DNA from: Candidatus Peribacteraceae bacterium
GTDB taxonomy: Bacteria > Patescibacteriota > Gracilibacteria > Peribacterales > Peribacteraceae
Assembly (NCBI GenBank): GCA_018061945.1
Contig: JAGOTD010000002.1
Coordinates: 124,001 to 188,000 of the forward strand
Reading direction: 5' to 3'
DNA: 64,000 bases
In this document: one piece after another, positions 1-64,000 of the stretch
Layout of the letters: the number at the start of each line of letters is the position of its first letter
Numbering within the stretch: the stretch's first letter is position 1
Made by a program: the position numbers and the translations under genes
Notes under the pieces: model-generated
What the model was told of the DNA's origin: nothing
Seen by the model: only the letters and a program-made list of their open reading frames with translations
Database searches by the model: none

Positions 1-56
1 AATTTTACGATACACAAATGAATCTTATCGCTTCGCGCTACCTGCTTACCGCTTCA

Positions 57-1628
57 TTACGACACTATAATCTGACTCGGCACAATCGCGCCAAATTCTT
101 TCATGTCCTCTTGTCTCTGGAAAAGATACGCAAGTAGCCATAGTCCGCCAACGACGTAGAGAATAGACGGAACAAGCGTGAGTGAAATGGCGTTGAGCGT
201 GGAGCTGGGGTCCATGCCAAGAACGCCGCCAATACTGGTCGGATTCCCCGGCAATATATCGGGCAGAGTGACGATAAAATCAAAAATACCGTGAATGATG
301 AATGCGAAGATAAGTCCGCGGGCGATGTTGTAATGGTAGAAAATCACTTCCGGTTTCAGTTCCAGTATGCGATGCAGCAACGCGATAATTGGATGTCGTT
401 TGCCATCGGCAAACTGTGTACGCATAAGCGGCGAGGCGAAAAAAGCGAGTCCCACATAGTAACCCATGACGCCGGTGGAGAGAATGTGCACCATGTTGGT
501 CAAAATCGATCGGCCAATCACGTTGCCGAAAAATGCGCCCCACATTGGCTGTTCTGGCGTGAGTAAATAGTTTTGCACGAAGGCGATAAAGTAATTCGGA
601 TTTTCCAGATTTTCTGCAAACGCAAAACCGATTGCCACCACAATCGCCAATTGCAGGACATCATCAATTGAACGGAAAAAGGTGTCACTGCTATGGCGCA
701 GCACCCAATACTTACTCGCTTCTTCTATGACACCAACAATCAAGTATGTGACAAGCGTTGCGAGTACAGTCGCTTTTGTGCCGGCTGGCGTACTAAAAAT
801 GCCGCCACCCACAAAGTCGTTCGCTGCACCGCTAAAATTGATCGGCACAATTTTGAACAAAAAGAAGTTGAGTTCGATCGACTGTTTTTGCAGCATGTCG
901 TAAAACAAAATCGGTGCGGTAGACAGCATGCCGGCAAAAAATGCGAGCAATACAACGCTCAAGCGCTGAATGTGATACGACAGAAACAGGCTGCACCAGA
1001 TAATAACCGGAATAAGCGCAACGGTTGTCGCAAGGCCAATTGCCACTAGTTCATCGTGTGTTTTGCCGCGCAGCATCGCGTAGGTCACCCAAAAAATAAA
1101 TGTCCCAAGCACCGTCGCTTTTATACTCACGCTCCAGGGCCCAAACAGAAATTTCCAACCGAGAACGATACAGGTGATCCCGAGTGCCATTAAAAACGGA
1201 TCCTCGCTGAGGCCGGTTTCAAAGAACGCGCGTTTAAAACTGATGAGAATCCAGGTGACGACGGTGCCGAGTACAAAGGCAAAGAAATAGCGATAGCGAT
1301 CTTTGGAGCCATGCCAGCGAAGTTGATCAAACACGCCAAAGGCTAAAATCGCTATAAACACTATTACCGTACGCGTCACATTTACCTGTGAGCCAATACC
1401 ACCAGCCGACAGGATATTAAGGCTGGAATACTTAAGCGCGAGTGCAAAGAGTCCAAGAGTCAGAACACCGGCAATAGCGGCCATGGTCTGCGATGGTAGA
1501 AACGGATGGTGTTTTTCGACAGTTGCCAGCGATTGTTTATCGACCATTTTGACATTCATGACCCCTGTCCACAGCCGAATGAGCAGGACGCTTACCAGGA
1601 GCGCGATAATGGCAAAGGCGATTTGCAT
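57..1628 (-). CDS. PrsW-like intramembrane metalloprotease
   Basis: Polytopic membrane protein of 523 residues with PrsW-family signatures: an EEASK motif near residue 302, followed by FAFAENLEN, a membrane His in NMVHILSTG, and HGIFDF near the C-terminus. PrsW-family enzymes cleave membrane proteins inside the bilayer. The N-terminus has a TM segment, then SLATVEKHHPFLP (residues 33-45), then another TM. A near-identical module opens the giant surface protein at 25622. The start chosen is ATG 1628. A TGC-TAAAAT -10 element (1651-1643) lies just upstream and overlaps the more upstream GTG (1652), which would otherwise add 8 residues. Family is well supported; the substrate is unknown. Confidence 0.85.
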   Translation of the reverse strand: MQIAFAIIALLVSVLLIRLWTGVMNVKMVDKQSLATVEKHHPFLPSQTMAAIAGVLTLGLFALALKYSSLNILSAGGIGSQVNVTRTVIVFIAILAFGVFDQLRWHGSKDRYRYFFAFVLGTVVTWILISFKRAFFETGLSEDPFLMALGITCIVLGWKFLFGPWSVSIKATVLGTFIFWVTYAMLRGKTHDELVAIGLATTVALIPVIIWCSLFLSYHIQRLSVVLLAFFAGMLSTAPILFYDMLQKQSIELNFFLFKIVPINFSGAANDFVGGGIFSTPAGTKATVLATLVTYLIVGVIEEASKYWVLRHSSDTFFRSIDDVLQLAIVVAIGFAFAENLENPNYFIAFVQNYLLTPEQPMWGAFFGNVIGRSILTNMVHILSTGVMGYYVGLAFFASPLMRTQFADGKRHPIIALLHRILELKPEVIFYHYNIARGLIFAFIIHGIFDFIVTLPDILPGNPTSIGGVLGMDPSSTLNAISLTLVPSILYVVGGLWLLAYLFQRQEDMKEFGAIVPSQIIVS

Positions 1629-1642
1629 GAGAGAATCTAAGT

Positions 1643-1651
1643 ATTTTAGCA
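1643..1651 (-). promoter_or_regulatory. Extended -10 promoter of PrsW-like gene
   Basis: TGC-TAAAAT on the minus strand, 14 bases before ATG 1628, which predicts a leader of only about 7 bases. Confidence 0.5.
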
Positions 1652-1793
1652 CAAATTATGGCTTCAGTCCAAGTATTACAGGTCTGCCCATGGCTAGAAA
1701 AGCCTGTATACGTAAGAAAATGGCAGATGATACGTCTACCTATGAATATTTGCGCTGTCCGTCTATACACTTATAATCTTGGACTCGGAATAA

Positions 1794-1821
1794 TTGACAT
1801 ATGTCAATATTGGTGTATAAA
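1794..1821 (+). promoter_or_regulatory. Sigma-70 promoter of DUF11 surface protein
   Basis: TTGACA (1794-1799), a 16-base spacer and TATAAA (1816-1821). The ATG at 1801 lies between the two boxes and so cannot be the start. The promoter supports ATG 1849, with a leader of about 20 bases. Confidence 0.75.
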
Positions 1822-1848
1822 TATCAGCTACATTCTCACAATTCTCTT

Positions 1849-3237
1849 ATGTTCACCTGTCTGTCTAAGAAGGTTTGTGCCTCAGTCTCGCTTACAGCAC
1901 TCTCGCTGTCTTTTTTTATAGCCCCGCTGACCGCTTTGGCAGTGTCTCAAGCCGATTTGGCTATTACGACAATGCATGAACCTGCGTCTAGCCCATCTGC
2001 TCCACTCCTCCTTACCGTAACCGTGCAAAACAATGGTCCAGACCCGGCCACGCTTGTCGTGGTACGCGGCATGATTCCAGACGGCTACGCTTTTGATGGA
2101 GGGGCAACGAGCGGTTGTGTCGGTTCGTCTTTTGGTCAGGATTTCACGTGTTTTAGTAGTTCACAGCCTCTGCTCTCTGGTAGTACGAAGGTCTATACGG
2201 TTTACGCCAATCCTACGAGCCCTTTGCTCTGTGGAAGCGTTGTTATGATGCCGTCGACACACGTAGAGCCTTCTCCATCAGAAATGGATGCAGATCTATC
2301 GAACAACACTACTCTCGTTAGCTCTTTTACTATTGCTTGTGAAGAAGTCGAGGAAGTCGCGGAAGTCGCGACAGCCGATTTATCGCTCACAGCGGTTATT
2401 CCTACAACAGTCGAGCCAGCAGCGCCATTGGTTATACCATATACCGTTTATAACGCCGGTCCGCTGGCCGCTACCATGTCTGTTGTGCGCGGCATGATTC
2501 CCGATGGATATGCCTTTGATGGCGCAGCAACCAGCGGTTGTGTCGGCTCATCGTTTGGTCAGGATTTCACCTGCTTTTCTTCTGCGACACCCCTTGCAGC
2601 TGGTTCCGATCGTACATTCACGGTCTACGCTAACCCTGTCAGCGCTTTACCTTGTTCAACAGTTGTATCTGTTCCATCGGCATACGTTGAATCTTCTGCC
2701 AGTGAGCCGGATCTAGTTATGGCAAATAACGCCACGCCAATCGGTTCCTTTACTGTCGCGTGCGCTGAGCCTGCCTCCTCCTCCTCCTCCTCCTCCTCCT
2801 CCTCTGAATCATCGAGTTCCAGCAGTGCGCCATCCGAGCCGCAGACTCCTGCGCCCACTCCTCCGTCTTCATCTTCATCATCAGCTCCTATTATCGTCAT
2901 CAATCCGAATTTCAATCCACCGGCTCCGGGTACTTCGCAAAACAGCGGTTCATCCAGGGGGCATGAAACAAATGTACTTTCTGCCATTATCCGTTTTATA
3001 ACCAGGGATATGTCGAGTATTCCTCCTCCGGCATTTGGAGGCGCGCGTATGGCACTCGCCGATATTTCGTCCGATCAAAAGAATGCTATCTGCGGCATGG
3101 CAAAGACCATGAAATACAATTCGTCCTATCGCTTGCCTGCTCAGGAAATGGTGGCAATGACACTTGCTCTTCAATTGGGCCTGCCAAGGGTTCTTGTTCT
3201 GAATGCTCTGCAAGACACTCAATTCTGCGGACAATAA
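1849..3237 (+). CDS. Secreted DUF11-repeat surface protein
   Basis: 462 residues: a signal peptide (MFTCLSKKVCASVSL then a hydrophobic run ending LTALA), two DUF11-type beta domains, a poly-Ser/Pro linker and a conserved-looking C-terminal domain ending LQDTQFCGQ. The two beta domains share VVRGMIPDGYAFDG and SSFGQDFTCFSS almost unchanged, so they are a tandem duplication. Paired Cys in each copy (SGCVG, FTCFS, plus one later) suggest disulfides outside the cell. The Ser linker is coded by an uninterrupted run of TCC triplets (about 2775-2805). The role is probably as a cell-surface structural or adhesion protein; no enzyme motif is seen. It converges on the M23 gene across a shared terminator. 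Confidence 0.8.
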   Translation: MFTCLSKKVCASVSLTALSLSFFIAPLTALAVSQADLAITTMHEPASSPSAPLLLTVTVQNNGPDPATLVVVRGMIPDGYAFDGGATSGCVGSSFGQDFTCFSSSQPLLSGSTKVYTVYANPTSPLLCGSVVMMPSTHVEPSPSEMDADLSNNTTLVSSFTIACEEVEEVAEVATADLSLTAVIPTTVEPAAPLVIPYTVYNAGPLAATMSVVRGMIPDGYAFDGAATSGCVGSSFGQDFTCFSSATPLAAGSDRTFTVYANPVSALPCSTVVSVPSAYVESSASEPDLVMANNATPIGSFTVACAEPASSSSSSSSSSESSSSSSAPSEPQTPAPTPPSSSSSSAPIIVINPNFNPPAPGTSQNSGSSRGHETNVLSAIIRFITRDMSSIPPPAFGGARMALADISSDQKNAICGMAKTMKYNSSYRLPAQEMVAMTLALQLGLPRVLVLNALQDTQFCGQ

Positions 3238-3256
3238 TTTCTTTACATCAGTCATG

Positions 3257-3289
3257 AAAAAACGCTCTGCCCGTCGCAGGGCGTTTTTT
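3257..3289. terminator. Bidirectional terminator
   Basis: Stem AACGCTCTGC / GCAGGGCGTT (3261-3285, one G-U pair), with an A-run on the left and a T-run on the right. It lies between convergent genes; the stop codon of the minus-strand gene sits in its T-run. Confidence 0.85.
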
Positions 3290-4388
3290 AGTTATCGCCG
3301 GTGCGAAACAGTGCAATGAATTCCAGTGGATGCATTGATTTTGCCTTCGCTTCAATGTTACTTGGCAGTGAGTGTGGCTTGTAGGGCTGATGCGTCGTTT
3401 CGCCTGGAATTTCTAGGTCCACAGCAAGATGCAGATGAGGAGCAGTCGTTTCGCCAGTCATGCCGACTGTGCCGATAGTTTGCCCGGGTGTAATGCTCTG
3501 GTCTTTTTTCACGAACACCGTATCAAAATGGCCGTAGATAGAATAAAAAACGCCGAGTGACGTACAGTGACGAATCATCACATAATTGCCTAGATCGGTC
3601 TTTGTACCCGTCGCTGCTACAGTTCCGCCGCCAAGTGCGCCAATGGGCGTGCCGAAGGCTAGCTTGAGGTCGAGCGCTGCATGAGTTCCGGTCCACTGCC
3701 CGGCATCAATATTATACGAACCGAAATACCGTGTGGAATAGAACAATTTTGCCGTAATGGCCGCAATCGATTCATCAGTATTTTGCGATGTGAAGCTGCT
3801 CATCGGCTTGGTTAAAACCGAGAGATCATAGCGAGGAATTGCCACAAAATCGTCAGCTGTCATTTGACTGTAACTGCGATTCCATTCACTGGGCGTATGC
3901 ATAGCTCCCCAATTTGGTACTTTGACGACCGGATACGACGTATGCAAAAGTGGCGCACAATTTTCTCTCACAGCTTGGGTTGCAGATACAGATGAAGATG
4001 AAGCTGTTTGCTGATTGATCGCATTTGGCTGAATAGCCTCAGATACATTCGTTGTCTGTGTCAGGCGCGATGTTGCATTGGAAGGAGTATCGATAGGTTG
4101 CAGTTGTGTTTGCGATTGAACAGGATTCGATGGACTGACAGTGTCGGCTAAGCGAAATGCAGCGCTGGATGAAAGCGCTGAAGCTGCATAATGGACTATC
4201 TGAGGATTACCTTTTTTTACAGATGAGACAGTCGACGCACAATTTTTCTGCTGCAAACATGGCCCCGCATACGATGCAAAATCGTCGATAAAATAAGCCT
4301 GCGTAGCCAGTGTATCTACAATAATCGTGCAGCTGGTAATAATCGCCAGACACGTGAGTGTTCCCACAAAATGTTCGTAGCGTTGCAA
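3288..4388 (-). CDS. M23 (LytM-type) zinc peptidase
   Basis: 366 residues with an N-terminal hydrophobic segment (CLAIITSCTIIVDTLA), so exported and probably anchored. The middle, about residues 60-140, is a Ser/Thr/Gln-rich low-complexity linker. The C-terminal M23 domain has the zinc motif HAALD (H236, D240) and HLHLAVD (H318, H320), with GxLGGGTVAATG and NYVMIRH between. Such enzymes cut peptide cross-bridges of peptidoglycan or act as division and envelope scaffolds. All metal and catalytic residues are present, so it is likely active. Its own extended -10 lies about 60 bases upstream. Confidence 0.85.
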   Translation of the reverse strand: MQRYEHFVGTLTCLAIITSCTIIVDTLATQAYFIDDFASYAGPCLQQKNCASTVSSVKKGNPQIVHYAASALSSSAAFRLADTVSPSNPVQSQTQLQPIDTPSNATSRLTQTTNVSEAIQPNAINQQTASSSSVSATQAVRENCAPLLHTSYPVVKVPNWGAMHTPSEWNRSYSQMTADDFVAIPRYDLSVLTKPMSSFTSQNTDESIAAITAKLFYSTRYFGSYNIDAGQWTGTHAALDLKLAFGTPIGALGGGTVAATGTKTDLGNYVMIRHCTSLGVFYSIYGHFDTVFVKKDQSITPGQTIGTVGMTGETTAPHLHLAVDLEIPGETTHQPYKPHSLPSNIEAKAKSMHPLEFIALFRTGDN

Positions 4389-4444
4389 AAACGCACGACA
4401 GGAGGCAATGCGCCGGTGTGTGTTTGTGTGAGTGTTAATGTATT

Positions 4445-4453
4445 ATTATACCA
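4445..4453 (-). promoter_or_regulatory. Extended -10 promoter of M23 gene
   Basis: TGG-TATAAT on the minus strand (TATAAT at 4450-4445). No good -35 is visible, as is usual for extended -10 promoters. Confidence 0.6.
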
Positions 4454-4521
4454 TATTTGATAGTAATAGAAAATAGGATCATCATCTTGCTGATCAAACT
4501 ATAGATCGCGTCTCTTTTACC

Positions 4522-5214
4522 TTGAGTGAAAGCCAAAAACCTAACAATTATCGTCGCCAACTGGTAGCATATTGGTCAGTTATGGCTGGATCAGCTTCCC
4601 GCAGCGGCCTTTCGATTCTTGTCATTCTTAGCGCTGTTGGAATTATGGGAACCGATATGTGGTTGTCGCATAACAAAAAATCAACTTCGTTGTCACCAGG
4701 CGATCTGCCTTCCTACGTTACATACGCCGGCAATGGCTTTTCGTTCGCCTTTCCGCAGTACTTGCAACCGGGTCGTCACAACATCTCTTCGGATCAGCAA
4801 AGTCCGGATTTGTACCGTTATAAACATACAACAAAAGAATCATCTCCCGTCGAGTTTTCAATTGATGTCGAGAGATTTAACATAAAAGACAAAAGTATCG
4901 AAGCAAACGATCACCCGGTGCAAATCTGGAAGCAGCTGGACGATGTCCCGATAAGCGATAGTGGCAGGGCCTCGGGCTTCGCATCCGATGCCGTTGCTTT
5001 TCCCGAGCAGGATGGCAGCAGTTGCCAATTGCGCTACGAATATACCTGGCCACGAGCCAGACATGTCTATCGCATCACTTTCGTTGTGACGCAGATTGTT
5101 GACCCGATTCTCGAAAAGAAAGTCACGGATTGTCACATCTACACACTCAAAGAGCACGCGCTGTACATCAAAATCATGTCAGAGATTCTTAAGAGCTTGC
5201 AGGCAGCGCAGTAG
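4522..5214 (+). CDS. Membrane-anchored protein of unknown function
   Basis: Up to 230 residues. One TM segment (about residues 30-46, LSILVILSAVGIMGTDMW) is followed by an extracytoplasmic domain of about 170 residues with GFSFAFPQYLQPG near its start and three Cys (SSCQLRYEY, TDCHIYT). The start is uncertain: TTG 4522 gives the longest form and ATG 4582 starts just before the TM. No family was recognised. It is transcribed away from the M23 gene and precedes glyS. Confidence 0.65.
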   Translation: MSESQKPNNYRRQLVAYWSVMAGSASRSGLSILVILSAVGIMGTDMWLSHNKKSTSLSPGDLPSYVTYAGNGFSFAFPQYLQPGRHNISSDQQSPDLYRYKHTTKESSPVEFSIDVERFNIKDKSIEANDHPVQIWKQLDDVPISDSGRASGFASDAVAFPEQDGSSCQLRYEYTWPRARHVYRITFVVTQIVDPILEKKVTDCHIYTLKEHALYIKIMSEILKSLQAAQ

Positions 5215-5341
5215 GTGAGCATGCCTAGAATAATCTCTCAAAATGACCGACAAAATGGGGTACATCTTCCTTCTCTCTACGCTACCTGCTAGCATAATCC
5301 GGCATTTTCCTTACTCACTCCATGCCCGCCACCACTCTCGA

Positions 5342-5367
5342 TCACCCTTCGACGCGGCTCAGGATGA
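5342..5367. repeat. Palindrome with conserved TCGAC..GCTC loop
   Basis: Stem TCACCCT / AGGATGA (one mismatch) around the loop TCGACGCGGCTC. It belongs to a family with copies at 7593, 39946, 39984, 61162 and 62277. Confidence 0.6.
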
Positions 5368-5397
5368 CAGTCTCTATCTCACTCATACTTTGCTTGT

Positions 5398-6807
5398 ATG
5401 CCAGCTAATTCACTCGATCAAATCGTGTCCCTCTCCAAACGTCGAGGTTTCGTGTTTCCGGGCTCGGATATTTACGGCGGTTTGGCAAACACGTGGGATT
5501 ACGGACCACTGGGTGTAGAACTGAAAAATCGGGTAAAAAAGCAGTGGTGGAAAACATTCGTGCGCAGTCGCACCGATATGTTCGGGCTCGATGCAGCGAT
5601 TCTGATGAACCCGAAAGTGTGGGAAGCAAGCGGCCACGTGGGGTCATTTACCGATCCACTTATTGATTGTAAAAAATGTAAGCAGCGCTTTCGCGGCGAT
5701 AAATTGCTCGAAGAAAAACTCGGTGTAGAAGCAGTTGCCGTTTTGAAAATTGAGCAAATTCAGCCAATGATGATGGCCGAGAAAATTAAATGTCCGGCGT
5801 GTGCCTCTATTGATTGGACCGATGCCAAACGCTTCAACCTGATGTTCAAAACGCAGCAGGGTGTTATAGAAGGAGAGGGGAGTGATATTTATTTGCGTCC
5901 GGAAACAGCGCAGGGAATTTTCGTGAATTTCAAAAACGTGATGGATACCATGCGCCCGCGCTTGCCATTTGGTGTTGCACAGATCGGGAAGGCGTTTCGC
6001 AACGAAATTACACCCGGCAACTTTACGTTTCGCACGCGTGAATTCGAACAAATGGAAATCGAGTATTTCTTCGATCCGGAAGTAACCAAGTGGGAAGATA
6101 TTTTTGCACTGTGGAAAAAAATGAGTTGGGAGTTTATAACCGACACTCTCGGCGTTGCCAAAGATAATCTGCGCCTGCGCGATCACGAAAAAGACGAGCT
6201 CTCGCACTACTCCAAAGGCACAACCGATATCGAATACAAATTCCCGTTCGGTTGGGGTGAACTCTGTGCTGCCGCCGCGTATCGTGGCGATTACGATTTG
6301 TCGCAACACGAGAAATTTAGCGGTCAGGAACTTAAATACACCGATCCAGATGTACCGACTCGCAAGTTTATTCCGCACGTCATGGAGCCATCATTCGGCT
6401 CCGATCGCGTGACACTTGCTGTCTTGCTCGACGCGTACAATGAAGAGGTGCTCGAAAACGGCGAAACACGCATTGTTATGAAGTTCAAGCAAGGAATCGC
6501 ACCGGTCGACGTTGCCATTTTGCCGTTATCCAAGAAAGAACATTTAACTGCGAAAGCGAAAGAAGTGTATCAATTGCTTTTGGATAAAACTGATCTAACG
6601 ATTGATTTCGATGTGACTGGTTCTATCGGCAAACGCTATCGCCGCCAGGACGAAATCGGCACGCCGAAATGCATTACCGTGGATTTTGGCACGCTCGGCG
6701 AAGACGCAGCGCAGGGCGAGACAGATACAGTCACCATTCGCGATCGCGACACGCTCAAGCAAGAGCGGGTGTCCATTGGTACACTGGTACAACAATTGAC
6801 ACAGTGA
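5398..6807 (+). CDS. glyS: Glycyl-tRNA synthetase (alpha2 type)
   Basis: 469 residues, the usual length for the single-chain homodimeric class II enzyme that charges tRNA-Gly. It has GGLANTWDYGPLGVELK near the N-terminus, a Cys-rich insertion (CKKC and CPAC, about residues 92-140), motif 2 (FRNEITPGNFTFRTREFEQ), motif 3 (EPSFGSDR) and a C-terminal anticodon-binding domain (VAILPLSKKEHL). The start ATG 5398 has a CATACT -10-like box 8 bases upstream. Confidence 0.97.
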   Translation: MPANSLDQIVSLSKRRGFVFPGSDIYGGLANTWDYGPLGVELKNRVKKQWWKTFVRSRTDMFGLDAAILMNPKVWEASGHVGSFTDPLIDCKKCKQRFRGDKLLEEKLGVEAVAVLKIEQIQPMMMAEKIKCPACASIDWTDAKRFNLMFKTQQGVIEGEGSDIYLRPETAQGIFVNFKNVMDTMRPRLPFGVAQIGKAFRNEITPGNFTFRTREFEQMEIEYFFDPEVTKWEDIFALWKKMSWEFITDTLGVAKDNLRLRDHEKDELSHYSKGTTDIEYKFPFGWGELCAAAAYRGDYDLSQHEKFSGQELKYTDPDVPTRKFIPHVMEPSFGSDRVTLAVLLDAYNEEVLENGETRIVMKFKQGIAPVDVAILPLSKKEHLTAKAKEVYQLLLDKTDLTIDFDVTGSIGKRYRRQDEIGTPKCITVDFGTLGEDAAQGETDTVTIRDRDTLKQERVSIGTLVQQLTQ

Positions 6808-6821
6808 TACCGTAGGCGTTC

Positions 6822-7118
6822 ATGATAAAAGATGATCAAACATCGGCTCATTCGAATAACCCACCAGCTACTCAGCAAGATATACAAATTCTGATGAGTA
6901 TGATTGGTCAATTTGAGCAGAAATTTTATGACTTACGAGAAGATTTAAGAGAAGATATTGATGAGAAAATTGTGCAATCAGAAGAAAGAATGAAAGCGCA
7001 TTTCGACCTTGCTGTCGAAACTATTCGCCACGACCTTATTGGTGCAAATAAGGATGATATTCAAAACATCAAGCAACGCGTGAAGCGCCTGGAAGAAGAG
7101 GTTGGGATTGCTGTGTAA
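6822..7118 (+). CDS. Small coiled-coil protein, unknown
   Basis: 98 residues, A+T-rich and highly charged. Most of it is predicted helical with heptad-like spacing (FYDLREDLREDIDEKIVQSEERMKAHF and a second stretch ending VKRLEEEVG). No signal peptide. It follows glyS by 14 bases and precedes the HPr-like gene, so it may be co-transcribed with them. No family was recognised. Confidence 0.7.
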   Translation: MIKDDQTSAHSNNPPATQQDIQILMSMIGQFEQKFYDLREDLREDIDEKIVQSEERMKAHFDLAVETIRHDLIGANKDDIQNIKQRVKRLEEEVGIAV

Positions 7119-7154
7119 GTTGTAATAAAAAAATTTTATTGTATAGTTAATTTG

Positions 7155-7496
7155 ATGGAGAAAGCATATTCAATTTCTATTACTGATCCAAAAGGCCTAC
7201 ATAATCGTCCAATAGGACGATTGGTTGATATTGGACAAAGTTTAAGTGTTTTTGGTGTAATACTTCGGATCGAAGATCCAAAAGGTAACACAGCCGATTT
7301 TCGCAGCATAACAACTATTATGGAGAATATTTTTGTAAGTCGAGGTGAATGCTTGCGTGTGATTTTATCTGGCCCAGAAGACAAGATTAAGGATGTTGAT
7401 GAGAGATCAATAAGGGGTGCCAATGAGCCATTTACACACTATCTGACTGAGGCTTTGAATGATTTTGCAGGTAAAAATTCACCTTCAGCTTATTAG
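7155..7496 (+). CDS. HPr-like phosphocarrier domain protein
   Basis: 113 residues. The N-terminal DPKGLHNRPIGRLV matches the active-site loop of PTS HPr (GLHxRP). H16 stands at the position of HPr His15, and S51 in FRSITTIM at the position of regulatory Ser46. The order of conserved segments, including the Gly-rich turn before VILSGPED, fits the HPr fold. The last 30 residues go beyond a typical HPr. No enzyme I, EII or HPr kinase gene is in this window. The start is ATG 7155; a TATAGT box ends 7 bases before it. HPr-like is a call from motif and length; function in sugar transport is not shown. Confidence 0.65.
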   Translation: MEKAYSISITDPKGLHNRPIGRLVDIGQSLSVFGVILRIEDPKGNTADFRSITTIMENIFVSRGECLRVILSGPEDKIKDVDERSIRGANEPFTHYLTEALNDFAGKNSPSAY

Positions 7497-7511
7497 TATT
7501 AGCGTATTGAT

Positions 7512-7540
7512 TTGCATATAAAGCCAATTTCGCGTATAAA
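7512..7540 (+). promoter_or_regulatory. Sigma-70 promoter upstream of rpsB
   Basis: TTGCAT (7512-7517), a 17-base spacer and TATAAA (7535-7540). Transcription would start near 7547, about 280 bases before rpsB. Confidence 0.55.
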
Positions 7541-7592
7541 TAAGCCACTTCGCTTTTAACTGATCACCGCGGTCCTGATCCTTAAGAGGATT

Positions 7593-7613
7593 ACCCCGAG
7601 CTTGTCGAGGGGT
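7593..7613. repeat. Palindrome with GAGC..GTCGA loop
   Basis: Stem ACCCC / GGGGT directly flanks the loop GAGCTTGTCGA, the reverse complement form of the family loop. Confidence 0.55.
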
Positions 7614-7827
7614 GGCACTCAACCGGATTCCCTCCGCATTACGGGTGAAAAGACGTTAGAAGTTTGATCTAAGGATTTCCTCATCATAGCTTGTAGTCGC
7701 ATTTGTACAGTCTTGCTTGCACGAATTACGAATCGCGAATTATGAATTACGAATGACAGTTTCCTTAAGATCTACGAAGATCTTCTCTATTCATAATTCG
7801 TACTTCTTAATTCTTTATTCTAATTCT

Positions 7828-8541
7828 ATGGCTATACCTAGCCCAAAAGAGCTCCTCGACCACGCCTGCCACTTTGGTCACCGCAAAGAAAAGTGGAACC
7901 CGAAAATGAAGCCGTTTCTCTACGGTACTCGCAAGGGTATTCACATTTTCGACCTCGAAAAGACGCACGATGCGCTCAAGAAAGTCTGCGACGAGCTGCG
8001 CGCCCTGCAGAAATCTGGCAAAACGATTCTATTCGTTTCTACCAAGGCACAAAGTCTCTTGCTCATCGAACACATCAGCAAGGGTATTCATCAGCCAGTT
8101 GTCACCAAAAAGTGGGTGCCGGGCTTGCTCACCAACTGGGCAACCATCAAGCACCGTATTCGCTATTACCTCGATTTGCAGAATTCGTTTAAGACTGGCG
8201 AAATCGAGAAGTATACAAAGAAGGAGCAGACAGCGCTTCGTAAGGAACTTGCCAAACTGGATGCCGGACTGTCCGGTGTGTCGAGCATGACTGGCCTTCC
8301 AGACGCCGTTTTCGTTGTCGATGCGGTACGCGATCACGTCGCCGTGTTGGAGGCTCGCAAGCTTGGTATTCCAGTGTATGGAATCTGTGATAGCAATGCC
8401 GATCCAGATAACTTCAAAATCTTCATTCCAGCGAATGACGATGCTGTGCAATCCATCAAAATCATCCTCGATGCTATTCAAAGCGAACTGCAGGATGCCA
8501 AGCCAAAGGCTGCAGAGGCTGGTCAGAAAGACGCAAACTAG
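7828..8541 (+). CDS. rpsB: 30S ribosomal protein S2
   Basis: 237 residues. Typical S2 features are LLDHACHFGHRKEKWNPKM at the N-terminus, LEKTHDALKKV, KKWVPGLLTNW, LPDAVFVVDA and the C-terminal GIPVYGICDSNADPD. It binds the small subunit near the head-body junction and recruits S1 where S1 exists. The start ATG 7828 gives the standard N-terminus; a TATTCT box ends 6 bases before it. The tail is short and Ala/Lys-rich. It is followed by tsf, the usual neighbour. Confidence 0.97.
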   Translation: MAIPSPKELLDHACHFGHRKEKWNPKMKPFLYGTRKGIHIFDLEKTHDALKKVCDELRALQKSGKTILFVSTKAQSLLLIEHISKGIHQPVVTKKWVPGLLTNWATIKHRIRYYLDLQNSFKTGEIEKYTKKEQTALRKELAKLDAGLSGVSSMTGLPDAVFVVDAVRDHVAVLEARKLGIPVYGICDSNADPDNFKIFIPANDDAVQSIKIILDAIQSELQDAKPKAAEAGQKDAN

Positions 8542-8563
8542 TAGAATGAATAATAATTCTTGA

Positions 8564-8644
8564 GAAGCGATAAGCGGTAAGCGATTAGCTTCTTAGGATA
8601 CAGCTCTCGATACTTACCGCTTACCGCTACACGCTTATCGCTTC
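8564..8644. repeat. Inverted repeat of AAGCGATAAGCGGTAAGCG words
   Basis: The left arm (8564-8583) pairs with the right arm (8613-8644) through a perfect 13-base stem GAAGCGATAAGCG / CGCTTATCGCTTC, plus GGTAAGCG / CGCTTACC. It lies between rpsB and tsf. Related words occur at 24-56, 24905-24935 (inside leuS) and 49288-49384. Confidence 0.65.
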
Positions 8645-8696
8645 CCTGAAGAAAGAGATTTCTTCACCCGCTCAACAACTCCTTTCCCCCACACTT

Positions 8697-9479
8697 ATGA
8701 CAACAATCTCCGCTTCCCAAGTCGCGCAGCTGCGCGCGCGCACTGGCGCCGGCATTCTCGAGGCCAAGAAAGCTCTCGAAGAAGCCAACGGCGATGAGTC
8801 GATGGCGATCGACATTCTGCGCAAGAAAGGCAAGGCTCAGGCTATTAAAAAGGCAGATCGCACGCAGAGCGAAGGCGGCATTTTTATCTCTACAGATGGA
8901 AAAAAAGCTGCTCTCGTTATGCTCAAGTGCGAAACAGACTTCGTGGGTCGTTCCGATAACTTTATCAAAGTAGGACAAGCACTTGCGCAAGTTCTCCACG
9001 AAAAAGGCCCAGAGGGTTTTGAGACTATGGCTAGCGAAAAAGTCCCAGCTGCAGTGCTCGAGCTTGGCGAGAACATTTCGGTTGGCGAGACAGCGATTCT
9101 GTCCGCTCCCGTTATTGGAACGTACGTGCACAGTAACCGCAAAATCGGTGTGGTGATCGGGCTGTCCAAAGGCACAACCGAGCAGGCAGTCGATGCGGCT
9201 ATGCACGCTGCTGCCATGAGTCCTCAGTACAAAATGCCAGAGCATGTTCCGGCAGAACTTCTCGCTAAGGAGCGCGAAATCTGGACCGAGCAGATGGCCA
9301 AAGACGCCGGCAAGAAGCCACCGGAGATTTTGGAAAAGATCATGATTGGCAAGGAAAAGAAGTTCCGCGAAGAGAACGCACTTGTGACGCAAGCCTTCGT
9401 AAAAGACCCGAGCAAGACAGTCGGTCATATGCTCGAAGGGGCAGAAGTAACGGAATATCTGCGCTTGGCATTGGGTTAA
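8697..9479 (+). CDS. tsf: Elongation factor Ts
   Basis: 260 residues. The N-terminal UBA-like domain reads VAQLRARTGAGILEAKKALEE. The core includes the family signature KCETDFVGRSDNF, which contacts EF-Tu and drives GDP release. The C-terminal part repeats the core fold (KMPEHVPAELLAKE to the end). It is slightly shorter than the E. coli protein. It follows rpsB, as in most bacteria. Confidence 0.97.
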   Translation: MTTISASQVAQLRARTGAGILEAKKALEEANGDESMAIDILRKKGKAQAIKKADRTQSEGGIFISTDGKKAALVMLKCETDFVGRSDNFIKVGQALAQVLHEKGPEGFETMASEKVPAAVLELGENISVGETAILSAPVIGTYVHSNRKIGVVIGLSKGTTEQAVDAAMHAAAMSPQYKMPEHVPAELLAKEREIWTEQMAKDAGKKPPEILEKIMIGKEKKFREENALVTQAFVKDPSKTVGHMLEGAEVTEYLRLALG

Positions 9480-9500
9480 GCACCTCAAAATTCTCTCATG

Positions 9501-9524
9501 CAAACAGGTCGAAAGGCCTGTTTG
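9501..9524 (+). terminator. Hairpin after tsf
   Basis: 10-base stem CAAACAGGTC / GGCCTGTTTG with a GAAA tetraloop. The T-tract after it is poor, so it may be a terminator or a 3' stability hairpin. Confidence 0.55.
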
Positions 9525-9554
9525 AAGTATCTTCTTCTAAAAATTGAGAAAAAA

Positions 9555-9563
9555 TGCTATAAT
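9555..9563 (+). promoter_or_regulatory. Extended -10 promoter
   Basis: TGC-TATAAT, about 40 bases before ATG 9604; a weak TTCTAA stands at the -35 position with a 17-base spacer. Confidence 0.65.
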
Positions 9564-9603
9564 AGTGAGATTCTCAAATATATAGTAACTTCCTTCATAC
9601 TTT

Positions 9604-11373
9604 ATGAGCAGTAATAATTCTATCGTCTTATGGGCGAAAAAGAATGTTCAGCTGACACTGTCGATTGGTATTGCACTTGTTTTAGGTTCGATTGGATTAT
9701 ATTTTGGCTCAATCGAAAATCAGCAGGCAGCCTTGGTACCCAGCCCCGTGAATGATGCAGTGCTCATAAAAATTGACGATTCTGGCCATGGAGATAAGCA
9801 GGTTGTAACACCAGGACAACAGTTTGAAATTTTTATTGCAATGGGTAATAAATCAAAGACCAAAAAGCTGCTAAAAAAATGGACTCTTCCGGACTATAAG
9901 CTTGGTATGAATATGCCAAATGCCTTCACCTTTGGTCAGGCTGCGACTCGGACGCCAATTACCGCGACAGTCGCTCCAAATGGTACTGCGGTCTTCATTG
10001 TGCGCTTGGTTGCCCCCACCACCCCTGGAGTGTATCCCATCAATTTGCGAATGGTTCAAGAGGGCATAGAATGGTTTGGAGAAGCAGTACCATTGACTGT
10101 CACCGTTGCAGCGCCTGGAAATCCTCTCAGTAATCCATTTGGTGGTACGACAAGCGGTCAGACTTCCTCTGCTCCAGCACTAATGAATGCGGCTCAATTT
10201 GTTTCCCTTACCCTCGATAAGACGCATTACACATCTGGCGATCCATTTACCGCCTCACTTGTCGTTAAAAATACAGGAACATCAATGTGGATAGCTGGTG
10301 ATACAAATCAGATGAATCTTTTTGCAGTATCAACAGTGAATGACGACGCGTCCTTTGCTCTGAAAAACCCTTATAATAATGCCAATCGTTGGCCCTTGCC
10401 AACCAATGTTGCGCCAGGCCAGACAGTAACAGTGACCATACAAGGAGTAGTACCTGCTCAAACTGTTCCAAGCACAATTCAATCAATTCCTTTGAGGTTT
10501 GATATGGTGCAACAAGGTGTCAATCACTTTGGTATCGACCAAAAAACAAAGGCTTCATTTATTGCAACAATGTTGAAAGTATTGGCGTTTGGTCCAGACT
10601 TTATGGCTTTCGTGAATGACACAAAATGGACAATAGATCGATACAATTCTATGTGCGACCAAGCATCCCCGTACTGCTCTATAGCGCTTCATGGGACAAT
10701 TCTAAACGCAACACCACAGGATATAACACTTGGCAAAAGTTCATTGACGCTTTCCGGTGAGTTTGCAGATCATCTAAAGATTGATCAAATTCAATTCGGA
10801 ATGCAATCAACTTCTAGTGCAAAAGTAAAAGCTGGGGCAACTATCCGCTTTATTGTGTATGTATATCCGACTCATAATAAACTCCCAAAAGGACCACATA
10901 GCTTTGTATTAAATCTCAATGCTGGCTCTTTGCGCATTGCACAAACTGTTAAAATGACAGTTGCGCGACCTGCAATTGCACCGTTGTGCACTCAATTAGA
11001 TATAAGTCCTAGCACCGTAAAAATTGGAGACACTCTTTCAGTAATCGCACATTATGAGAATGTTGGAGAGGAGGTAGTTTCGACCCAGACTCTTGATTAT
11101 CCAAATATTCAAGCTATTTATTATGATGAGAATTTTGGAGAGAGAGATGTCGTAAAATACTCGCAGAACTTTGTGTATCCTGCAGATATTTTTGCGAAAC
11201 AAACACCAAAAGGTCTCGCTCCAGGCGAAAAATATGATTATACATTCACTTTGCCAGTCACAGGAAGTTCTCTCTCTTTTGGAGCAGACCAGCCTAAAGT
11301 GTGGACACTTTGGTCTGTTGTAGATAACACAATGTGGGGTTGCAGGGCGAATTTCACCGTTGTCCCAAATTAG
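9604..11373 (+). CDS. Membrane-anchored Ig-like surface protein
   Basis: 589 residues. An N-terminal TM anchor (about residues 17-34, LSIGIALVLGSIGLYFGS) is followed by extracytoplasmic beta domains only. Two of them look like the NBR1-type Ig fold: VAPNGTAVFIVRLVAPTTPG followed by MVQEGIEWFGE, and VAPGQTVTVTIQGVVP followed by MVQQGVNHFG. A similar C-terminal domain starts near ICTQLDISPSTVKIGDT. No catalytic motif. It is more A+T-rich than the neighbouring housekeeping genes. Probable role: envelope scaffold or adhesion. Function is inferred from domain type only. Confidence 0.7.
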   Translation: MSSNNSIVLWAKKNVQLTLSIGIALVLGSIGLYFGSIENQQAALVPSPVNDAVLIKIDDSGHGDKQVVTPGQQFEIFIAMGNKSKTKKLLKKWTLPDYKLGMNMPNAFTFGQAATRTPITATVAPNGTAVFIVRLVAPTTPGVYPINLRMVQEGIEWFGEAVPLTVTVAAPGNPLSNPFGGTTSGQTSSAPALMNAAQFVSLTLDKTHYTSGDPFTASLVVKNTGTSMWIAGDTNQMNLFAVSTVNDDASFALKNPYNNANRWPLPTNVAPGQTVTVTIQGVVPAQTVPSTIQSIPLRFDMVQQGVNHFGIDQKTKASFIATMLKVLAFGPDFMAFVNDTKWTIDRYNSMCDQASPYCSIALHGTILNATPQDITLGKSSLTLSGEFADHLKIDQIQFGMQSTSSAKVKAGATIRFIVYVYPTHNKLPKGPHSFVLNLNAGSLRIAQTVKMTVARPAIAPLCTQLDISPSTVKIGDTLSVIAHYENVGEEVVSTQTLDYPNIQAIYYDENFGERDVVKYSQNFVYPADIFAKQTPKGLAPGEKYDYTFTLPVTGSSLSFGADQPKVWTLWSVVDNTMWGCRANFTVVPN

Positions 11374-11477
11374 CTCGATCTTTCTATACCTTTAAAAGTT
11401 AGTAGTGCGTTTATAATGCAAAAAATGTAATTTTGAGTGTATGTATAATTTATGATCTTGGTTTTTGTCACATTCTC

Positions 11478-11486
11478 TGGTAGAAT
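11478..11486 (+). promoter_or_regulatory. Extended -10 promoter, leaderless start
   Basis: TGG-TAGAAT, 7 bases before ATG 11494, so the transcript would begin at the start codon. Confidence 0.6.
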
Positions 11487-11493
11487 GTGTCTT

Positions 11494-11877
11494 ATGGATA
11501 CAAAATGCAATTTTCTCATCGCCGAAGACGACCCAGTTTTGCGCGACTTGTATATCCGTAAGTTCGGAAATTCGGATTATCAAATCCGTACCGCTGCCAA
11601 CGGTGAAGAGGTAGTCACCATGGTTGCAGAGCAAAAGCCCGATCTTCTGCTTCTAGATCTCAATATGCCGGTACTCGACGGCTTTGGAGTCCTCGAGAAG
11701 TTGCCAAAGCAAGAGCGCCCATTCCCGGTCATTATCATCACAAACTTCGAAGATCAGGCTACACGCGATAAGGCCAAGAAACTTGGCGTCGATGGTTATT
11801 TTGTGAAGAAGGATATGACTATCAAGTCGCTTGTAGAGATGGTTGAGGGATTGCTGAAGTACAAGAAGACCGCTTAG
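11494..11877 (+). CDS. CheY-like response regulator receiver
   Basis: 127 residues, a single receiver domain without an output domain. Acidic pocket E11-D12-D13, phospho-acceptor D55 (LLLLDLNMP), conserved T83 (IIITNFED) and the Lys in YFVKKD are all present, so it should be phosphorylated by a histidine kinase. No kinase is in this window. The start ATG 11494 is chosen because a -10 box ends 7 bases upstream and the longer frame would add only a hydrophobic tag. A single-domain regulator usually works by protein contact, for example with pili, a kinase or a diguanylate enzyme; which applies here is unknown. Confidence 0.93.
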   Translation: MDTKCNFLIAEDDPVLRDLYIRKFGNSDYQIRTAANGEEVVTMVAEQKPDLLLLDLNMPVLDGFGVLEKLPKQERPFPVIIITNFEDQATRDKAKKLGVDGYFVKKDMTIKSLVEMVEGLLKYKKTA

Positions 11878-11901
11878 GCGGAACTCCCAAAGCCCAAAAA
11901 T

Positions 11902-11952
11902 CAATTACCAAGGCTTGTTTAAAGTTGGTAGTTGGCAATTGGTAGTTGGTAT
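11902..11952 (+). repeat. Tandem GTTGGTA words
   Basis: Degenerate copies of GTTGGTAGTTGG and AATTGG at 11924-11952, preceded by a complementary ATTACCAA at 11904-11911. It lies between the response regulator and the VirD4-like gene. Confidence 0.4.
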
Positions 11953-12013
11953 TTCTTCAATGTGTTACCAGAATCCACATCCCCTTCCAGCGCTATTCAA
12001 TGCGTCGACTTTA

Positions 12014-12022
12014 TGGTATACT
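12014..12022 (+). promoter_or_regulatory. Extended -10 promoter
   Basis: TGG-TATACT, 22 bases before the TTG start of the VirD4-like gene. Confidence 0.55.
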
Positions 12023-12044
12023 ATAGAGATTATCTAATACTCTC

Positions 12045-14648
12045 TTGGTTACTTTTCTCCGTCTCCTTTTTTGGCCCATTGTCCTCCTGATTATCCAGTT
12101 AATCGGTTGGGTCGCTGGTGCGGATATTTGGATTGTTGCGTGGAACTGGGTTCGGGTAAATCCAGTGCAAAATATCGGAATCATTTTAATTGGATGGTTT
12201 GTGTTGCAGGAAGCGATCAAAACATTCAGGTTCACGTATGCCTGGTACCAAAGCGACAAACTTGTTTCCATGAAAGTCATTCTGCCGCGTAGCGACAGCA
12301 AAATGGATCAGGAAAAGCGCACAGAGAAAGATTTTAAGGAAAAAGTCGCCGTCATGGAACAGCTCTTTCGTGCGCTCTACGAAGTGAAAGAACTCACGTT
12401 CTGGCAAACTGTTCACTTCTGGATTTTCCGCTACATCACTATTTCATTTGAACTGTTCTTGGAAAACGGACTCATCACGTTTTACGTGCTGATGCCGAAA
12501 TATCTCACATCCATCGTCGAAAAGCAGATCACGTCGTTTTATGGCAATGCCGAAGTGACATTACAGAAAACGCCCGAAATCTGGCCGAAGGGCTACAAGC
12601 TCGTTGGTTACAACATGATCGGCAAGAAGAACGAGGCGTATCCGTTTCGTTTTTTCGATCACATGCAGGACGATCCGCTCAACGATTTAACCAACGTGCT
12701 CAGCAAATTGGAAGCCGACGAGACAGCGACGATTCAGCTTATCATTACACCGGTGTTTACCGAACGTTGGGCAAAGAAAGCCAAAGCCGTTGCGACATCT
12801 GGCTTTAAGGGCAAAAAGACCACCATCTTCGATAAAATTCCCGGGCTTAAAATGATCGGCAATATTTTCGGGACACTCGCAGGTGACGACAAGACAAATG
12901 CACCCGGCGCCAGTGGTGGTGATTCATTTATCCGCATGATTCAGCCGGAAGAAGAGCTCTACAAACGCATGGGTGAGAAAGCCGGTATGAGCGGGTTTCA
13001 TACGTCCATTCGTATTTTGGGAGCCGCTAAAACGTGGGATCGTGCGCAGGATATAACCAATAACCTGCAAGTCGCCTTCAACGTGTTTAAAGATCAGTAT
13101 GGAAATTATTTTAAAAACCGCCGCATGATTGTTGATTTCATGCCGCTATGGATCAATCAGTATCTTATCTATCCGCTTTGGAAACATAGGATCAACGGCT
13201 TTTTGCATAAGACCAATTTGATGGTCGAAAAAGAGCTGGCGTCCGTTTTTCACTTTCCAGACAGCCGCTATAACACCATGCCGGTCATCGACTGGATCCG
13301 CTACAAAGTGTTGCCGCCACCACCGAATGCCCCGCAGCAGGGGATTGTGCTGGGTATTAACAACTACCGCGCGATCAAAACCGAAGTGCACTTTTTGGAT
13401 GGCGATCGCACCCGTCATCAGTACATCATCGGTAAATCCGGTTCGGGTAAATCGGCGCTCCTCAACTGGATGGCGCGCCAAGATATTGCGAAGGGCGAAG
13501 GTATTTGTATCATCGATCCGCACGGCGATCTTATTGAAGACGCATTGGCTCATACACCTAAAGAGAGAGCTAAAGATGTAATTGTGTTCGACCCAGCCGA
13601 CACTGAACGCCCGATGGGACTCAATTTGCTCGAAGCAAAAACATCCGAAGAAAAAGACCGCGCGTCACTGGACGCGATGGAAATTTTTATCAAACTGTTC
13701 GGTAACGAAATCTTCGGTCCACGCATTCAGCACTATTTCCGAAACGGCTGTCTTACGCTGATGGATGACGAAGACGAAGGCGCAACACTCATCGATGTAC
13801 CACGTCTTTTCGTTGACGATGAATTCCAGCGCTACAAAGTAAGCAAGTGCAAGAACGCGGTTGTGCGTAGCTTCTGGACGAATGAAATCGCTAAGACTGG
13901 TCAGCGTGAAAAAGAAGAAATGATTCCGTACTTCTCGGCCAAGTTCGGTCCGTTTATTACCAACACGACGATGCGCAATATCATCGGTCAACCAAAAAGC
14001 GCATTCAACATCCGCGAAATCATGGATACCGGCAAAGTGCTTCTGGTCAACTTGAGCAAAGGCCGCATCGGCGATGTCAATGCACAGCTACTTGGTCTCA
14101 TCTTCGTGAATAAAGTGAATATGGCGGCCATGAGCCGCGCCGACGTACCGCAGCGCGATCGCAAGCGTTTCTATCTGTATGTCGACGAGTTCCAGAACTT
14201 TATTACCGACGCATTCGCAACGATCTTGTCCGAAGCGCGTAAGTACGAATTGGGTCTTATTATGGCGCACCAGTATATCGGTCAGCTTGTCGGGAAAACG
14301 GCGGCGTACGATCAGGCCAGCACCAAAATGCGCGACGCTGTGTTCGGTAACGTCGGTACTATCATGAGCTTTAAAATCGGTGCCGAAGATGCCGAGTACA
14401 TGGCCAAAGAATTTGCGCCTGTGTTATCCGAACAAGATGTCATCGGTATCCCCAACTTCAACTGTTACGTGAAACTAAATATCAACAACACCACTTCGCG
14501 TCCGTTTAGCTTGGCAACTATTTACGACGAATCGGAGCGCAATGAAAAGCTCGGCGGACTCATCAAAGAATATAGCCGCATGAAGTACGGTCGCAAAAAA
14601 GTATTCGTGGATCAGGAAATTGAAGACAGAATCGGGATCGTTCATTAG
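12045..14648 (+). CDS. VirD4/TraG-family type IV secretion ATPase
   Basis: 867 residues. Two N-terminal TM segments (FWPIVLLIIQLIGWVAG and IGIILIGWFVLQ) are followed by a long cytoplasmic region. The ATPase domain has Walker A GKSGSGKSA near residue 463, IIDPHGDL just after it, and Walker B YLYVDEFQNF near residue 713, with a VirD4-type HQYIGQL segment following. Family members are coupling proteins that pump DNA or protein through type IV systems. In CPR genomes such proteins are often tied to type IV-like machinery for DNA uptake or cell contact. No other secretion gene is adjacent. The start is TTG 12045; no in-frame ATG precedes the first TM. Confidence 0.85.
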   Translation: MVTFLRLLFWPIVLLIIQLIGWVAGADIWIVAWNWVRVNPVQNIGIILIGWFVLQEAIKTFRFTYAWYQSDKLVSMKVILPRSDSKMDQEKRTEKDFKEKVAVMEQLFRALYEVKELTFWQTVHFWIFRYITISFELFLENGLITFYVLMPKYLTSIVEKQITSFYGNAEVTLQKTPEIWPKGYKLVGYNMIGKKNEAYPFRFFDHMQDDPLNDLTNVLSKLEADETATIQLIITPVFTERWAKKAKAVATSGFKGKKTTIFDKIPGLKMIGNIFGTLAGDDKTNAPGASGGDSFIRMIQPEEELYKRMGEKAGMSGFHTSIRILGAAKTWDRAQDITNNLQVAFNVFKDQYGNYFKNRRMIVDFMPLWINQYLIYPLWKHRINGFLHKTNLMVEKELASVFHFPDSRYNTMPVIDWIRYKVLPPPPNAPQQGIVLGINNYRAIKTEVHFLDGDRTRHQYIIGKSGSGKSALLNWMARQDIAKGEGICIIDPHGDLIEDALAHTPKERAKDVIVFDPADTERPMGLNLLEAKTSEEKDRASLDAMEIFIKLFGNEIFGPRIQHYFRNGCLTLMDDEDEGATLIDVPRLFVDDEFQRYKVSKCKNAVVRSFWTNEIAKTGQREKEEMIPYFSAKFGPFITNTTMRNIIGQPKSAFNIREIMDTGKVLLVNLSKGRIGDVNAQLLGLIFVNKVNMAAMSRADVPQRDRKRFYLYVDEFQNFITDAFATILSEARKYELGLIMAHQYIGQLVGKTAAYDQASTKMRDAVFGNVGTIMSFKIGAEDAEYMAKEFAPVLSEQDVIGIPNFNCYVKLNINNTTSRPFSLATIYDESERNEKLGGLIKEYSRMKYGRKKVFVDQEIEDRIGIVH

Positions 14649-14808
14649 AATCAAATTGGTTACCTGCGTGTTTTTTTCATTGAAAAATTGAACTGAATCA
14701 ATTTCTACCTAATTTGCTCTATCTGCATTCTGCGTGGAACTATAAGGTAGTTGAGAAGAATTATAAAAATAGATAGAGTGTATAAGCTTTATTCTCTCCA
14801 TAGAAAAT

Positions 14809-14997
14809 ATGCCCCCTGAACTTGAGTTATCTGCCCTAGAACCAACGAATGAAGGAAAGTCCGCACCTGATCCAAATCAACAAAAGGTAAGAGTGATTGA
14901 TGAGAAAATCGGTCCTATCACAAGAGATGTATTAGATACAATTCCTTGGATTAATAAACCTCCATACGCAGCACCTGAGCGTTTAAAGAAGAGTTAG
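14809..14997 (+). CDS. Small hydrophilic protein, unknown
   Basis: 62 residues, Pro/Glu-rich, no TM and no recognised family (ends PYAAPERLKKS). A TATTCT box lies 13 bases before ATG 14809. It ends 43 bases before the mutY start. The frame is open and A+T-rich like other orphans here, but a gene this short is uncertain. Confidence 0.45.
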   Translation: MPPELELSALEPTNEGKSAPDPNQQKVRVIDEKIGPITRDVLDTIPWINKPPYAAPERLKKS

Positions 14998-15025
14998 TAT
15001 GCAAAGAGATGCTGCCGTAACAAAT

Positions 15026-15034
15026 TGCTATGAT
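15026..15034 (+). promoter_or_regulatory. Extended -10 of mutY, leaderless start
   Basis: TGC-TATGAT ends 6 bases before ATG 15041 and decides that start over the in-frame ATG at 14999. Confidence 0.6.
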
Positions 15035-15040
15035 GTAGAT

Positions 15041-16003
15041 ATGAACATCGCCAGTCGCTCATCTCTTTTTTGCCAAAACATCTGGGACTGGTTCTCGCGC
15101 CATAAGCGCACACTCCCGTGGCGCGATGTAGACATTGCCGACGATACGCAACGCGCCTATATGATTCTCGTTTCCGAGGTAATGCTACAACAAACGCAAG
15201 TATCGCGTGTTGAAACTATCTTCAAGCGATTTCTGCGTGAGTTTCCAACGATCAAAGATTTGGCAAAAGCATCGAATAAAGATGTCATTATCGCGTGGCG
15301 CGGCATGGGCTACAACAGTCGCGCACTTCGTCTTCGCGACGCTGCGAAGACCATTGTCGATCAGCACAAAGGAGTTTTTCCAAAAGAATACGATCAGCTG
15401 ATCGCCATCAAAGGCATTGGTCCGTATACTGCTGCGGCTGTCCGTAACTTCGCGTTCAACCTGCCGACGCCGTGTATCGATACCAACATCCGCCGCATTC
15501 TGCATCGTGTCTTTATTGGTCCGGAAAATGAAGAGGGAGAGTTTGAAACGAAAGATAAAGAGTTACTTAAACTTGCTGATGAAGTATTAAACGTTGCACT
15601 CAAGCAACCAAACGCCGGCACAACAGCCGATTGGCATGCGGCGCTCATGGATTTTGGTTCTGCTGTCTGTACGAAGTCGAACCAGAATTGGGATATTTTT
15701 CATATCGCTAAAAGAGGAGCTCGCAAATCGTCACTCACAATGAAAAGTAAGAAAAAGAAAATCGCCAAGCAGGAACCTGGCCGGCTTGTAGGTTCGGTTT
15801 TTATTCCCAACCGTATTTTCCGTGGTCGTATTGTGGAAGCTTTGCGCGATGCGCATAAAGGTATGACTCTCGACCAAATCGGGGCAGTCATTACGTTGGA
15901 TTGGGCTGATGAGCATCAATCTTGGCTTGCATCGCTACTGAGTGTTTTAGAAAGAGATGGGATGATCAAAAAAATGGGGAAATTGTATAAGCTTCATGAG
16001 TAA
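15041..16003 (+). CDS. mutY: Adenine DNA glycosylase MutY, cluster-less form
   Basis: 320 residues. The HhH-GPD glycosylase fold has LPWR, SEVMLQQTQV (catalytic E46), the hairpin GIGPYTAAAV (Tyr129 where endonuclease III has Lys) and IDTNIRR (catalytic D147). MutY removes adenine mispaired with 8-oxoguanine. The usual four-Cys iron-sulfur motif after the catalytic domain is missing: only one Cys remains (SAVCTKSNQNWDIF). The Nudix-like 8-oxoG reading domain is also missing. In its place is a Lys-rich linker and an about 75-residue domain that looks like a winged helix (residues about 245-320). Cluster-less MutY proteins are known in other lineages. Confidence 0.88.
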   Translation: MNIASRSSLFCQNIWDWFSRHKRTLPWRDVDIADDTQRAYMILVSEVMLQQTQVSRVETIFKRFLREFPTIKDLAKASNKDVIIAWRGMGYNSRALRLRDAAKTIVDQHKGVFPKEYDQLIAIKGIGPYTAAAVRNFAFNLPTPCIDTNIRRILHRVFIGPENEEGEFETKDKELLKLADEVLNVALKQPNAGTTADWHAALMDFGSAVCTKSNQNWDIFHIAKRGARKSSLTMKSKKKKIAKQEPGRLVGSVFIPNRIFRGRIVEALRDAHKGMTLDQIGAVITLDWADEHQSWLASLLSVLERDGMIKKMGKLYKLHE

Positions 16004-16027
16004 TTCGCTGTTATTTCCCCTCAATTT

Positions 16028-16036
16028 TGGTAGGAT
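16028..16036 (+). promoter_or_regulatory. Extended -10 of ybaB, leaderless start
   Basis: TGG-TAGGAT ends 6 bases before ATG 16043. Confidence 0.55.
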
Positions 16037-16042
16037 AGCCGT

Positions 16043-16345
16043 ATGTCATCCTTCTCTCAAATGCGCGATATGTACCGTCTGCAGAAGCAGGCGAAGCAAG
16101 TGAAAAATCAGCTGAAGAATATTCACGTCGAAGCCGAGGCTTCGGGTGTGAAAGTCGTTGTGTCTGCCGAACAGGAGATTATCAGCATCACTATCTCGGA
16201 AGATGTTCCGCGTGAGCAGATTGCCGCCCGTGTCATGGATGCCCTCAATCGCGCTATGAAGAAAGCGCAGATTGTTTCGGCCGAGAAAATGAAGGGAATC
16301 ATGGGCGAAATGGGCTTAGGTGGACCCGAGCAGAAAGCTGCGTAA
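16043..16345 (+). CDS. ybaB: YbaB/EbfC nucleoid-associated protein
   Basis: 100 residues, the family's usual length. Helical N-terminus (YRLQKQAKQVKNQLKNI), central beta hairpin (SGVKVVVSAEQEIISITI) and C-terminal helix rich in Met and Lys ending LGGPEQKAA. EbfC-type proteins form dimers that bind DNA. In many genomes the gene sits beside dnaX and recR; here it sits between mutY and mltG instead. Confidence 0.9.
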   Translation: MSSFSQMRDMYRLQKQAKQVKNQLKNIHVEAEASGVKVVVSAEQEIISITISEDVPREQIAARVMDALNRAMKKAQIVSAEKMKGIMGEMGLGGPEQKAA

Positions 16346-16358
16346 CTCAATATAATTA

Positions 16359-16388
16359 GGTAACCGGCGGTTTAAACCGCCGGTTACC
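16359..16388. repeat. Perfect 30-base palindrome
   Basis: GGTAACCGGCGGTTT followed directly by its reverse complement, without a loop. It sits between ybaB (stop 16345) and mltG (start 16403). It could be a terminator-like hairpin, a cruciform or a dimeric protein site; there is no T-tract. Confidence 0.7.
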
Positions 16389-16402
16389 GACCTATCCATT
16401 CT

Positions 16403-17416
16403 ATGATCAAACGCCTTCTCTTTCTCGCAGGCTTCCTCGTACTTGCGTTTGGCCTATGGTTTTGGCAAGCCCTTAGACCTGTTTCAGCAGATGCGACGCC
16501 CGTTTCCATCACTATCGAGAAAGGTACCTCTGTTGCTGGCATAGCGCGCAATCTCGCCGATCAAAAACTTATTCGTTCGGCCAGTGCGTTCAAATGGTAC
16601 GTCGGCCTTCGTAAGCTCCAAACGAAGCTGCAAGCGGGAGTATATGAGCTTCAGCCAAGTCAATCGGTTGCCGATATTCTAGCTGCGCTGACAACTGGTA
16701 AAACCGATGATATGGCCATTACCATTCCCGAAGACAGAACTGTTGCCGATATCGATGATCTGCTCGTCGAAAAAGGTCTGGGTGAGCCAGGAGATTTTCT
16801 CACCTGCGCTTTCGACTGTGATTTTTCGGCCTTTGCGTTTGTGCCGCAGAAAAATATCGGTACCAAGCAAAATGGAATCGGCTCCAAAGTAGAAGGATAT
16901 TTGTTTCCGGATACGTATTTCGTCTCCAAAGCTGGCTACGAACCCAAGAAATTGATTGAGCGAATGCTGCAGGAATTCGATACACGTGTGGTCAAAACAT
17001 ATGCCCAGGATATACAGGACAATGCGCAGCCGTTTGCCAAAATAATGGTCATGGCCTCGCTCATCGAAAAAGAAACGCGGCACCAAGACGAACGAGCGAT
17101 TGTGTCTGGCATTCTCTGGAAGCGTTACAACGAGCGTCAGTTACTCGGTGTAGATGCAACCGTTCGCTATTTCTTGCACAAACCCACAGCCGCCATTACT
17201 CTCACAGATTTGAATGCGGATTCTCCGTACAACACGCGCAAATCGGTTGGTTTGCCGCCAAGTCCCATCGCCAATCCGGGCGAAGCAGCTATTCTGGCCG
17301 CGTTTCAACCCGAAAGCAGTGAGTACTGGTATTACTTACACGATCCGCAGGGACGTATTCATTACGCACGCACAAACGATGAGCATAACGAAAATAAGTT
17401 CAGATATTTACGCTAG
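16403..17416 (+). CDS. mltG: Endolytic murein transglycosylase MltG
   Basis: 337 residues. N-terminal TM (LLFLAGFLVLAFGLWFW), a LysM-like segment (ITIEKGTSVAGIARNL) and the YceG catalytic domain with MASLIEKET (catalytic E222), GVDATVRYFL, SPYNTRKSVGLPPSPIANPG and a closing YWYYLHD..GRIHYART. MltG cuts nascent glycan strands and ends their synthesis at the membrane. All family motifs are present. It starts 15 bases after the 30-base palindrome. Confidence 0.95.
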   Translation: MIKRLLFLAGFLVLAFGLWFWQALRPVSADATPVSITIEKGTSVAGIARNLADQKLIRSASAFKWYVGLRKLQTKLQAGVYELQPSQSVADILAALTTGKTDDMAITIPEDRTVADIDDLLVEKGLGEPGDFLTCAFDCDFSAFAFVPQKNIGTKQNGIGSKVEGYLFPDTYFVSKAGYEPKKLIERMLQEFDTRVVKTYAQDIQDNAQPFAKIMVMASLIEKETRHQDERAIVSGILWKRYNERQLLGVDATVRYFLHKPTAAITLTDLNADSPYNTRKSVGLPPSPIANPGEAAILAAFQPESSEYWYYLHDPQGRIHYARTNDEHNENKFRYLR

Positions 17417-17422
17417 CACTAT

Positions 17423-17821
17423 CTAGTTCTTTGCGTTTCTACGCATTAACTTATCAATTTCTTTAGCTTTACTATTCGCCAATTCGGAAATCTTCAGTTT
17501 CAATTTCCATTCCAAAAGAGAATCCAGCGATGAGACGATTTGATCTCGCGATATCCGCAGTCCGCAAAGTTCTTTGCCTTTACATTCAAGTGAGGCAAAA
17601 ACAAATGATTCATCACCCTCCGTGTCACTGACCAAAATCCTGATCGGCAGTGTGTTATGTTTAAACGCAACGCGTGGATGACGTCGTGATTCTACTTGTG
17701 CTCCTTTATTAGAAAAGCCTGATTGCTCTAAATAAAGAGAAACCTCGTTAAAAAGGCTGCTTTTTATCTCCAATTTTGACTGAATTGCGACATTTTTTGG
17801 CTCTGAGAGCAAGACACTCAT
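17423..17821 (-). CDS. Cytoplasmic protein of unknown function
   Basis: 132 residues from ATG 17821 (a longer frame to 17869 would add a hydrophobic stretch). The centre has a beta-rich part (TLPIRILVSDTEGDESFVFASLE) and the C-terminus a charged helix rich in Lys (LKISELANSKAKEIDKLMRR). No family was recognised. It converges on mltG with only 6 bases between their stops, and is divergent from the 17904 gene. Confidence 0.6.
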   Translation of the reverse strand: MSVLLSEPKNVAIQSKLEIKSSLFNEVSLYLEQSGFSNKGAQVESRRHPRVAFKHNTLPIRILVSDTEGDESFVFASLECKGKELCGLRISRDQIVSSLDSLLEWKLKLKISELANSKAKEIDKLMRRNAKN

Positions 17822-17888
17822 ACTAAGTAGCTTTATGCAATAAATTGAATAATAAAGGAACTGTCGCATTGTAGCACCAAAGAATTTC

Positions 17889-17897
17889 TGGTATACT
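17889..17897 (+). promoter_or_regulatory. Extended -10, leaderless start
   Basis: TGG-TATACT ends 6 bases before ATG 17904. Confidence 0.65.
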
Positions 17898-17903
17898 AAT
17901 TCG

Positions 17904-18512
17904 ATGCGAACACTCTATATTTCGGCTTCTGTCTTTGTCTTTCTGGCACTTGCCTTTGTTCCGCCGACAACCGGCGATTTTAAGGTGTATGCGGATCAAA
18001 TCCAAAGTCCAGCCTCTACAACCGATGCCATTGTGAAAAACTGGGAAAATACCGCCTCGATGCTGACAGAGTGGATAGCAGGCATCACAACGAAGGCAAT
18101 TGCGGAAAATGCGCCAGTAAATTATGCAGCGAAGCAATTGGAGGATGTGCAAAGTTTGGCTACAACCTATAGCGCCACCGCGCTCGAGGCACTCAAGAAC
18201 GCAAAAAGCTGGCGCGACATTGTAAAAGTGGAGTTGCAGCCAGATATTCGCAAGCAGTTCGAAATTGCCCAGTTTGCAGCCATCAAATCCGATCCAGATT
18301 CGTGTAAGTCAATTGCTATCACTGTGCTCGAAGAGCGCATACTGGGGGGCAAAACTCTTAAAACGCCATCCGCCGCCGACTTTATGGCGTACTGTTTGGC
18401 ACGCGCCACACACGCCAAAGAAAAGTGCGAATCGATTGCCTCCGACATTGCCCTTCCACTTAAATCTCTGTGTGAATCAGAAGTACTTTCTCCGTCTCTT
18501 TCAAATGCGTAA
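17904..18512 (+). CDS. Exported helical protein of unknown function
   Basis: 202 residues. A clear signal peptide (MRTLYISASVFVFLALAFVPP) is followed by a mostly alpha-helical Ala-rich domain with three Cys in the C-terminal half (DPDSCKS, MAYCLAR, KEKCES) and a fourth near the end (LKSLCES). The Cys spacing suggests disulfide pairing outside the cytoplasm. No family was recognised. Confidence 0.7.
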   Translation: MRTLYISASVFVFLALAFVPPTTGDFKVYADQIQSPASTTDAIVKNWENTASMLTEWIAGITTKAIAENAPVNYAAKQLEDVQSLATTYSATALEALKNAKSWRDIVKVELQPDIRKQFEIAQFAAIKSDPDSCKSIAITVLEERILGGKTLKTPSAADFMAYCLARATHAKEKCESIASDIALPLKSLCESEVLSPSLSNA

Positions 18513-18542
18513 AGCAAATACGCATGATATTCTCTGCTAACT

Positions 18543-19157
18543 ATGCAACATAAGCACAAACTCAAATTCGGCGTCATGGGTTCGGCCAGCGGCCCGCAGA
18601 TCGAAAACCCCATTGCACGCGAGAAAGCGCGCGAGCTTGGTCGAGAAATCGCCAAGCGTGGTCATATTCTGATTAACGGTGCTTGTCCGGGCTTGCCAAA
18701 TGATGCCATGCTTGCGGCCAAAGAAGCCGGCGGACTCACTATCGGTATTTCGCCAGCATTTTCCGAATACGAACATATCAATGAATATCTGTCGCCACAC
18801 GAGCACGACATTATTATGTTCACCGGTATGGGTTTTATGGAGCGCGACATTATCAACATTCGCTCCAGCGACGCCATCATCATTATCGGTGGTGGCATCG
18901 GCACACTCAACGAATTTACCATTGCCTACGACGAAGGTCGGCCAGCCGGCATCATCACGAACTCCGGCGGTATCAGTAATTCCATTCCATATATTGTGGA
19001 GCAACTGTGTTTTCGCACTATGCCACCGAACATGGTCTTTGATGATGATGTTACCAAACTGCTTGATAAACTGGAGCTCGTCGTCGAGCAATATCCGCTG
19101 CCGATTCACGAAGATGGCCGCGTGAAGGATCACAAAGAAATGGGGTTGAGGGGGTGA
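18543..19157 (+). CDS. LOG-like Rossmann nucleotide-binding protein
   Basis: 204 residues. KFGVMGSASGP at the N-terminus, GHILINGACPGLP and the signature GGGIGTLNEFTIAYDEGRP match the LOG / TIGR00725-type family, related to cytokinin-activating phosphoribohydrolases. These bind a nucleotide and may hydrolyse nucleotide 5'-monophosphates; many bacterial members have no proven role. The canonical PGGxGTxxE reads GGGIGTLNE here. It ends just before a composite hairpin region. Confidence 0.8.
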   Translation: MQHKHKLKFGVMGSASGPQIENPIAREKARELGREIAKRGHILINGACPGLPNDAMLAAKEAGGLTIGISPAFSEYEHINEYLSPHEHDIIMFTGMGFMERDIINIRSSDAIIIIGGGIGTLNEFTIAYDEGRPAGIITNSGGISNSIPYIVEQLCFRTMPPNMVFDDDVTKLLDKLELVVEQYPLPIHEDGRVKDHKEMGLRG

Positions 19158-19167
19158 TGACGAATTG

Positions 19168-19338
19168 CGAAGCTCGAAGTACGAATTACGAATGCCTTTA
19201 TTGATTGTTTCAAAAAAATAAATTTACCGTAGGCGAGGTTCGTTTACCTCGCCGGACCGCGCAGGTTGCGGAACCTGCGCTGCGGAAATTGATATTTTTT
19301 CGTACTTCGTGATTCGTAATTCGCTATTCGTTCTTTGT
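19168..19338. repeat. Composite inverted repeat between convergent genes
   Basis: Outer arms of CGAAGTACGAATTACGAAT-type words (19168-19192, and complement 19302-19334) enclose two strong GC hairpins: GGCGAGGT/ACCTCGCC (19232-19253) and GCGCAGGTT/AACCTGCGC (19259-19280). It probably blocks read-through from both sides. Confidence 0.65.
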
Positions 19339-21258
19339 GCCTAGAATTCCCGCCTTCACCATTCCCGCTACCATCGCTTTTGCATCGGCGTTTGCCGGCT
19401 CGTGAGCCAAGGCTTGTTTGAGATTTGTGAGTGCGAGCGTATATTTGCCGGTTTGTACATAAATATCGGCGAGTGCGATGTACGCATCCACCGATTTTGG
19501 CTTGATGCGAATTGCTTCCTTCAATTCTTTGATGGCATTGTCGATATCGCCATCGTGACGGTAAATGGACGAAAGATTGAAATGCGCATCGGCAAAATCC
19601 GGATTGTAGCGAATGCTTTTTTCAAACATCTGCTTTGCTTCTGTTAAGTCTCCTCTATCCATCAGCAGTGACCCCAAATTGTTGTACGCCGCAACGTACT
19701 GATCATCCAGGCGCAGCGCTTCGCGGTATTCACGTTCGGCCCCGACTTCATCGTTTTTAAGTTTGAGCAACACGCCAAGCGCAAAATGCGATTGGCCGTT
19801 GATAGGATCCATTTCGAGCGCTGTACGAAATTCTTTCTCGGCACCAATCAAGTCCCCCTTCTTCTGCAAAATGCTGCCAATCCCGTTATGAATGCTGGCG
19901 TGCGGTTCCTTTTCCAATGCCAGCTTATATTCTCTGAGTGCGTTGTCGTTTTCTTTTATTTCTTCGTACATGGCACCGAGCAAAAAGTGTCCGGTGGAGG
20001 AATCTGGATAATGCTTCACTGTGTTTTCAAAGAGAGTGAGACTGTTACGCCACACCAGAGACTGGCGAAAGGTGAGTGCGCTAAGAATGATAATGACGAC
20101 TCCTGTGACGCCAAGCAGAGTTTGCAGCTGCCGCTCATGCATAGCGCCATGAGCACGTCGCAGGAAAAATTCGTAGAGTGTCGAACTGGCAAGCAGAAAA
20201 ATGCCGATCGCCGGAATGTAAACGTACCGATCCGATGCGTAGTACAGAGATCCGGCTTTCGCGAAGTTGATGAATGTGGGAATAACCGTGATCAGAAAAA
20301 AGCTGAGACCGAATGCTGCCATTCGCAGTCTTTTGATAAAACAAATGATGATTGCAATCAGCAAACAAATAACGAGGATAAGCGGAATGTAAAAATCCGG
20401 CGAGCTGAGTGTAATTGGTTTTGTATATTGATAGATGACGGACAGATTGATCGGCAGAAATATTTTTTCGATGTAAAAAACAGTGCTTTTACCAGCCATC
20501 AAAAACTTTTCGCTGAGTGTTGATGCAGCCGAAATATCTTTTTTCCCAAAGAGCGCCACGATGCCGAAAATGATCGAGAGAATGCCGTAGGGAATTTTGT
20601 CTACGATTACGCCAATTGACCATTTGCGATTGTGTAAGTAATCGATGAGTAGCAACACAGCGGGCAAAGTAATAATCATCACTTTAGCGAGTAATCCGAT
20701 TGCGAAGGCAACAATACTGAGTGTGTAGAGCAAATATTTTTTCTTTGATGAGTGGCGATAATAGATATACAAAATAGCCGCAGCCAGAAACCAAAGTGTG
20801 GAAACCGTGTCTTTGCGGCCGCTGGCCCAGGCAACCGCTTCGGTGTTGAGCGGATGAATGGCAAACAAAATGCCGGTTGTCAGCGCAACGTATCGATTCT
20901 TGGTCAGCACATAGCCAAGCCAGACAACCAGAACAGAACTGATTGCATGAAGAATCAGATTGTGTAGATGATAGAACCACGGCGCCAGACCGGCGATGGT
21001 GTAGTCGAATTGATAGCTGATGTATGTAAGAGGAATGTAGAGTTCCGGATCGTAGCGTGAAAATGCCTGCACAATATGCGGCCAGCTCAATCCGTGGGTT
21101 GTCTGATTAAAGTAAATAAGGAGTGTGTCGTCCCATGCAACAAACCCATTGCTCAGCGACGCTCCGTAGACGGCAAGAAGAAGCAGTGCAAATCCACCGA
21201 TAATACTCCAAAGAGTGAAGCGGTCGGGGAGTTTGGGTAGGGCAGATGAATCAGGCAT
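19324..21258 (-). CDS. TMTC-like multi-TM protein with TPR tail
   Basis: 644 residues. The N-terminal two thirds has about ten TM segments with an acidic luminal-type motif FVAWDDTLL after TM1, HPLNTEAVAWASGRKD and DRYVYIPAIG, the pattern of TMTC / PMT-like (DUF1736) lipid-linked-sugar glycosyltransferases. The C-terminal third holds six TPR units (about residues 425-630). It may glycosylate envelope proteins, with TPRs recruiting partners. ATG 21258 is chosen because TATAAT ends 6 bases before it; the TTG two codons earlier overlaps that spacing. Confidence 0.8.
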   Translation of the reverse strand: MPDSSALPKLPDRFTLWSIIGGFALLLLAVYGASLSNGFVAWDDTLLIYFNQTTHGLSWPHIVQAFSRYDPELYIPLTYISYQFDYTIAGLAPWFYHLHNLILHAISSVLVVWLGYVLTKNRYVALTTGILFAIHPLNTEAVAWASGRKDTVSTLWFLAAAILYIYYRHSSKKKYLLYTLSIVAFAIGLLAKVMIITLPAVLLLIDYLHNRKWSIGVIVDKIPYGILSIIFGIVALFGKKDISAASTLSEKFLMAGKSTVFYIEKIFLPINLSVIYQYTKPITLSSPDFYIPLILVICLLIAIIICFIKRLRMAAFGLSFFLITVIPTFINFAKAGSLYYASDRYVYIPAIGIFLLASSTLYEFFLRRAHGAMHERQLQTLLGVTGVVIIILSALTFRQSLVWRNSLTLFENTVKHYPDSSTGHFLLGAMYEEIKENDNALREYKLALEKEPHASIHNGIGSILQKKGDLIGAEKEFRTALEMDPINGQSHFALGVLLKLKNDEVGAEREYREALRLDDQYVAAYNNLGSLLMDRGDLTEAKQMFEKSIRYNPDFADAHFNLSSIYRHDGDIDNAIKELKEAIRIKPKSVDAYIALADIYVQTGKYTLALTNLKQALAHEPANADAKAMVAGMVKAGILGTKNE

Positions 21259-21264
21259 ATGCAA

Positions 21265-21270
21265 ATTATA
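21265..21270 (-). promoter_or_regulatory. -10 box, leaderless start
   Basis: TATAAT on the minus strand ends 6 bases before ATG 21258. Confidence 0.6.
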
Positions 21271-21313
21271 GATGAATTTTTGATTTTATTCGTAATTCAT
21301 AATTTGCAATTTA

Positions 21314-22696
21314 TTATTTAATCTTCCGCTTCTTCTTCCTGTCTTCATTTTCGGTTGTCTTGGTAATCCAGCGAATCGGTGCGCCTTCGAAACCGAACGT
21401 TTCGCGGATGCGGTTGTCTAAAAAGCGCAGCTGTGTGACGCCAACTTGCTTCGGATTTTTGACGAACAAGACAAAAGTCGGCGGTACTTCGTTGGCTTGC
21501 GTAATGTACTTACAACGCGAGATTTCTCCCAGTGGCTGGCCATAGACAACACGGTCGAGCCAGCGCTTGAGTTCGCGCATGGGAATATGACGGACGAGGT
21601 TGCGCTGCACAGCATCGACAGTATCAAACAGCTTTACAATTCCTACGCGCGTTTTAGCAGAACAAGGCAGAATTTTACCGAACTTGCAAAAACGTAATGC
21701 AAATTCTACTTCGTCGATTTTCTCTTTCCTTTTTTCTGTGCTGAGCAAATCAATTTTATTGAGCAAGATAATAAATCCCTTGCCGCTATCCACACACAAG
21801 CTGGCAATGCGCTTGTCCTGTTGGCTCATGTTTTCGGTTGCATCGAGCACCAACACGGCAATATCCGAGCTTTCGAGTGCAGTAATGGTGCGCATCATGG
21901 CGAAACGTTCGACTTCTTTTTCTGTTTTCGATTGTCTGCGAATACCAGCGGTGTCTACCAGAACATATGGCCGGCCTTCGTAGGTGATGAACGTATCGGT
22001 AGCGTCGCGCGTGGTTCCTGCAATGTCGGACACAAGCAGTGGTGATTTGTCACGCTGCGGATCGGCCATCATAGCGTTGATGAGTGAGCTTTTGCCCACA
22101 TTCGGCTTGCCGATAATGGCAATACGCGGGGCCTTTTTCTCTTCTTCGGTTGGCTTTTCTTCCTTGGCAAAGTGCAGTGCCAAGAGTTTGTCTTCGATGG
22201 ATTTTTGCAATTCACCAAAGCCCATGCGGTGAAACGAGCTGAGAGCGATAATATCGTCGGTTAAGCCCAGAGCATAGTACGGATTTTTGGCATCATCGGC
22301 TTCGCGTGGGTTATCCATTTTCGATAGTACGAGAATGATGGGTACATGGCGGCGCTTACGTTTGCGTAGTACATCGATAATCCGGTGATCGTCGGTTGTC
22401 ATGTCGCTATTGCCGTTCATCAGCAAGATGATGACATCGGCGAATTGCAGTGCCAGAAGCGATTGCTCGTACACATCTTCCTCAAACTCCTTATCTTCGG
22501 TTCCGGTTCCCATTCCGCCTGTATCGAGCAAAATGTAATCCACCTGATCTGTCTCGACCTTATGAGCAATATGGTCGCGCGTGGTGCCGGCAATATCGCT
22601 TTCGATTGCCTTCCGCTGACCGATAAATCGGTTAAACAACGTAGACTTGCCCGTATTGGGCTTGCCGATGATGGCGACAGTTGGAAGTTTGGCCAT
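21314..22696 (-). CDS. der: Ribosome-assembly GTPase Der (EngA)
   Basis: 460 residues with two tandem GTPase domains and a KH-like C-terminal domain, the layout unique to Der. First G domain: GKPNTGKSTLFNRF, DTGG, LSKMD. Second: GKPNVGKSSLINAM, DTAG, LNKID. Between them lies an acidic linker. The C-terminus ends in a Lys-rich tail (NEDRKKKRKIK). It acts in 50S subunit maturation. A TGC-TACACT box ends 8 bases before the ATG. Confidence 0.97.
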   Translation of the reverse strand: MAKLPTVAIIGKPNTGKSTLFNRFIGQRKAIESDIAGTTRDHIAHKVETDQVDYILLDTGGMGTGTEDKEFEEDVYEQSLLALQFADVIILLMNGNSDMTTDDHRIIDVLRKRKRRHVPIILVLSKMDNPREADDAKNPYYALGLTDDIIALSSFHRMGFGELQKSIEDKLLALHFAKEEKPTEEEKKAPRIAIIGKPNVGKSSLINAMMADPQRDKSPLLVSDIAGTTRDATDTFITYEGRPYVLVDTAGIRRQSKTEKEVERFAMMRTITALESSDIAVLVLDATENMSQQDKRIASLCVDSGKGFIILLNKIDLLSTEKRKEKIDEVEFALRFCKFGKILPCSAKTRVGIVKLFDTVDAVQRNLVRHIPMRELKRWLDRVVYGQPLGEISRCKYITQANEVPPTFVLFVKNPKQVGVTQLRFLDNRIRETFGFEGAPIRWITKTTENEDRKKKRKIK

Positions 22697-22704
22697 GGCA
22701 CAGC

Positions 22705-22713
22705 AGTGTAGCA
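22705..22713 (-). promoter_or_regulatory. Extended -10 of der
   Basis: TGC-TACACT on the minus strand, 8 bases before ATG 22696. Confidence 0.55.
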
Positions 22714-22801
22714 GGCTTTTCGGCGCATTCCTATGCCATTGTAGGTTCCTTGCATTATTTTCCTGCTATTTTGATTCCTCCTAAATCCGCAGTTGCGACT
22801 T

Positions 22802-22875
22802 GCAAATCGCAATGTTGCATCGAAAACAGCGATTTGCCCGCCTGAATGACTGAGAGTCGGGCAGGTGAATCGCTG
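22802..22875 (+). promoter_or_regulatory. Overlapping alternative hairpins upstream of leuS
   Basis: GCAAATCGC (22802-22810) can pair with GCGATTTGC (22829-22837). The same segment, as CAGCGATT (22827-22834), can instead pair with AATCGCTG (22868-22875), around a GCCCGCC..TGAAT..GGGC palindrome. The two stems exclude each other. They lie about 100 bases before leuS; whether they are transcribed with it is unknown. Confidence 0.4.
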
Positions 22876-22971
22876 CTACGGGAAATAGGTGCTTTGAAGA
22901 TAGTGCAGTTCCATCCTCCAGCATCTGTATCTCCTATTTTCTCGCATCTGCGAAAACGCTACCATGCTCGC

Positions 22972-25404
22972 ATGTCTACCATCTACGATTCCAAGACCGT
23001 TGAGGCCAAATGGCAGAAGAAATGGGAAGAGGAGAAAGTTCATGCGGTGGATTTCAAAAATGCCAAAGATCCGTATTACTCACTCGTGATGTTTCCGTAT
23101 CCAAGCGGAGATAAATTGCATGTAGGCCACTGGTATCAGTATGGCCCCTGCGATAGTTTTGCCCGGTTTATGCGCATGCAAGGCAAAGATGTATTTGCGC
23201 CGATGGGATTCGATGCATTCGGTCTTCCTGCCGAAAACTACGCCATTAAAACCGGTGTGCATCCAAATCTTTCCATAAAAGCCAATGTGCAGACGATGAT
23301 TACGCAGCTCAAGCGTATTGGCACCATGTACGACTGGGACAAGATGGTAAACACCAGCCAACCAGAGTATTACCGTTGGACACAGTGGCTGTTTTTGCAG
23401 ATGTACAATAACAAACTGGCGTACCAGAAAGAGGGGAATGTGAACTACTGTCCGTCGTGCCAGACGGTGTTGGCCAACGAGCAAGTGGCGGAAGGCAAGT
23501 GCGAGCGATGTGGAACGGAAGTAGAGCAGAAAGCACTGAAGCAGTGGTTCTGGCAGATCACAAAATACGCCCAGAAAATGTTGGATGGTTTAGATGGCCT
23601 CAATTGGCCCGAAAAGACCAAGCTGATGCAAAAGAACTGGATCGGACGGAGTGAAGGATCAGAAGTTATTTTTGCTCTCGATGATAGAAAAGAATCAGTC
23701 ACAGTCTTTACGACACGCATAGATACGTTGTTTAGTGCGGCTTTTCTGGTACTAGCACCAGAGCATCCGCTGGTCGATGTACTTACAACGAACGAGCAGG
23801 CGAAGGTTGTGGATGAGTACAAAAAGATGACCGCCAAGAAAACAATGATGCAACGAACTGATTTAGAAAAAGATAAGACGGGAGTTTTTACTGGCAGTTT
23901 TGCGATCAATCCCATTAACAACGAAAAAATTCCAGTGTGGATTGCAGACTTTGTGATTGCTAGTTATGGACACGGTGCAGTTTTTGGCGATGCACACGAT
24001 GAGAGAGATTTTGTGTTTGCAAAGAAATACGGCATTCCACTTACAACAACCATTCGTCCTGAAGTTGGAGATGATTCCAAAATTTGCGCATTGGAAGAAT
24101 GTTTTTCCGATGATGGAATTCTCTTTGATTCTGCTCAATATTCTGGTCAAACGTCGAAGCAGGCACGTCAAAGCATTACGAATGATCTGGCCAAGAATGG
24201 GAAAGCAAAATCTATTATCAACTACCGCCTCCGCGACTGGCTCGTGTCGCGCCAGCGCTATTGGGGATCGCCGATTCCGATTGTGTACGATCCGCAGGGC
24301 AACGCGCATCCAATTCCAGAGGAGCATTTGCCATGGCTGCTACCAACAGACGTCGAATTTAAGCCAACTGGCAAATCGCCGCTCACGTATTCCAAGGAAT
24401 TTATCGACCGAACCGAGAAAATCTTTGGCAAAGGCTGGCGACCCGAGTTTGATACGATGGATACCTTTGTTTGCTCGAGCTTTTATTATTTGAGATATTT
24501 AATGGAAGGAGATGAGAAGAAATTCGTCGATCCAGCTCTGGAGAAAAAATGGATGCCGGTCGATATGTATGTTGGCGGTCCGGAACATGCGACCATGCAC
24601 CTCATTTATGCTCGTTTTGTGATGATGGCGCTCAAGGACTTTGGTTTTGTCAGTCACGATGAGCCATTTAAGCGGCTCGTGCATCAAGGACTCATCACCA
24701 ACAAAGGCGCCAAAATGAGCAAGAGCAAGGGTAATGTGGTCAGTCCAGATACATTTGTAGATGAATACGGATCCGATGTGTTCCGTATGTTCCTGATGTT
24801 CATGGGTCCGTTTACCCAAGGCGGCGACTGGAATGATTTAGGTATAAAAGGTATTGATCGATTTGTGACGAGAATGCATAGGCTATTTAGTGAGAAAGTT
24901 GAAAAAGCGGTAAGCGATAAGCGGGTAGCGGTAAGTGATGATAAAATTGTTTTGGCTAAGTTGCATGAGACTGTCAAAAAAGTAACTGAGCATATTGAGA
25001 AGTTGCAGTTCAATACGGCCATCAGCAGCTTGATGGAATTGCTCAATCTCATTGAAAAACAGCCATCAATTTCTCTTGAATCAGCCAAAATTATTGCTCT
25101 CTTACTCGGCCCCTTGGCACCTCACTTAGCCGATGAGCTTTGGTCGATGACTGGCTCCAAAGGGTTTGTTGTCGATCAAAAATGGCCAAGTTACGATCCT
25201 GCAATGCTTGTAACCGATACCATCACCGTCGTGGTCCAAATAAACGGTAAAGTACGCGCGAGCCTTTCTGTTGCCCCCGATATTTCGCAGGAAGAAGTGT
25301 TGGCTTTGGCAAAAGCGCAGGAGAACGTCCAGAAGTACCTAGAAGGCAAGCCACCAAAGAAAGAAATCTACGTGAAAGGAAAGCTCGTTAGTTTGGTTGT
25401 CTAA
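22972..25404 (+). CDS. leuS: Leucyl-tRNA synthetase
   Basis: 810 residues, class I. The start MSTIYDSKTVEAKWQ is typical; a weak TACCAT box ends 6 bases before ATG 22972. The HIGH-type motif is YPSGDKLHVGHW and the second signature is KMSKSKGN. A zinc-type Cys cluster (YCPSC, CERCG) lies near residue 160, and the CP1 editing domain with TTRIDTLF follows. It charges tRNA-Leu and edits mischarged products. Codons at 24905-24935 are built from the intergenic AAGCGATAAGCGGTAAGCG word and encode AVSDKRVAVSDD, so a repeat seems to have entered the coding sequence. Confidence 0.97.
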   Translation: MSTIYDSKTVEAKWQKKWEEEKVHAVDFKNAKDPYYSLVMFPYPSGDKLHVGHWYQYGPCDSFARFMRMQGKDVFAPMGFDAFGLPAENYAIKTGVHPNLSIKANVQTMITQLKRIGTMYDWDKMVNTSQPEYYRWTQWLFLQMYNNKLAYQKEGNVNYCPSCQTVLANEQVAEGKCERCGTEVEQKALKQWFWQITKYAQKMLDGLDGLNWPEKTKLMQKNWIGRSEGSEVIFALDDRKESVTVFTTRIDTLFSAAFLVLAPEHPLVDVLTTNEQAKVVDEYKKMTAKKTMMQRTDLEKDKTGVFTGSFAINPINNEKIPVWIADFVIASYGHGAVFGDAHDERDFVFAKKYGIPLTTTIRPEVGDDSKICALEECFSDDGILFDSAQYSGQTSKQARQSITNDLAKNGKAKSIINYRLRDWLVSRQRYWGSPIPIVYDPQGNAHPIPEEHLPWLLPTDVEFKPTGKSPLTYSKEFIDRTEKIFGKGWRPEFDTMDTFVCSSFYYLRYLMEGDEKKFVDPALEKKWMPVDMYVGGPEHATMHLIYARFVMMALKDFGFVSHDEPFKRLVHQGLITNKGAKMSKSKGNVVSPDTFVDEYGSDVFRMFLMFMGPFTQGGDWNDLGIKGIDRFVTRMHRLFSEKVEKAVSDKRVAVSDDKIVLAKLHETVKKVTEHIEKLQFNTAISSLMELLNLIEKQPSISLESAKIIALLLGPLAPHLADELWSMTGSKGFVVDQKWPSYDPAMLVTDTITVVVQINGKVRASLSVAPDISQEEVLALAKAQENVQKYLEGKPPKKEIYVKGKLVSLVV

Positions 25405-25594
25405 TCATTTGGAAATGAATGTCTTCAAAATTTGCGAAGGAGGACTAATCGATCAATAAATTTTATAATATATCTATATTTATGTATGATTGAGCGGAGG
25501 AACTAACCATAAATAGCAAACAAAAGCCAAAAAGTCTGATACTTGACCAATTATAGTATTTATTATCTAGGGCAAGGGCAGAAATGACTGTATA

Positions 25595-25603
25595 TGGTAT
25601 AAT
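25595..25603 (+). promoter_or_regulatory. Extended -10 promoter of giant protein
   Basis: TGG-TATAAT, 18 bases before ATG 25622. The region 25405-25594 before it is A+T-rich and holds no gene. Confidence 0.65.
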
Positions 25604-25621
25604 ATTTAGAAACACAAAAAA

Positions 25622-28600
25622 ATGAAAAACAATCATTTCCTTCACGGCGTAGTGACAGTATCGTTATTTGCACTGAATATTGTAATTATTACTGTTTTCT
25701 TGCTCAACAATACCTGGAACTCATATTTGCGAGGCGAAATGTCTTTGCAGGTTGCCTTGTTAGTATCGCCGGTATTATTCATTACACTGATGGTGCTCAC
25801 AATCGAGTGGAAAGGAATCGTTAATAGTCTCAAGGTCGAAGAAGAGTCGTTGGCGTCGGTTGAAAAAAAGCATCCGTACCTGCCAAAAGCTCCTCAGAGA
25901 ATTCTAACTGGCATTTTGAGCATGATTGCGATGGTGATTATTGTTCCGGTTATTACCAGAGCGGCAGCGTCATCGGGTGAAATACTTCACATGCTCTCGT
26001 CTGGCACTGGTTCAATTTTTGAAACTCAAGAGACGTCATCCGATTCATCGGTCAGCTCTTCTCTCGACGAAATAGATTCATCCTCCTCCGAAAGCCAGGA
26101 TCATGGAGCAGCAGACGAAATCGTGAATGCAGAGACCGGAGCGGTACTAACGGGCAGTGGTGCACTCGAAACCGGTAGCGGCTCTCTCTCATCGTCGGCA
26201 GGTTCTGGTGCAGAGGTCATTAGCTCATCTGCGCAGTCCGAAGCATCTGGTGAAGTGCATGCACCAGTGTCATCTGTCAGTTCCTCAAGCAGTGTGTCGA
26301 GCGTGAGTGATGTTGTATTGTCGCCAGCAGTCCTGACACTGGAAAGCAGAGATGGCAAGCTGGCCTACGAAGCATCCGACAGTCCGTCGTTTACGCTTGT
26401 AGAAACATCCATCGCCCACAACGATCCTTCGGTTGGCGCAGATGGAACGCTCAAAGATCAAAAGGCGCTGGAAGAAATTGTCCGTTCGGTAGTGAATGCG
26501 CAGGATATTCAGGACGCAATGTCCAAGGCAATCATCGATCATGCTCGAGGGGAAATTGCCAAGCAGGTAACCGAGGATACGGTGAGCGTCAATACTCTCA
26601 AGCAGATTTCGGAATCTTCCGATACTGGTGCGCCGCGTTTGGATGCCATGCAGAGCCAGGTTCAGGCGAACATCGACGTCAACGATTCTATTAAAACCGA
26701 AGTGTCGCAGACCGTGTCGCGAGACGAGGCAGTGCAAACGGCACTCGATGTATTGTCGACCGAAGAAGTAAAGCAATCGATTGTCGAGAATATCGTGAGC
26801 GACATTCTCGACACACTCGCAAGCGGCGACTCGACAGTGGTAAGCGTGGACGACGCAACCGTGTTCCAAGCAGCGGTCGAGGTAAATGCCGCAGCCGTCG
26901 ATGCAGCGGAAAAATCGGTTCTTACAAGCGTTGAGAGTAACAGTGATATCAAGCAGTATATTGCCCAGGCAGTAGTTTCTTCCGCCGAAATGTCCGAGGA
27001 TTCATCTCTTGTATGGACTGATACGCAGGAAGCAGCCCAAGTCGACAGCAATCCTATTATCACCGTTCGCTTGACTGACAAGAATGGAAAAGTGCTCTAT
27101 CCAAACTATCACTTTAAACGCGGTTCAGTTGTCCTGGTACTTGAGCCGGAGCAATCATTTACACCTGGCGTGTACCTGTTGGAAGTAGAGATTACGAATC
27201 CACTGACTGGAGAAGTGACAACGCAGACAGAGGAATTTGCTTGGGGAGTATTAGCGATGAATCCGGATAAAGATACTTATAGCCCAAGCGAAACTGCTCA
27301 TATTGCTATTGGCGTGCTGGATGATGATGGCGAAATGGTTTGTGATGCAGATGTGACATTGACTGTACAAAAGCCAGACGGATCGACGATGCAGATGCAA
27401 ACATCCGATGGCAGTATCCGCATGAATTCATCAGCTTGCTCAACAAAAAACTCGATGCAGGTAACACCGGACTTCGAGACCGATCTGTTGCTCAGCCAGG
27501 CCGGAACATACTCACTGACACTCGAGGCGCAAACGCCCAACGGCACTCACAGTATCACGTCCTCCATTCTTGTCTCCGGTAACTTGGCGTATTCCATACG
27601 GCGCACTGCTGCCACTCGCTTGTATCCATTCGGTTGGTCGCCCATGACGATTGTCGTACGTTTCAATGAGCAGTTTTCGGGTACTTTAACCGATATACTG
27701 CCCGAGGAATTTACCGTTCGTTCCGACGATTCATCGGCAGTGATTACAAAGCAGGAAGGAACAGGTTCGCTTATTTCCTGGACAGGATTGTGGGCCGCCG
27801 GAGAGACAGCGACATTTGCTTACCAATATGATGCGCCCGATATTTCGCCGCAATTCTATTTGGTCGGTCCACTTTCGCTGCGCGGCAATGCAACCGAAGC
27901 GCAAGAAAGCCGAAGCTGGCAAATCGCTAACGATGCTATAAACGTCAGTATTACAGGTACTGCCTATTCCAATGAAGGTATAACCCCTCTTGCTAGCAAA
28001 ACAGTTGCCGTCTCTCTAAATGGAGCCGCGGCGGCTGGCACGGCTGTTACAGATGCCGGTGGACAGTACACAATCACAGGTTTGACTTTGACTGGTGGCA
28101 CCATTGTCACTGTGTACATGGAAAATGAAACAGAGGATGCGGTGACGGTATCGACTGGATCCGGCGGGGCAATGACAGGAATGACCTTGTACCAGAACCA
28201 GCTAATCGTAAAATCTGGTACCGGCGGCAATGCAACAGTCAGTACTGCCCTGATGGCTGTGGCCGATAACAATGCTGATGCGGATATTTCTGCCTTGTAC
28301 TCAATTTCGAGCAATAATACGACTGTTGCTGCCGGCAAAAAACTGTCTATCTGGACGGGTGCGACACTCAGTCTGGCCGGCACACTGTCAGCCAGCAGAG
28401 TACATTTGCAGGGCTCGCTGCGACCGAATAACTTTGCCTTAACGTTCAGTAACCATTATACGCAATCGGGTGGAACGTTGTTTGGTTCGTCCGGTACCCG
28501 CACGATAGGAAATATTACTATTGATAGCGGAACATTTATATCGACATCCGGAACTATGACTGTGTCGGGTTCTTATATACGAGACGGGGGAACGTTTACA

Positions 28601-31600
28601 CATAATTCCGGAACTGTATCATTTACTTCACCCAGAACTGCGTCTATTGATGTGCCAACCACCGAAACATTTAGCGGATTTCATGTGAACACTGGTGTCA
28701 ATGCCATCAACATTCAAATCGGTACAGGTGATACCATTACAGCAGTTGGTACTGCTCAATTACAGAATGGTAAGCTGAAAACAGGAACTCTCAATGTGCA
28801 AGCAGCATTTACAAATAATTCCACGTGGGACGGGGGAGCATATTTCTTAAATTTTTCGGGTAGTGCCAACCAAGCCTGGGCAGTTGGCGGATCTACATCG
28901 GATGCGTTTGTTACCATTAATAAATCGTCAGGAAAGCTCACAATGCCAGTTGGAAATAATTATAGTACGAATACGGGGATAACATTATTGTCTGGCAGCT
29001 TTTCTATGCAAAATGCCAGTTTTACTATGGGAGGAGGTCTCACAGTCGCAGCAGGGACAACCATGGTGTCTACTGGATCTATTGCATTTACGCCCACCAG
29101 CGGCAACACAGCTACTATAAATTTCGCAGGCTCCGGCTACATTCTCAATGCATCTCTTGCAGGCGCAACATCCGGGAGAATCGCAATTCAAACGGGATCA
29201 ACTTTGCCGATACGCGGAAGACTGACTCTCTCCAATAATGCCATTATCAACGGAGGCGGAATAATAGATGTGAAAGGAAATATTCTGGAGTCTGGAGTAG
29301 GCTTAACAGGAAATGCGCCTGTGCGTTTAAGCGGCACCGGCACTCAGTTTATCATAAGGCAGGGATCGAGCGTCTTTCATGGCGGCTCGCTGATTATTGC
29401 TAAGCCGTCGGGGCAGGTTACACTGTCGGGTGCGTTAACTTTAAATACCACGAACCAGAATCTGTTGCTGACAGGTGGCACATTGAACTTGAATGGCTAT
29501 AACTTGACCGTTAACAACATATTTACAGTTGGAACCGGTACAACGCTCAAACTCAAAGGAACAGAAACAATTACCGGCGGTCCGGACTTTATTCACCGCG
29601 GTGCAACAACGTACTACGCCGAGCCAAGCCAGACTCTCCGGCTTAAAAACTTTACGCCGAATTATCAGAACATCGTTTTGGGTTCGACAGGCTCCGCTAT
29701 TTTCCGGCCAAGCAAACAGGGAATGACTATGTCTGGAACGCTCACCATAAGCGGAGGAACATTGCAGTTTGACGGCGGCCAGTCGCTTACGATCTCCGGT
29801 TCATACCTGCGTACAGGCGGTGCATTCTCGTCTGGAACAGGAACGATCAATCTTCTGACACAGGGCCAGACAAAAACATTCAACGAAACTTCGCCAGTGT
29901 ATAACCTGAATATCGATGACGGACTGATCGGTTACTGGAAATTTGATGAAGGAGTCGGAACAGTTGCCAAAGATAGCAGTCGTTCCGGCTATAACGGAAC
30001 GCTCACAAGCGATCCGGTTTGGTCGGGGTCCAGCTTGTACTCTAGTAAGTTCTACAATCCAACATCACTGCGATTTGATGGGAATAACGATTATGTAAAT
30101 ATTGGCGATGTCGATGAGATTGATACAGCTCAGCAGCTTACCGTCTGTGCCTGGGTAAAGCACCTATCGGATGCAATTGACCAGGGAATCATACATAAAA
30201 GAGCAACTTCCAGTCCGGGAATATTACTTTTCCGTGATGAAGTTGGGTTAACTGCCAAAACTGATATCTATACTTTCTATATTGAAGGACCCGGGTTGGT
30301 ATCAACTCGTGTCGACACTGCGACAAATAGTGCGACTGCAGGAGTTTGGCGCCATGTCTGTGGTGTGTACAGGGCAAATAATGCAATTGGATTGCAGTTG
30401 TTTATCAATGGAGCGCAAGCGGCAACACCCGTGAGTACTGTTGGTTTTTCAACGAACATTGATGCTGGTAGCCAATCACTGCAAATCGGAACAAGAGACA
30501 GTAACCTGCCGCATCACGGCTCAATCGACGATGTTCGCATTTACAATCGTGCACTCTCGGCTTCCGAAATCAATGCACTTGCAACAGGTAATCCTGCAAC
30601 CGGTTCGGGCAAACTCCTTCTGGCATCTAACTTAGATATCAACGGAAATCTCGGTATCTATGGTTCTACACTCGACGTATCCGCATCAAATTACGCTGTC
30701 AACATTGCCGGTAACGTACAGAACTCCGGAGATTTTACCAAACGCTCTGGAACAGTCACGCTCGACGGAACATCTGCACAAACAGTGTCCGGTTCTACTC
30801 TCTGGAACAATATCTCTAAAACGGTATCTGCAGCTCAGTCATTGTTCTTGGACTATACCTCTCGACAATCCGCTTCCGGTGCTCTGACACTTCGCGGTGC
30901 TTCCTCTAACCTACTGTCACTTCGCTCCACTCGAGCGGGATCTGGTGCTCGGTTGCTGCTGGACTCAGACGCAGGAACGCAAACCATTGACTACCTGAAT
31001 GTAAAAGATTCAGATGCATCGGGCGGTGCAACTCTGGTCTGTACGACATCAGCAGAAGGTTGCGTCGATGCTGGTAATAACAGCAACTGGTCGTTTTCTT
31101 CTAACTATTCTGTAAGTGGTCGCGCATTTTCCAACGAAGGAATAACGCCGTTGTCTGGAAAGACGGTATCGGTGTCAATTAACGGCGCAGCAGCTGTCGG
31201 AAATGCTGTCACAGATAGTAATGGTTATTATTCTGTAACAGGCATTTCGGCACTTACAGGAGGAACTCTTGTGACCGTATATCTAGACAACAACACCGAA
31301 AAAGCAGTCACGATATCTACTGGTTCGGGTAGCAGCATGACAGGTATAACTCTTTACCAGAATGAACTGATTGTCAGAACGGGTACAGGCGGAAACGCCA
31401 CTGTTTCTGCCGCCACACTCAACATTGCCGATAACAATGGCGACACAGATATTTCTTCTCTGTATTCTGTCTCAGGTTCGCCTAGTGCGATTTCTCTTGT
31501 CGCCGACAAAAAGTTGTACATCTGGTCGGGAGCAACTCTCTCTTTGGCCGGAATATTGACTGCCGATAAAGTGCACTTGGATGGATCGCTGCGGCCAAAC

Positions 31601-34600
31601 AACGTGGCAATGGTGATAAAAACAGAATTCACACAATCCGGTGGCACACTCTTTGGCTCCACGGCCACGCAGACAATGGGAGATATCAGTATTGATAACG
31701 GAACATTTACGGCGACATCCAATACGCTTACCGCTTCGGGTTCGTATACGCGCACTGCCGGAACATTTACACATAACAATGGAACATTTCTTTTTTCGAC
31801 AGGTGCGCAGTCAAAGACCGTCAACGAAACATCTTCATTTAATAATCTTGCTATCGACGATGGACTGGTCGGTTACTGGAAATTGGATGAAGGGGCAGGG
31901 GCCGTTGCCAAAGATTCTTCTCGAAGTGCCAATAACGGATCAGTACTCAGTGGAGCCGTATGGTCCGGCTCCTCGCTCCCGGCGCTACGCTATTTAAATA
32001 ATAAATCGCTAAAATTTGACGGAGTCGATGATCGGGTCGTTATGTCGAATGCTACGAATGTGCAATTAAGTACAGGAACAATTTCGGCCTGGCTTAAGAC
32101 TGGCAATGCCGGCAGCGGATATCGCGGAATCATTACCAAGCAAGATGCATACGGACTGTTTTTGAAGGGAAATAACCTGACAGTGTATGACTGGGGCGGA
32201 GCCGCAGAGAGATTGACGAACGTGAATCTTGCCGACAATGCTTGGCATTTTGTAGCCTTCACGTTCCAAAGCGGCGTAACAAATGGCTCACGTATTTATA
32301 TTGATGGCGCGCTGAGCCTGACGACGACCATGACAATCGGCAATCAGTTGAGCAGTCCGAATCTTGGCGACGGCGGGACTCCGTCTTACAATCAGCAATT
32401 CGCAGGCAATATTGATGAAGCCCGCATCTATAACCGCGTGCTTAGCGCTTCAGAAATAAGAGCGCTCGCGCAGGGAAACCCGGCAACCGGTTCGGGCAAA
32501 CTCCTTCTGGCATCCAACCTGGATGTAAACGGTAACTTGGGAATCTACGGTTCGACGCTCGATGTATCGGCGTCCAACTACAGCGTCAACATTGCCGGTA
32601 ACGTACAGAACTCCGGAGATTTTACCAAACGTGCTGGAACAGTCACTCTCGACGGTTCATCTGCGCAGACAGTGTCCGGTTCCACTCTCTGGAACAATCT
32701 TTCGAAGACGGTAAGCTCAGCTCAATCGCTCTTCCTCGATTACTCCTCTCGCCAATCCGCCTCCGGTGCTCTGACACTTCGCGGTGCCTCCTCTAACCTA
32801 CTGTCACTTCGCTCCACTCGAGCAGGATCTGGTGCTCGGTTGCTGCTCGATTCAGATGCAGGTACGCAAACCATTGATTACCTGAATGTAAAAGATTCAG
32901 ATGCATCGGGCGGTGCAACTCTCGTCTGTATGGCAACATCCGAAGGTTGCGTCGATGCTGGTAATAACAGCAATTGGTCGTTTATTGCACCTGCTACTGG
33001 CACAGGATCAATTCTCGGGTTGGTCTTTAACGACCTCAACGGTAATGGTGTAAAAAGCGCATCCGAAACAACGGGTCTCGCATCTATTCCGGTTCTCTTA
33101 ACTGGTGCAACATCAACTGGCGCATCGGTGAGTAGAAGTACAACAACGAACTCACTCGGACAATACTTCTTCTCCGGTTCGATTATCAGCAATACATCGG
33201 GTTATACCATCACTGTGAACAGTGGAACGGCGCCGACCGGTTATTTGCGTACAAGCTTTAACTCGTCTGGCAGCAATGTGCTTGGAACCGGAGCGATTAT
33301 AAGAATCAATTTCGGTTACGTGCAGCCTTCGACTGGAACAGGAAAAGTCTATATCGATACAAACGATAACGGTCGCCTGGATACTGGCGAAACTACCGGT
33401 ATTTCCGGTGTAACGACAACGATCCTTGGCACAACGGCAACCGGCGGCACGATCAATCGTTCGACTACGACAAGCAGCACAGGTGGTTATCTCTTCTCGG
33501 GCCTCGCTCCAAGCCTTGGCCAGTACACATTTGGCGTTACTACGAATACCATTCCATCTGGCTATCGCGCAACCAACTTCACGAATTCCGGAGTTACCAT
33601 TCCTCAGGGCAATTCGGCTGTAACCGCCAACTTCGGATACTTCTGGTACGGCACCATGACTGGCTCTATCTTTATTGATACCAATGCCAACGGCGTCAAA
33701 GATAGCGGCGAAAATTCGACGTATAACAGCGGGGCAACAATTTCGGTTTCTGGCTTAACAGCAAGCGGTGGTTCACTCTCGATTACTCGTCAAACTACGA
33801 GCACCGGATCATTTACCCTTCAGGATGTTCCAACAAGCAATACGACCTATGCCGTCGCGCTCAGTGTTCCAAGTGGCTACCAGGTAACAACGGCAAGCAG
33901 TTTCAATCGATCCATTGCAGTTGGTCAAAATGCATCGATGAGTCTGTTCGGCCTTAAACGACTGTCATCAACTGGCACAATAAAGGGAGTTGTATTTAAC
34001 GACGAAAACGGCAACAGCCAAAAAAATGAAACCGAATCAGTCGGCCTTTCCACTGTCACAGTCACGCTCAACGGCCAGACCGAAACAGGGGCAACGCTCA
34101 GTCGCTCAACGAGTACAAACTCGCTTGGTCAGTACTTCTTCTCGGGAGCTCTGCTCAGTAACGCTTCCGGTTACACCGTGGCTGTCACAGCCAATACCTT
34201 GCCAGCTGGTTACTTGCGTACACGCTTCAACTCCTCTGGAAGCAATATTCTCACTGCAAACAGTTTGATAAATGTGCACTTCGGTTACGTGCAGGCATCC
34301 ACACTCAGCGGAACGGTCTATGTGGATGCGAATGAAAATGCGGTGCAGGATGTCGGCGAAACAACCATCTTCTCTGGTGCCACTCTCTCGCTTACTGGTC
34401 TTTCGGGAACTGGCGGCACAGTGGACCAATCAACAGTATCGAGTAGCACCGGCTCCTATATTTTCTCGAATCTACCAACGAGCAGCGGCAGCTTTATTCT
34501 CGTTATTACGCCACCGACTGGTTACACTACCACGTCTTCCAATAGCCGCATCGTGACATTCGGTACGGGTGGACAGCTCAAGATTCAACGCTTTGGATAC

Positions 34601-36277
34601 ATCCTCACTCCTGTCACAAGTTCCTCGAGCTCATCGACGTCGTCGTCTTCCGAAGGGGGAGTCTCTTCATCAACAGTCACTCTCCCAACCGGAGGCTCAC
34701 GCATTCGGTATACACCAATAGTTATTCAGCCGGAAATTGACGAAACAGGCGGAGGAGGCTCGTCGTCGGTTTCCTCAAACAGCAGTAGCGTACGCAGCAG
34801 CTCAAGCAGTAGTGTTTCCTCATCGAGTGCCAGTAGCGTTCCATGGAACCGATTACCCGTCTCGAGACAGCCGATTCTTCCGGCAGCTTCTGTCGCGCAA
34901 GATACCACCGAATTTATCTTTAACCAGCAGACTGAGACGGTCGCAGATACATTGGATAATCGATGGAACGATATTCAAAAACAGGCAGAAGACACAGTGC
35001 AAACAGTCCGTCAGTCCGTCTCTGCTGGTGTACAAACGACACAACAGACTGTTCAATCAGCAATTGATATGACAGCATCGACTCTTCGCACAGCTGCCAC
35101 AAGCATTGCTGCAGGGGCAAATGCCATTGGTACGCGCATTGCAAGCTTTGGAGTACGTGCACAAAATAACGTCGCCTCGGCCGGTAATCGCCTTGGTTTT
35201 TCATTGGCTGATGTGACGACCCATGCGGCCGTTGCTACCGCAAACTCACTTGCGATTTCATACAAGACAGTGGCGCTTGCTGTGTACAGTACACGCACCA
35301 CAGGATCGCTTATGTTCTCGGGTCTGAACGTCGCACTCGTCGATAACAACAAAAATATTCGCGCTGCTGCCGAAGTGATAGCTGCCAACATCCGCGAAGG
35401 CGACATGCAGATTCGCCAGGTTGCCATGGCGATCTCCGCAGTTGGTAATACAGCGTTACAGGGAGTTGCCGATACAGTTGGAACGGGCGGAAAAGCTCTC
35501 CAGGACACAGCGGTGTCCATCGCTTCGACTCTCCGTACGAGCACCCAGTTTGTCGCTGGTTCATTGAACGCGGCAGCCGACACCATTGCCATGACAGTCG
35601 GTACATCTGTTGATCGTATGGGAATGTCACTCGATACAGCTGTCACATCGACCAATCGCGTTGTTGCGGTTGCCTACGTCTCGACTAGCAGATTTGCTTT
35701 GGAAACAGTCAGCGGTATCGGTTCGTTATCAGATCAGGCAAAAACATTATTGATCAAAAAAGACCTTGCGACAGAAGCACTGGATCGTCCTCTGCCTCCA
35801 AAGAAGTATCAGACAACGATCGCAATGAAAAATGATAAAGTTGTGATCGGTGAACTCAGCTTCAATATTCTGAAATCGTTTGGAGTACCGTATCGCCAGA
35901 CACCGGTTATCTTGTTCTCGACTCCCAAGATTGCCATTACCGACGATGCCGGTGATGTTACATTCCACGATGTCGAGGTCGGTACACACCACATCGAAAT
36001 TCATATCGATGACAAGACCGTTGAAACGCGCGAAGTGGTGGTCGAGCCTCCGGCCAAAATTAATCTAACCGAAGATTCGGCGGTGCATGTGAAGCTGCCA
36101 CTCATCGAAATCCAGGTTGAAACGCCAGCGCAGACAGCAATGCATAGCGCTGCGCCAGCAGGCATGCCATGGTATTGGCTCGTTGTCATTCCTCTGCTTA
36201 TGATCAACGCAGTCATGGGCTTCCTGCTCATTGTTCACAGACAGAGGCGTAAAGAAGAGGTGGCTGCAAAGATATAA
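25622..36277 (+). CDS. Giant multi-domain envelope protein (LamG, SD repeats)
   Basis: 3551 residues. Order: TM1 (5-30), TM2 (40-61), the SLASVEKKHPYLP motif (76-88), TM3 (about 92-110), Ser-rich linker (130-240), helical Ala/Val domain (250-470), Ig-like domains (480-770). Two large beta modules follow, starting near 775 and 1828. Each has a carboxypeptidase-regulatory-like domain, a Gly/Thr-rich beta-solenoid, and a LamG/concanavalin domain (1434-1655, 2081-2283). Then five SdrD-B-like domains with DxNxNGxxDxGE calcium-type loops (2460-2997), a Ser linker (3000-3077), a long amphipathic helical region (3094-3380), a beta domain (3393-3503), a C-terminal TM and a basic tail. Probably a surface fibre anchored at both ends, for cell contact or polysaccharide binding. 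Confidence 0.88.
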   Translation: MKNNHFLHGVVTVSLFALNIVIITVFLLNNTWNSYLRGEMSLQVALLVSPVLFITLMVLTIEWKGIVNSLKVEEESLASVEKKHPYLPKAPQRILTGILSMIAMVIIVPVITRAAASSGEILHMLSSGTGSIFETQETSSDSSVSSSLDEIDSSSSESQDHGAADEIVNAETGAVLTGSGALETGSGSLSSSAGSGAEVISSSAQSEASGEVHAPVSSVSSSSSVSSVSDVVLSPAVLTLESRDGKLAYEASDSPSFTLVETSIAHNDPSVGADGTLKDQKALEEIVRSVVNAQDIQDAMSKAIIDHARGEIAKQVTEDTVSVNTLKQISESSDTGAPRLDAMQSQVQANIDVNDSIKTEVSQTVSRDEAVQTALDVLSTEEVKQSIVENIVSDILDTLASGDSTVVSVDDATVFQAAVEVNAAAVDAAEKSVLTSVESNSDIKQYIAQAVVSSAEMSEDSSLVWTDTQEAAQVDSNPIITVRLTDKNGKVLYPNYHFKRGSVVLVLEPEQSFTPGVYLLEVEITNPLTGEVTTQTEEFAWGVLAMNPDKDTYSPSETAHIAIGVLDDDGEMVCDADVTLTVQKPDGSTMQMQTSDGSIRMNSSACSTKNSMQVTPDFETDLLLSQAGTYSLTLEAQTPNGTHSITSSILVSGNLAYSIRRTAATRLYPFGWSPMTIVVRFNEQFSGTLTDILPEEFTVRSDDSSAVITKQEGTGSLISWTGLWAAGETATFAYQYDAPDISPQFYLVGPLSLRGNATEAQESRSWQIANDAINVSITGTAYSNEGITPLASKTVAVSLNGAAAAGTAVTDAGGQYTITGLTLTGGTIVTVYMENETEDAVTVSTGSGGAMTGMTLYQNQLIVKSGTGGNATVSTALMAVADNNADADISALYSISSNNTTVAAGKKLSIWTGATLSLAGTLSASRVHLQGSLRPNNFALTFSNHYTQSGGTLFGSSGTRTIGNITIDSGTFISTSGTMTVSGSYIRDGGTFTHNSGTVSFTSPRTASIDVPTTETFSGFHVNTGVNAINIQIGTGDTITAVGTAQLQNGKLKTGTLNVQAAFTNNSTWDGGAYFLNFSGSANQAWAVGGSTSDAFVTINKSSGKLTMPVGNNYSTNTGITLLSGSFSMQNASFTMGGGLTVAAGTTMVSTGSIAFTPTSGNTATINFAGSGYILNASLAGATSGRIAIQTGSTLPIRGRLTLSNNAIINGGGIIDVKGNILESGVGLTGNAPVRLSGTGTQFIIRQGSSVFHGGSLIIAKPSGQVTLSGALTLNTTNQNLLLTGGTLNLNGYNLTVNNIFTVGTGTTLKLKGTETITGGPDFIHRGATTYYAEPSQTLRLKNFTPNYQNIVLGSTGSAIFRPSKQGMTMSGTLTISGGTLQFDGGQSLTISGSYLRTGGAFSSGTGTINLLTQGQTKTFNETSPVYNLNIDDGLIGYWKFDEGVGTVAKDSSRSGYNGTLTSDPVWSGSSLYSSKFYNPTSLRFDGNNDYVNIGDVDEIDTAQQLTVCAWVKHLSDAIDQGIIHKRATSSPGILLFRDEVGLTAKTDIYTFYIEGPGLVSTRVDTATNSATAGVWRHVCGVYRANNAIGLQLFINGAQAATPVSTVGFSTNIDAGSQSLQIGTRDSNLPHHGSIDDVRIYNRALSASEINALATGNPATGSGKLLLASNLDINGNLGIYGSTLDVSASNYAVNIAGNVQNSGDFTKRSGTVTLDGTSAQTVSGSTLWNNISKTVSAAQSLFLDYTSRQSASGALTLRGASSNLLSLRSTRAGSGARLLLDSDAGTQTIDYLNVKDSDASGGATLVCTTSAEGCVDAGNNSNWSFSSNYSVSGRAFSNEGITPLSGKTVSVSINGAAAVGNAVTDSNGYYSVTGISALTGGTLVTVYLDNNTEKAVTISTGSGSSMTGITLYQNELIVRTGTGGNATVSAATLNIADNNGDTDISSLYSVSGSPSAISLVADKKLYIWSGATLSLAGILTADKVHLDGSLRPNNVAMVIKTEFTQSGGTLFGSTATQTMGDISIDNGTFTATSNTLTASGSYTRTAGTFTHNNGTFLFSTGAQSKTVNETSSFNNLAIDDGLVGYWKLDEGAGAVAKDSSRSANNGSVLSGAVWSGSSLPALRYLNNKSLKFDGVDDRVVMSNATNVQLSTGTISAWLKTGNAGSGYRGIITKQDAYGLFLKGNNLTVYDWGGAAERLTNVNLADNAWHFVAFTFQSGVTNGSRIYIDGALSLTTTMTIGNQLSSPNLGDGGTPSYNQQFAGNIDEARIYNRVLSASEIRALAQGNPATGSGKLLLASNLDVNGNLGIYGSTLDVSASNYSVNIAGNVQNSGDFTKRAGTVTLDGSSAQTVSGSTLWNNLSKTVSSAQSLFLDYSSRQSASGALTLRGASSNLLSLRSTRAGSGARLLLDSDAGTQTIDYLNVKDSDASGGATLVCMATSEGCVDAGNNSNWSFIAPATGTGSILGLVFNDLNGNGVKSASETTGLASIPVLLTGATSTGASVSRSTTTNSLGQYFFSGSIISNTSGYTITVNSGTAPTGYLRTSFNSSGSNVLGTGAIIRINFGYVQPSTGTGKVYIDTNDNGRLDTGETTGISGVTTTILGTTATGGTINRSTTTSSTGGYLFSGLAPSLGQYTFGVTTNTIPSGYRATNFTNSGVTIPQGNSAVTANFGYFWYGTMTGSIFIDTNANGVKDSGENSTYNSGATISVSGLTASGGSLSITRQTTSTGSFTLQDVPTSNTTYAVALSVPSGYQVTTASSFNRSIAVGQNASMSLFGLKRLSSTGTIKGVVFNDENGNSQKNETESVGLSTVTVTLNGQTETGATLSRSTSTNSLGQYFFSGALLSNASGYTVAVTANTLPAGYLRTRFNSSGSNILTANSLINVHFGYVQASTLSGTVYVDANENAVQDVGETTIFSGATLSLTGLSGTGGTVDQSTVSSSTGSYIFSNLPTSSGSFILVITPPTGYTTTSSNSRIVTFGTGGQLKIQRFGYILTPVTSSSSSSTSSSSEGGVSSSTVTLPTGGSRIRYTPIVIQPEIDETGGGGSSSVSSNSSSVRSSSSSSVSSSSASSVPWNRLPVSRQPILPAASVAQDTTEFIFNQQTETVADTLDNRWNDIQKQAEDTVQTVRQSVSAGVQTTQQTVQSAIDMTASTLRTAATSIAAGANAIGTRIASFGVRAQNNVASAGNRLGFSLADVTTHAAVATANSLAISYKTVALAVYSTRTTGSLMFSGLNVALVDNNKNIRAAAEVIAANIREGDMQIRQVAMAISAVGNTALQGVADTVGTGGKALQDTAVSIASTLRTSTQFVAGSLNAAADTIAMTVGTSVDRMGMSLDTAVTSTNRVVAVAYVSTSRFALETVSGIGSLSDQAKTLLIKKDLATEALDRPLPPKKYQTTIAMKNDKVVIGELSFNILKSFGVPYRQTPVILFSTPKIAITDDAGDVTFHDVEVGTHHIEIHIDDKTVETREVVVEPPAKINLTEDSAVHVKLPLIEIQVETPAQTAMHSAAPAGMPWYWLVVIPLLMINAVMGFLLIVHRQRRKEEVAAKI
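30587..31096 (+). repeat. 510-base intragenic direct repeat, copy 1
   Basis: Encodes residues about 1656-1825 of the giant protein, from GNPATGSGKLLLASNLD to NNSNWSF. Nearly identical in DNA to 32474-32983, with stretches such as the ALTLRGASSNLLSLRSTRAGSG codons almost unchanged. Confidence 0.8.
32474..32983 (+). repeat. 510-base intragenic direct repeat, copy 2
   Basis: Encodes residues about 2285-2454. Same length as copy 1, so the two have diverged without insertions or deletions. Confidence 0.8.
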
Positions 36278-36344
36278 GAAGGGAGAGGGAAAAGCGCATG
36301 AAAAAAAATAAGGCAGCCGGTATCTACCCGCGACTCCGTAAAGC

Positions 36345-36353
36345 TGCTACTCT
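36345..36353 (+). promoter_or_regulatory. -10-like box before RNA methylase
   Basis: TGC-TACTCT, 8 bases before ATG 36362. Weak on its own, but at the same position as in other genes here. Confidence 0.4.
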
Positions 36354-36361
36354 GGCGGCCA

Positions 36362-37825
36362 ATGTCGCATCCCTTCGATAGATATTCGGCTTTTACTGAT
36401 GTTCCAGCGCTTAAGCTGTGGAGCAGTAAATCATTGCGCAAAAGTTTGCGTGTAAATTTACTGAAAAACACAGTGGAAGGCGTACGCAGCTGGGGCGAGA
36501 AAAAGGGCTGGCAGATGACACCGGTTCCGTGGTGTGCCGAAGGGTTGTACATCGATCGTGCCGATCGCGGCGAAGCACTTGGCAAGGATTTATTGCATAT
36601 TCTCGGTCATGTGTATATTCAGGAGGCAGCCAGTATGTTGCCGGTTGCATTGCTGAACCCTCAGCCTGACGAAGCTATTTTAGATATGAGTGCAGCACCT
36701 GGGAGTAAAACTACGCAGATTGCGTCTGCAATGCAGGGCAGGGGAGTGATTGTTGCCAACGACGTCCAGGAAAAGCGCATTTGGGCCCTCAGCTCCAATT
36801 TGCAAAGATCGAGTGTCGTGAATGTCATGATCACGCGTCACGTTGGTCAGTGGTTTGCCAAGAATATGACCGGTCGGTTCGATCGCGTTCTGTGCGACGC
36901 CCCGTGTACAGCGCAGGGCACTGTGCGCAAAGACTCCGATGCGCTCAGTTATTGCTCTGCCGATAACACGGAGAAAATGTGCAAGATTCAAAAAGAGCTC
37001 CTCGAATCCGCCATTCACGCCACCAAAATCGGTGGAACAATTGTCTATTCCACCTGCACACTTACGCCCGAAGAAAACGAAGGAGTGGTTTTGGAGATGC
37101 TCAGGCGCTTTCCGGATCAGATTGAGGTGGTGGATCCGAGGGAAGAAGGGTTGGGGCTGGGGTTTGGGTTAGGGGAAGATGGTTTTGATGTATCTAAAGC
37201 GATTGAAGATTCTTACAAAGTGCAAAAATCCCTAAGTCCTAATTCCCAAGTCCTCATCCCTTGCCTAAGGCTCTGGCCCCAAACCTACGACACCGAAGGA
37301 TTTTTCTCTGTGCTCATTCGCAAAATAGCTGCAACCAAAGATCGAGTCACACTGCCAATGCCGCAAACATTTCAGAAAACAATTTTGCCAGGATCTCGCC
37401 AAAAGGCATTCAGAAACTCAGTGGAAGATTGGTACGGCTCATCGTTCGTGCGGGAAGATGAATTATTGTTCCAGAACAAAGAAAGCATGCTCATTACAAC
37501 CAATGCCATTGCCGATTTTGCGATGCCATCGGGTCCGTACCTCGTTGGAATGCCGTTTGGTCGCGATGCTGGTGATAACATTGTTCGCGTGTCGCAGGAA
37601 ATTCTTACCTTGCGCGGACGCGAAGCGACGAAACAAATCGTGAATCTGGATCACGATGAAATGAAGGCGATGCTGCGTGGTCAGAATATTGAACCGAAGA
37701 ATTCCACAGCCGAAAACGGTGATATTATTTTGTATTTAGATGGCATTCCACTTTGTCGTGGAGTCTTAAAGGATGGAAAGGTTTTGAATCGATTGCCCCG
37801 CGAAATTGTGCAGATGTATAATTAA
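36362..37825 (+). CDS. NOL1/NOP2/Sun-family RNA m5C methyltransferase
   Basis: 487 residues. The SAM-binding core has LDMSAAPGSKTTQ, NDVQEKR and VLCDAPCTAQG (motif IV with its Cys), then YSTCTLTPEENE (motif VI with the catalytic Cys). The C-terminal 110 residues (VGMPFGRDAGDN through LCRGVLKDGK) resemble the PUA-like tail of RsmF-type enzymes. It likely makes 5-methylcytosine in 16S rRNA or tRNA; which base cannot be told from sequence. Confidence 0.9.
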   Translation: MSHPFDRYSAFTDVPALKLWSSKSLRKSLRVNLLKNTVEGVRSWGEKKGWQMTPVPWCAEGLYIDRADRGEALGKDLLHILGHVYIQEAASMLPVALLNPQPDEAILDMSAAPGSKTTQIASAMQGRGVIVANDVQEKRIWALSSNLQRSSVVNVMITRHVGQWFAKNMTGRFDRVLCDAPCTAQGTVRKDSDALSYCSADNTEKMCKIQKELLESAIHATKIGGTIVYSTCTLTPEENEGVVLEMLRRFPDQIEVVDPREEGLGLGFGLGEDGFDVSKAIEDSYKVQKSLSPNSQVLIPCLRLWPQTYDTEGFFSVLIRKIAATKDRVTLPMPQTFQKTILPGSRQKAFRNSVEDWYGSSFVREDELLFQNKESMLITTNAIADFAMPSGPYLVGMPFGRDAGDNIVRVSQEILTLRGREATKQIVNLDHDEMKAMLRGQNIEPKNSTAENGDIILYLDGIPLCRGVLKDGKVLNRLPREIVQMYN

Positions 37826-37860
37826 AAAACTTTCATAAATGTCTTGTATTTGCTAAATTG

Positions 37861-38133
37861 ATGTGTAAATGTTCTTATATGTTACATTCCAGCCAAATAA
37901 GTGAAGAATCAGGGCCTTCTGTTTTACGAGTAGATCAGGACGTAAAAGATGTACAGGCAACGGTTGTGGGCGAAGTTCATGGATTTGTCGATATCAGTAT
38001 AGGCAACGGATTGTATCTACTTATTCCTCGACTAGAGCTTCCTATTCAAGCAATTACAGGACAAACGTTTAATTGCGTGATTAAGGTTTTGAATGGTGAT
38101 TATACGATCGAATTAATAAAGGAAGTGGAGTAA
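37861..38133 (+). CDS. Small beta-rich protein, unknown
   Basis: 90 residues, A+T-rich, predicted mostly beta (VGEVHGFVDISIGNGLYLLIPRLELPIQAITGQTFNCVIKVLNGDYTIEL in the second half, given here only as the predicted beta region 37960-38130). Start ATG 37861 or ATG 37879. No family was recognised. It ends 25 bases before dnaG. Confidence 0.55.
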   Translation: MCKCSYMLHSSQISEESGPSVLRVDQDVKDVQATVVGEVHGFVDISIGNGLYLLIPRLELPIQAITGQTFNCVIKVLNGDYTIELIKEVE

Positions 38134-38140
38134 GAGTTTG

Positions 38141-38149
38141 TGCTATACT
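38141..38149 (+). promoter_or_regulatory. Extended -10 of dnaG
   Basis: TGC-TATACT ends 9 bases before ATG 38159. Confidence 0.65.
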
Positions 38150-38158
38150 CACCCTCCC

Positions 38159-39934
38159 ATGGATATTCGCGACGAAATCAAAATTCGGCTCCCCATCGAC
38201 CAGCTGGTAGCGCAGTACTGTCAGCTGCAGAAAAAAGGCCGCAATTTTGTGTGCGTTTGCCCGTTTCATAACGACACGAAGCCAAGTTTTGTCGTCTCGC
38301 CAGATAAAGGAATCGGCTACTGTTTCGCCTGCAATACCGGCGGAGATATTTTCAGTTTTTTTCAGAAAATAGAGAACGTCGATTTTCCAACTGCCCTCAA
38401 GCAACTTGCCGAAAAAGTGGGCGTGCAGTTGCCGGCAAAAACAGCGTACGTTCCAGCCGAAGCACCGGATGTAAAAGAGCGACTACGCGCGTGTCTCGAT
38501 GCGGCATGTGCTTTTTTTCAGCAATCACTCAAAGCATCGGCTACTTCCATGAAGTATTTAACCGATCGTGGAGTTACAGAATCCGATATTGCTACTTTTC
38601 GCATTGGCTACGCCCCGGATTCATTCTCTGCAACGTACGATCATTTGCTCAAAGCCGGTTTTAGTCGTAGCGAAATTGTCACGGCTGGACTCGGTGTCCA
38701 AAAAGAACTTTCCGAAGAGCGCATTTACGATCGCTTCCGCGAGCGCATCATGTTCCCCATCATGAACGTCTACGGTCAAATAATCGGCTTTGGTGGCCGC
38801 ACACTCAAGGCAAATGATGACGCCAAGTATTTAAACTCGCCCGAAAGTCCGCTGTATCATAAATCCTCCGTTTTATTCGGATTGTTTCAAGCTAAGGAAG
38901 AAATGCGCAAACACCGAAAGGTCGTTCTCGTCGAAGGCTACTTCGATGTTGTCGCTGCACACCGCGCGGGCATTGTAAATGCTGTTGCCGTGTGTGGAAC
39001 GGCATTAACTGACGATCACGTCAAACTCCTCAAGCGCTATAGCGATACCGTTGTGTTGTGTTTAGATCAAGACCGCGCTGGCAAAGCCGCCGCCGAAAAA
39101 GCGTTTCAGCTTCTTAGTCGTCAGCAAGTAGCTGTACAAGCCGTGGCAATTCCTGCCAAAGATCCGGACGAAATGATTCTCAAAGACGCAGCCGGTTTTC
39201 AGAAAGCTGTATCCGAGTGCAATGATCCATATCTCGATGGCCTTCTCGCGCAGTTGGCGCTCGATAAAACCGTCTTCGAGCCGTCTGGCCGCCACATTAT
39301 CGCCGACACACTATTCCCGCTTTTCAATTCACTTGGCAGTTCCATCGAACTGCGAGCCTACATGGAAAAAGCCTCGCGATTATTCCGTATTATCGAAAGC
39401 GAGCTGAGCGCCGATTTCTATCGCTGGCGCAATGCGTCGCATACCGCACCCAAAAACGCTCCAGCCCCGCTCGAACAATCGCCATTTTCGCGTTATGAAC
39501 TCTGCATCGGCATCGCATTGAATTATCCGATGCACGGAGCATTACTCACCGAACTGATTCCAGACGAACGGCCCGAGTGGGAAGCAGTGCGTAATTTCGT
39601 ATCGGCCTACATAGAACCAAAGGGAAACGCCCAGAAAATCATTGCGACGATCGATGCATCCACAGAAATGAAACATCAAATGCAAGTATTGGCTTTGTAC
39701 TGCGAAGAAAACTTTGGTCATTGGTCAGAAGATCTAGCAAAAAAAGAACTGAAGAAAATGTGCACCGGCGCCAATAAAGATGCGATTTTGAAGAAGCAAT
39801 CGGACATCATCATCCGCATGAAATCGGCTCGAAGTAGCGGTAAATTGGAGGATGAAGCGGGGTTGCTATCGGAGTATCAATCAGTACTGCAACTCGCAAA
39901 GAAAATGTCGAGTGCGGATGTGATGGTCGAGTAG
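38159..39934 (+). CDS. dnaG: DNA primase DnaG
   Basis: 591 residues. CHC2 zinc finger with C34, H37, C55 and C58. The N-terminal catalytic domain has YLTDRGV, IGYAPDSF and GFGGRTL. The TOPRIM domain has VLVEGYFDVVAA and CLDQDRAGKAA. The C-terminal helicase-binding region is present but diverged. It makes RNA primers at the replication fork. rpoD follows 281 bases later, like the dnaG-rpoD part of the macromolecular synthesis operon; rpsU is not here. The start is ATG 38159, placed 9 bases after TATACT. Confidence 0.97.
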   Translation: MDIRDEIKIRLPIDQLVAQYCQLQKKGRNFVCVCPFHNDTKPSFVVSPDKGIGYCFACNTGGDIFSFFQKIENVDFPTALKQLAEKVGVQLPAKTAYVPAEAPDVKERLRACLDAACAFFQQSLKASATSMKYLTDRGVTESDIATFRIGYAPDSFSATYDHLLKAGFSRSEIVTAGLGVQKELSEERIYDRFRERIMFPIMNVYGQIIGFGGRTLKANDDAKYLNSPESPLYHKSSVLFGLFQAKEEMRKHRKVVLVEGYFDVVAAHRAGIVNAVAVCGTALTDDHVKLLKRYSDTVVLCLDQDRAGKAAAEKAFQLLSRQQVAVQAVAIPAKDPDEMILKDAAGFQKAVSECNDPYLDGLLAQLALDKTVFEPSGRHIIADTLFPLFNSLGSSIELRAYMEKASRLFRIIESELSADFYRWRNASHTAPKNAPAPLEQSPFSRYELCIGIALNYPMHGALLTELIPDERPEWEAVRNFVSAYIEPKGNAQKIIATIDASTEMKHQMQVLALYCEENFGHWSEDLAKKELKKMCTGANKDAILKKQSDIIIRMKSARSSGKLEDEAGLLSEYQSVLQLAKKMSSADVMVE

Positions 39935-39945
39935 TCAGAAAATAG

Positions 39946-39975
39946 TGTCATGGTGAGCGGAGTCGAACCATGACA
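39946..39975. repeat. Palindrome with GAGCGGAGTCGA loop
   Basis: Perfect 9-base stem TGTCATGGT / ACCATGACA around the loop GAGCGGAGTCGA, downstream of dnaG. Confidence 0.7.
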
Positions 39976-39983
39976 GAGTGTTT

Positions 39984-40005
39984 ACTCTTCGACTGCGCTC
40001 AGAGT
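39984..40005. repeat. Palindrome with TCGACTGCGCTC loop
   Basis: Stem ACTCT / AGAGT. The loop is the reverse complement form of its neighbour at 39946, with one base changed, so the two copies face each other. Confidence 0.65.
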
Positions 40006-40106
40006 GATACGCTTTAGTTATTGTTCAGGGTCTTACTTCGATAGAAATCATCTCAATTCCCGTCTACTACTCTAGTACAAGCCATTTTGAGCGTCACAAA
40101 ATCATC

Positions 40107-40115
40107 TGCTATACT
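40107..40115 (+). promoter_or_regulatory. Extended -10 upstream of rpoD
   Basis: TGC-TATACT, giving a leader of about 95 bases. A second TATATT box (40199-40204) lies 11 bases before ATG 40216. Confidence 0.55.
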
Positions 40116-40215
40116 TCAAAGTCGATTAAACGCGCCAGAAGTTGTAACCTTTGGCGTTTAAGCGTCGTTCTGTCCTTGTATTTGCGCCAAATCCTCTCTA
40201 TATTCTCTCTACCTT

Positions 40216-41628
40216 ATGGCATCTCATCCACGAAGTTTCATTCATCAACCGACAGACGACGATCTCAAGGCTTTTCCTGACGAGATAAAACATCTCGTCA
40301 AAAAGGGTCGCGAACAGCGTTATGTCACGCATCAGGAATTGCTCAAAGCGATTCCGAATGCCGAAGAAAATATCGATCTCCTCGACGAGGTCTATACGCT
40401 TTTCGTCGATTTGGGTATCGATGTTATCGACGTAAAAGACACGCTCATCTGGCAGCGCAAAGTAAATGAGAATCAGACGACACAAGAACAAGATAGCGAA
40501 TCTTCCAGCGGCGCCATTACGGCATCCGATAGCGATGATGAATCGCTCGAAGTAGTTGCCACCGCCGGTATCGGCATCAAGGAAAAAATCTCTGCTGCCG
40601 ACAAAGACAAGAAAAAGAAAAAAGAGCGCGAAGTTGATTTGCTGGAAATAAGTAACGACTCGGTGCGAATGTATTTGTCCGAAATCGGTCGCGTGCCACT
40701 TATCGATGCACGCAAAGAAGTGGAGCTCGCTCGCCGTATTCGCAAAGGCGACGCCTCTGCCAAGCAGCAGCTAGCCGAAGCCAACCTGCGCTTGGTCGTG
40801 AGTATTGCCAAAAAATACATCGGTCGTGGACTCTCGTTCCTCGATCTCATTCAGGAAGGAAACATCGGTTTGTTCCGCGCAGTCGAAAAGTTCGATCCAG
40901 AGCGTGGTTTCAAATTCTCGACCTACGCCACGTGGTGGATTCGCCAAGCAATTACACGCGCGATTGCCGACCAGGCTCGTACCATTCGTATTCCGGTTCA
41001 CATGGTTGAAACGATCAATAAACTCACGCACACGCAGCGTCGTTTGGTGCAGGAACTCGGTCGCGAACCGACGGTCGAAGAACTCGCCGTCGAAATGGAA
41101 ATGGATATCAAGAAAGTGCGTCACATTCAGAAAATCAGCCAGGATATTATCTCGCTGGAAGCCCCAGTCGGTTCCGAAGAAGACAGCAAGCTCGGCGACT
41201 TTATCGAGGATGAAGAGGCCGTAAACCCATTCGATGCCACCAACCGCCAGCTGCGCAAAGAGAACGTGCACGCGATGCTCGAGTATCTCACACCACGCGA
41301 ACGCAAGATCGTCGAAATGCGCTTTGGTCTCAAAGATGGTATCGGACACACACTCGAAGAAGTGGGCAAGGAATTCAACGTCACACGCGAACGTATTCGT
41401 CAGATCGAAGCCAAAGTCTTGCAGAAGCTGCGCGATCATCCACGTTCGGCCTGTATCCGCGAACATGGCACCGGTAAGCCACAAAACTTTACTCTCCCAT
41501 CGTTCGTATCGGGTAACCTCTGTCCAGAATGTCGCAAAGGCACGCTCGTCGAAATCCACCAGGGAGGCAAAACGTTCCACAAGTGTGATCGTTGTGCCTA
41601 CATGATGGAGGATATGAGGACGAGGTAA
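40216..41628 (+). CDS. rpoD: Principal sigma factor with C-terminal zinc ribbon
   Basis: 470 residues. Region 1.1-like N-terminus (1-90), acidic then Lys-rich linker (95-140), region 1.2 ([15 protein letters not shown] type, from 147), region 2 with [24 protein letters not shown] and the promoter-melting [11 protein letters not shown], region 3, and region 4 ending in [22 protein letters not shown] normal RpoD stops about here. This one continues for about 55 residues and adds CPEC (436-439) and CDRC (457-460), a four-Cys zinc ribbon in the same frame. It directs RNA polymerase to the TATAAT/TATACT promoters seen in this window. The ribbon's role is unknown. Confidence 0.95.
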
Positions 41629-41643
41629 GAACCTTGATATTTG

Positions 41644-41777
41644 AGGACTCAAAGGAAACAAAAGACTCAGAGGACTCAGAAGATCGAGATACATATTCGA
41701 CAAAGCCAGGAAACAGAGATTATAAAAAATCCTCTGTTTCCTTTGAGCCCTCTGAGTCTTCTGAGTCCTTTTTAAGG
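41644..41777. repeat. Inverted repeat of GACTCAGAGGACTCAGAAG words
   Basis: The left half (41644-41681) repeats GGACTCAAAGG and GACTCAGAG words. The right half (41739-41768) holds their complements in a different order. A perfect 11-base hairpin AGGAAACAGAG / CTCTGTTTCCT (41708-41742) sits in the centre. It separates rpoD from the helicase gene. Confidence 0.6.
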
Positions 41778-41782
41778 CCCTC

Positions 41783-41791
41783 TGCTATACT
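41783..41791 (+). promoter_or_regulatory. Extended -10, leaderless start of helicase
   Basis: TGC-TATACT ends 6 bases before ATG 41798. Confidence 0.65.
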
Positions 41792-41797
41792 CCATTC

Positions 41798-44761
41798 ATG
41801 TCCACTTTCGACACACAATTCGCCCGCTTAAACCCAGCACAAAAGAAGGCGGTTGAGACAATCGAAGGGCCGGTTATGGTAGTGGCAGGTCCGGGTACCG
41901 GAAAAACACAGGTGGTTTCGATGCGTGTTGCCAATATCCTCAAGCGCACACAGATGAAGCCGTACAATATTCTGTGTCTCACTTTTTCGGTGAGCGGTGC
42001 GACGGCTATGCGCGAACGTTTACGAAGTTTGATCGGGCCGGATGCGTACGGCGTGAATGTGTCAACAATCCATGGTTTTTGTAACACAGTCCTGCAATCG
42101 CACCCGGAAGTTTTCGACGACTTTGCGCAGATCAATCATGTGACACAAGTCCAGCAGTATCAGCTGATGAATCAACTCATCGACAAACTACCCGTGTCGG
42201 CGGCTATTGTGAGCCCTAAAAATCGCTACGATCGAACAGGCGATATTTTATCGAGAGTAAGCCAAATAAAGCGCGAAGGTATTTCGGTGGATCAGTTGCG
42301 CAAGGTGGCAAAAGAATACAGAGAAGAAATGGAAACCAAGAGCAAGCCACATACTAAAACACATCAGCGTAATCTCCGTATGGCCAAGCAATACGAAGAA
42401 TTTGTCGAATTATGTACGGACTATCAGCAACTACTCAAAGAAAAAAACGTCTACGATTTCGATGACATGCTGCTCTTTGTCATCAAAGCGTTACAGGAAG
42501 AAGATTGGCTGCTTGCCAGTCTGCAGGAGCGGTACCAGTACATATTGGTCGATGAATATCAGGACACCAACGGCGCGCAGAACATGCTGCTTCAACTGCT
42601 CACGACTCCGCCCGAAGGCTCTGGTCTGATTCCAAATATTTTTGTGGTGGGAGATGACGATCAGGCGATTTATCGATTCCAGGGTGCGAACGTCGAAGGC
42701 ATGTTGCAATTCACCCGCCGCTTTTCCGGTATGCCGATTATCACGCTCGATACAAGTTATCGATCCACACAGCCAATTTTAGATGCAGCAGCGTTGCTGA
42801 TTGCCAATAATACTGATCGACTCGTTGGTAAAGTACCGGGTGTAGAAAAAAATATTCATTCAGGACTCATCCCCCCTGATGGCATTTCACCGGTTCTCAT
42901 GCGGCCAGTATCGGACGCCGTGGAGCCGCTTGCCATCGCCGAGAAAATAAACGACCTGCACGAACAGGGAGTCGACTACAGCGAGATCGCGATTTTCACG
43001 CGCACAAATCACGAACTCTTTCCGATTCATGAAATGCTCTCGGTTGTCGGTATTCCTGCACAAATTACCGGCAAGTTAGATCTGCTCCAACAACCGAAAG
43101 TGCGTGAGGCACTCACATTGCTTAAGGCAGTCTACAAGCCAACCGAAGATAGTTTTCTCTCAGCTGCACTCAGTATTCCCTCACTCGGTTGTCACCCAGC
43201 CGATCTGGGAGCATTGTGGGCGCAAAGCCGCGAAGAAAACTATGCACGCAAGAATGATGACAAGTCGTGGCGTCCACTCCTCGATTTTCTGGTAGAAGCC
43301 GAAAGCCGAGCCGAAGCATTGGCACTGCGAAATTCTGATGCGTTATTACGCGCGCGCGATCTCATTCTCACTCTTCATGAACGCAATAAACAGGAATTAA
43401 CATTGCCAGCACTAACCGAGAAGCTGCTACGAGAATCAGGTTTACTTCCCCTATTACAAGAAGAAGTGATGCCACTGGAATTCATTGCGCTGCAAGAATT
43501 CTTTGAGCATATCAAAACCCGCTGTCATGAAAATCTGGATTACGGACTTACTGATTTACTGCGTGATATCGACTACCGCGATCAATACGGATTACGCCTT
43601 ACATATGCCATTCCGCACATGATAGACGATGCTGTCCAACTCATGACAGCGCATGCGTCAAAAGGATTGGAATTTGAGGCTGTGTTCATCAGCAACTTTC
43701 GTGAAAAGCATTGGGATCACAAACGAGGTGGCGCCTCGCTCGCGCTTCCCGATCATCTACTCTTTTCAACAAGCGATGATGATTCATTGTCGCTCCAAGA
43801 CGAGCGCCGTCTGACATTCGTCGCTCTTACACGTGCTAAAAAGTATTTGTTTCTCAGCTGCCCGGAGCGCATTACACGCGGCGACCGCGAGCAAGATGTT
43901 TCGCCGTCGCAGTTCTTCGCCGAAGCAGGCAAACTCCCGGAACAGAAATACGACGTGCGTGATCCTGCAAGTGCGGCGACATTGCTCAGGCCAACACTTC
44001 ATATCGATATCGACGAGGCGCTGCAGACGTATCTGCGCAAAAAGCTCGAAACGTTTGAGTTGTCTGTTACCGCACTCAATAACTTTTTAGCTGATCCGCA
44101 GAAGTTCCTTTGGGAAGATCTTCTTTCTTCGCCCAAAGCCAAGCAGCCGCAATTCGCCTACGGCTCTGCCGTACATAGCGCTCTGCGTGATTGGGGAAGA
44201 TCGGTACAGAAAAACGAACCGTTGCAACTGGATCCATTCATGGATGCATTTCGCAGTGCACTGATCAAAAATGAAATACTCACTGAGCGTGATCGCAGGC
44301 TGTGGCTGCATATTGGCGATAACGCATTGCCAAAATATTACAGCGAATGGCTTACCATAGCTCCTATTATCGGAGGACTCGAAAAGAAACTCTCAGGCAG
44401 ATTGGACGATATTCGTTTAAAGGGGATTCTTGACCGCTTCGATCTGTATCACGAAACCGGCGCCAACGTGCATATTATCGATTACAAAACCGGTACACCG
44501 AAAACCGAAAAGCAGGTGAAGGAAGACTACGGGGGATCGACGTATCGTCAACTCGTGTTCTATAAATTACTCACGCAAATCTCGCCAGATTTCGGCGGCT
44601 ACGAAGCCACAGAATTCACCCTCGATTTTATCGGAGAACAAGATCACGAACCAAAACGTCTTACATTCGAAATTCCTGATGTTGAGGTACATGAACTTAA
44701 GGAATTGATTCGAAAAGTCTGGGCGAAGATTCTGGCACTGGATTTTAGTCCTCTCATTTAA
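41798..44761 (+). CDS. UvrD-family helicase fused to PD-(D/E)XK nuclease
   Basis: 987 residues. The N-terminal superfamily 1 helicase has Walker A AGPGTGKTQ (about 29-37), DEYQDTN, GDDDQAIYRFQGA, LDTSYRST, TAHASKGLEFEAVF and VALTRAKKYL. The C-terminal 250 residues form a RecB/AddB-type nuclease with GILDRFD (D879) and DYKTG (D895, K897). The fusion can unwind and cut DNA and probably processes double-strand breaks in place of RecBCD or AddAB. No partner gene is adjacent. The final bases overlap the stop of the convergent gene. Confidence 0.93.
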   Translation: MSTFDTQFARLNPAQKKAVETIEGPVMVVAGPGTGKTQVVSMRVANILKRTQMKPYNILCLTFSVSGATAMRERLRSLIGPDAYGVNVSTIHGFCNTVLQSHPEVFDDFAQINHVTQVQQYQLMNQLIDKLPVSAAIVSPKNRYDRTGDILSRVSQIKREGISVDQLRKVAKEYREEMETKSKPHTKTHQRNLRMAKQYEEFVELCTDYQQLLKEKNVYDFDDMLLFVIKALQEEDWLLASLQERYQYILVDEYQDTNGAQNMLLQLLTTPPEGSGLIPNIFVVGDDDQAIYRFQGANVEGMLQFTRRFSGMPIITLDTSYRSTQPILDAAALLIANNTDRLVGKVPGVEKNIHSGLIPPDGISPVLMRPVSDAVEPLAIAEKINDLHEQGVDYSEIAIFTRTNHELFPIHEMLSVVGIPAQITGKLDLLQQPKVREALTLLKAVYKPTEDSFLSAALSIPSLGCHPADLGALWAQSREENYARKNDDKSWRPLLDFLVEAESRAEALALRNSDALLRARDLILTLHERNKQELTLPALTEKLLRESGLLPLLQEEVMPLEFIALQEFFEHIKTRCHENLDYGLTDLLRDIDYRDQYGLRLTYAIPHMIDDAVQLMTAHASKGLEFEAVFISNFREKHWDHKRGGASLALPDHLLFSTSDDDSLSLQDERRLTFVALTRAKKYLFLSCPERITRGDREQDVSPSQFFAEAGKLPEQKYDVRDPASAATLLRPTLHIDIDEALQTYLRKKLETFELSVTALNNFLADPQKFLWEDLLSSPKAKQPQFAYGSAVHSALRDWGRSVQKNEPLQLDPFMDAFRSALIKNEILTERDRRLWLHIGDNALPKYYSEWLTIAPIIGGLEKKLSGRLDDIRLKGILDRFDLYHETGANVHIIDYKTGTPKTEKQVKEDYGGSTYRQLVFYKLLTQISPDFGGYEATEFTLDFIGEQDHEPKRLTFEIPDVEVHELKELIRKVWAKILALDFSPLI

Positions 44762-45066
44762 TCAGCAAGTGATGATTGAGCTTGAATATAAGGACTTTGC
44801 TTAGGGCCAGTTTTGCCGTTAAAAATATCTCTAAACTGCTCACGAACAGCAGCTCTAAAAAAATTTGCAGCAGAATCACTTGTCCTATTTACGTTCTCAA
44901 GATCATCCTCGACATCATAATTTTCTCGAACTCTATCCATCCATTCTCTTATGGTAAGGCCTGTTTCTTCAACAGCGTTCGCTAGCTCTAGATCCTCATA
45001 TGTCCAGCCACTAATGTGTGCTGCATCGATTCTCGTTTCAATGTCAGACAAAGTCACTTTAGCCAT
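44758..45066 (-). CDS. Small acidic protein, unknown
   Basis: 102 residues from ATG 45066 (an upstream ATG 45084 lies only 3 bases from a TATAAA box and would precede the transcript start). It has helical acidic segments (WTYEDLELANAVEETGLTI; NYDVEDDLENVN) and no TM. Its stop overlaps the stop of the helicase gene by 4 bases, tail to tail. No family was recognised; the start resembles short HTH-like helices but this is not firm. Confidence 0.55.
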   Translation of the reverse strand: MAKVTLSDIETRIDAAHISGWTYEDLELANAVEETGLTIREWMDRVRENYDVEDDLENVNRTSDSAANFFRAAVREQFRDIFNGKTGPKQSPYIQAQSSLAD

Positions 45067-45216
45067 TTTGGTAGTAGAATTCATAAATTTATAGGAAAAA
45101 TATTAGAGTTAATCTAAAGATATAAATACATGTGTCAATCAAATTGTTGTTCATAAAAACAACAGTAATAGAATGCAACACTAAAAATGGCTTACAGTAG
45201 ACAAGAAGAAGCCAAG

Positions 45217-45822
45217 CTAATTTACTGAGTTTAAATATTTTACAAACCCCTGCATTGCCCTTCCTCTATGACTTATGCGATTTTTATCGTCCACGGACAG
45301 AGCCGAGAAGACTTTGTCGAATCCGTCGGGTGTAAAGCAGCCGGATATTGGCAAGCCAGGTAAATAGTCGGCTTCGACTGTATTGGTAATAATCCCATCG
45401 CAATGACCTTCGAATATATGAGTTATATTCTGCTTATCAATATACGCAATGCATGTAATGAATCTCGCGCGCTTATTCGGCTCACGACTCATCCGATCTA
45501 AAAAAAAGTCGATCCACTCTTTATCACTCGCTTTTGATCCGGCTCCCCATCGCCGTGTTTGCACGCCTAGTTCATTCTTGAGGGCATCGACAATAATCCC
45601 AGAATCGTCAGCAAAAGTTGGAACACCAGATTTCTCGAAGAAATAGCGCGCTTTTATGAGAGCATTTTCTTCGTACGTCGATCCATGTTCATGCACATCA
45701 TGTGAGTCCAAATTGAAATCCTCAAGAGTTAGTAATTCAATTTTTGCTCCGGCCAGACATTCTTGAATCTCGATTATTTTGCCTTTGTTGGTGGAGGCGA
45801 ACAGAATTTGCATTGCGTGCAT
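45217..45822 (-). CDS. rdgB: XTP/dITP pyrophosphatase (RdgB/HAM1)
   Basis: 201 residues, the usual length. Motifs are FASTNKGKIIEI, TYEENALIKARYF, PTFADDSGIIVDAL, the GxxTRRWGAG stretch, and NRISHRGRAM at the C-terminus. It hydrolyses deaminated purine nucleotides (XTP, dITP) before they enter DNA or RNA. The start is ATG 45822, 8 bases after a TATACT box; a second ATG three codons later is the alternative. Confidence 0.93.
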   Translation of the reverse strand: MHAMQILFASTNKGKIIEIQECLAGAKIELLTLEDFNLDSHDVHEHGSTYEENALIKARYFFEKSGVPTFADDSGIIVDALKNELGVQTRRWGAGSKASDKEWIDFFLDRMSREPNKRARFITCIAYIDKQNITHIFEGHCDGIITNTVEADYLPGLPISGCFTPDGFDKVFSALSVDDKNRISHRGRAMQGFVKYLNSVN

Positions 45823-45830
45823 TTTAATTG

Positions 45831-45838
45831 AGTATACT
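45831..45838. promoter_or_regulatory. Shared palindromic -10 of two divergent genes
   Basis: AGTATACT reads TATACT on both strands. It is 8 bases from ATG 45822 (-) and 10 bases from ATG 45849 (+). Confidence 0.55.
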
Positions 45839-45848
45839 ATCACTTACT

Positions 45849-46046
45849 ATGAAAAATTGCCCTTACTCTTCCACCACCAATCCTGTTATGAAATCTCAGG
45901 ATCCGATTCAGGAAGGACCCTCTACAAGACACGTCGAATCATCTGCACATAATCCGGAAGAAAAGACTCGGGATAGGGCTGCGAGGTATAGAAACCACAT
46001 TCGCACTACTCTCGCGCGGTTTGCGGAAAATAAAACGAAGCCATAG
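45849..46046 (+). CDS. Small basic protein, unknown
   Basis: 65 residues. A disordered, polar N-terminal half is followed by an Arg-rich helix (RDRAARYRNHIRTTLARFAEN), which could bind nucleic acid. It is supported mainly by the divergent -10 box and by the lack of any other frame. It ends 3 bases before the convergent ftsK stop. No family was recognised. Confidence 0.45.
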   Translation: MKNCPYSSTTNPVMKSQDPIQEGPSTRHVESSAHNPEEKTRDRAARYRNHIRTTLARFAENKTKP

Positions 46047-46049
46047 TTG

Positions 46050-48296
46050 TCACATCTGTTGCTGCTGGCTAGCCGGTTCTCCTTCTGCCAATTTATCGAT
46101 GTACACCTTGCGAGCCTTGGCGCCATCGGATGGGCCGATAATGCCTTTCTCTTCCATGATATCGAGTAGTCTCGCCGCGCGAGCGTAGCCGACTTTTAGC
46201 TGACGCTGAAGCAAACTGGCCGATGCCTTCCCTGTTTCCTGTACGACACGAACGGCATCGAAGAACATGTCGTCGCCGCCGTTATCATCGGCGTCCAAAT
46301 CGATTTGATGCAAGTGGCTTCCTTCGCCAGGTTCGTTGCCTTCGCCGAGTGTGATCTCTTCTGTCAGCATGCCACCACCGGCCACTTTGACGGCATTGAT
46401 CACACGCTCTGTTTCTTTGGTAGAAATAAAGATTCCCTGAATACGAACAGGTTTAGCTGTAGAGGCAGTCATGTACAACATGTCACCTTTGCCCAGCAGA
46501 TCTTCGGCGCCGATAGAGTCCAAGATCGTACGTGAGTCGATATTGCTCACGACACGGAACGCGATACGCGTGGGGATATTGGCTTTAATGAGACCGGTGA
46601 CGACATCGACGCTCGGACGCTGCGTTGCGATGATGAGGTGCATACCAACGGCGCGCGCCATCTGTGCAATACGTGCAATCATCGTTTCCGTGTCCTTGCG
46701 ATGCTGGCGCATCATCAAATCTGCAAGCTCATCGATAACAATCACAATGCGTGGTAAGAGCTGATCTTCACTCTGTTGTTTCTCATTGAACTCTGCAATG
46801 TTACGCACGCCGGCTTCCGAGAACCGATGCAAACGTCGCCCCATTTCGGCCAGCGCCCAGCGGAGTGCTTGCAATGCTTTGTCGGATTCGGTGATGACAG
46901 GTGTAAGTAAATGAGGAATGCCGTTATAGGGCATCAGCTCAACGCGCTTAGGGTCGATGAGAATAAACTTGAGTTCGTGTGGCGCGTTTTGAAAGAGAAG
47001 CGAAATGAGAAACGTGTTCATGCAGACCGATTTACCCGCGCCTGTGGCTCCGGCAATCAGCAAGTGCGGCATATCCTGAATATCGGCAACGAAAGCGTCG
47101 CCAGAAACTCCTCGACCGAGGGGAATAGTGAGAGGGGATTCGGATTTGCGGAAGGAATTGGACTCGAGCAGTTCACGCAAATAGACAGTGGAGCGAATGG
47201 CGTTTGGCATTTCTATGCCCACAAGCGCCTTGCCCGGAATCGGTGCTTCTATACGCAAACTCTGTGCTGCGAGTGCCAATGCTAAGTCATCTTTGAGGCT
47301 TTCGATTTTGCTCAACTTGATTCCTTCGGCTGGCTGAAGAGTAAACTGTGTGACAGTCGGGCCAGGATGCGCGTCCTTCATGGTCACATCAATTTCAAAT
47401 TCTTTGAGTTTCTCCTTTATGCGTGCCGCTTGTTCTTTCAGTTCTTCATCATTCACCGTCAGCTGACTGTGCTTGGATTCCAGTAAATCGAGTTCTGGAA
47501 ACTTCCACTCCTCAAAGCGCGTGTCTTTCATTTCTAATAAATTTGTGAGTTTTTTGGGCAACACTTTCGCTTTGCTATCGGAGTCATCAATTTTTCTATC
47601 GGCAAAAGCAGGACGAACGATATTCAGATCCGGAGCCACGTCGTCATCATCTTGTTCAATCAGATCTTTGCGTGATTTGGCAGAAAACGGTAGTTCCTGC
47701 TGATGAGAATTCTTCTCATCTTTCATGCGAATCTGCTTGCGGCTCTTTTCCTCGAATGGCGAATCTCCGCCGGTAATAGCGGCCATAATCGCTGGAATAT
47801 TGGGTTCGAAGGCGATAAACAAACCGGCAAAAAAGACGGAAATAAGGACAACGTAACCGACAGTTTTACTTAAGAGCATGACAAACGGAAATGCGACCAG
47901 AAAGCCGACTGCTCCTGCCAGCTGATCGCGACTATTGCCAAATTCCTCGAGCGGCGCTTGTAATGCAATGAGTCCTAAAAACGATACGAGTAGCAAAATA
48001 AGGCCAAATTGACGCTTGTATTCTATATTCGGTGTTTTGGCCAGCAGGCGAAAAACACCTGACAGAATAAAGAAGGTCGGAAGCAAAAGCCCCCAGGAGC
48101 CGAGCATAAACACAATACCCTCGGAAATAGAGGCTCCCAGAACGCCAGCTTTATTCGTCAGTGACAGCAAAAGAATCGCTCCGAGAGCAATTTGGATAAC
48201 GGCTGTCACCTGCCTGCGTGTATGGTCTTGCAGCTCTAAAGTAGAATCAGCAGATTTACGACGTTTTACTTTGGTCTTACGGCGGACTTTCGGCAT
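46050..48296 (-). CDS. ftsK: DNA translocase FtsK/SpoIIIE
   Basis: 748 residues. A basic N-terminus (MPKVRRKTKVKRRK) and four or five TM segments (to about residue 175) anchor it at the division site. A short charged linker leads to the motor: the alpha domain, the beta/RecA domain with Walker A AGATGAGKSVC, IDPKR and VIVIDELADLM, and a C-terminal winged-helix gamma domain (VVQETGKASASLLQRQLKVG) that reads polar DNA motifs. It pumps chromosomes into daughter cells. ATG 48296 is preceded by TATACT with a 7-base gap, so the longer frame upstream is not used. Confidence 0.96.
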   Translation of the reverse strand: MPKVRRKTKVKRRKSADSTLELQDHTRRQVTAVIQIALGAILLLSLTNKAGVLGASISEGIVFMLGSWGLLLPTFFILSGVFRLLAKTPNIEYKRQFGLILLLVSFLGLIALQAPLEEFGNSRDQLAGAVGFLVAFPFVMLLSKTVGYVVLISVFFAGLFIAFEPNIPAIMAAITGGDSPFEEKSRKQIRMKDEKNSHQQELPFSAKSRKDLIEQDDDDVAPDLNIVRPAFADRKIDDSDSKAKVLPKKLTNLLEMKDTRFEEWKFPELDLLESKHSQLTVNDEELKEQAARIKEKLKEFEIDVTMKDAHPGPTVTQFTLQPAEGIKLSKIESLKDDLALALAAQSLRIEAPIPGKALVGIEMPNAIRSTVYLRELLESNSFRKSESPLTIPLGRGVSGDAFVADIQDMPHLLIAGATGAGKSVCMNTFLISLLFQNAPHELKFILIDPKRVELMPYNGIPHLLTPVITESDKALQALRWALAEMGRRLHRFSEAGVRNIAEFNEKQQSEDQLLPRIVIVIDELADLMMRQHRKDTETMIARIAQMARAVGMHLIIATQRPSVDVVTGLIKANIPTRIAFRVVSNIDSRTILDSIGAEDLLGKGDMLYMTASTAKPVRIQGIFISTKETERVINAVKVAGGGMLTEEITLGEGNEPGEGSHLHQIDLDADDNGGDDMFFDAVRVVQETGKASASLLQRQLKVGYARAARLLDIMEEKGIIGPSDGAKARKVYIDKLAEGEPASQQQQM

Positions 48297-48303
48297 GGAG
48301 AGT

Positions 48304-48309
48304 AGTATA
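48304..48309 (-). promoter_or_regulatory. -10 box of ftsK, leaderless start
   Basis: TATACT on the minus strand, 7 bases before ATG 48296. Confidence 0.55.
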
Positions 48310-48450
48310 TCGCAAGAAATGAGCTTTGTGCAGTCCTTTTCACTCATCAAAAATTGTCAAAATTGCAATATTTACCATTAGTGCTGTAATTATTTTTTGA
48401 TTTGGAAAGAAATAGTACGCGGCCGAGCGTAGTAATCAGCTTCATGTCTG

Positions 48451-48459
48451 TGTTAGTAT
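48451..48459 (+). promoter_or_regulatory. Extended -10, leaderless start
   Basis: TGT-TAGTAT ends 6 bases before ATG 48466. Confidence 0.5.
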
Positions 48460-48465
48460 GCGCTC

Positions 48466-49302
48466 ATGGAGAAAATTCTTATTTTTGGCGGGCGCGGCTA
48501 TATAGGAGGGTACTTACAAACACTGTATCCGCACGCTATAACGCCGCCTACAGACATTGCTGATGCGCAAGCTGTAGCTGCTATTTTGGATCAAGTGAAG
48601 CCGACGGTTGTTATCAACGCAGCCGGCAAAACCGGTCGGCCCAATGTGGATTGGTGCGAAACACACAAACAGGAAACCATCGACAGCAATATTTTGGGTC
48701 CACTCAATCTTCTGCGAGAATGTGCCAAGCGCAACATTTACTGGGTACATATCGGTTCTGGCTGTATTTATGAAGGCGATAACAATGGTAGGGGATTTGA
48801 CGAGACAGATGCGCCCAATTTCTATGGCAGTTTTTATTCGCGCAGCAAAGCCTGGTCGGATCAAATGCTCGCCGAATTTTCGGTTCTGCAGCTGCGACTG
48901 CGCATGCCATTCGATGGCACTGAACAACCGCGAAATCTCATCATGAAATTAAAAAAATATACGAGAGTGCTCGATCAGCAAAATTCACTTACCTATATAC
49001 CGGACTTCCTGAAGGCTCTGGAAATACTCATCTCAAAGCGTGAGACAGGTGTCTTTAACGCGGTAAATCCCGGAACATTCTCGCCCTTTGAAATAATGAC
49101 ACTCTATAAAGAGATTGTTGATCCGGCTCATGCATTCGAGCAATTATCAGTCACCCAATTGTCGGATGTAGTGATAACTGGTCGCAGCAATTGTCTTATT
49201 CGCAGCGACAAGATTCAAAAAGCCGCTATGGCGTTTTTGCCTGTCGCAGATGCGGTGAAGGAGGCGCTTTATGCTTTAAAGGTGGAAAGCGATAAGCGAT
49301 AA
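48466..49302 (+). CDS. RmlD-like NAD(P)-dependent sugar reductase
   Basis: 278 residues. The Rossmann motif is GGRGYIGGYL at the N-terminus, with VVINAAGKTG, an YSRSKAWSD active-site pair (Tyr and Lys) and GVFNAVNPGTFSPFE near the C-terminus. It is an extended short-chain dehydrogenase close to dTDP-4-dehydrorhamnose reductase and UDP-sugar epimerases. Substrate is not decidable; no rml or glycan cluster is adjacent. The last codons (KVESDKR) run into the AGCGATAAGCG repeat, so the C-terminus is repeat-derived. Confidence 0.82.
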   Translation: MEKILIFGGRGYIGGYLQTLYPHAITPPTDIADAQAVAAILDQVKPTVVINAAGKTGRPNVDWCETHKQETIDSNILGPLNLLRECAKRNIYWVHIGSGCIYEGDNNGRGFDETDAPNFYGSFYSRSKAWSDQMLAEFSVLQLRLRMPFDGTEQPRNLIMKLKKYTRVLDQQNSLTYIPDFLKALEILISKRETGVFNAVNPGTFSPFEIMTLYKEIVDPAHAFEQLSVTQLSDVVITGRSNCLIRSDKIQKAAMAFLPVADAVKEALYALKVESDKR

Positions 49303-49384
49303 GTGGGAAGTTTTTTAGATAATCACTACATTATCATAATTTAATGTATTTCTTAAACATTCCTACCGCTAACCGCTTATCGCT
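49288..49384. repeat. Inverted repeat of AGCGATAAGCG words
   Basis: AGCGATAAGCG (49288-49298), at the very end of the upstream gene, pairs with CGCTTATCGCT (49374-49384). Confidence 0.6.
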
Positions 49385-49449
49385 CGTCTAAGGTAGCTGG
49401 TCACTGACCCTGCAAAATCTATTCACATTCTTTAAAAATATATCAAAAC

Positions 49450-49564
49450 CAGAGCGGCCGTTCCCCGCCCGGATGAATGCATCCGTTCGGACGGGCCGGC
49501 CGAGGTCTCGGTACGACTTCCGACGCTTTGCTTGCAACGCCGCGCCCGGGAACGGGACGCTCTG
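49450..49564. repeat. 115-base GC-rich hairpin with nested palindrome
   Basis: Ends CAGAGCG-CGTTCCC and GGGAACG-CGCTCTG are complementary with short bulges. Just inside the left arm, at 49465-49496, lies a second palindrome (CCCGCCCGG-TGAAT-GCA-TCCG-TTCGGACGGG). A closely related module lies inside another palindrome at 62297-62324. It stands out as a GC island in an A+T-rich spacer. Confidence 0.65.
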
Positions 49565-49635
49565 CAGGTGGATGAAATGACTGTGACTGCCATCAAACAG
49601 ACTCAGTGATCACTTACCGTCTAAGTTCTTGCTTA

Positions 49636-49664
49636 TTGACATTTTATTTGTCACAATATATAAT
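49636..49664 (+). promoter_or_regulatory. Consensus sigma-70 promoter of marR operon
   Basis: TTGACA (49636-49641), exactly 17 bases, TATAAT (49659-49664). It is the only perfect consensus promoter found in the window. Confidence 0.85.
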
Positions 49665-49686
49665 TAGTGTATCTAACTATTTTAGA
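49664..49686 (+). promoter_or_regulatory. Candidate MarR operator
   Basis: Three half-sites TTAG, CTAA, TTAG at 9-base steps (49664, 49673, 49682), including the inverted repeat TCTAA-N5-TTAGA. They overlap the end of the -10 box and the expected transcription start, so a bound repressor would block the promoter. Confidence 0.5.
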
Positions 49687-49702
49687 AACGTACCATTTAT
49701 CT

Positions 49703-50137
49703 ATGAAATATTCAAACGACCTCATCGATCTGACATTTGAAGTCACGCGCCATATGCGCAAGATGATGGTTTGTATGGATAAAGACGACAAATCCATGAA
49801 TTGGCTGCAGATGCATGCTCTCTCCCTCATCGCCGATCACGAAGGAATTACCATGAAAGAAGTAGCGACGTTTATGAAGGTTTCGGCGCCGTCTGCAACG
49901 TCTTTCGTCAACCGTTTGGTAAAGATGAAGTGGGTAGAGCGTCTTACAGATGCATCCAACCGCAAACTTGTTCGTCTTAAAATGACGCAGGCAGGAAAAC
50001 AAATGCTCCTCGAAAAAATTGCACAAAAAAAACAAATGATGCATGGTATAATTTCTCTCCTCTCGGACGAGGATCAGGCACAGATGGTCCGTATCTATAA
50101 AAATTTGCTTACTTCTCTTTCTCGTAAAGATCTATGA
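49703..50137 (+). CDS. MarR-family transcription regulator
   Basis: 144 residues. Winged-helix core: LQMHALSLIADHEGITMKEVATFMKVSAPSATSFVNRLVKMKWVERLTDASNRKLVRLKMT in outline (HTH at about residues 50-75, wing with DASNRK). The last bases overlap the next gene in an ATGA arrangement, so it is the first gene of the efflux operon and probably represses it. Ligand unknown. ATG 49703 is used; the frame upstream lies within the promoter. Confidence 0.9.
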   Translation: MKYSNDLIDLTFEVTRHMRKMMVCMDKDDKSMNWLQMHALSLIADHEGITMKEVATFMKVSAPSATSFVNRLVKMKWVERLTDASNRKLVRLKMTQAGKQMLLEKIAQKKQMMHGIISLLSDEDQAQMVRIYKNLLTSLSRKDL

Positions 50138-51879
50138 AAAAGTTTTTTTCTGCTCTCTGGCATCGCAAATGGCTCATTCTCGCCGGAGTTGTTGTTGCCC
50201 TTATCATCTTGGGAGTCTATTCCTTAAGCCAGCCTAAGCCACCCGAATATGTGACCGCTCTTTCCACTCGCGGCGATTTGCGCCAGACAGTGGAGGCTGT
50301 CGGCACTGTTATTTCCGACCGCGACCTGGCATTGCAGTTTCCCACCACCGATATTGTCGCAAAAGTATTTGTCAAAGAAGGTGCCAAGGTAAAGGCAGGC
50401 CAGCAGCTTGCTTCGCTTCGTTCGGGCAGTTTGGGTGCCGGTGTTGCGTCTGCTTCTGCCAACGTTCAGTCGGCAGTGGCGCAACTGCGCGCGCTCCAAG
50501 AAGGTTCCAGACCCGAGGATATCGCCATTACGCAGGCTCAGGTAGATAACAAGAAAGCGGCTCTCGAAGCAGCTAAATCATCATTGACTACTGCCGAAAC
50601 GAATCTGGTATCCGAAAAACAAAAACTCGAAAAAATCAAGACACAGGCGATTGTCGGTTTATCCGGTCAAGTTGCAACCACCAATAGCACTATTTCCCAG
50701 CAATTGTCGTCAGCAAAAACAGCATTGCGTGCTGTAGAAGGAGTCTTCAGTGAAAATGATGTCAATGACGTCATGACCAAAAATCCGAGTAGCGAATTCG
50801 ATCAAATAAAATTCGCACGCAATCAAACCGAATCGGCAATCGGCTTGCTGCAGACATCGGGATTTAATACGACCGACTATAAAACTGCGATTACAAGTAT
50901 GGAAAATGCGCGCATGTCTGTCTCTGCAGCTGCAAGTATTGTTAACCGAGCCTACGATCTTATCGCATCTACACCAAATAACGGCTACTTTACACCCGAC
51001 AGACGCGAAACACACAAGTCGACACTAGCAGCGCAAAAAACAGTTGTGCAGTCTGCTCTGGCAACTCTGGACGCGGCAATCAAGTCTCTTCGCGACAGTG
51101 CGGCAAGTTACGATACCCAGATTACGACCGAAGAAGGTGTCATCAGCACTTTGCAAGGAGCCAAAGATCGTGCCAAGGCCGATATTTCCACCTACGAAAC
51201 GTCGCTTCGTATCGACGAAGCTCAGCTCAATTTGAAGAAAGCTCCGGCTCGCCAGACCGATATAGACGCAGCAGTCGCGCGTGTGCGTCAGGCTCAAGCC
51301 GATTTGGCCAGAGCGTCGTCGCAGTATCGCGACACTATTTTGACCGCTCCAGTCGATGGCATCATAACGAAAGTAAATGCAAAAGCCGGCGAAATCCGTC
51401 CGCTTTCCGACCCATCGATCACGATGCTCGGCTCGTCGCCATACCGCGTAGAAATGTTCATATCCGATATCGATGTACCGAAAGTAATTTTGTCTCATAG
51501 CGGATCCATCAAGCTCGATGCATTCCCAAAGACGCCGTTTAAACTGATGGTCAGCGAAATTGATTCAGCGCCTACAGAAGTAGACGGTGTAGATAAATAT
51601 CGTATTCGTCTCGATTTCGTGTATCCGCATTCCGAACTGAAAATCGGTATGTCTGGCGATACCACCATCATCACAGGTGAGCGCAAAAATGTCATCAAAG
51701 TTCCGGCTCGCGCTATCATTCAGGCTGATGACGGTAAGAAGACCGTTCGCGTTCTCGACAGTAAAAATCAAGTCACCGAGAAAACCGTCGTCGATGGTAT
51801 GGAAGGCGAAGGCGGCGACACGGAAATTATCAGCGGTATTGAAGAAGGCGAAAAAGTTATCACTCTTACCAAGAAATAA
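50134..51879 (+). CDS. MacA/HlyD-type membrane fusion protein
   Basis: 581 residues. N-terminal TM (KWLILAGVVVALIILGVYSL), lipoyl-like half (VKEGAKVKAGQQLASL), a very long helical hairpin (about residues 110-400, longer than in typical MacA), the second lipoyl half (TAPVDGIITKVNAKAGE), and beta-barrel and proximal domains ending ISGIEEGEKVITL. It links an ABC exporter to the outside. An organism with a single membrane would use it as a periplasm-like extension, since no TolC is seen. It overlaps marR by 4 bases and touches the ATPase gene. Confidence 0.9.
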   Translation: MKKFFSALWHRKWLILAGVVVALIILGVYSLSQPKPPEYVTALSTRGDLRQTVEAVGTVISDRDLALQFPTTDIVAKVFVKEGAKVKAGQQLASLRSGSLGAGVASASANVQSAVAQLRALQEGSRPEDIAITQAQVDNKKAALEAAKSSLTTAETNLVSEKQKLEKIKTQAIVGLSGQVATTNSTISQQLSSAKTALRAVEGVFSENDVNDVMTKNPSSEFDQIKFARNQTESAIGLLQTSGFNTTDYKTAITSMENARMSVSAAASIVNRAYDLIASTPNNGYFTPDRRETHKSTLAAQKTVVQSALATLDAAIKSLRDSAASYDTQITTEEGVISTLQGAKDRAKADISTYETSLRIDEAQLNLKKAPARQTDIDAAVARVRQAQADLARASSQYRDTILTAPVDGIITKVNAKAGEIRPLSDPSITMLGSSPYRVEMFISDIDVPKVILSHSGSIKLDAFPKTPFKLMVSEIDSAPTEVDGVDKYRIRLDFVYPHSELKIGMSGDTTIITGERKNVIKVPARAIIQADDGKKTVRVLDSKNQVTEKTVVDGMEGEGGDTEIISGIEEGEKVITLTKK

Positions 51880-52638
51880 ATGAACGTTCATCATCATAAT
51901 CCATCGCACGCCGGCAAGCCACTCATCGAAGTGCGCGGCCTACAAAAATCGTATTTCAACGGCGATGTGGAAACGAGTGTGTTGCACGGTATTGATCTGA
52001 CAATTAACGAAGGCGAGTTCGTCTCCATTATGGGCCCGTCGGGTTCCGGCAAATCCACACTGATGCACATTCTGGGTTTTCTCGATTCTCAGACGAAAGG
52101 CGATTATGTCTTTCAGGGCCAGTCGATCGCTCGTATGGAAGATGATGAATTGGCAGTAATTCGCGCGACTCTCGTGAGTTTCGTGTTTCAGTCATTTAAC
52201 CTGATACCGAAAACGAGCGTATTCAATAACGTCATTTTGCCGCTGCTGTATCACCCGACCATTCCGGAAACTCAGCGCCGCAAACGCACGCTGGATGCCA
52301 TCAATATTGTAAAACTTTCGGATAAAGTGAATAACCTCAGCAATCAGCTTTCCGGTGGCCAGCAGCAACGCGTAGCAATCGCCCGCGCGCTTGTCACCAA
52401 TCCTAAAATTATTTTCGCCGATGAACCGACAGGAAACTTAGACTCGGCATCCGGCGTTCAGATTATGACAACACTGCAGGATTTGCACAGACAAGGTCAC
52501 ACCATTATTTTAGTTACGCACGAACAGAAAACCGCACAGCACGCCGAGCGCATCATTCATATTCTGGATGGAAAAATCGCCTCCGATACGCGGGACTTTA
52601 AACGGGTGATTGCAGAACATCATTCGCAACTTAAATAA
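51880..52638 (+). CDS. MacB/LolD-type ABC transporter ATPase
   Basis: 252 residues. Walker [11 protein letters not shown]-loop FVFQSFNL, signature [15 protein letters not shown], Walker [13 protein letters not shown] and the H-loop VTHEQ. It belongs to the MacB/LolD/FtsE group that powers FtsX-type permeases. ATG 51880 follows the previous stop directly, so translation is coupled. The ATPase is a separate protein, unlike E. coli MacB, where it is fused to the permease. Confidence 0.95.
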
Positions 52639-52649
52639 GAGTATTGAAT

Positions 52650-52768
52650 TATCAATATAAATTCGAAGAACAAAGAACCAAATTCGAGACAAACAATGAA
52701 CTAACGAAAGACGAATCAACAAACTGCTCAATCCATTCTTAATTCTCAATTCTGAATTCTACATTCTC
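52650..52768 (+). repeat. Degenerate AAC/ATTCG and TTCTACATTC words
   Basis: Spacer between ATPase and first permease, made of variants of CGAAGAACAAAGAACCAAATTCG followed by AATTCTCAATTCTGAATTCTAC-type words. Its end supplies the TACATT box, 6 bases before ATG 52772. Confidence 0.45.
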
Positions 52769-52771
52769 CCC

Positions 52772-53992
52772 ATGCGTCTGCGCGATACCTTCATCATCGC
52801 ATTTCGCTCCGTCTCGGCCAATAAGTCGAGGGCGATGCTCACGATGCTCGGTATTATTATCGGAGTCGGGGCAGTGGTACTTATGAGCGCGATTGGCGCT
52901 AGCATGAAAGGAGTTATCTTGAGCCAGATCAGCAGCCTTGGAACGCAGAGCATGATTATTTTTCCAGGGCAGCAGGAAGGCAGGTCGGCAGGAGCGGGAA
53001 GTGATAGTCTCACATTTAGTGACTTAGACCAGCTCAGGCAATTAAAAACGATAACGAGCGTTTCTCCGGTTATTTTTATACCAGGCAAAGTTTCTTTTGG
53101 TAGCCAAGAGGGCAATCCTCAGGTGCTTGGAATCACAATGGAATATTTTAATAATACAGAATTGTCCGTCACATCCGGTCGCATGCTGGAATCCGATGAT
53201 ATAGATGGAGCTTCTAAGGTGGCGATGATTGGCCCAGAAGTTGCCGATAAATTTTTCGGCCAGACAAATCCAATCGGCAAACGAATTAAGGTAGGCAATG
53301 ATCATTTTACCGTCATCGGTGTTACGAAAGCTCTCGGGTCACAGTTTTTTCAAAGTGCTGATAATCGCATCTACGTACCATTTGCAGTTGCGAAAGATGT
53401 GACGAAGCAACCGTACTTGAATTATGTGACTATGCTTGCAACAGGAAAGTTTGATATTGCATTCGACGATGTAAAGTATCTTCTCCGCCGCACGCATCGA
53501 ATCGACAATCCGACAGATGACGAAAAGAAAGATGATTTTGTCATTCGCTCATCCGAGCAAGCCAGCCAGATTCTCGGCGGTGTATCACTCGGTCTGACGA
53601 TGTTCATTACCACTATCGCCACCATTTCGCTGATTGTCGGGGGTATTGGCATTATGAACATCATGCTTGTATCGGTTACCGAGCGAACGCGTGAAATTGG
53701 GTTGCGTAAGGCTGTCGGCGCCAAAAGTGCCGATGTACTGCGACAGTTCCTCATCGAATCCGTGTTACTCACATCCATAGGCGGCATTATCGGCATGGTG
53801 TTAGGCGTGGGATTTGCGTACGTTGCAGCAATGGTTGTACGAAATTTTTTAGGTACGTACACCTTTGCCATCTCGGTTCCATCTATGATTGCCGCATTTT
53901 TGATGGCTGCTATTACCGGTCTTGTCTTTGGCATTACGCCAGCCAAACGGGCAGCCAATTTACATCCGATCGAAGCGCTGCGATACGAATAA
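52772..53992 (+). CDS. MacB-like ABC transporter permease 1
   Basis: 406 residues. One N-terminal TM (AMLTMLGIIIGVGAVVLMSAIG), a large extracytoplasmic MacB core domain, then three FtsX-type TM segments with GGIGIMNIMLVSVTERTREIGLRKAVGAK and the closing GLVFGITPAKRAANLHPIEALRYE. These proteins transmit ATPase motion to the periplasmic domain and do not form a classical pore. It is paralogous to the next gene. Confidence 0.93.
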   Translation: MRLRDTFIIAFRSVSANKSRAMLTMLGIIIGVGAVVLMSAIGASMKGVILSQISSLGTQSMIIFPGQQEGRSAGAGSDSLTFSDLDQLRQLKTITSVSPVIFIPGKVSFGSQEGNPQVLGITMEYFNNTELSVTSGRMLESDDIDGASKVAMIGPEVADKFFGQTNPIGKRIKVGNDHFTVIGVTKALGSQFFQSADNRIYVPFAVAKDVTKQPYLNYVTMLATGKFDIAFDDVKYLLRRTHRIDNPTDDEKKDDFVIRSSEQASQILGGVSLGLTMFITTIATISLIVGGIGIMNIMLVSVTERTREIGLRKAVGAKSADVLRQFLIESVLLTSIGGIIGMVLGVGFAYVAAMVVRNFLGTYTFAISVPSMIAAFLMAAITGLVFGITPAKRAANLHPIEALRYE

Positions 53993-54034
53993 TTTTCATT
54001 CCACGTTCTACATTCTTAGTTCTACATTCTCTCA

Positions 54035-55249
54035 ATGCTTCTCAAAGATACTCTCCAAACGGCATTTAACGGCATAACGGTGAACAAATCCCGTTCCATG
54101 CTGACAGCTCTTGGCATCATTATTGGTGTCGCGTCGGTTGTGCTTATGGTGAGCATGGGTCGCAGTTTTCAGAACTATATTTTATCAACGATTGAATCGG
54201 TGGGCACCAATACCATGGATATTTTTCCTGTTGGCTTTGAACGCACCGGTAGCAAGCTCGATTCACTTACGTACGAAGATTATCTCTCCGTTAAACGTCT
54301 TTCGACTGTAACAGACACCACGCCGGTTATTATGGTGGGAAAAAAAGTGGAATATGGCAAAGAGTCGATTTCTCCGACTATTTTAGGGAGTTATAGCGTT
54401 GTGTTCTCCAACTATGCCCTCAAACTCGATGCCGGTCGTCTTTTGGAGCAAGCCGATGAAGACGGTGCAAAATCTGTGGTTGTTATCGGTCCGCAGGCGG
54501 CAGCCGATTTATTTGGCAATTCGAATGCTCTGGGTAAAGTGGTTAAAATAGGCGGATCATCGTTTACAGTGGTTGGCGTGCTACAGAAAGCCGCATCATC
54601 ACTCCTTGCAGAACTCGACTCGGTGGTGGTTATGCCGTATTCCAGTGCCAAAGCGACAACAGGCCAATCGTATCTTTCTTATATCACCGTCAAAACAGTC
54701 GGCGATCAGCAGATAGCCAAGGAAGATGTCACGCAGCTCCTTCGCCAGCGCCACAGGATCACCAATCCACTCAATGATCCGGACAAAGATGACTTCATTG
54801 CCCGCTCCGCCGATCAAATTACCTCTATCGTGAGCTCCGTCACGCTCGGGCTGACTATTTTCTTGTCACTTGTTGCGGCCATTTCGCTGCTCGTTGGCGG
54901 TATCGGCATCATGAACATCATGCTCGTCTCCGTTACCGAACGCACCAAAGAAATCGGGCTGCGTAAAGCTGTTGGTGCCAGCAGACGCGATATTTTGTTG
55001 CAGTTTCTCTTTGAGGCAATTGCTCTCACAGTTTCCGGTGGCATCGTTGGCATTCTTATAGGTGGCTCGCTTGGCTGGCTTATCTCACTTATTGCCAATA
55101 GAGTGCTCGGCAATTTTAGCTTTGTGCTTTCCATACCATCTGTACTACTTGCAGTAGTCATGGCCGTTGGCACAGGCTTGGTGTTCGGTATTTACCCGGC
55201 ACGCAGAGCCTCGAATCTGAGTCCGATGGAGGCGCTCAGGTTTGAGTAA
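54035..55249 (+). CDS. MacB-like ABC transporter permease 2
   Basis: 404 residues, with the same layout as the preceding permease: N-terminal TM (SMLTALGIIIGVASVVLMVSMG), extracytoplasmic domain, three C-terminal TMs, GGIGIMNIMLVSVTERTKEIGLRKAVGAS and the end FGIYPARRASNLSPMEALRFE. The paralogues differ mostly in the extracytoplasmic part, so they may form a heterodimer over one ATPase dimer. A TACATT box ends 6 bases before ATG 54035, as in permease 1. Confidence 0.93.
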   Translation: MLLKDTLQTAFNGITVNKSRSMLTALGIIIGVASVVLMVSMGRSFQNYILSTIESVGTNTMDIFPVGFERTGSKLDSLTYEDYLSVKRLSTVTDTTPVIMVGKKVEYGKESISPTILGSYSVVFSNYALKLDAGRLLEQADEDGAKSVVVIGPQAAADLFGNSNALGKVVKIGGSSFTVVGVLQKAASSLLAELDSVVVMPYSSAKATTGQSYLSYITVKTVGDQQIAKEDVTQLLRQRHRITNPLNDPDKDDFIARSADQITSIVSSVTLGLTIFLSLVAAISLLVGGIGIMNIMLVSVTERTKEIGLRKAVGASRRDILLQFLFEAIALTVSGGIVGILIGGSLGWLISLIANRVLGNFSFVLSIPSVLLAVVMAVGTGLVFGIYPARRASNLSPMEALRFE

Positions 55250-55315
55250 AAAGCGAGCTGGCTCGATTGAATTGAAATAATGAGTGTCTATCAGTACACT
55301 TTCACCGCTTACCGT

Positions 55316-55401
55316 GGGTCGGTAGCGAAGTGGCCAAACGCATCAGACTGTAAATCTGACGGCTTATGCCTTCGCAGGTTCGAATCCTGCCCGGCCCACC
55401 A
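55316..55401 (+). tRNA. tRNA-Tyr (anticodon GTA)
   Basis: Acceptor stem GGGTCGG / CCGGCCC (one G-U pair), D arm with AAGTGGCCAAACGC, anticodon stem TCAGA / TCTGA with loop CTGTAAA (anticodon at 55350-55352), a long variable arm as expected for a class II tRNA, T arm GCAGG-TTCGAAT-CCTGC, discriminator A, and an encoded CCA. Confidence 0.95.
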
Positions 55402-55489
55402 TTTTATACAATCTCACGCGTGCATACCGATTTTTATCAGTTTTTTAAAATATGTACTATTTACAGAATTATTATAGAATAGTTCTATT

Positions 55490-56506
55490 ATGAGCACTTC
55501 GCGCTTAGTTCCTAGTGATCACGCTACATATGATGCTGCATTAATAAATGCGTTTCATGGATCCGCGTCGCTTTTTCGGAGAACTAAAATTGAAACGCCA
55601 AAGATTACAACGAGTGATTTAGTAAATGACTTTCGCGAGCGATTGAAAAATATGATCATTCCTCAGTCGAAATTAACGCCACAATCATTTCATGAAAATA
55701 GAAGAATATTCGATCATATTTGTTATCGAGTACTTTCGATGTCAGCCTACTATCACGGTGGAAAATCAACTCAGCAAGATATGGAAGGGAAGATGATTGA
55801 TAAAATACAACAATTAGCTTCTGTAAATAAAGGTAGCCATATAATTCTCGAAGCATCCGATCCATTATTTAAAACAGGTGTTTACATGCAAGGTCCAGAA
55901 GGTACACAGATAAAGGCACATAAAAGGACAGCAAACGAAAGATCATTTGCCGAAGCTTTGTCACTATTACCGCTTCAGGAAATATTAAAAAAGGAATTTC
56001 CATTTTTGTTTTCTGTTGAAAAAAGCAATATCATCGATCATGGGTATCTTATTCGACGCAAAATATTGCAATTACTTGATGGAAAGATGGCAGTAGATTC
56101 CGATTTACAGCAACAAATTTTCGATGTGATGCAGAAAAATGCTTTGGAAATAGCAGATGTGCAAGATACTAATCGAATTCAAGCTATGGCTGAAGAATTT
56201 GGTATCAGCGATATTTGGAATGACGAATCAAATTTCGTGTTTGAAAAGCTATTTGATGGAAATGCAAAAATACATGAGAGAGCAGAAAAAATTTCCATTT
56301 TATCTGAGCAAAAACTTCTGGTGTTAGCAAATCAAGCAAACACAGAAGAGTTTAATACATTTACAGGAATGGTTGCTCAGTACTGTATGGTAAATAAAAT
56401 TACACCAAGTAAGCATCCACTGTTGGTATTACTAATGTTGCTGGCATCGCTTGGTGATGATATGCCAGTTGATGAATTGCGTCGGTATCTCACGCTTGAG
56501 TCATAA
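55490..56506 (+). CDS. Cytoplasmic protein of unknown function, A+T-rich
   Basis: 338 residues, mostly helical, no TM, no signal, no recognised motif. Its codon use is visibly richer in A and T than in the flanking genes. It begins 88 bases after the tRNA-Tyr gene, a common place for acquired DNA, but no integrase or att repeat was seen. A perfect inverted repeat ATAGAA-TAG-TTCTAT (55474-55488) stands directly before ATG 55490 and contains a TAGAAT box 9 bases from it. Confidence 0.65.
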   Translation: MSTSRLVPSDHATYDAALINAFHGSASLFRRTKIETPKITTSDLVNDFRERLKNMIIPQSKLTPQSFHENRRIFDHICYRVLSMSAYYHGGKSTQQDMEGKMIDKIQQLASVNKGSHIILEASDPLFKTGVYMQGPEGTQIKAHKRTANERSFAEALSLLPLQEILKKEFPFLFSVEKSNIIDHGYLIRRKILQLLDGKMAVDSDLQQQIFDVMQKNALEIADVQDTNRIQAMAEEFGISDIWNDESNFVFEKLFDGNAKIHERAEKISILSEQKLLVLANQANTEEFNTFTGMVAQYCMVNKITPSKHPLLVLLMLLASLGDDMPVDELRRYLTLES

Positions 56507-56605
56507 TTTTTTACACATTATCACTTGATCCAACCATAAATTGATTCGCATTGGATAGCTCATTGCTGAACATATGAGTATCATGAATGCTTATTGCACC
56601 TCACT

Positions 56606-57805
56606 ATGAAAAAACAATCTTTTCAGCGTCTCCTTGCGTCGTCTCTCGTTGTTTGGATGCCACTTGTCACTATCACCAGTGCTGCTACAGATAGCGCGCC
56701 AAAATCTTTTGTGGATGTATCGGCAAACGATTGGTTTGCGCCGTACGTGCAGACAGCAGTGGAGCGAGGGTTTGCCTCGGGTTACAAAGATGCAAATGGC
56801 GTATCGAACGGGTATTTCGGGCCAGGAAATAGAGTGACGTACGCCGAAGCGCTCTCGATGATTATGAATATGACGAACACAGAAATTGGTGGCGAGCCAT
56901 ATAATCTGTCGGCAATCGATACGTGGGCCGCGCCATATGTAGCAACTGCCGAAGCGATGGATTTAACTGTGTATGGAAAGGGTCTAAATGTGAATACGCC
57001 CATTTCGCGCGGTGCGGTTGCCCAGACTATTATAGAAATATCCAAACCCGCACCACCACGCGGTTATTTGCATTTTGCGGATTTGCCGACGACACATACG
57101 TACTACGCAGCAGTCGAAACGTTGGCCGAAGCCGGTATTATGAAAGGTGATGCCAAAACCAATACCATCAATCCCGACGGCTACATCAATCGCGCCGAGA
57201 TTTGCAAAATCCTGTCGCTCCTCAGCGGCCCGATCCGTTCCAGTAGCAGCAGTATTGTTGCACGTGATGATCAATCATCCTCTGCTACTCAAACAAGTGT
57301 ATCATCATCTGTTTCGTCATCTTCAGCTGCTGTTTATATCTCGAGTAATCAGCGTTTAGTCAAGCAACCAATCAATGTACGCAGTGGCATGGGAATGGCA
57401 TACAGAAGTTTGTTGCAAGTACCCACAGGTACAGTTGTCGATTTGATGGAAGAAAATGGTGTGTGGGCAAAAATTCGTTTACAGAATGGCACAGAAGGAT
57501 TCGCATTGAGCAAGTATCTGCTGCTGCCCGCTGGTTACATTCCAGCAAGTTCCGCATCATCGATTTCTTCATCAGCGCCACAATTTTCTTCTGTTTCTTC
57601 CGCATCAATGATTGGCGACATGTGGGTGATCAATCATCCGGTAAAAGTACGCAGCGATGCTTCTATGACAAGTGGCAGTCAGTTCGAGCTTCCAACAGGA
57701 ACAGCTGTCGTTCTCGTAGAAAAGGTCGGCGAATGGGCGCATATCACGCTGCAAGACGGTCGAAGCGGTTATGTTGTGCTCAAGTTCCTGTCGCGGTCAA
57801 AATAA
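56606..57805 (+). CDS. SLH- and SH3-domain envelope protein
   Basis: 399 residues. Signal peptide (LLASSLVVWMPLVTITSAA), three SLH domains (SFVDVSANDWFAPYVQTAVERG; the DTWAAPYV unit; FADLPTTHTYYAAVETLAEAGIM, each as the start of a repeat), a Ser-rich linker, then two bacterial SH3 domains (INVRSGMGMAYRSLLQVPTG and VKVRSDASMTSGSQFELPTG). SLH domains bind pyruvylated cell wall polymers; SH3b domains bind peptidoglycan or peptides. It is probably a non-covalently wall-bound structural or adapter protein. The start is ATG 56606, which gives a proper signal peptide. Confidence 0.88.
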   Translation: MKKQSFQRLLASSLVVWMPLVTITSAATDSAPKSFVDVSANDWFAPYVQTAVERGFASGYKDANGVSNGYFGPGNRVTYAEALSMIMNMTNTEIGGEPYNLSAIDTWAAPYVATAEAMDLTVYGKGLNVNTPISRGAVAQTIIEISKPAPPRGYLHFADLPTTHTYYAAVETLAEAGIMKGDAKTNTINPDGYINRAEICKILSLLSGPIRSSSSSIVARDDQSSSATQTSVSSSVSSSSAAVYISSNQRLVKQPINVRSGMGMAYRSLLQVPTGTVVDLMEENGVWAKIRLQNGTEGFALSKYLLLPAGYIPASSASSISSSAPQFSSVSSASMIGDMWVINHPVKVRSDASMTSGSQFELPTGTAVVLVEKVGEWAHITLQDGRSGYVVLKFLSRSK

Positions 57806-57834
57806 TTCTCAGCAACAACTCTCCTCGCTGGAAT

Positions 57835-58782
57835 TTAGAGAATAAACGTCGCTGCAAAAACAGGAATGAATACAGCCGCGACGAGTGTGCTAAAGAGCAC
57901 AGTTAACGCTGTCTTCTGTGGCTCAATACGAAGTTCTGTTGCATACACCACAGTGGTTGCAGCCATGGGAACGATCGACAGAAACAAAAGCACTTGATGA
58001 GTGGCGGCAGTAAAAAGATGCAGATGATGAAGATCGAGAAAAATAAAAAACCCAGTGGCAAGCGGCCAGCAGATAAACTTTGAAATAAAGGCAAAAATAG
58101 TGAACACCCAGTCAATCGCGATGCGCTTCACATCGGCAACACCAAGTCCGATGAGCATCATACCCAAAATGCCATAGGCTGCTTTGGACTGAAGAAAGAG
58201 AGTATCGATTGCAACTGGTAGATGAAGATGTATTGCTTGCGCCGCTATGCCCAGAAGAAACGCGTAAATTCCCGGAAGCTTGAGAAGTTTTTGCATGCTC
58301 TCACCCACTGTGTGGTGGCCTTTGGCCGTTATGTAAAAACCGATGGTGCTTTGATAGATGACGAGTCCCATCATGCACAGGACAATTGTTCCGTACGTCC
58401 AATCGCCAAGCAAAGCAGCGGCAATCGGCAAGCCAAAATAACCGGTATTGCCTGTGCCTGCCGAGAAAGCCAATATATTTCGATGCGCATCTTTCCACAA
58501 AAATTTACTGGCAGCGTACGTAGCTAAACATAAGCCTGTGCCAAGCACAAACATCACAAGCGGCAACAGTAAGGTGTGACTGTTTATCTGCACAGTCAGC
58601 GTTGCATAGAAAATAATAATCGGATCAAGAACGTACAGCATGAGTGCCGTAATACTTTCCTTTTTGACACGCGCGAAACGTCCGGCAATAAAACCGGCAG
58701 CTATCAGCAAATACAACGGAGCAATGCGCAAAAAAAGATCGACAAACATACGAAAAAAGGAGGCACCAGAGTAAACAATCAT
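57835..58782 (-). CDS. AEC-family permease
   Basis: 315 residues with about ten TM segments. The family pattern is seen in RIAPLYLLIAAGFIAGRF near the N-terminus, SAGTGNTGYFGLPIA in the centre (NxGxxGxP signature of AEC / auxin efflux carrier-type transporters), and MLIGLGVADV. Substrates of bacterial members are often malate, other organic acids or unknown. It starts 24 bases after the stop of the cupredoxin-like gene, so it is likely the last gene of that operon. An internal ATG (58749) is a possible start. Confidence 0.85.
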   Translation of the reverse strand: MIVYSGASFFRMFVDLFLRIAPLYLLIAAGFIAGRFARVKKESITALMLYVLDPIIIFYATLTVQINSHTLLLPLVMFVLGTGLCLATYAASKFLWKDAHRNILAFSAGTGNTGYFGLPIAAALLGDWTYGTIVLCMMGLVIYQSTIGFYITAKGHHTVGESMQKLLKLPGIYAFLLGIAAQAIHLHLPVAIDTLFLQSKAAYGILGMMLIGLGVADVKRIAIDWVFTIFAFISKFICWPLATGFFIFLDLHHLHLFTAATHQVLLFLSIVPMAATTVVYATELRIEPQKTALTVLFSTLVAAVFIPVFAATFIL

Positions 58783-58806
58783 GGTGAGAAATGCAATCCG
58801 TCGATA

Positions 58807-59838
58807 TTACGATGCACGCATCATCCGGCGCGAAATACAGCCGAAGAACACAACTGTCAGTACAATGGGCAGCCATTCGGTCGGGCCGGTAGCTGCATTG
58901 TGCAGCGGCTTAATAATTGTCTGATTCGACGCAGCAGGCCGAGGCTTGGATGTGGTTTTAGAGGACGATATTCCCGTATTTTTATTGTTGCCAACTGTTA
59001 GTGCATTGGTAGGCAGCGTGCCGCTTAACTGCTGAGTTTGCGACGACTGAGACGAAGAAGTAGGCGTTAAATCTAAAACAACGTTCCCGCTATCTCCATC
59101 AGAAACAGCTTTGATAGTAGCAATGCTCGAAGCAGACGATGATACAGATGATTCTGTGCCGCCGTACGTAAAAGGCGAAGATGACGGAGAGACAGAAGAC
59201 GGAGTGGAGTCTGTTGATGCGATATCGAATGGAATCGGAATCATGCTGAAATCATCGATAGCTGTCACTTCCGCGCTCTGCGTACTGGAAGTGCTGGATG
59301 CGGAATTGCCGCTGATACTTGCAATAATAGTCAGCTTTTTCTCGGCCGACATTGTTTCGGAGTAATATTCATACGTTCCAGGCAGTAAGCTGGCACTGGC
59401 TGTTACGAGAACCGGTGTTGCATCGAACAGGATCTGCGGCGTTGTAATAGGGCCGTTTGGTGTATCGGATTTGAGCACCTGTGGCTGGCCTGAATCGTTT
59501 TTCAGACTGAACTGGCCGCCAACTGCGAGTGTGAGAGTATCTGGAGTAAAACCGTCTGCACGTAAAATAACCACTTGTTCCGGTGGAATTAAATCGCCGC
59601 GCAAATTACCGATACCCAAATAGAACATGGCTCCAAGCAAAAGCACCACGCCCACGCCAGCAAAAGCTGCAAGATTGATAGGACGGGCAGACGGATCGAC
59701 GCGAACGTAATCATGCGTTGGCTCAGCAACGGATTCTATGCGAACGGTGCTAGAATGTTTGGTCGGAGGTACCGACGCTGGTTCCTGTTTTTCAGGTCCG
59801 TCGGTTGTATTCCACTGTGAATCGAGAGCGTTATACAT
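58807..59838 (-). CDS. Membrane protein with cupredoxin-like domain
   Basis: 343 residues. A cytoplasmic N-terminus of about 50 residues leads to a TM (LAAFAGVGVVLLLGAMFYLGI). A cupredoxin-like beta domain follows (VVILRADGFTPDTLTLAVGG, then LLPGTYEYYSE), then a Ser/Thr-rich linker, and a C-terminal hydrophobic segment with GPTEWLPIVLTVVFFGCISRR. The His, Cys and Met copper ligands of true cupredoxins are absent, so metal binding is unlikely. The C-terminus looks like a sorting or anchor signal. ATG 59838 follows the previous stop by one base, so the two genes are coupled. Confidence 0.72.
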   Translation of the reverse strand: MYNALDSQWNTTDGPEKQEPASVPPTKHSSTVRIESVAEPTHDYVRVDPSARPINLAAFAGVGVVLLLGAMFYLGIGNLRGDLIPPEQVVILRADGFTPDTLTLAVGGQFSLKNDSGQPQVLKSDTPNGPITTPQILFDATPVLVTASASLLPGTYEYYSETMSAEKKLTIIASISGNSASSTSSTQSAEVTAIDDFSMIPIPFDIASTDSTPSSVSPSSSPFTYGGTESSVSSSASSIATIKAVSDGDSGNVVLDLTPTSSSQSSQTQQLSGTLPTNALTVGNNKNTGISSSKTTSKPRPAASNQTIIKPLHNAATGPTEWLPIVLTVVFFGCISRRMMRAS

Positions 59839-59839
59839 T

Positions 59840-61015
59840 CTAGAGTTGAGAAGAGGCAAGAGAGTGACGGCGCCAGGCAAACGCGGTGCCGATCAAAGCT
59901 GAAACAAGACAGATAAGAGCGACATCTGTTCCAATACCCGAATTTGTTACGTGAGTACCACCATTATTCTGAATCGGATTTCCGTTGATGAGCGGCTGGT
60001 CAATCGGCGTGGTATCGCTCAGCGGAGCAGTGGATGTTTCGGCACGCCCCACGACAACACCGACTTCCTGGCTAAACGCAGTTTCTTCGTTCGCCGCATT
60101 AAATCCGCGAACAGCAATAAAATATTGTTTGCCCTGTTCTAAATCGCGCAGCACCAAGCTACTCGATGTTTTCTGAATACTGCGACGCTGCATGTAGCGG
60201 CCCGATGTATTGCCGTAGTACACGTTGTAGCCAACAAGCTGGCTCGAAAGCAGTCCGTCCCAGCCGATAAATAGATTGGCATCTTTAGTCGTGACGCGCA
60301 GATTTTGAATCTGCAATAAGCCGAATGTCGATTGCTGACCAGAAACACTGGATGCAATAGAGGTACTTGAGGAAGAAATCTGAGTAATGGCGCTCGATTG
60401 CATGCCTCCTGCTACTGCGATTGTAAGCGATGGTGGCGCAATGGAAAGAAGAGGCGTGCTGGTAGTACCAACTACTTTCATCACGCTGGTTTCGCCTGTA
60501 CCGTCTGCAAGATAATTATGAAAACGAAGCGACGTAGGACGAGCCGATGATAAAACGCGGAACGTAATACGAGCAATTGCCACATCATTTTCTATTAACT
60601 TACCCTGTGTTCCGCCTCCTATTTTGATAACACCTGTCTTTGCATCGATAGATTGTTCGCCCGGAAGTGCGATCGGCAATGCCGATGCCAGCTCGATATT
60701 GCGAGCTTCCAGTGTGGCTGGGTCGTATTCCACCCAGCTACGAACCGTAGAAATTTCCTGTGGATTACTCGATTTCAACACAATATCAATATCCAGAATG
60801 TCTCCCGCCTTGAGAGCATCGGTTTGCAGTGTCTGAGCATTCTGTATGGAATACTGAGGACAAGTAGAACGCTGCGGCAAAATACAGTGTGGCGCAAACG
60901 TAAGCAGCGGACTTGTCGTCTGCCCTGTAGCTGGGTAGGCCATTATCAGCATGGCAAATGCTGTCACAATGGACGTGAGAACCCGGAGAAGAATGTGCTT
61001 TTTTTGTGTGAACAT
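59840..61015 (-). CDS. Exported cohesin/FN3-like surface protein
   Basis: 391 residues. Signal peptide (LLRVLTSIVTAFAMLIMAYPATG), a cohesin-type beta domain (ALKAGDILDIDIVLKSSNP, with SWVEYDPATLEARNIEL and DVAIARITFRVL), a Ser-rich linker, a fibronectin type III domain (NLRVTTKDANLFIGWDG and VGYNVYYGNTSGRY to GKQYFIAVRGFNAANEE), and a C-terminal TM with a basic end (AFAWRRH). It may offer a docking surface; no dockerin is in this window. ATG 61015 follows TGC-TATAAT by 8 bases. First gene of a three-gene operon. Confidence 0.8.
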   Translation of the reverse strand: MFTQKKHILLRVLTSIVTAFAMLIMAYPATGQTTSPLLTFAPHCILPQRSTCPQYSIQNAQTLQTDALKAGDILDIDIVLKSSNPQEISTVRSWVEYDPATLEARNIELASALPIALPGEQSIDAKTGVIKIGGGTQGKLIENDVAIARITFRVLSSARPTSLRFHNYLADGTGETSVMKVVGTTSTPLLSIAPPSLTIAVAGGMQSSAITQISSSSTSIASSVSGQQSTFGLLQIQNLRVTTKDANLFIGWDGLLSSQLVGYNVYYGNTSGRYMQRRSIQKTSSSLVLRDLEQGKQYFIAVRGFNAANEETAFSQEVGVVVGRAETSTAPLSDTTPIDQPLINGNPIQNNGGTHVTNSGIGTDVALICLVSALIGTAFAWRRHSLASSQL

Positions 61016-61023
61016 TTCCACCT

Positions 61024-61032
61024 ATTATAGCA
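61024..61032 (-). promoter_or_regulatory. Extended -10 of cohesin operon
   Basis: TGC-TATAAT on the minus strand, 8 bases before ATG 61015. Confidence 0.7.
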
Positions 61033-61161
61033 TAAAACACCACTTTTGGACTAGGGTGTGTAGTAGACAAGATATTAATTATATATTTAAGTATATTTTA
61101 ATATTTTGATTGAATTGATAAAGAACGCAGGACGATAGAACGAGGAACGTAGAAAAACGTG

Positions 61162-61187
61162 TCACTCTGAGCGGAGTCGAAGAGTGA
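61162..61187. repeat. Palindrome with GAGCGGAGTCGA loop
   Basis: Perfect stem TCACTCT / AGAGTGA around the loop. It is enclosed by outer arms of GAACGTAGAACGATA-type words (61126-61156 and 61210-61228), upstream of holA. Confidence 0.7.
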
Positions 61188-61243
61188 TTATTGTAACAAG
61201 AACGACTGACTCTATCGTTCTACGTTCTTCAGCAGTACATCAA

Positions 61244-61252
61244 TGCTATACT
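61244..61252 (+). promoter_or_regulatory. Extended -10 of holA, leaderless start
   Basis: TGC-TATACT ends 6 bases before the GTG at 61259 and decides that start. Confidence 0.65.
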
Positions 61253-61258
61253 CGTGCC

Positions 61259-62221
61259 GTGAACCCAAATATCTTCCTCTTCACCGGCGAAAACTCCTAT
61301 GCACTGCGCAAAGAGATTGGCCGCTGGCGCGATGCTTTTCAGGAAAAATACGGTATCGAAACTATCGAACGGCTCGATGGTGCGCGTACCTCTCCAACCG
61401 AACTTTTAGATGTCGTCGCAACTTTGCCTTTTTTGGCAGAAAAACGAATGGTTATCGTGGATCAAATTCCAAAAGCCACCAAAGAACAAATTCAACTACT
61501 TGCAGCAGAAATTCATCCGAATTGTGTCTTACTCATCATCGATGAAAAACCGGATAAGCGCACAGTCGCGTATAAAGCCATTAAAGATATTGTGACAATC
61601 AAAACATTCGATGCATTGCCACCTGCCAAGTTGCTTGGCTGGATTGTGCAGGAATGCGAGAAGTCAGCTATTCAATGTCCTTCAACGAGTGCTCAATTTC
61701 TCATTGATATGGTCGGGGAAGATCAGGAATTACTTTCGAATGAAATCCAGAAGCTGATCGCATACATGGCGCCTCAAAGCACGCTTACGCCTGCTATCAT
61801 TGATCTACTCTGCGTGCCTTCCGGCGAACAGGTCATTTGGAAACTCACAGATCTACTTGGTAAAAAAGATATTGCGGGCGCGCTTCGTTTTTTAGCCCAT
61901 CGCTACGAAAGAGGGGAAGATCCGTACGGTGTATGGGTTGTGTTGCTCAACGCTGTAAAAAATATCGCGACTATTTGGATGGCTCTGCAAGAAGCGCAAG
62001 GAAAAGAGAGCGACGTTTCAGCCAAAACAGGTATGCATTTCTTAAGCGTTCGCGGATTATTACCTCTGTGCAAGTCACTCACTCAAGAGCAAGTTCGCAC
62101 ACTTGTTACCTTTGCTGCCTGCACAGATATCGCTCTCAAATCCGGAAAGCTCAAATACACGGTAGAACAGCCCCAAGAGGTGATGATTGCAGCGGAAAGA
62201 CTGATTCTGTGCTGCCTATAG
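61259..62221 (+). CDS. holA: DNA polymerase III delta subunit
   Basis: 320 residues from a GTG start. The N-terminus IFLFTGENSYALRKEI and the AAA+-like core (LPFLAEKRMVIVDQI, then PNCVLLIIDEKPDKR) match the clamp-loader delta subunit that opens the sliding clamp. The C-terminal collar has GEQVIWKLTDLLGKKDIAGAL-type helices and FAACTDIALKSGK. No ATPase P-loop is expected in delta, and none is seen. The GTG is chosen because a strong -10 box ends 6 bases upstream; the longer frame would run through the palindrome region. Confidence 0.9.
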   Translation: MNPNIFLFTGENSYALRKEIGRWRDAFQEKYGIETIERLDGARTSPTELLDVVATLPFLAEKRMVIVDQIPKATKEQIQLLAAEIHPNCVLLIIDEKPDKRTVAYKAIKDIVTIKTFDALPPAKLLGWIVQECEKSAIQCPSTSAQFLIDMVGEDQELLSNEIQKLIAYMAPQSTLTPAIIDLLCVPSGEQVIWKLTDLLGKKDIAGALRFLAHRYERGEDPYGVWVVLLNAVKNIATIWMALQEAQGKESDVSAKTGMHFLSVRGLLPLCKSLTQEQVRTLVTFAACTDIALKSGKLKYTVEQPQEVMIAAERLILCCL

Positions 62222-62276
62222 CTGAATCGAATTGCGAAGTACGAATCACGAATTTAGAAAAAAATACCTAACGTCA

Positions 62277-62340
62277 GCGTGTCACTCTGAGCGGAGCCCG
62301 CCCGGCTGAATCCGTTCGGACGGGTCGAAGAGCGACACGC
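62277..62340. repeat. Palindrome carrying an inserted second palindrome
   Basis: Stem GCGTGTCACTCT / AGAGCGACACGC (one mismatch). The family loop GAGCGGAG-TCGA is split exactly by 28 bases (62297-62324) that form the CCCGCCCGG-CTGAAT-CCG-TTCGGACGGG module also found at 49465-49496. Confidence 0.75.
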
Positions 62341-62369
62341 TAATTAGCTAAAAAGTTACAACCTCGCTT

Positions 62370-62762
62370 CTACATATTCTGAATATTTTTCAGAATGGAT
62401 TCTTCGGTCAATACCTCATTGTCCTGATGCTCCCTTTCAGCTTTTACCCGTTGTTCACGCTTATTCTTACGCTCGGCAGCAATATCTTCTACCTTTTTCT
62501 GCGGAGCAGTTTCTGCGCTAGATGAACCAGTGTACTTGGCATCGATAGCTGCCAGCTGATTTTTTTCATTCGTTAAAATCTCCTCCAGATTCTGTATTTG
62601 TTCTGGCGTCATAACGGGCAAAATATTCATCCAATATTGTCGCTCCTCGTTATTCATGCTTTCGGATTCAAGAATAAGCTGAACCAATGGACCAAACTTG
62701 GTCTGCGCATCAGCAGGAATTTTTACAGACCCTGCGCCAGATTGTTGAGCGGAATCAGCCAT
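62370..62762 (-). CDS. Small helical protein, unknown
   Basis: 130 residues from ATG 62762 (MADSAQQSGAGSVKIP). A helical domain of about 60 residues (LVQLILESESMNNEERQYW; LPVMTPEQIQNLEEIL) is followed by a charged coiled-coil tail (VEDIAAERKNKREQRVKAERE). No TM. It looks like a conserved cytoplasmic protein, but no family name can be given. It lies upstream of neither greA nor holA in an obvious operon. Confidence 0.65.
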   Translation of the reverse strand: MADSAQQSGAGSVKIPADAQTKFGPLVQLILESESMNNEERQYWMNILPVMTPEQIQNLEEILTNEKNQLAAIDAKYTGSSSAETAPQKKVEDIAAERKNKREQRVKAEREHQDNEVLTEESILKNIQNM

Positions 62763-62794
62763 GGAGAAAGAATAGACGAAGAAATGGTTATTGA

Positions 62795-62880
62795 AAATAC
62801 GAAGATCAAAGAACCAAGCACGAAACAAGCCTGAAATTGGAATTTCGAAGATCGAATTTGTCTAGAATTTGGTTCTTCGT
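62795..62880. repeat. Inverted repeat of CGAAGAACCAAATTCG words
   Basis: CGAAGATCAAAGAACCAAGC-type words are followed by their complement (ATTTGGTTCTTCGTCCTTCG at the right). Related words occur at 52660-52725. Confidence 0.5.
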
Positions 62881-62894
62881 CCTTCGGATTTCGC

Positions 62895-63404
62895 TTACGC
62901 TACTTTTAGTACCTCATACGTATACTTGCCAGCCGGCGCGTCTACATGTATCTCGTCACCTTTTTCGTGACCAAGGAGAGCTTTACCGATAGGGGATTCG
63001 TTGCTGATTTTGTGGTTGAGTGGATCTGCCTCCATGCTTCCGACAATTGTGTAACTCTCGGGCTCATCGTCGTCGGTCTTGTTGCGAACTGTGACTGTTG
63101 ATCCGATATCGATTACTTTTCCTTTGCTCGTCTTCATGGACGCCCCTTCTGTGATGAGCTTGGCATTCTTGATCTGATTTTCGAGTTCCAAAATGCGACC
63201 TTCGATAAACGCCTGGTCGTTCTTTGCCTCTTCGTATTCTGCGTTTTCCGACAAATCTCCGTAGGAAATAGCCTCTTTAAGACGAGCGGCAATTTCACTG
63301 CGTTTGTTGGTCTTAAGACCATCGAGCTCTTCTTTGAGCTTCTTTAAGCCTTCCTTCGTAATAAGGATAGATTCGTCGTCTACAAAAGTGGTTGAAGTTG
63401 GCAT
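62895..63404 (-). CDS. greA: Transcription elongation factor GreA
   Basis: 169 residues. The N-terminal coiled-coil hairpin begins LITKEGLKKLKEELDGLK and carries the tip acidic residues in GDLSENAEYEEAK, which stimulate RNA cleavage in backtracked RNA polymerase. The C-terminal FKBP-like domain has ESYTIVGSMEAD, ISNESPIGKALLGHEKGDEI and a final TYEVLKVA. ATG 63404 is used, 9 bases after a TACAAT box; the 3-residue-longer form would begin inside that spacing. Confidence 0.96.
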   Translation of the reverse strand: MPTSTTFVDDESILITKEGLKKLKEELDGLKTNKRSEIAARLKEAISYGDLSENAEYEEAKNDQAFIEGRILELENQIKNAKLITEGASMKTSKGKVIDIGSTVTVRNKTDDDEPESYTIVGSMEADPLNHKISNESPIGKALLGHEKGDEIHVDAPAGKYTYEVLKVA

Positions 63405-63464
63405 AGTGGGCAAATTGTACTGGAAAAACGTTTAGCGGCAAGAGATTCCCGTGTTCGTAAAATC

Positions 63465-63507
63465 TGGGCGATCTAAAGTGCAGCGTAAGCTACAGTTCGA
63501 TCGCCCA
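63465..63507. terminator. Hairpin between csrA and greA
   Basis: 9-base stem TGGGCGATC / GATCGCCCA with an inner AGC-GTAA-GCT hairpin; a second small hairpin CTGGA-TTTC-TCCAG follows at 63523-63536. There is no long T-run, so it is either a csrA terminator or a structured spacer RNA. Confidence 0.4.
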
Positions 63508-63572
63508 TGGCATTCTATATGGCTGGATTTCTCCAGATACAGAACGCTGCTTTGGTTGTGTAGGGAACAAAA

Positions 63573-63845
63573 TTACTTGCTCCCAGAGTGATTCTGCTTG
63601 GCCGCTCGACGGATTCCCCTTGAGAGAGGAGGAGGCGTCGATTTGACCGGTTGTTGTTGTGCGACCTGCTTGGTCGCTTGCTTGCCATTGCCTGCCGTGG
63701 GGAAGATCTCCTCTCGGTAGATCAGCACCTCATCAGGGGCTTCGATGCCGACCCGGACTTGATTGCCATCGATCTTGACGATCGTGACAACAACCCCGTT
63801 TCCGATCATGATCTTCTCGGTCACCTTGCGGCTAAGAACAAGCAT
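63573..63845 (-). CDS. csrA: Carbon storage regulator CsrA
   Basis: 90 residues. The core MLVLSRKVTEKIMIG, then VVVTIVKIDGNQVRVGIEAP and VLIYREEI, is the full CsrA fold; the conserved R near residue 6 and the region around residue 44 that binds GGA in RNA loops are present. A Lys/Gln/Pro-rich tail of about 35 residues is added. It controls translation and stability of target mRNAs. ATG 63845 is preceded by GGAGGG, with 6-7 bases between, the only strong Shine-Dalgarno noticed here. Confidence 0.95.
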   Translation of the reverse strand: MLVLSRKVTEKIMIGNGVVVTIVKIDGNQVRVGIEAPDEVLIYREEIFPTAGNGKQATKQVAQQQPVKSTPPPLSRGIRRAAKQNHSGSK

Positions 63846-63846
63846 T

Positions 63847-63866
63847 GTAAACCCTCCAAGGTTTAC
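63847..63866 (-). promoter_or_regulatory. csrA leader hairpin with GGA in loop over the Shine-Dalgarno
   Basis: On the minus strand, a perfect 7-base stem GTAAACC / GGTTTAC presents the loop TTGGAG. The Shine-Dalgarno GGAGGG spans loop and stem, one base before the ATG. GGA in a hairpin loop is the known CsrA target, so CsrA may repress its own translation. Confidence 0.6.
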
Positions 63867-63924
63867 GCATTCGTTCCACTTGGTGTCCATACCATGGTGT
63901 CCATTCCAAAGCGGAACTTCGTAT

Positions 63925-63952
63925 AGTATAGTCAATTGTCTAATAACATCAA
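63925..63952 (-). promoter_or_regulatory. Promoter of csrA
   Basis: TTGATG (63952-63947), 16 bases, TATACT (63930-63925), giving a leader of about 70 bases that contains the GGA hairpin. Confidence 0.6.
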
Positions 63953-64000
63953 GAGATAATTTGTCAAATAAAGCAAAACCCCCGCTTATGTTAAAAAAGC

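Follow-up and report, generated by a model that had tools for sequence, protein, structure and literature searches.

The window analyzed here, a stretch of 64,000 nt, contains one giant gene whose product is probably a Sec-exported, C-terminally anchored, stalked modular surface tether (adhesin) of the Candidatus Peribacteria cell. This reading comes from comparing the sequence with that of related genomes, and we hold with good confidence the part of it that describes a surface tether with fixed ends and a variable middle. Conserved ends with a variable middle fit a tether in which the binding modules evolve and the ends that would serve export and anchoring stay fixed. The family is defined in this analysis by three features, all of which are found in the protein: an N-terminal block (A5), a juxtamembrane beta domain with a C-terminal TM (A3), and a helix of period 11/3.

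The giant gene and its domains

The first-pass annotation of this DNA had proposed a single multi-domain gene of 3551 residues that takes up a sixth of the window in a presumably small genome, and the measurements agree on both counts. The ORF begins with ATG, contains zero internal stops and, at 10.7 kb, makes up 16.7% of the window, in a source genome of 1.37 Mb (94.6% complete, 15 contigs). It is flanked by leuS on one side and on the other by an rsmF-like methyltransferase gene, beyond which lie dnaG and rpoD, and the leuS/rsmF-like synteny is kept in the same-genus genome G001, where the homologue has 3110 aa and 60% identity. When the two homologues are compared, in most domains the proportion of nonsynonymous differences is much lower than that of synonymous ones (0.09 versus 0.71 in LamG domain A, for example), with synonymous sites near saturation and the ratios correspondingly rough. 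The first module (including its LamG domain and tail) and the beta domain with its TM are the most conserved parts in this comparison, and conservation is lowest in the Ser/Gly linkers and the helix.

25622..36277 (+): whole gene, 3551 aa (ORF call and syntenic same-genus homologue of 3110 aa)
25622..25966 (+): 3-TM N-terminal module (residues 1-115), with a TM2-loop-TM3 hairpin, SLASVEKKHPYLP loop and signal-peptidase-like RAAA|S after TM3
25967..26320 (+): Ser/Gly-rich linker (residues 116-233), poorly conserved (34% identity to the same-genus homologue)
26321..27961 (+): conserved N-terminal block (residues 234-780), with a helical part and MG2-like/Ig-like beta domains, ending ..SRSWQIANDA (alignment A5; weak Pfam)
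27962..31096 (+): module A (residues 781-1825), with a CPD-like domain, beta-solenoid, LamG and solenoid tail (Pfam, self-comparison)
30077..30574 (+): LamG (Laminin_G_3) domain A (residues 1486-1651; Pfam)
31097..33016 (+): module B (residues 1826-2465), with a second CPD-like domain, solenoid, LamG (about residues 2080-2285) and tail (Pfam, self-comparison, AF2, fold match)
33017..34591 (+): five SdrD_B-like repeats with DxNxNG...E calcium-loop motifs (residues 2466-2990; Pfam, sequence)
34592..34849 (+): Ser-rich linker (residues 2991-3076; sequence, same-genus comparison)
34904..35761 (+): phase-locked amphipathic helix, period 11/3 (residues 3095-3380; periodicity analysis)
35804..36118 (+): juxtamembrane transthyretin/carboxypeptidase-regulatory-like beta domain (residues about 3395-3499; A3/A4, AF2, fold match)
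36173..36271 (+): C-terminal TM helix and basic cytoplasmic tail (residues 3518-3550; hydropathy, AF2)
57..1652 (-): PrsW-like intramembrane protease with the shared TM hairpin, SLATVEKHHPFLP loop, at its N-terminus (PF13367, E 2.4e-10; outside the giant gene, 24 kb away)

Hydropathy places the TMs at about residues 10-28, 43-61, 94-112 and 3520-3538, as expected from the three N-terminal helices and one C-terminal helix of the first-pass annotation, and the duplicated solenoid and LamG modules, the five calcium-loop SD-type repeats and the amphipathic helical region of about 290 residues that it described are likewise recovered. Pfam Laminin_G_3 (PF13385) matches two stretches (1.5e-43; 148.9 bits against a curated cut-off of 27.6) and SdrD_B (PF17210) matches five (5.4e-40; 136.5 bits, above the cut-off), with DxNxNG..E motifs present. 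Fold matches of the LamG domains include the PilC pilus lectin domain, CBM40 and pentraxins; matches of jelly-roll type to the receptor-binding domains of toxins were taken to mean a common lectin-like fold and no more. Given the LamG and SdrD_B folds and the calcium-loop motifs, the protein may bind host glycans and calcium. Other Pfam matches in the protein are weak (MG2 and CarboxypepD_reg), and those in the N-terminal block (MG2, InlK_D3 and DUF7603) are all below the cut-off. Nothing significant was returned by a PDB profile search with the N-terminal block, or by a search of the PDB by sequence with the C-terminal beta domain. The latter, one of the family's best-conserved parts, is modelled by AF2 with pLDDT mostly 80-90, and its fold matches transthyretin-like domains (carboxypeptidase M, Z 8.8).

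Modules A and B are 57-60% identical at the amino acid level over 484 and 256 columns. Their 527-bp tails are 86% identical in DNA sequence; the tail stretches at window positions 30590-31084 and 32477-32971 are 86-87% identical to each other and only 73-75% identical to the tail of the same-genus relative. Because the tails are closer to each other than to the relative, their similarity points to duplication, or to homogenization by gene conversion, within the gene after the split. The AF2 model of one module (A6) has a confident CPD-like domain followed by evenly spaced short strands, the confidence being limited to about the first 220 residues, and the short-strand region of the model is consistent with a beta-solenoid. 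The A6 fold search was dominated by LamG matches, and the solenoid part was barely probed by fold.

Fixed ends and an exchanged middle

The N-terminal block (residues 234-780, A5) is 31-62% identical in 10 homologues, and the beta domain with the C-terminal TM (A3) is 36-75% identical in seven. A scan of a species-level genome collection with the A3 profile gave 13 loci, most of them named Candidatus Peribacteria/Peribacteraceae or Peregrinibacteria and including the same-genus record; in these sequence searches, the gene family was found only in Ca. Peribacteria (Peregrinibacteria). With its C-terminal part matched in 8 of the 59 genomes searched, the giant protein is not found throughout the group, though assemblies often break inside the gene. 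Some of the N-terminal 800 residues are matched in 19 of the 59, and matches to residues 1-115 alone fall on other proteins in these genomes.

The many related assemblies that break inside the gene could be taken to mean that the 3551-aa frame is a fusion or assembly artefact joining separate genes, and the first-pass annotation had named homologues consistently split into separate genes as the pattern that would point to this. Both conserved ends, however, lie in a single ORF in five genomes, with lengths of 3551 aa here, 3110 aa in G001, 4308 aa (from the first start codon) in G013, 5570 aa in G063 and 6664 aa in G059, and the remaining homologue frames stop at contig ends or at an assembly gap (an N gap inside the gene in G021). 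These intact homologous ORFs rule out the artefact for practical purposes, and we give it a negligible chance. In G027, two contigs share roughly 30 residues at their ends, and the gene is probably about 6200 aa long. In G014 (L044/L045/L046), a 2365-aa frame runs off contig C2 and an 8175-aa frame runs off contig C4, with RCC1 and Ig-like (Big_3-like) repeats; we infer that the two frames are parts of one gene with a length of 10,500 aa or more.

A search for homologues to see which modules vary, as suggested in the first-pass annotation, revealed that the ends are kept and the middle is swapped. Module types in the middle of the various members are LamG, DUF2341, SdrD_B, Big_3, RCC1 and solenoid, with two LamG and five SdrD_B in the 3551-aa protein, one LamG and eight SdrD_B in the same-genus homologue, three LamG and three DUF2341 in G013, five LamG with DUF2341 and Big_3_5 in the N-terminal contig of G025, and RCC1 repeats in G014. 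In G008 (contig C21, L051/L052), the homologue is about 7,300 aa long and keeps the N-terminal block, with six SLH domains in place of the C-terminal beta domain and TM; judged by these domains, its SLH end is an exchanged surface anchor.

A structural surface-coat (S-layer-like) protein without an adhesive role might also be built from solenoid and SdrD_B spacers, and the presence of C-terminal SLH domains in a relative is in keeping with this alternative, as is the finding that, among solved structures, the module profile is best matched by an S-layer domain-containing protein (4qvs). Moreover, LamG domains can be purely structural, which counts against the adhesin reading. The module composition, however, is strongly variable even within the genus, unlike the expectation for a lattice-forming protein, and we consider an S-layer-like role unlikely compared to that of a surface tether.

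The amphipathic helix and the membrane anchor

The helix region (residues 3095-3380) is free of proline, and its hydrophobic period is 3.645 with a power of 26.9, the reference periods being 3.667 for 11/3 (hendecad) and 3.5 for heptad. By comparison, the best 286-residue segment in 13 proteins of the same window has a power of 10.1, which is also the maximum seen in 300 shuffles of the region, and the phase of the helix is coherent over six 44-residue segments (0.96, p 0.002). A period of 3.63-3.67 is present at the same place in 13/13 C-terminal members, and its power exceeds that of all 300 shuffles in 12 of them; long-range phase coherence alone reaches significance in roughly half of the 13 members, chiefly those with longer helices. 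Blastp comparisons among eight helices gave just two short similarities. Taken with the common period, this indicates that the periodicity is conserved and that the sequence mostly is not.

The helix is rich in Ala, Thr, Val and Ser and poor in aromatic residues, and its pattern would suit a hendecad coiled coil that runs almost straight as well as a lipid-binding 3-11 helix. AF2 modelling of the single chain yields long helices, but with low confidence (pLDDT about 40-49), a level at which the model does not separate a stalk, a bundle and a membrane-lying helix; fold matches of the region (STAT helices and designed bundles) were left uninterpreted because of this low confidence. If the helix were a lipid-binding 3-11 amphipathic helix lying on the membrane of the cell or its partner, as in perilipin 4 and the apolipoproteins, then the 11/3 period, the long phase coherence and the composition would all be accounted for, the Plin4 helix being likewise Thr/Gly/Val-rich and aromatic-poor (PMC5889406), and a weak Pfam Apolipoprotein match (E 0.19) points the same way. 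This match, however, scores 11.8 bits, far under the Pfam cut-off of 90, and membership of that family was rejected. In addition, hendecad coiled coils with small Ala-rich cores give the same period (PMC9858780), and the place of the helix between the binding modules and the membrane-proximal domain suits a stalk. We therefore regard the lipid-binding helix as somewhat unlikely and favour, tentatively and at slightly less than an even chance, a helix that acts as a coiled-coil stalk.

How the protein is held in the membrane depends on the fate of the N-terminal TMs. The double-anchored loop of the first-pass annotation, in which the N-terminal TMs and the C-terminal TM would all stay in the membrane and the ectodomain would form a closed loop, agrees with the hydrophobic segments (three at residues 10-112 and one at 3520-3538) and with a positive-inside pattern that permits both ends to be cytoplasmic. 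Nevertheless, the 3-TM start is limited to the present protein and two homologues, most homologues with a known start carry one signal-peptide-like segment, and TM3 ends RAAA|S in the 3551-aa protein and RATA|S in its same-genus homologue, RAAA|S being a plausible signal peptidase I site. Double anchoring was rejected as a family trait on account of the single-signal starts, and these, together with the cleavage-like sites of TM3, make a single C-terminal anchor likelier than a loop; for the 3551-aa protein, we judge the single anchor fairly probable and the loop a possibility of lesser weight. An LPXTG sortase signal is absent before the C-terminal TM, and the C-terminus reads ..MPWYWLVVIPLLMINAVMGFLLIVHRQRRKEEVAAKI.

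The TM2-loop-TM3 hairpin, with its (E)SLASVEKxHPYLP loop, is present in 22 of the 59 genomes searched, all from the same family-level group. Four proteins of the source genome carry it, namely the giant protein, an 804-aa exported protein, a PrsW-family protease and a polytopic protein with a 218-aa frame. The 804-aa protein (L039, 2320-4734 (-) of contig C7) begins with the same 3-TM module, has a Ser-rich linker and a single weak SdrD_B repeat, and is kept in the same-genus genome (L058); the same N-terminal module is also seen in large proteins with FG-GAP-like repeats (L074 and L075, frames of 1178-1403 aa). TM3 ends in signal-peptidase-like AxA/VxA-like sites (RAAA|S, RATA|S, VYA|M) in most large exported hairpin carriers, and such sites are absent in polytopic carriers. 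A functional link between the PrsW-like protease and the giant protein through the common hairpin is possible. The more specific idea, that the SLASVEKxHPYLP hairpin is a lineage-specific sorting/processing module joining giant surface proteins and the PrsW-type protease in one membrane complex, with the protease or a common partner controlling tether release or display, strikes us as quite improbable.

Proposed mechanism and known systems

The first-pass annotation had seen a giant multi-domain envelope protein suited to attachment, which the domains, the TMs and the small genome support. In the mechanism that we propose, the protein would be exported by Sec, with TM3 probably acting as a signal peptide that is cleaved after RAAA to leave a single anchor, and the C-terminal TM would hold it in the cytoplasmic membrane. 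The helix would oligomerize to form a stalk, an almost straight hendecad coiled coil of about 43 nm if continuous, and carry the rest of the protein across the cell wall and past it. Stiff spacers would be provided by the SdrD_B repeats, which are probably loaded with calcium, and by the solenoids, the LamG modules (RCC1 or DUF2341-LamG in relatives) would contact a partner cell or matrix, and module gain, loss and homogenization would retune binding as the two ends stay fixed. We regard attachment to another cell as an evenly balanced proposition; on this mechanism, the giant protein may bind a host.

To our knowledge, little is understood of how most ultrasmall CPR bacteria attach to their partners, and annotation of their giant proteins is rare. 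In the family defined here, both conserved ends can be named, the middle is exchangeable and the proposed stalk is open to test; with these ends, one could locate the corresponding gene in other Peribacteria and see which modules follow the partner organism.

Very large extracellular proteins of Peribacteria have already been reported, and what is new is a defined family with conserved ends. Large extracellular proteins with strain-level indels, for which a role in attachment was suggested, have been described in Ca. Peribacter; those of Ca. Peribacter riflensis, which belongs to the same class, include very large proteins (1219-3861 aa), several of them predicted to be extracellular and indel-variable, but the account compared here, by description, stresses cysteine-rich proteins and names no family with these conserved ends (PMC4736985). 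Peregrinibacteria, of the same phylum, are enriched in huge proteins of >5000 aa, a length that some homologues of the giant tether also exceed, although that study is a survey by length and its huge proteins are without COG assignment (PMC11573180). Giant surface proteins of up to 4163 aa, thought to recognize the host, are likewise described in the CPR bacterium Vampirococcus lugosii, but the domains named in that description, on which the comparison rests, are others (WD40, TPR-like and PKD; PMC8080830). Like the giant tether, the MSCRAMM Sdr proteins of Staphylococcus have several SdrD_B repeats that carry calcium-loop motifs and are likely spacers, whereas the tether is TM-anchored, is without a sortase motif and has no MSCRAMM A domain by Pfam. 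The peribacterial helix resembles that of perilipin 4 (PMC5889406) in being very long, 11-mer-periodic, Thr/Val-rich and aromatic-poor, but is bacterial and extracytoplasmic, and the likeness is one of period, length and composition. Finally, although the peribacterial helix is extracytoplasmic and adjoins a TM, unlike FilP and Scy, and its coiled-coil oligomer is a prediction from the period, it has in common with these hendecad coiled coils (PMC9858780) an 11-residue periodicity, an Ala-rich composition and great length.
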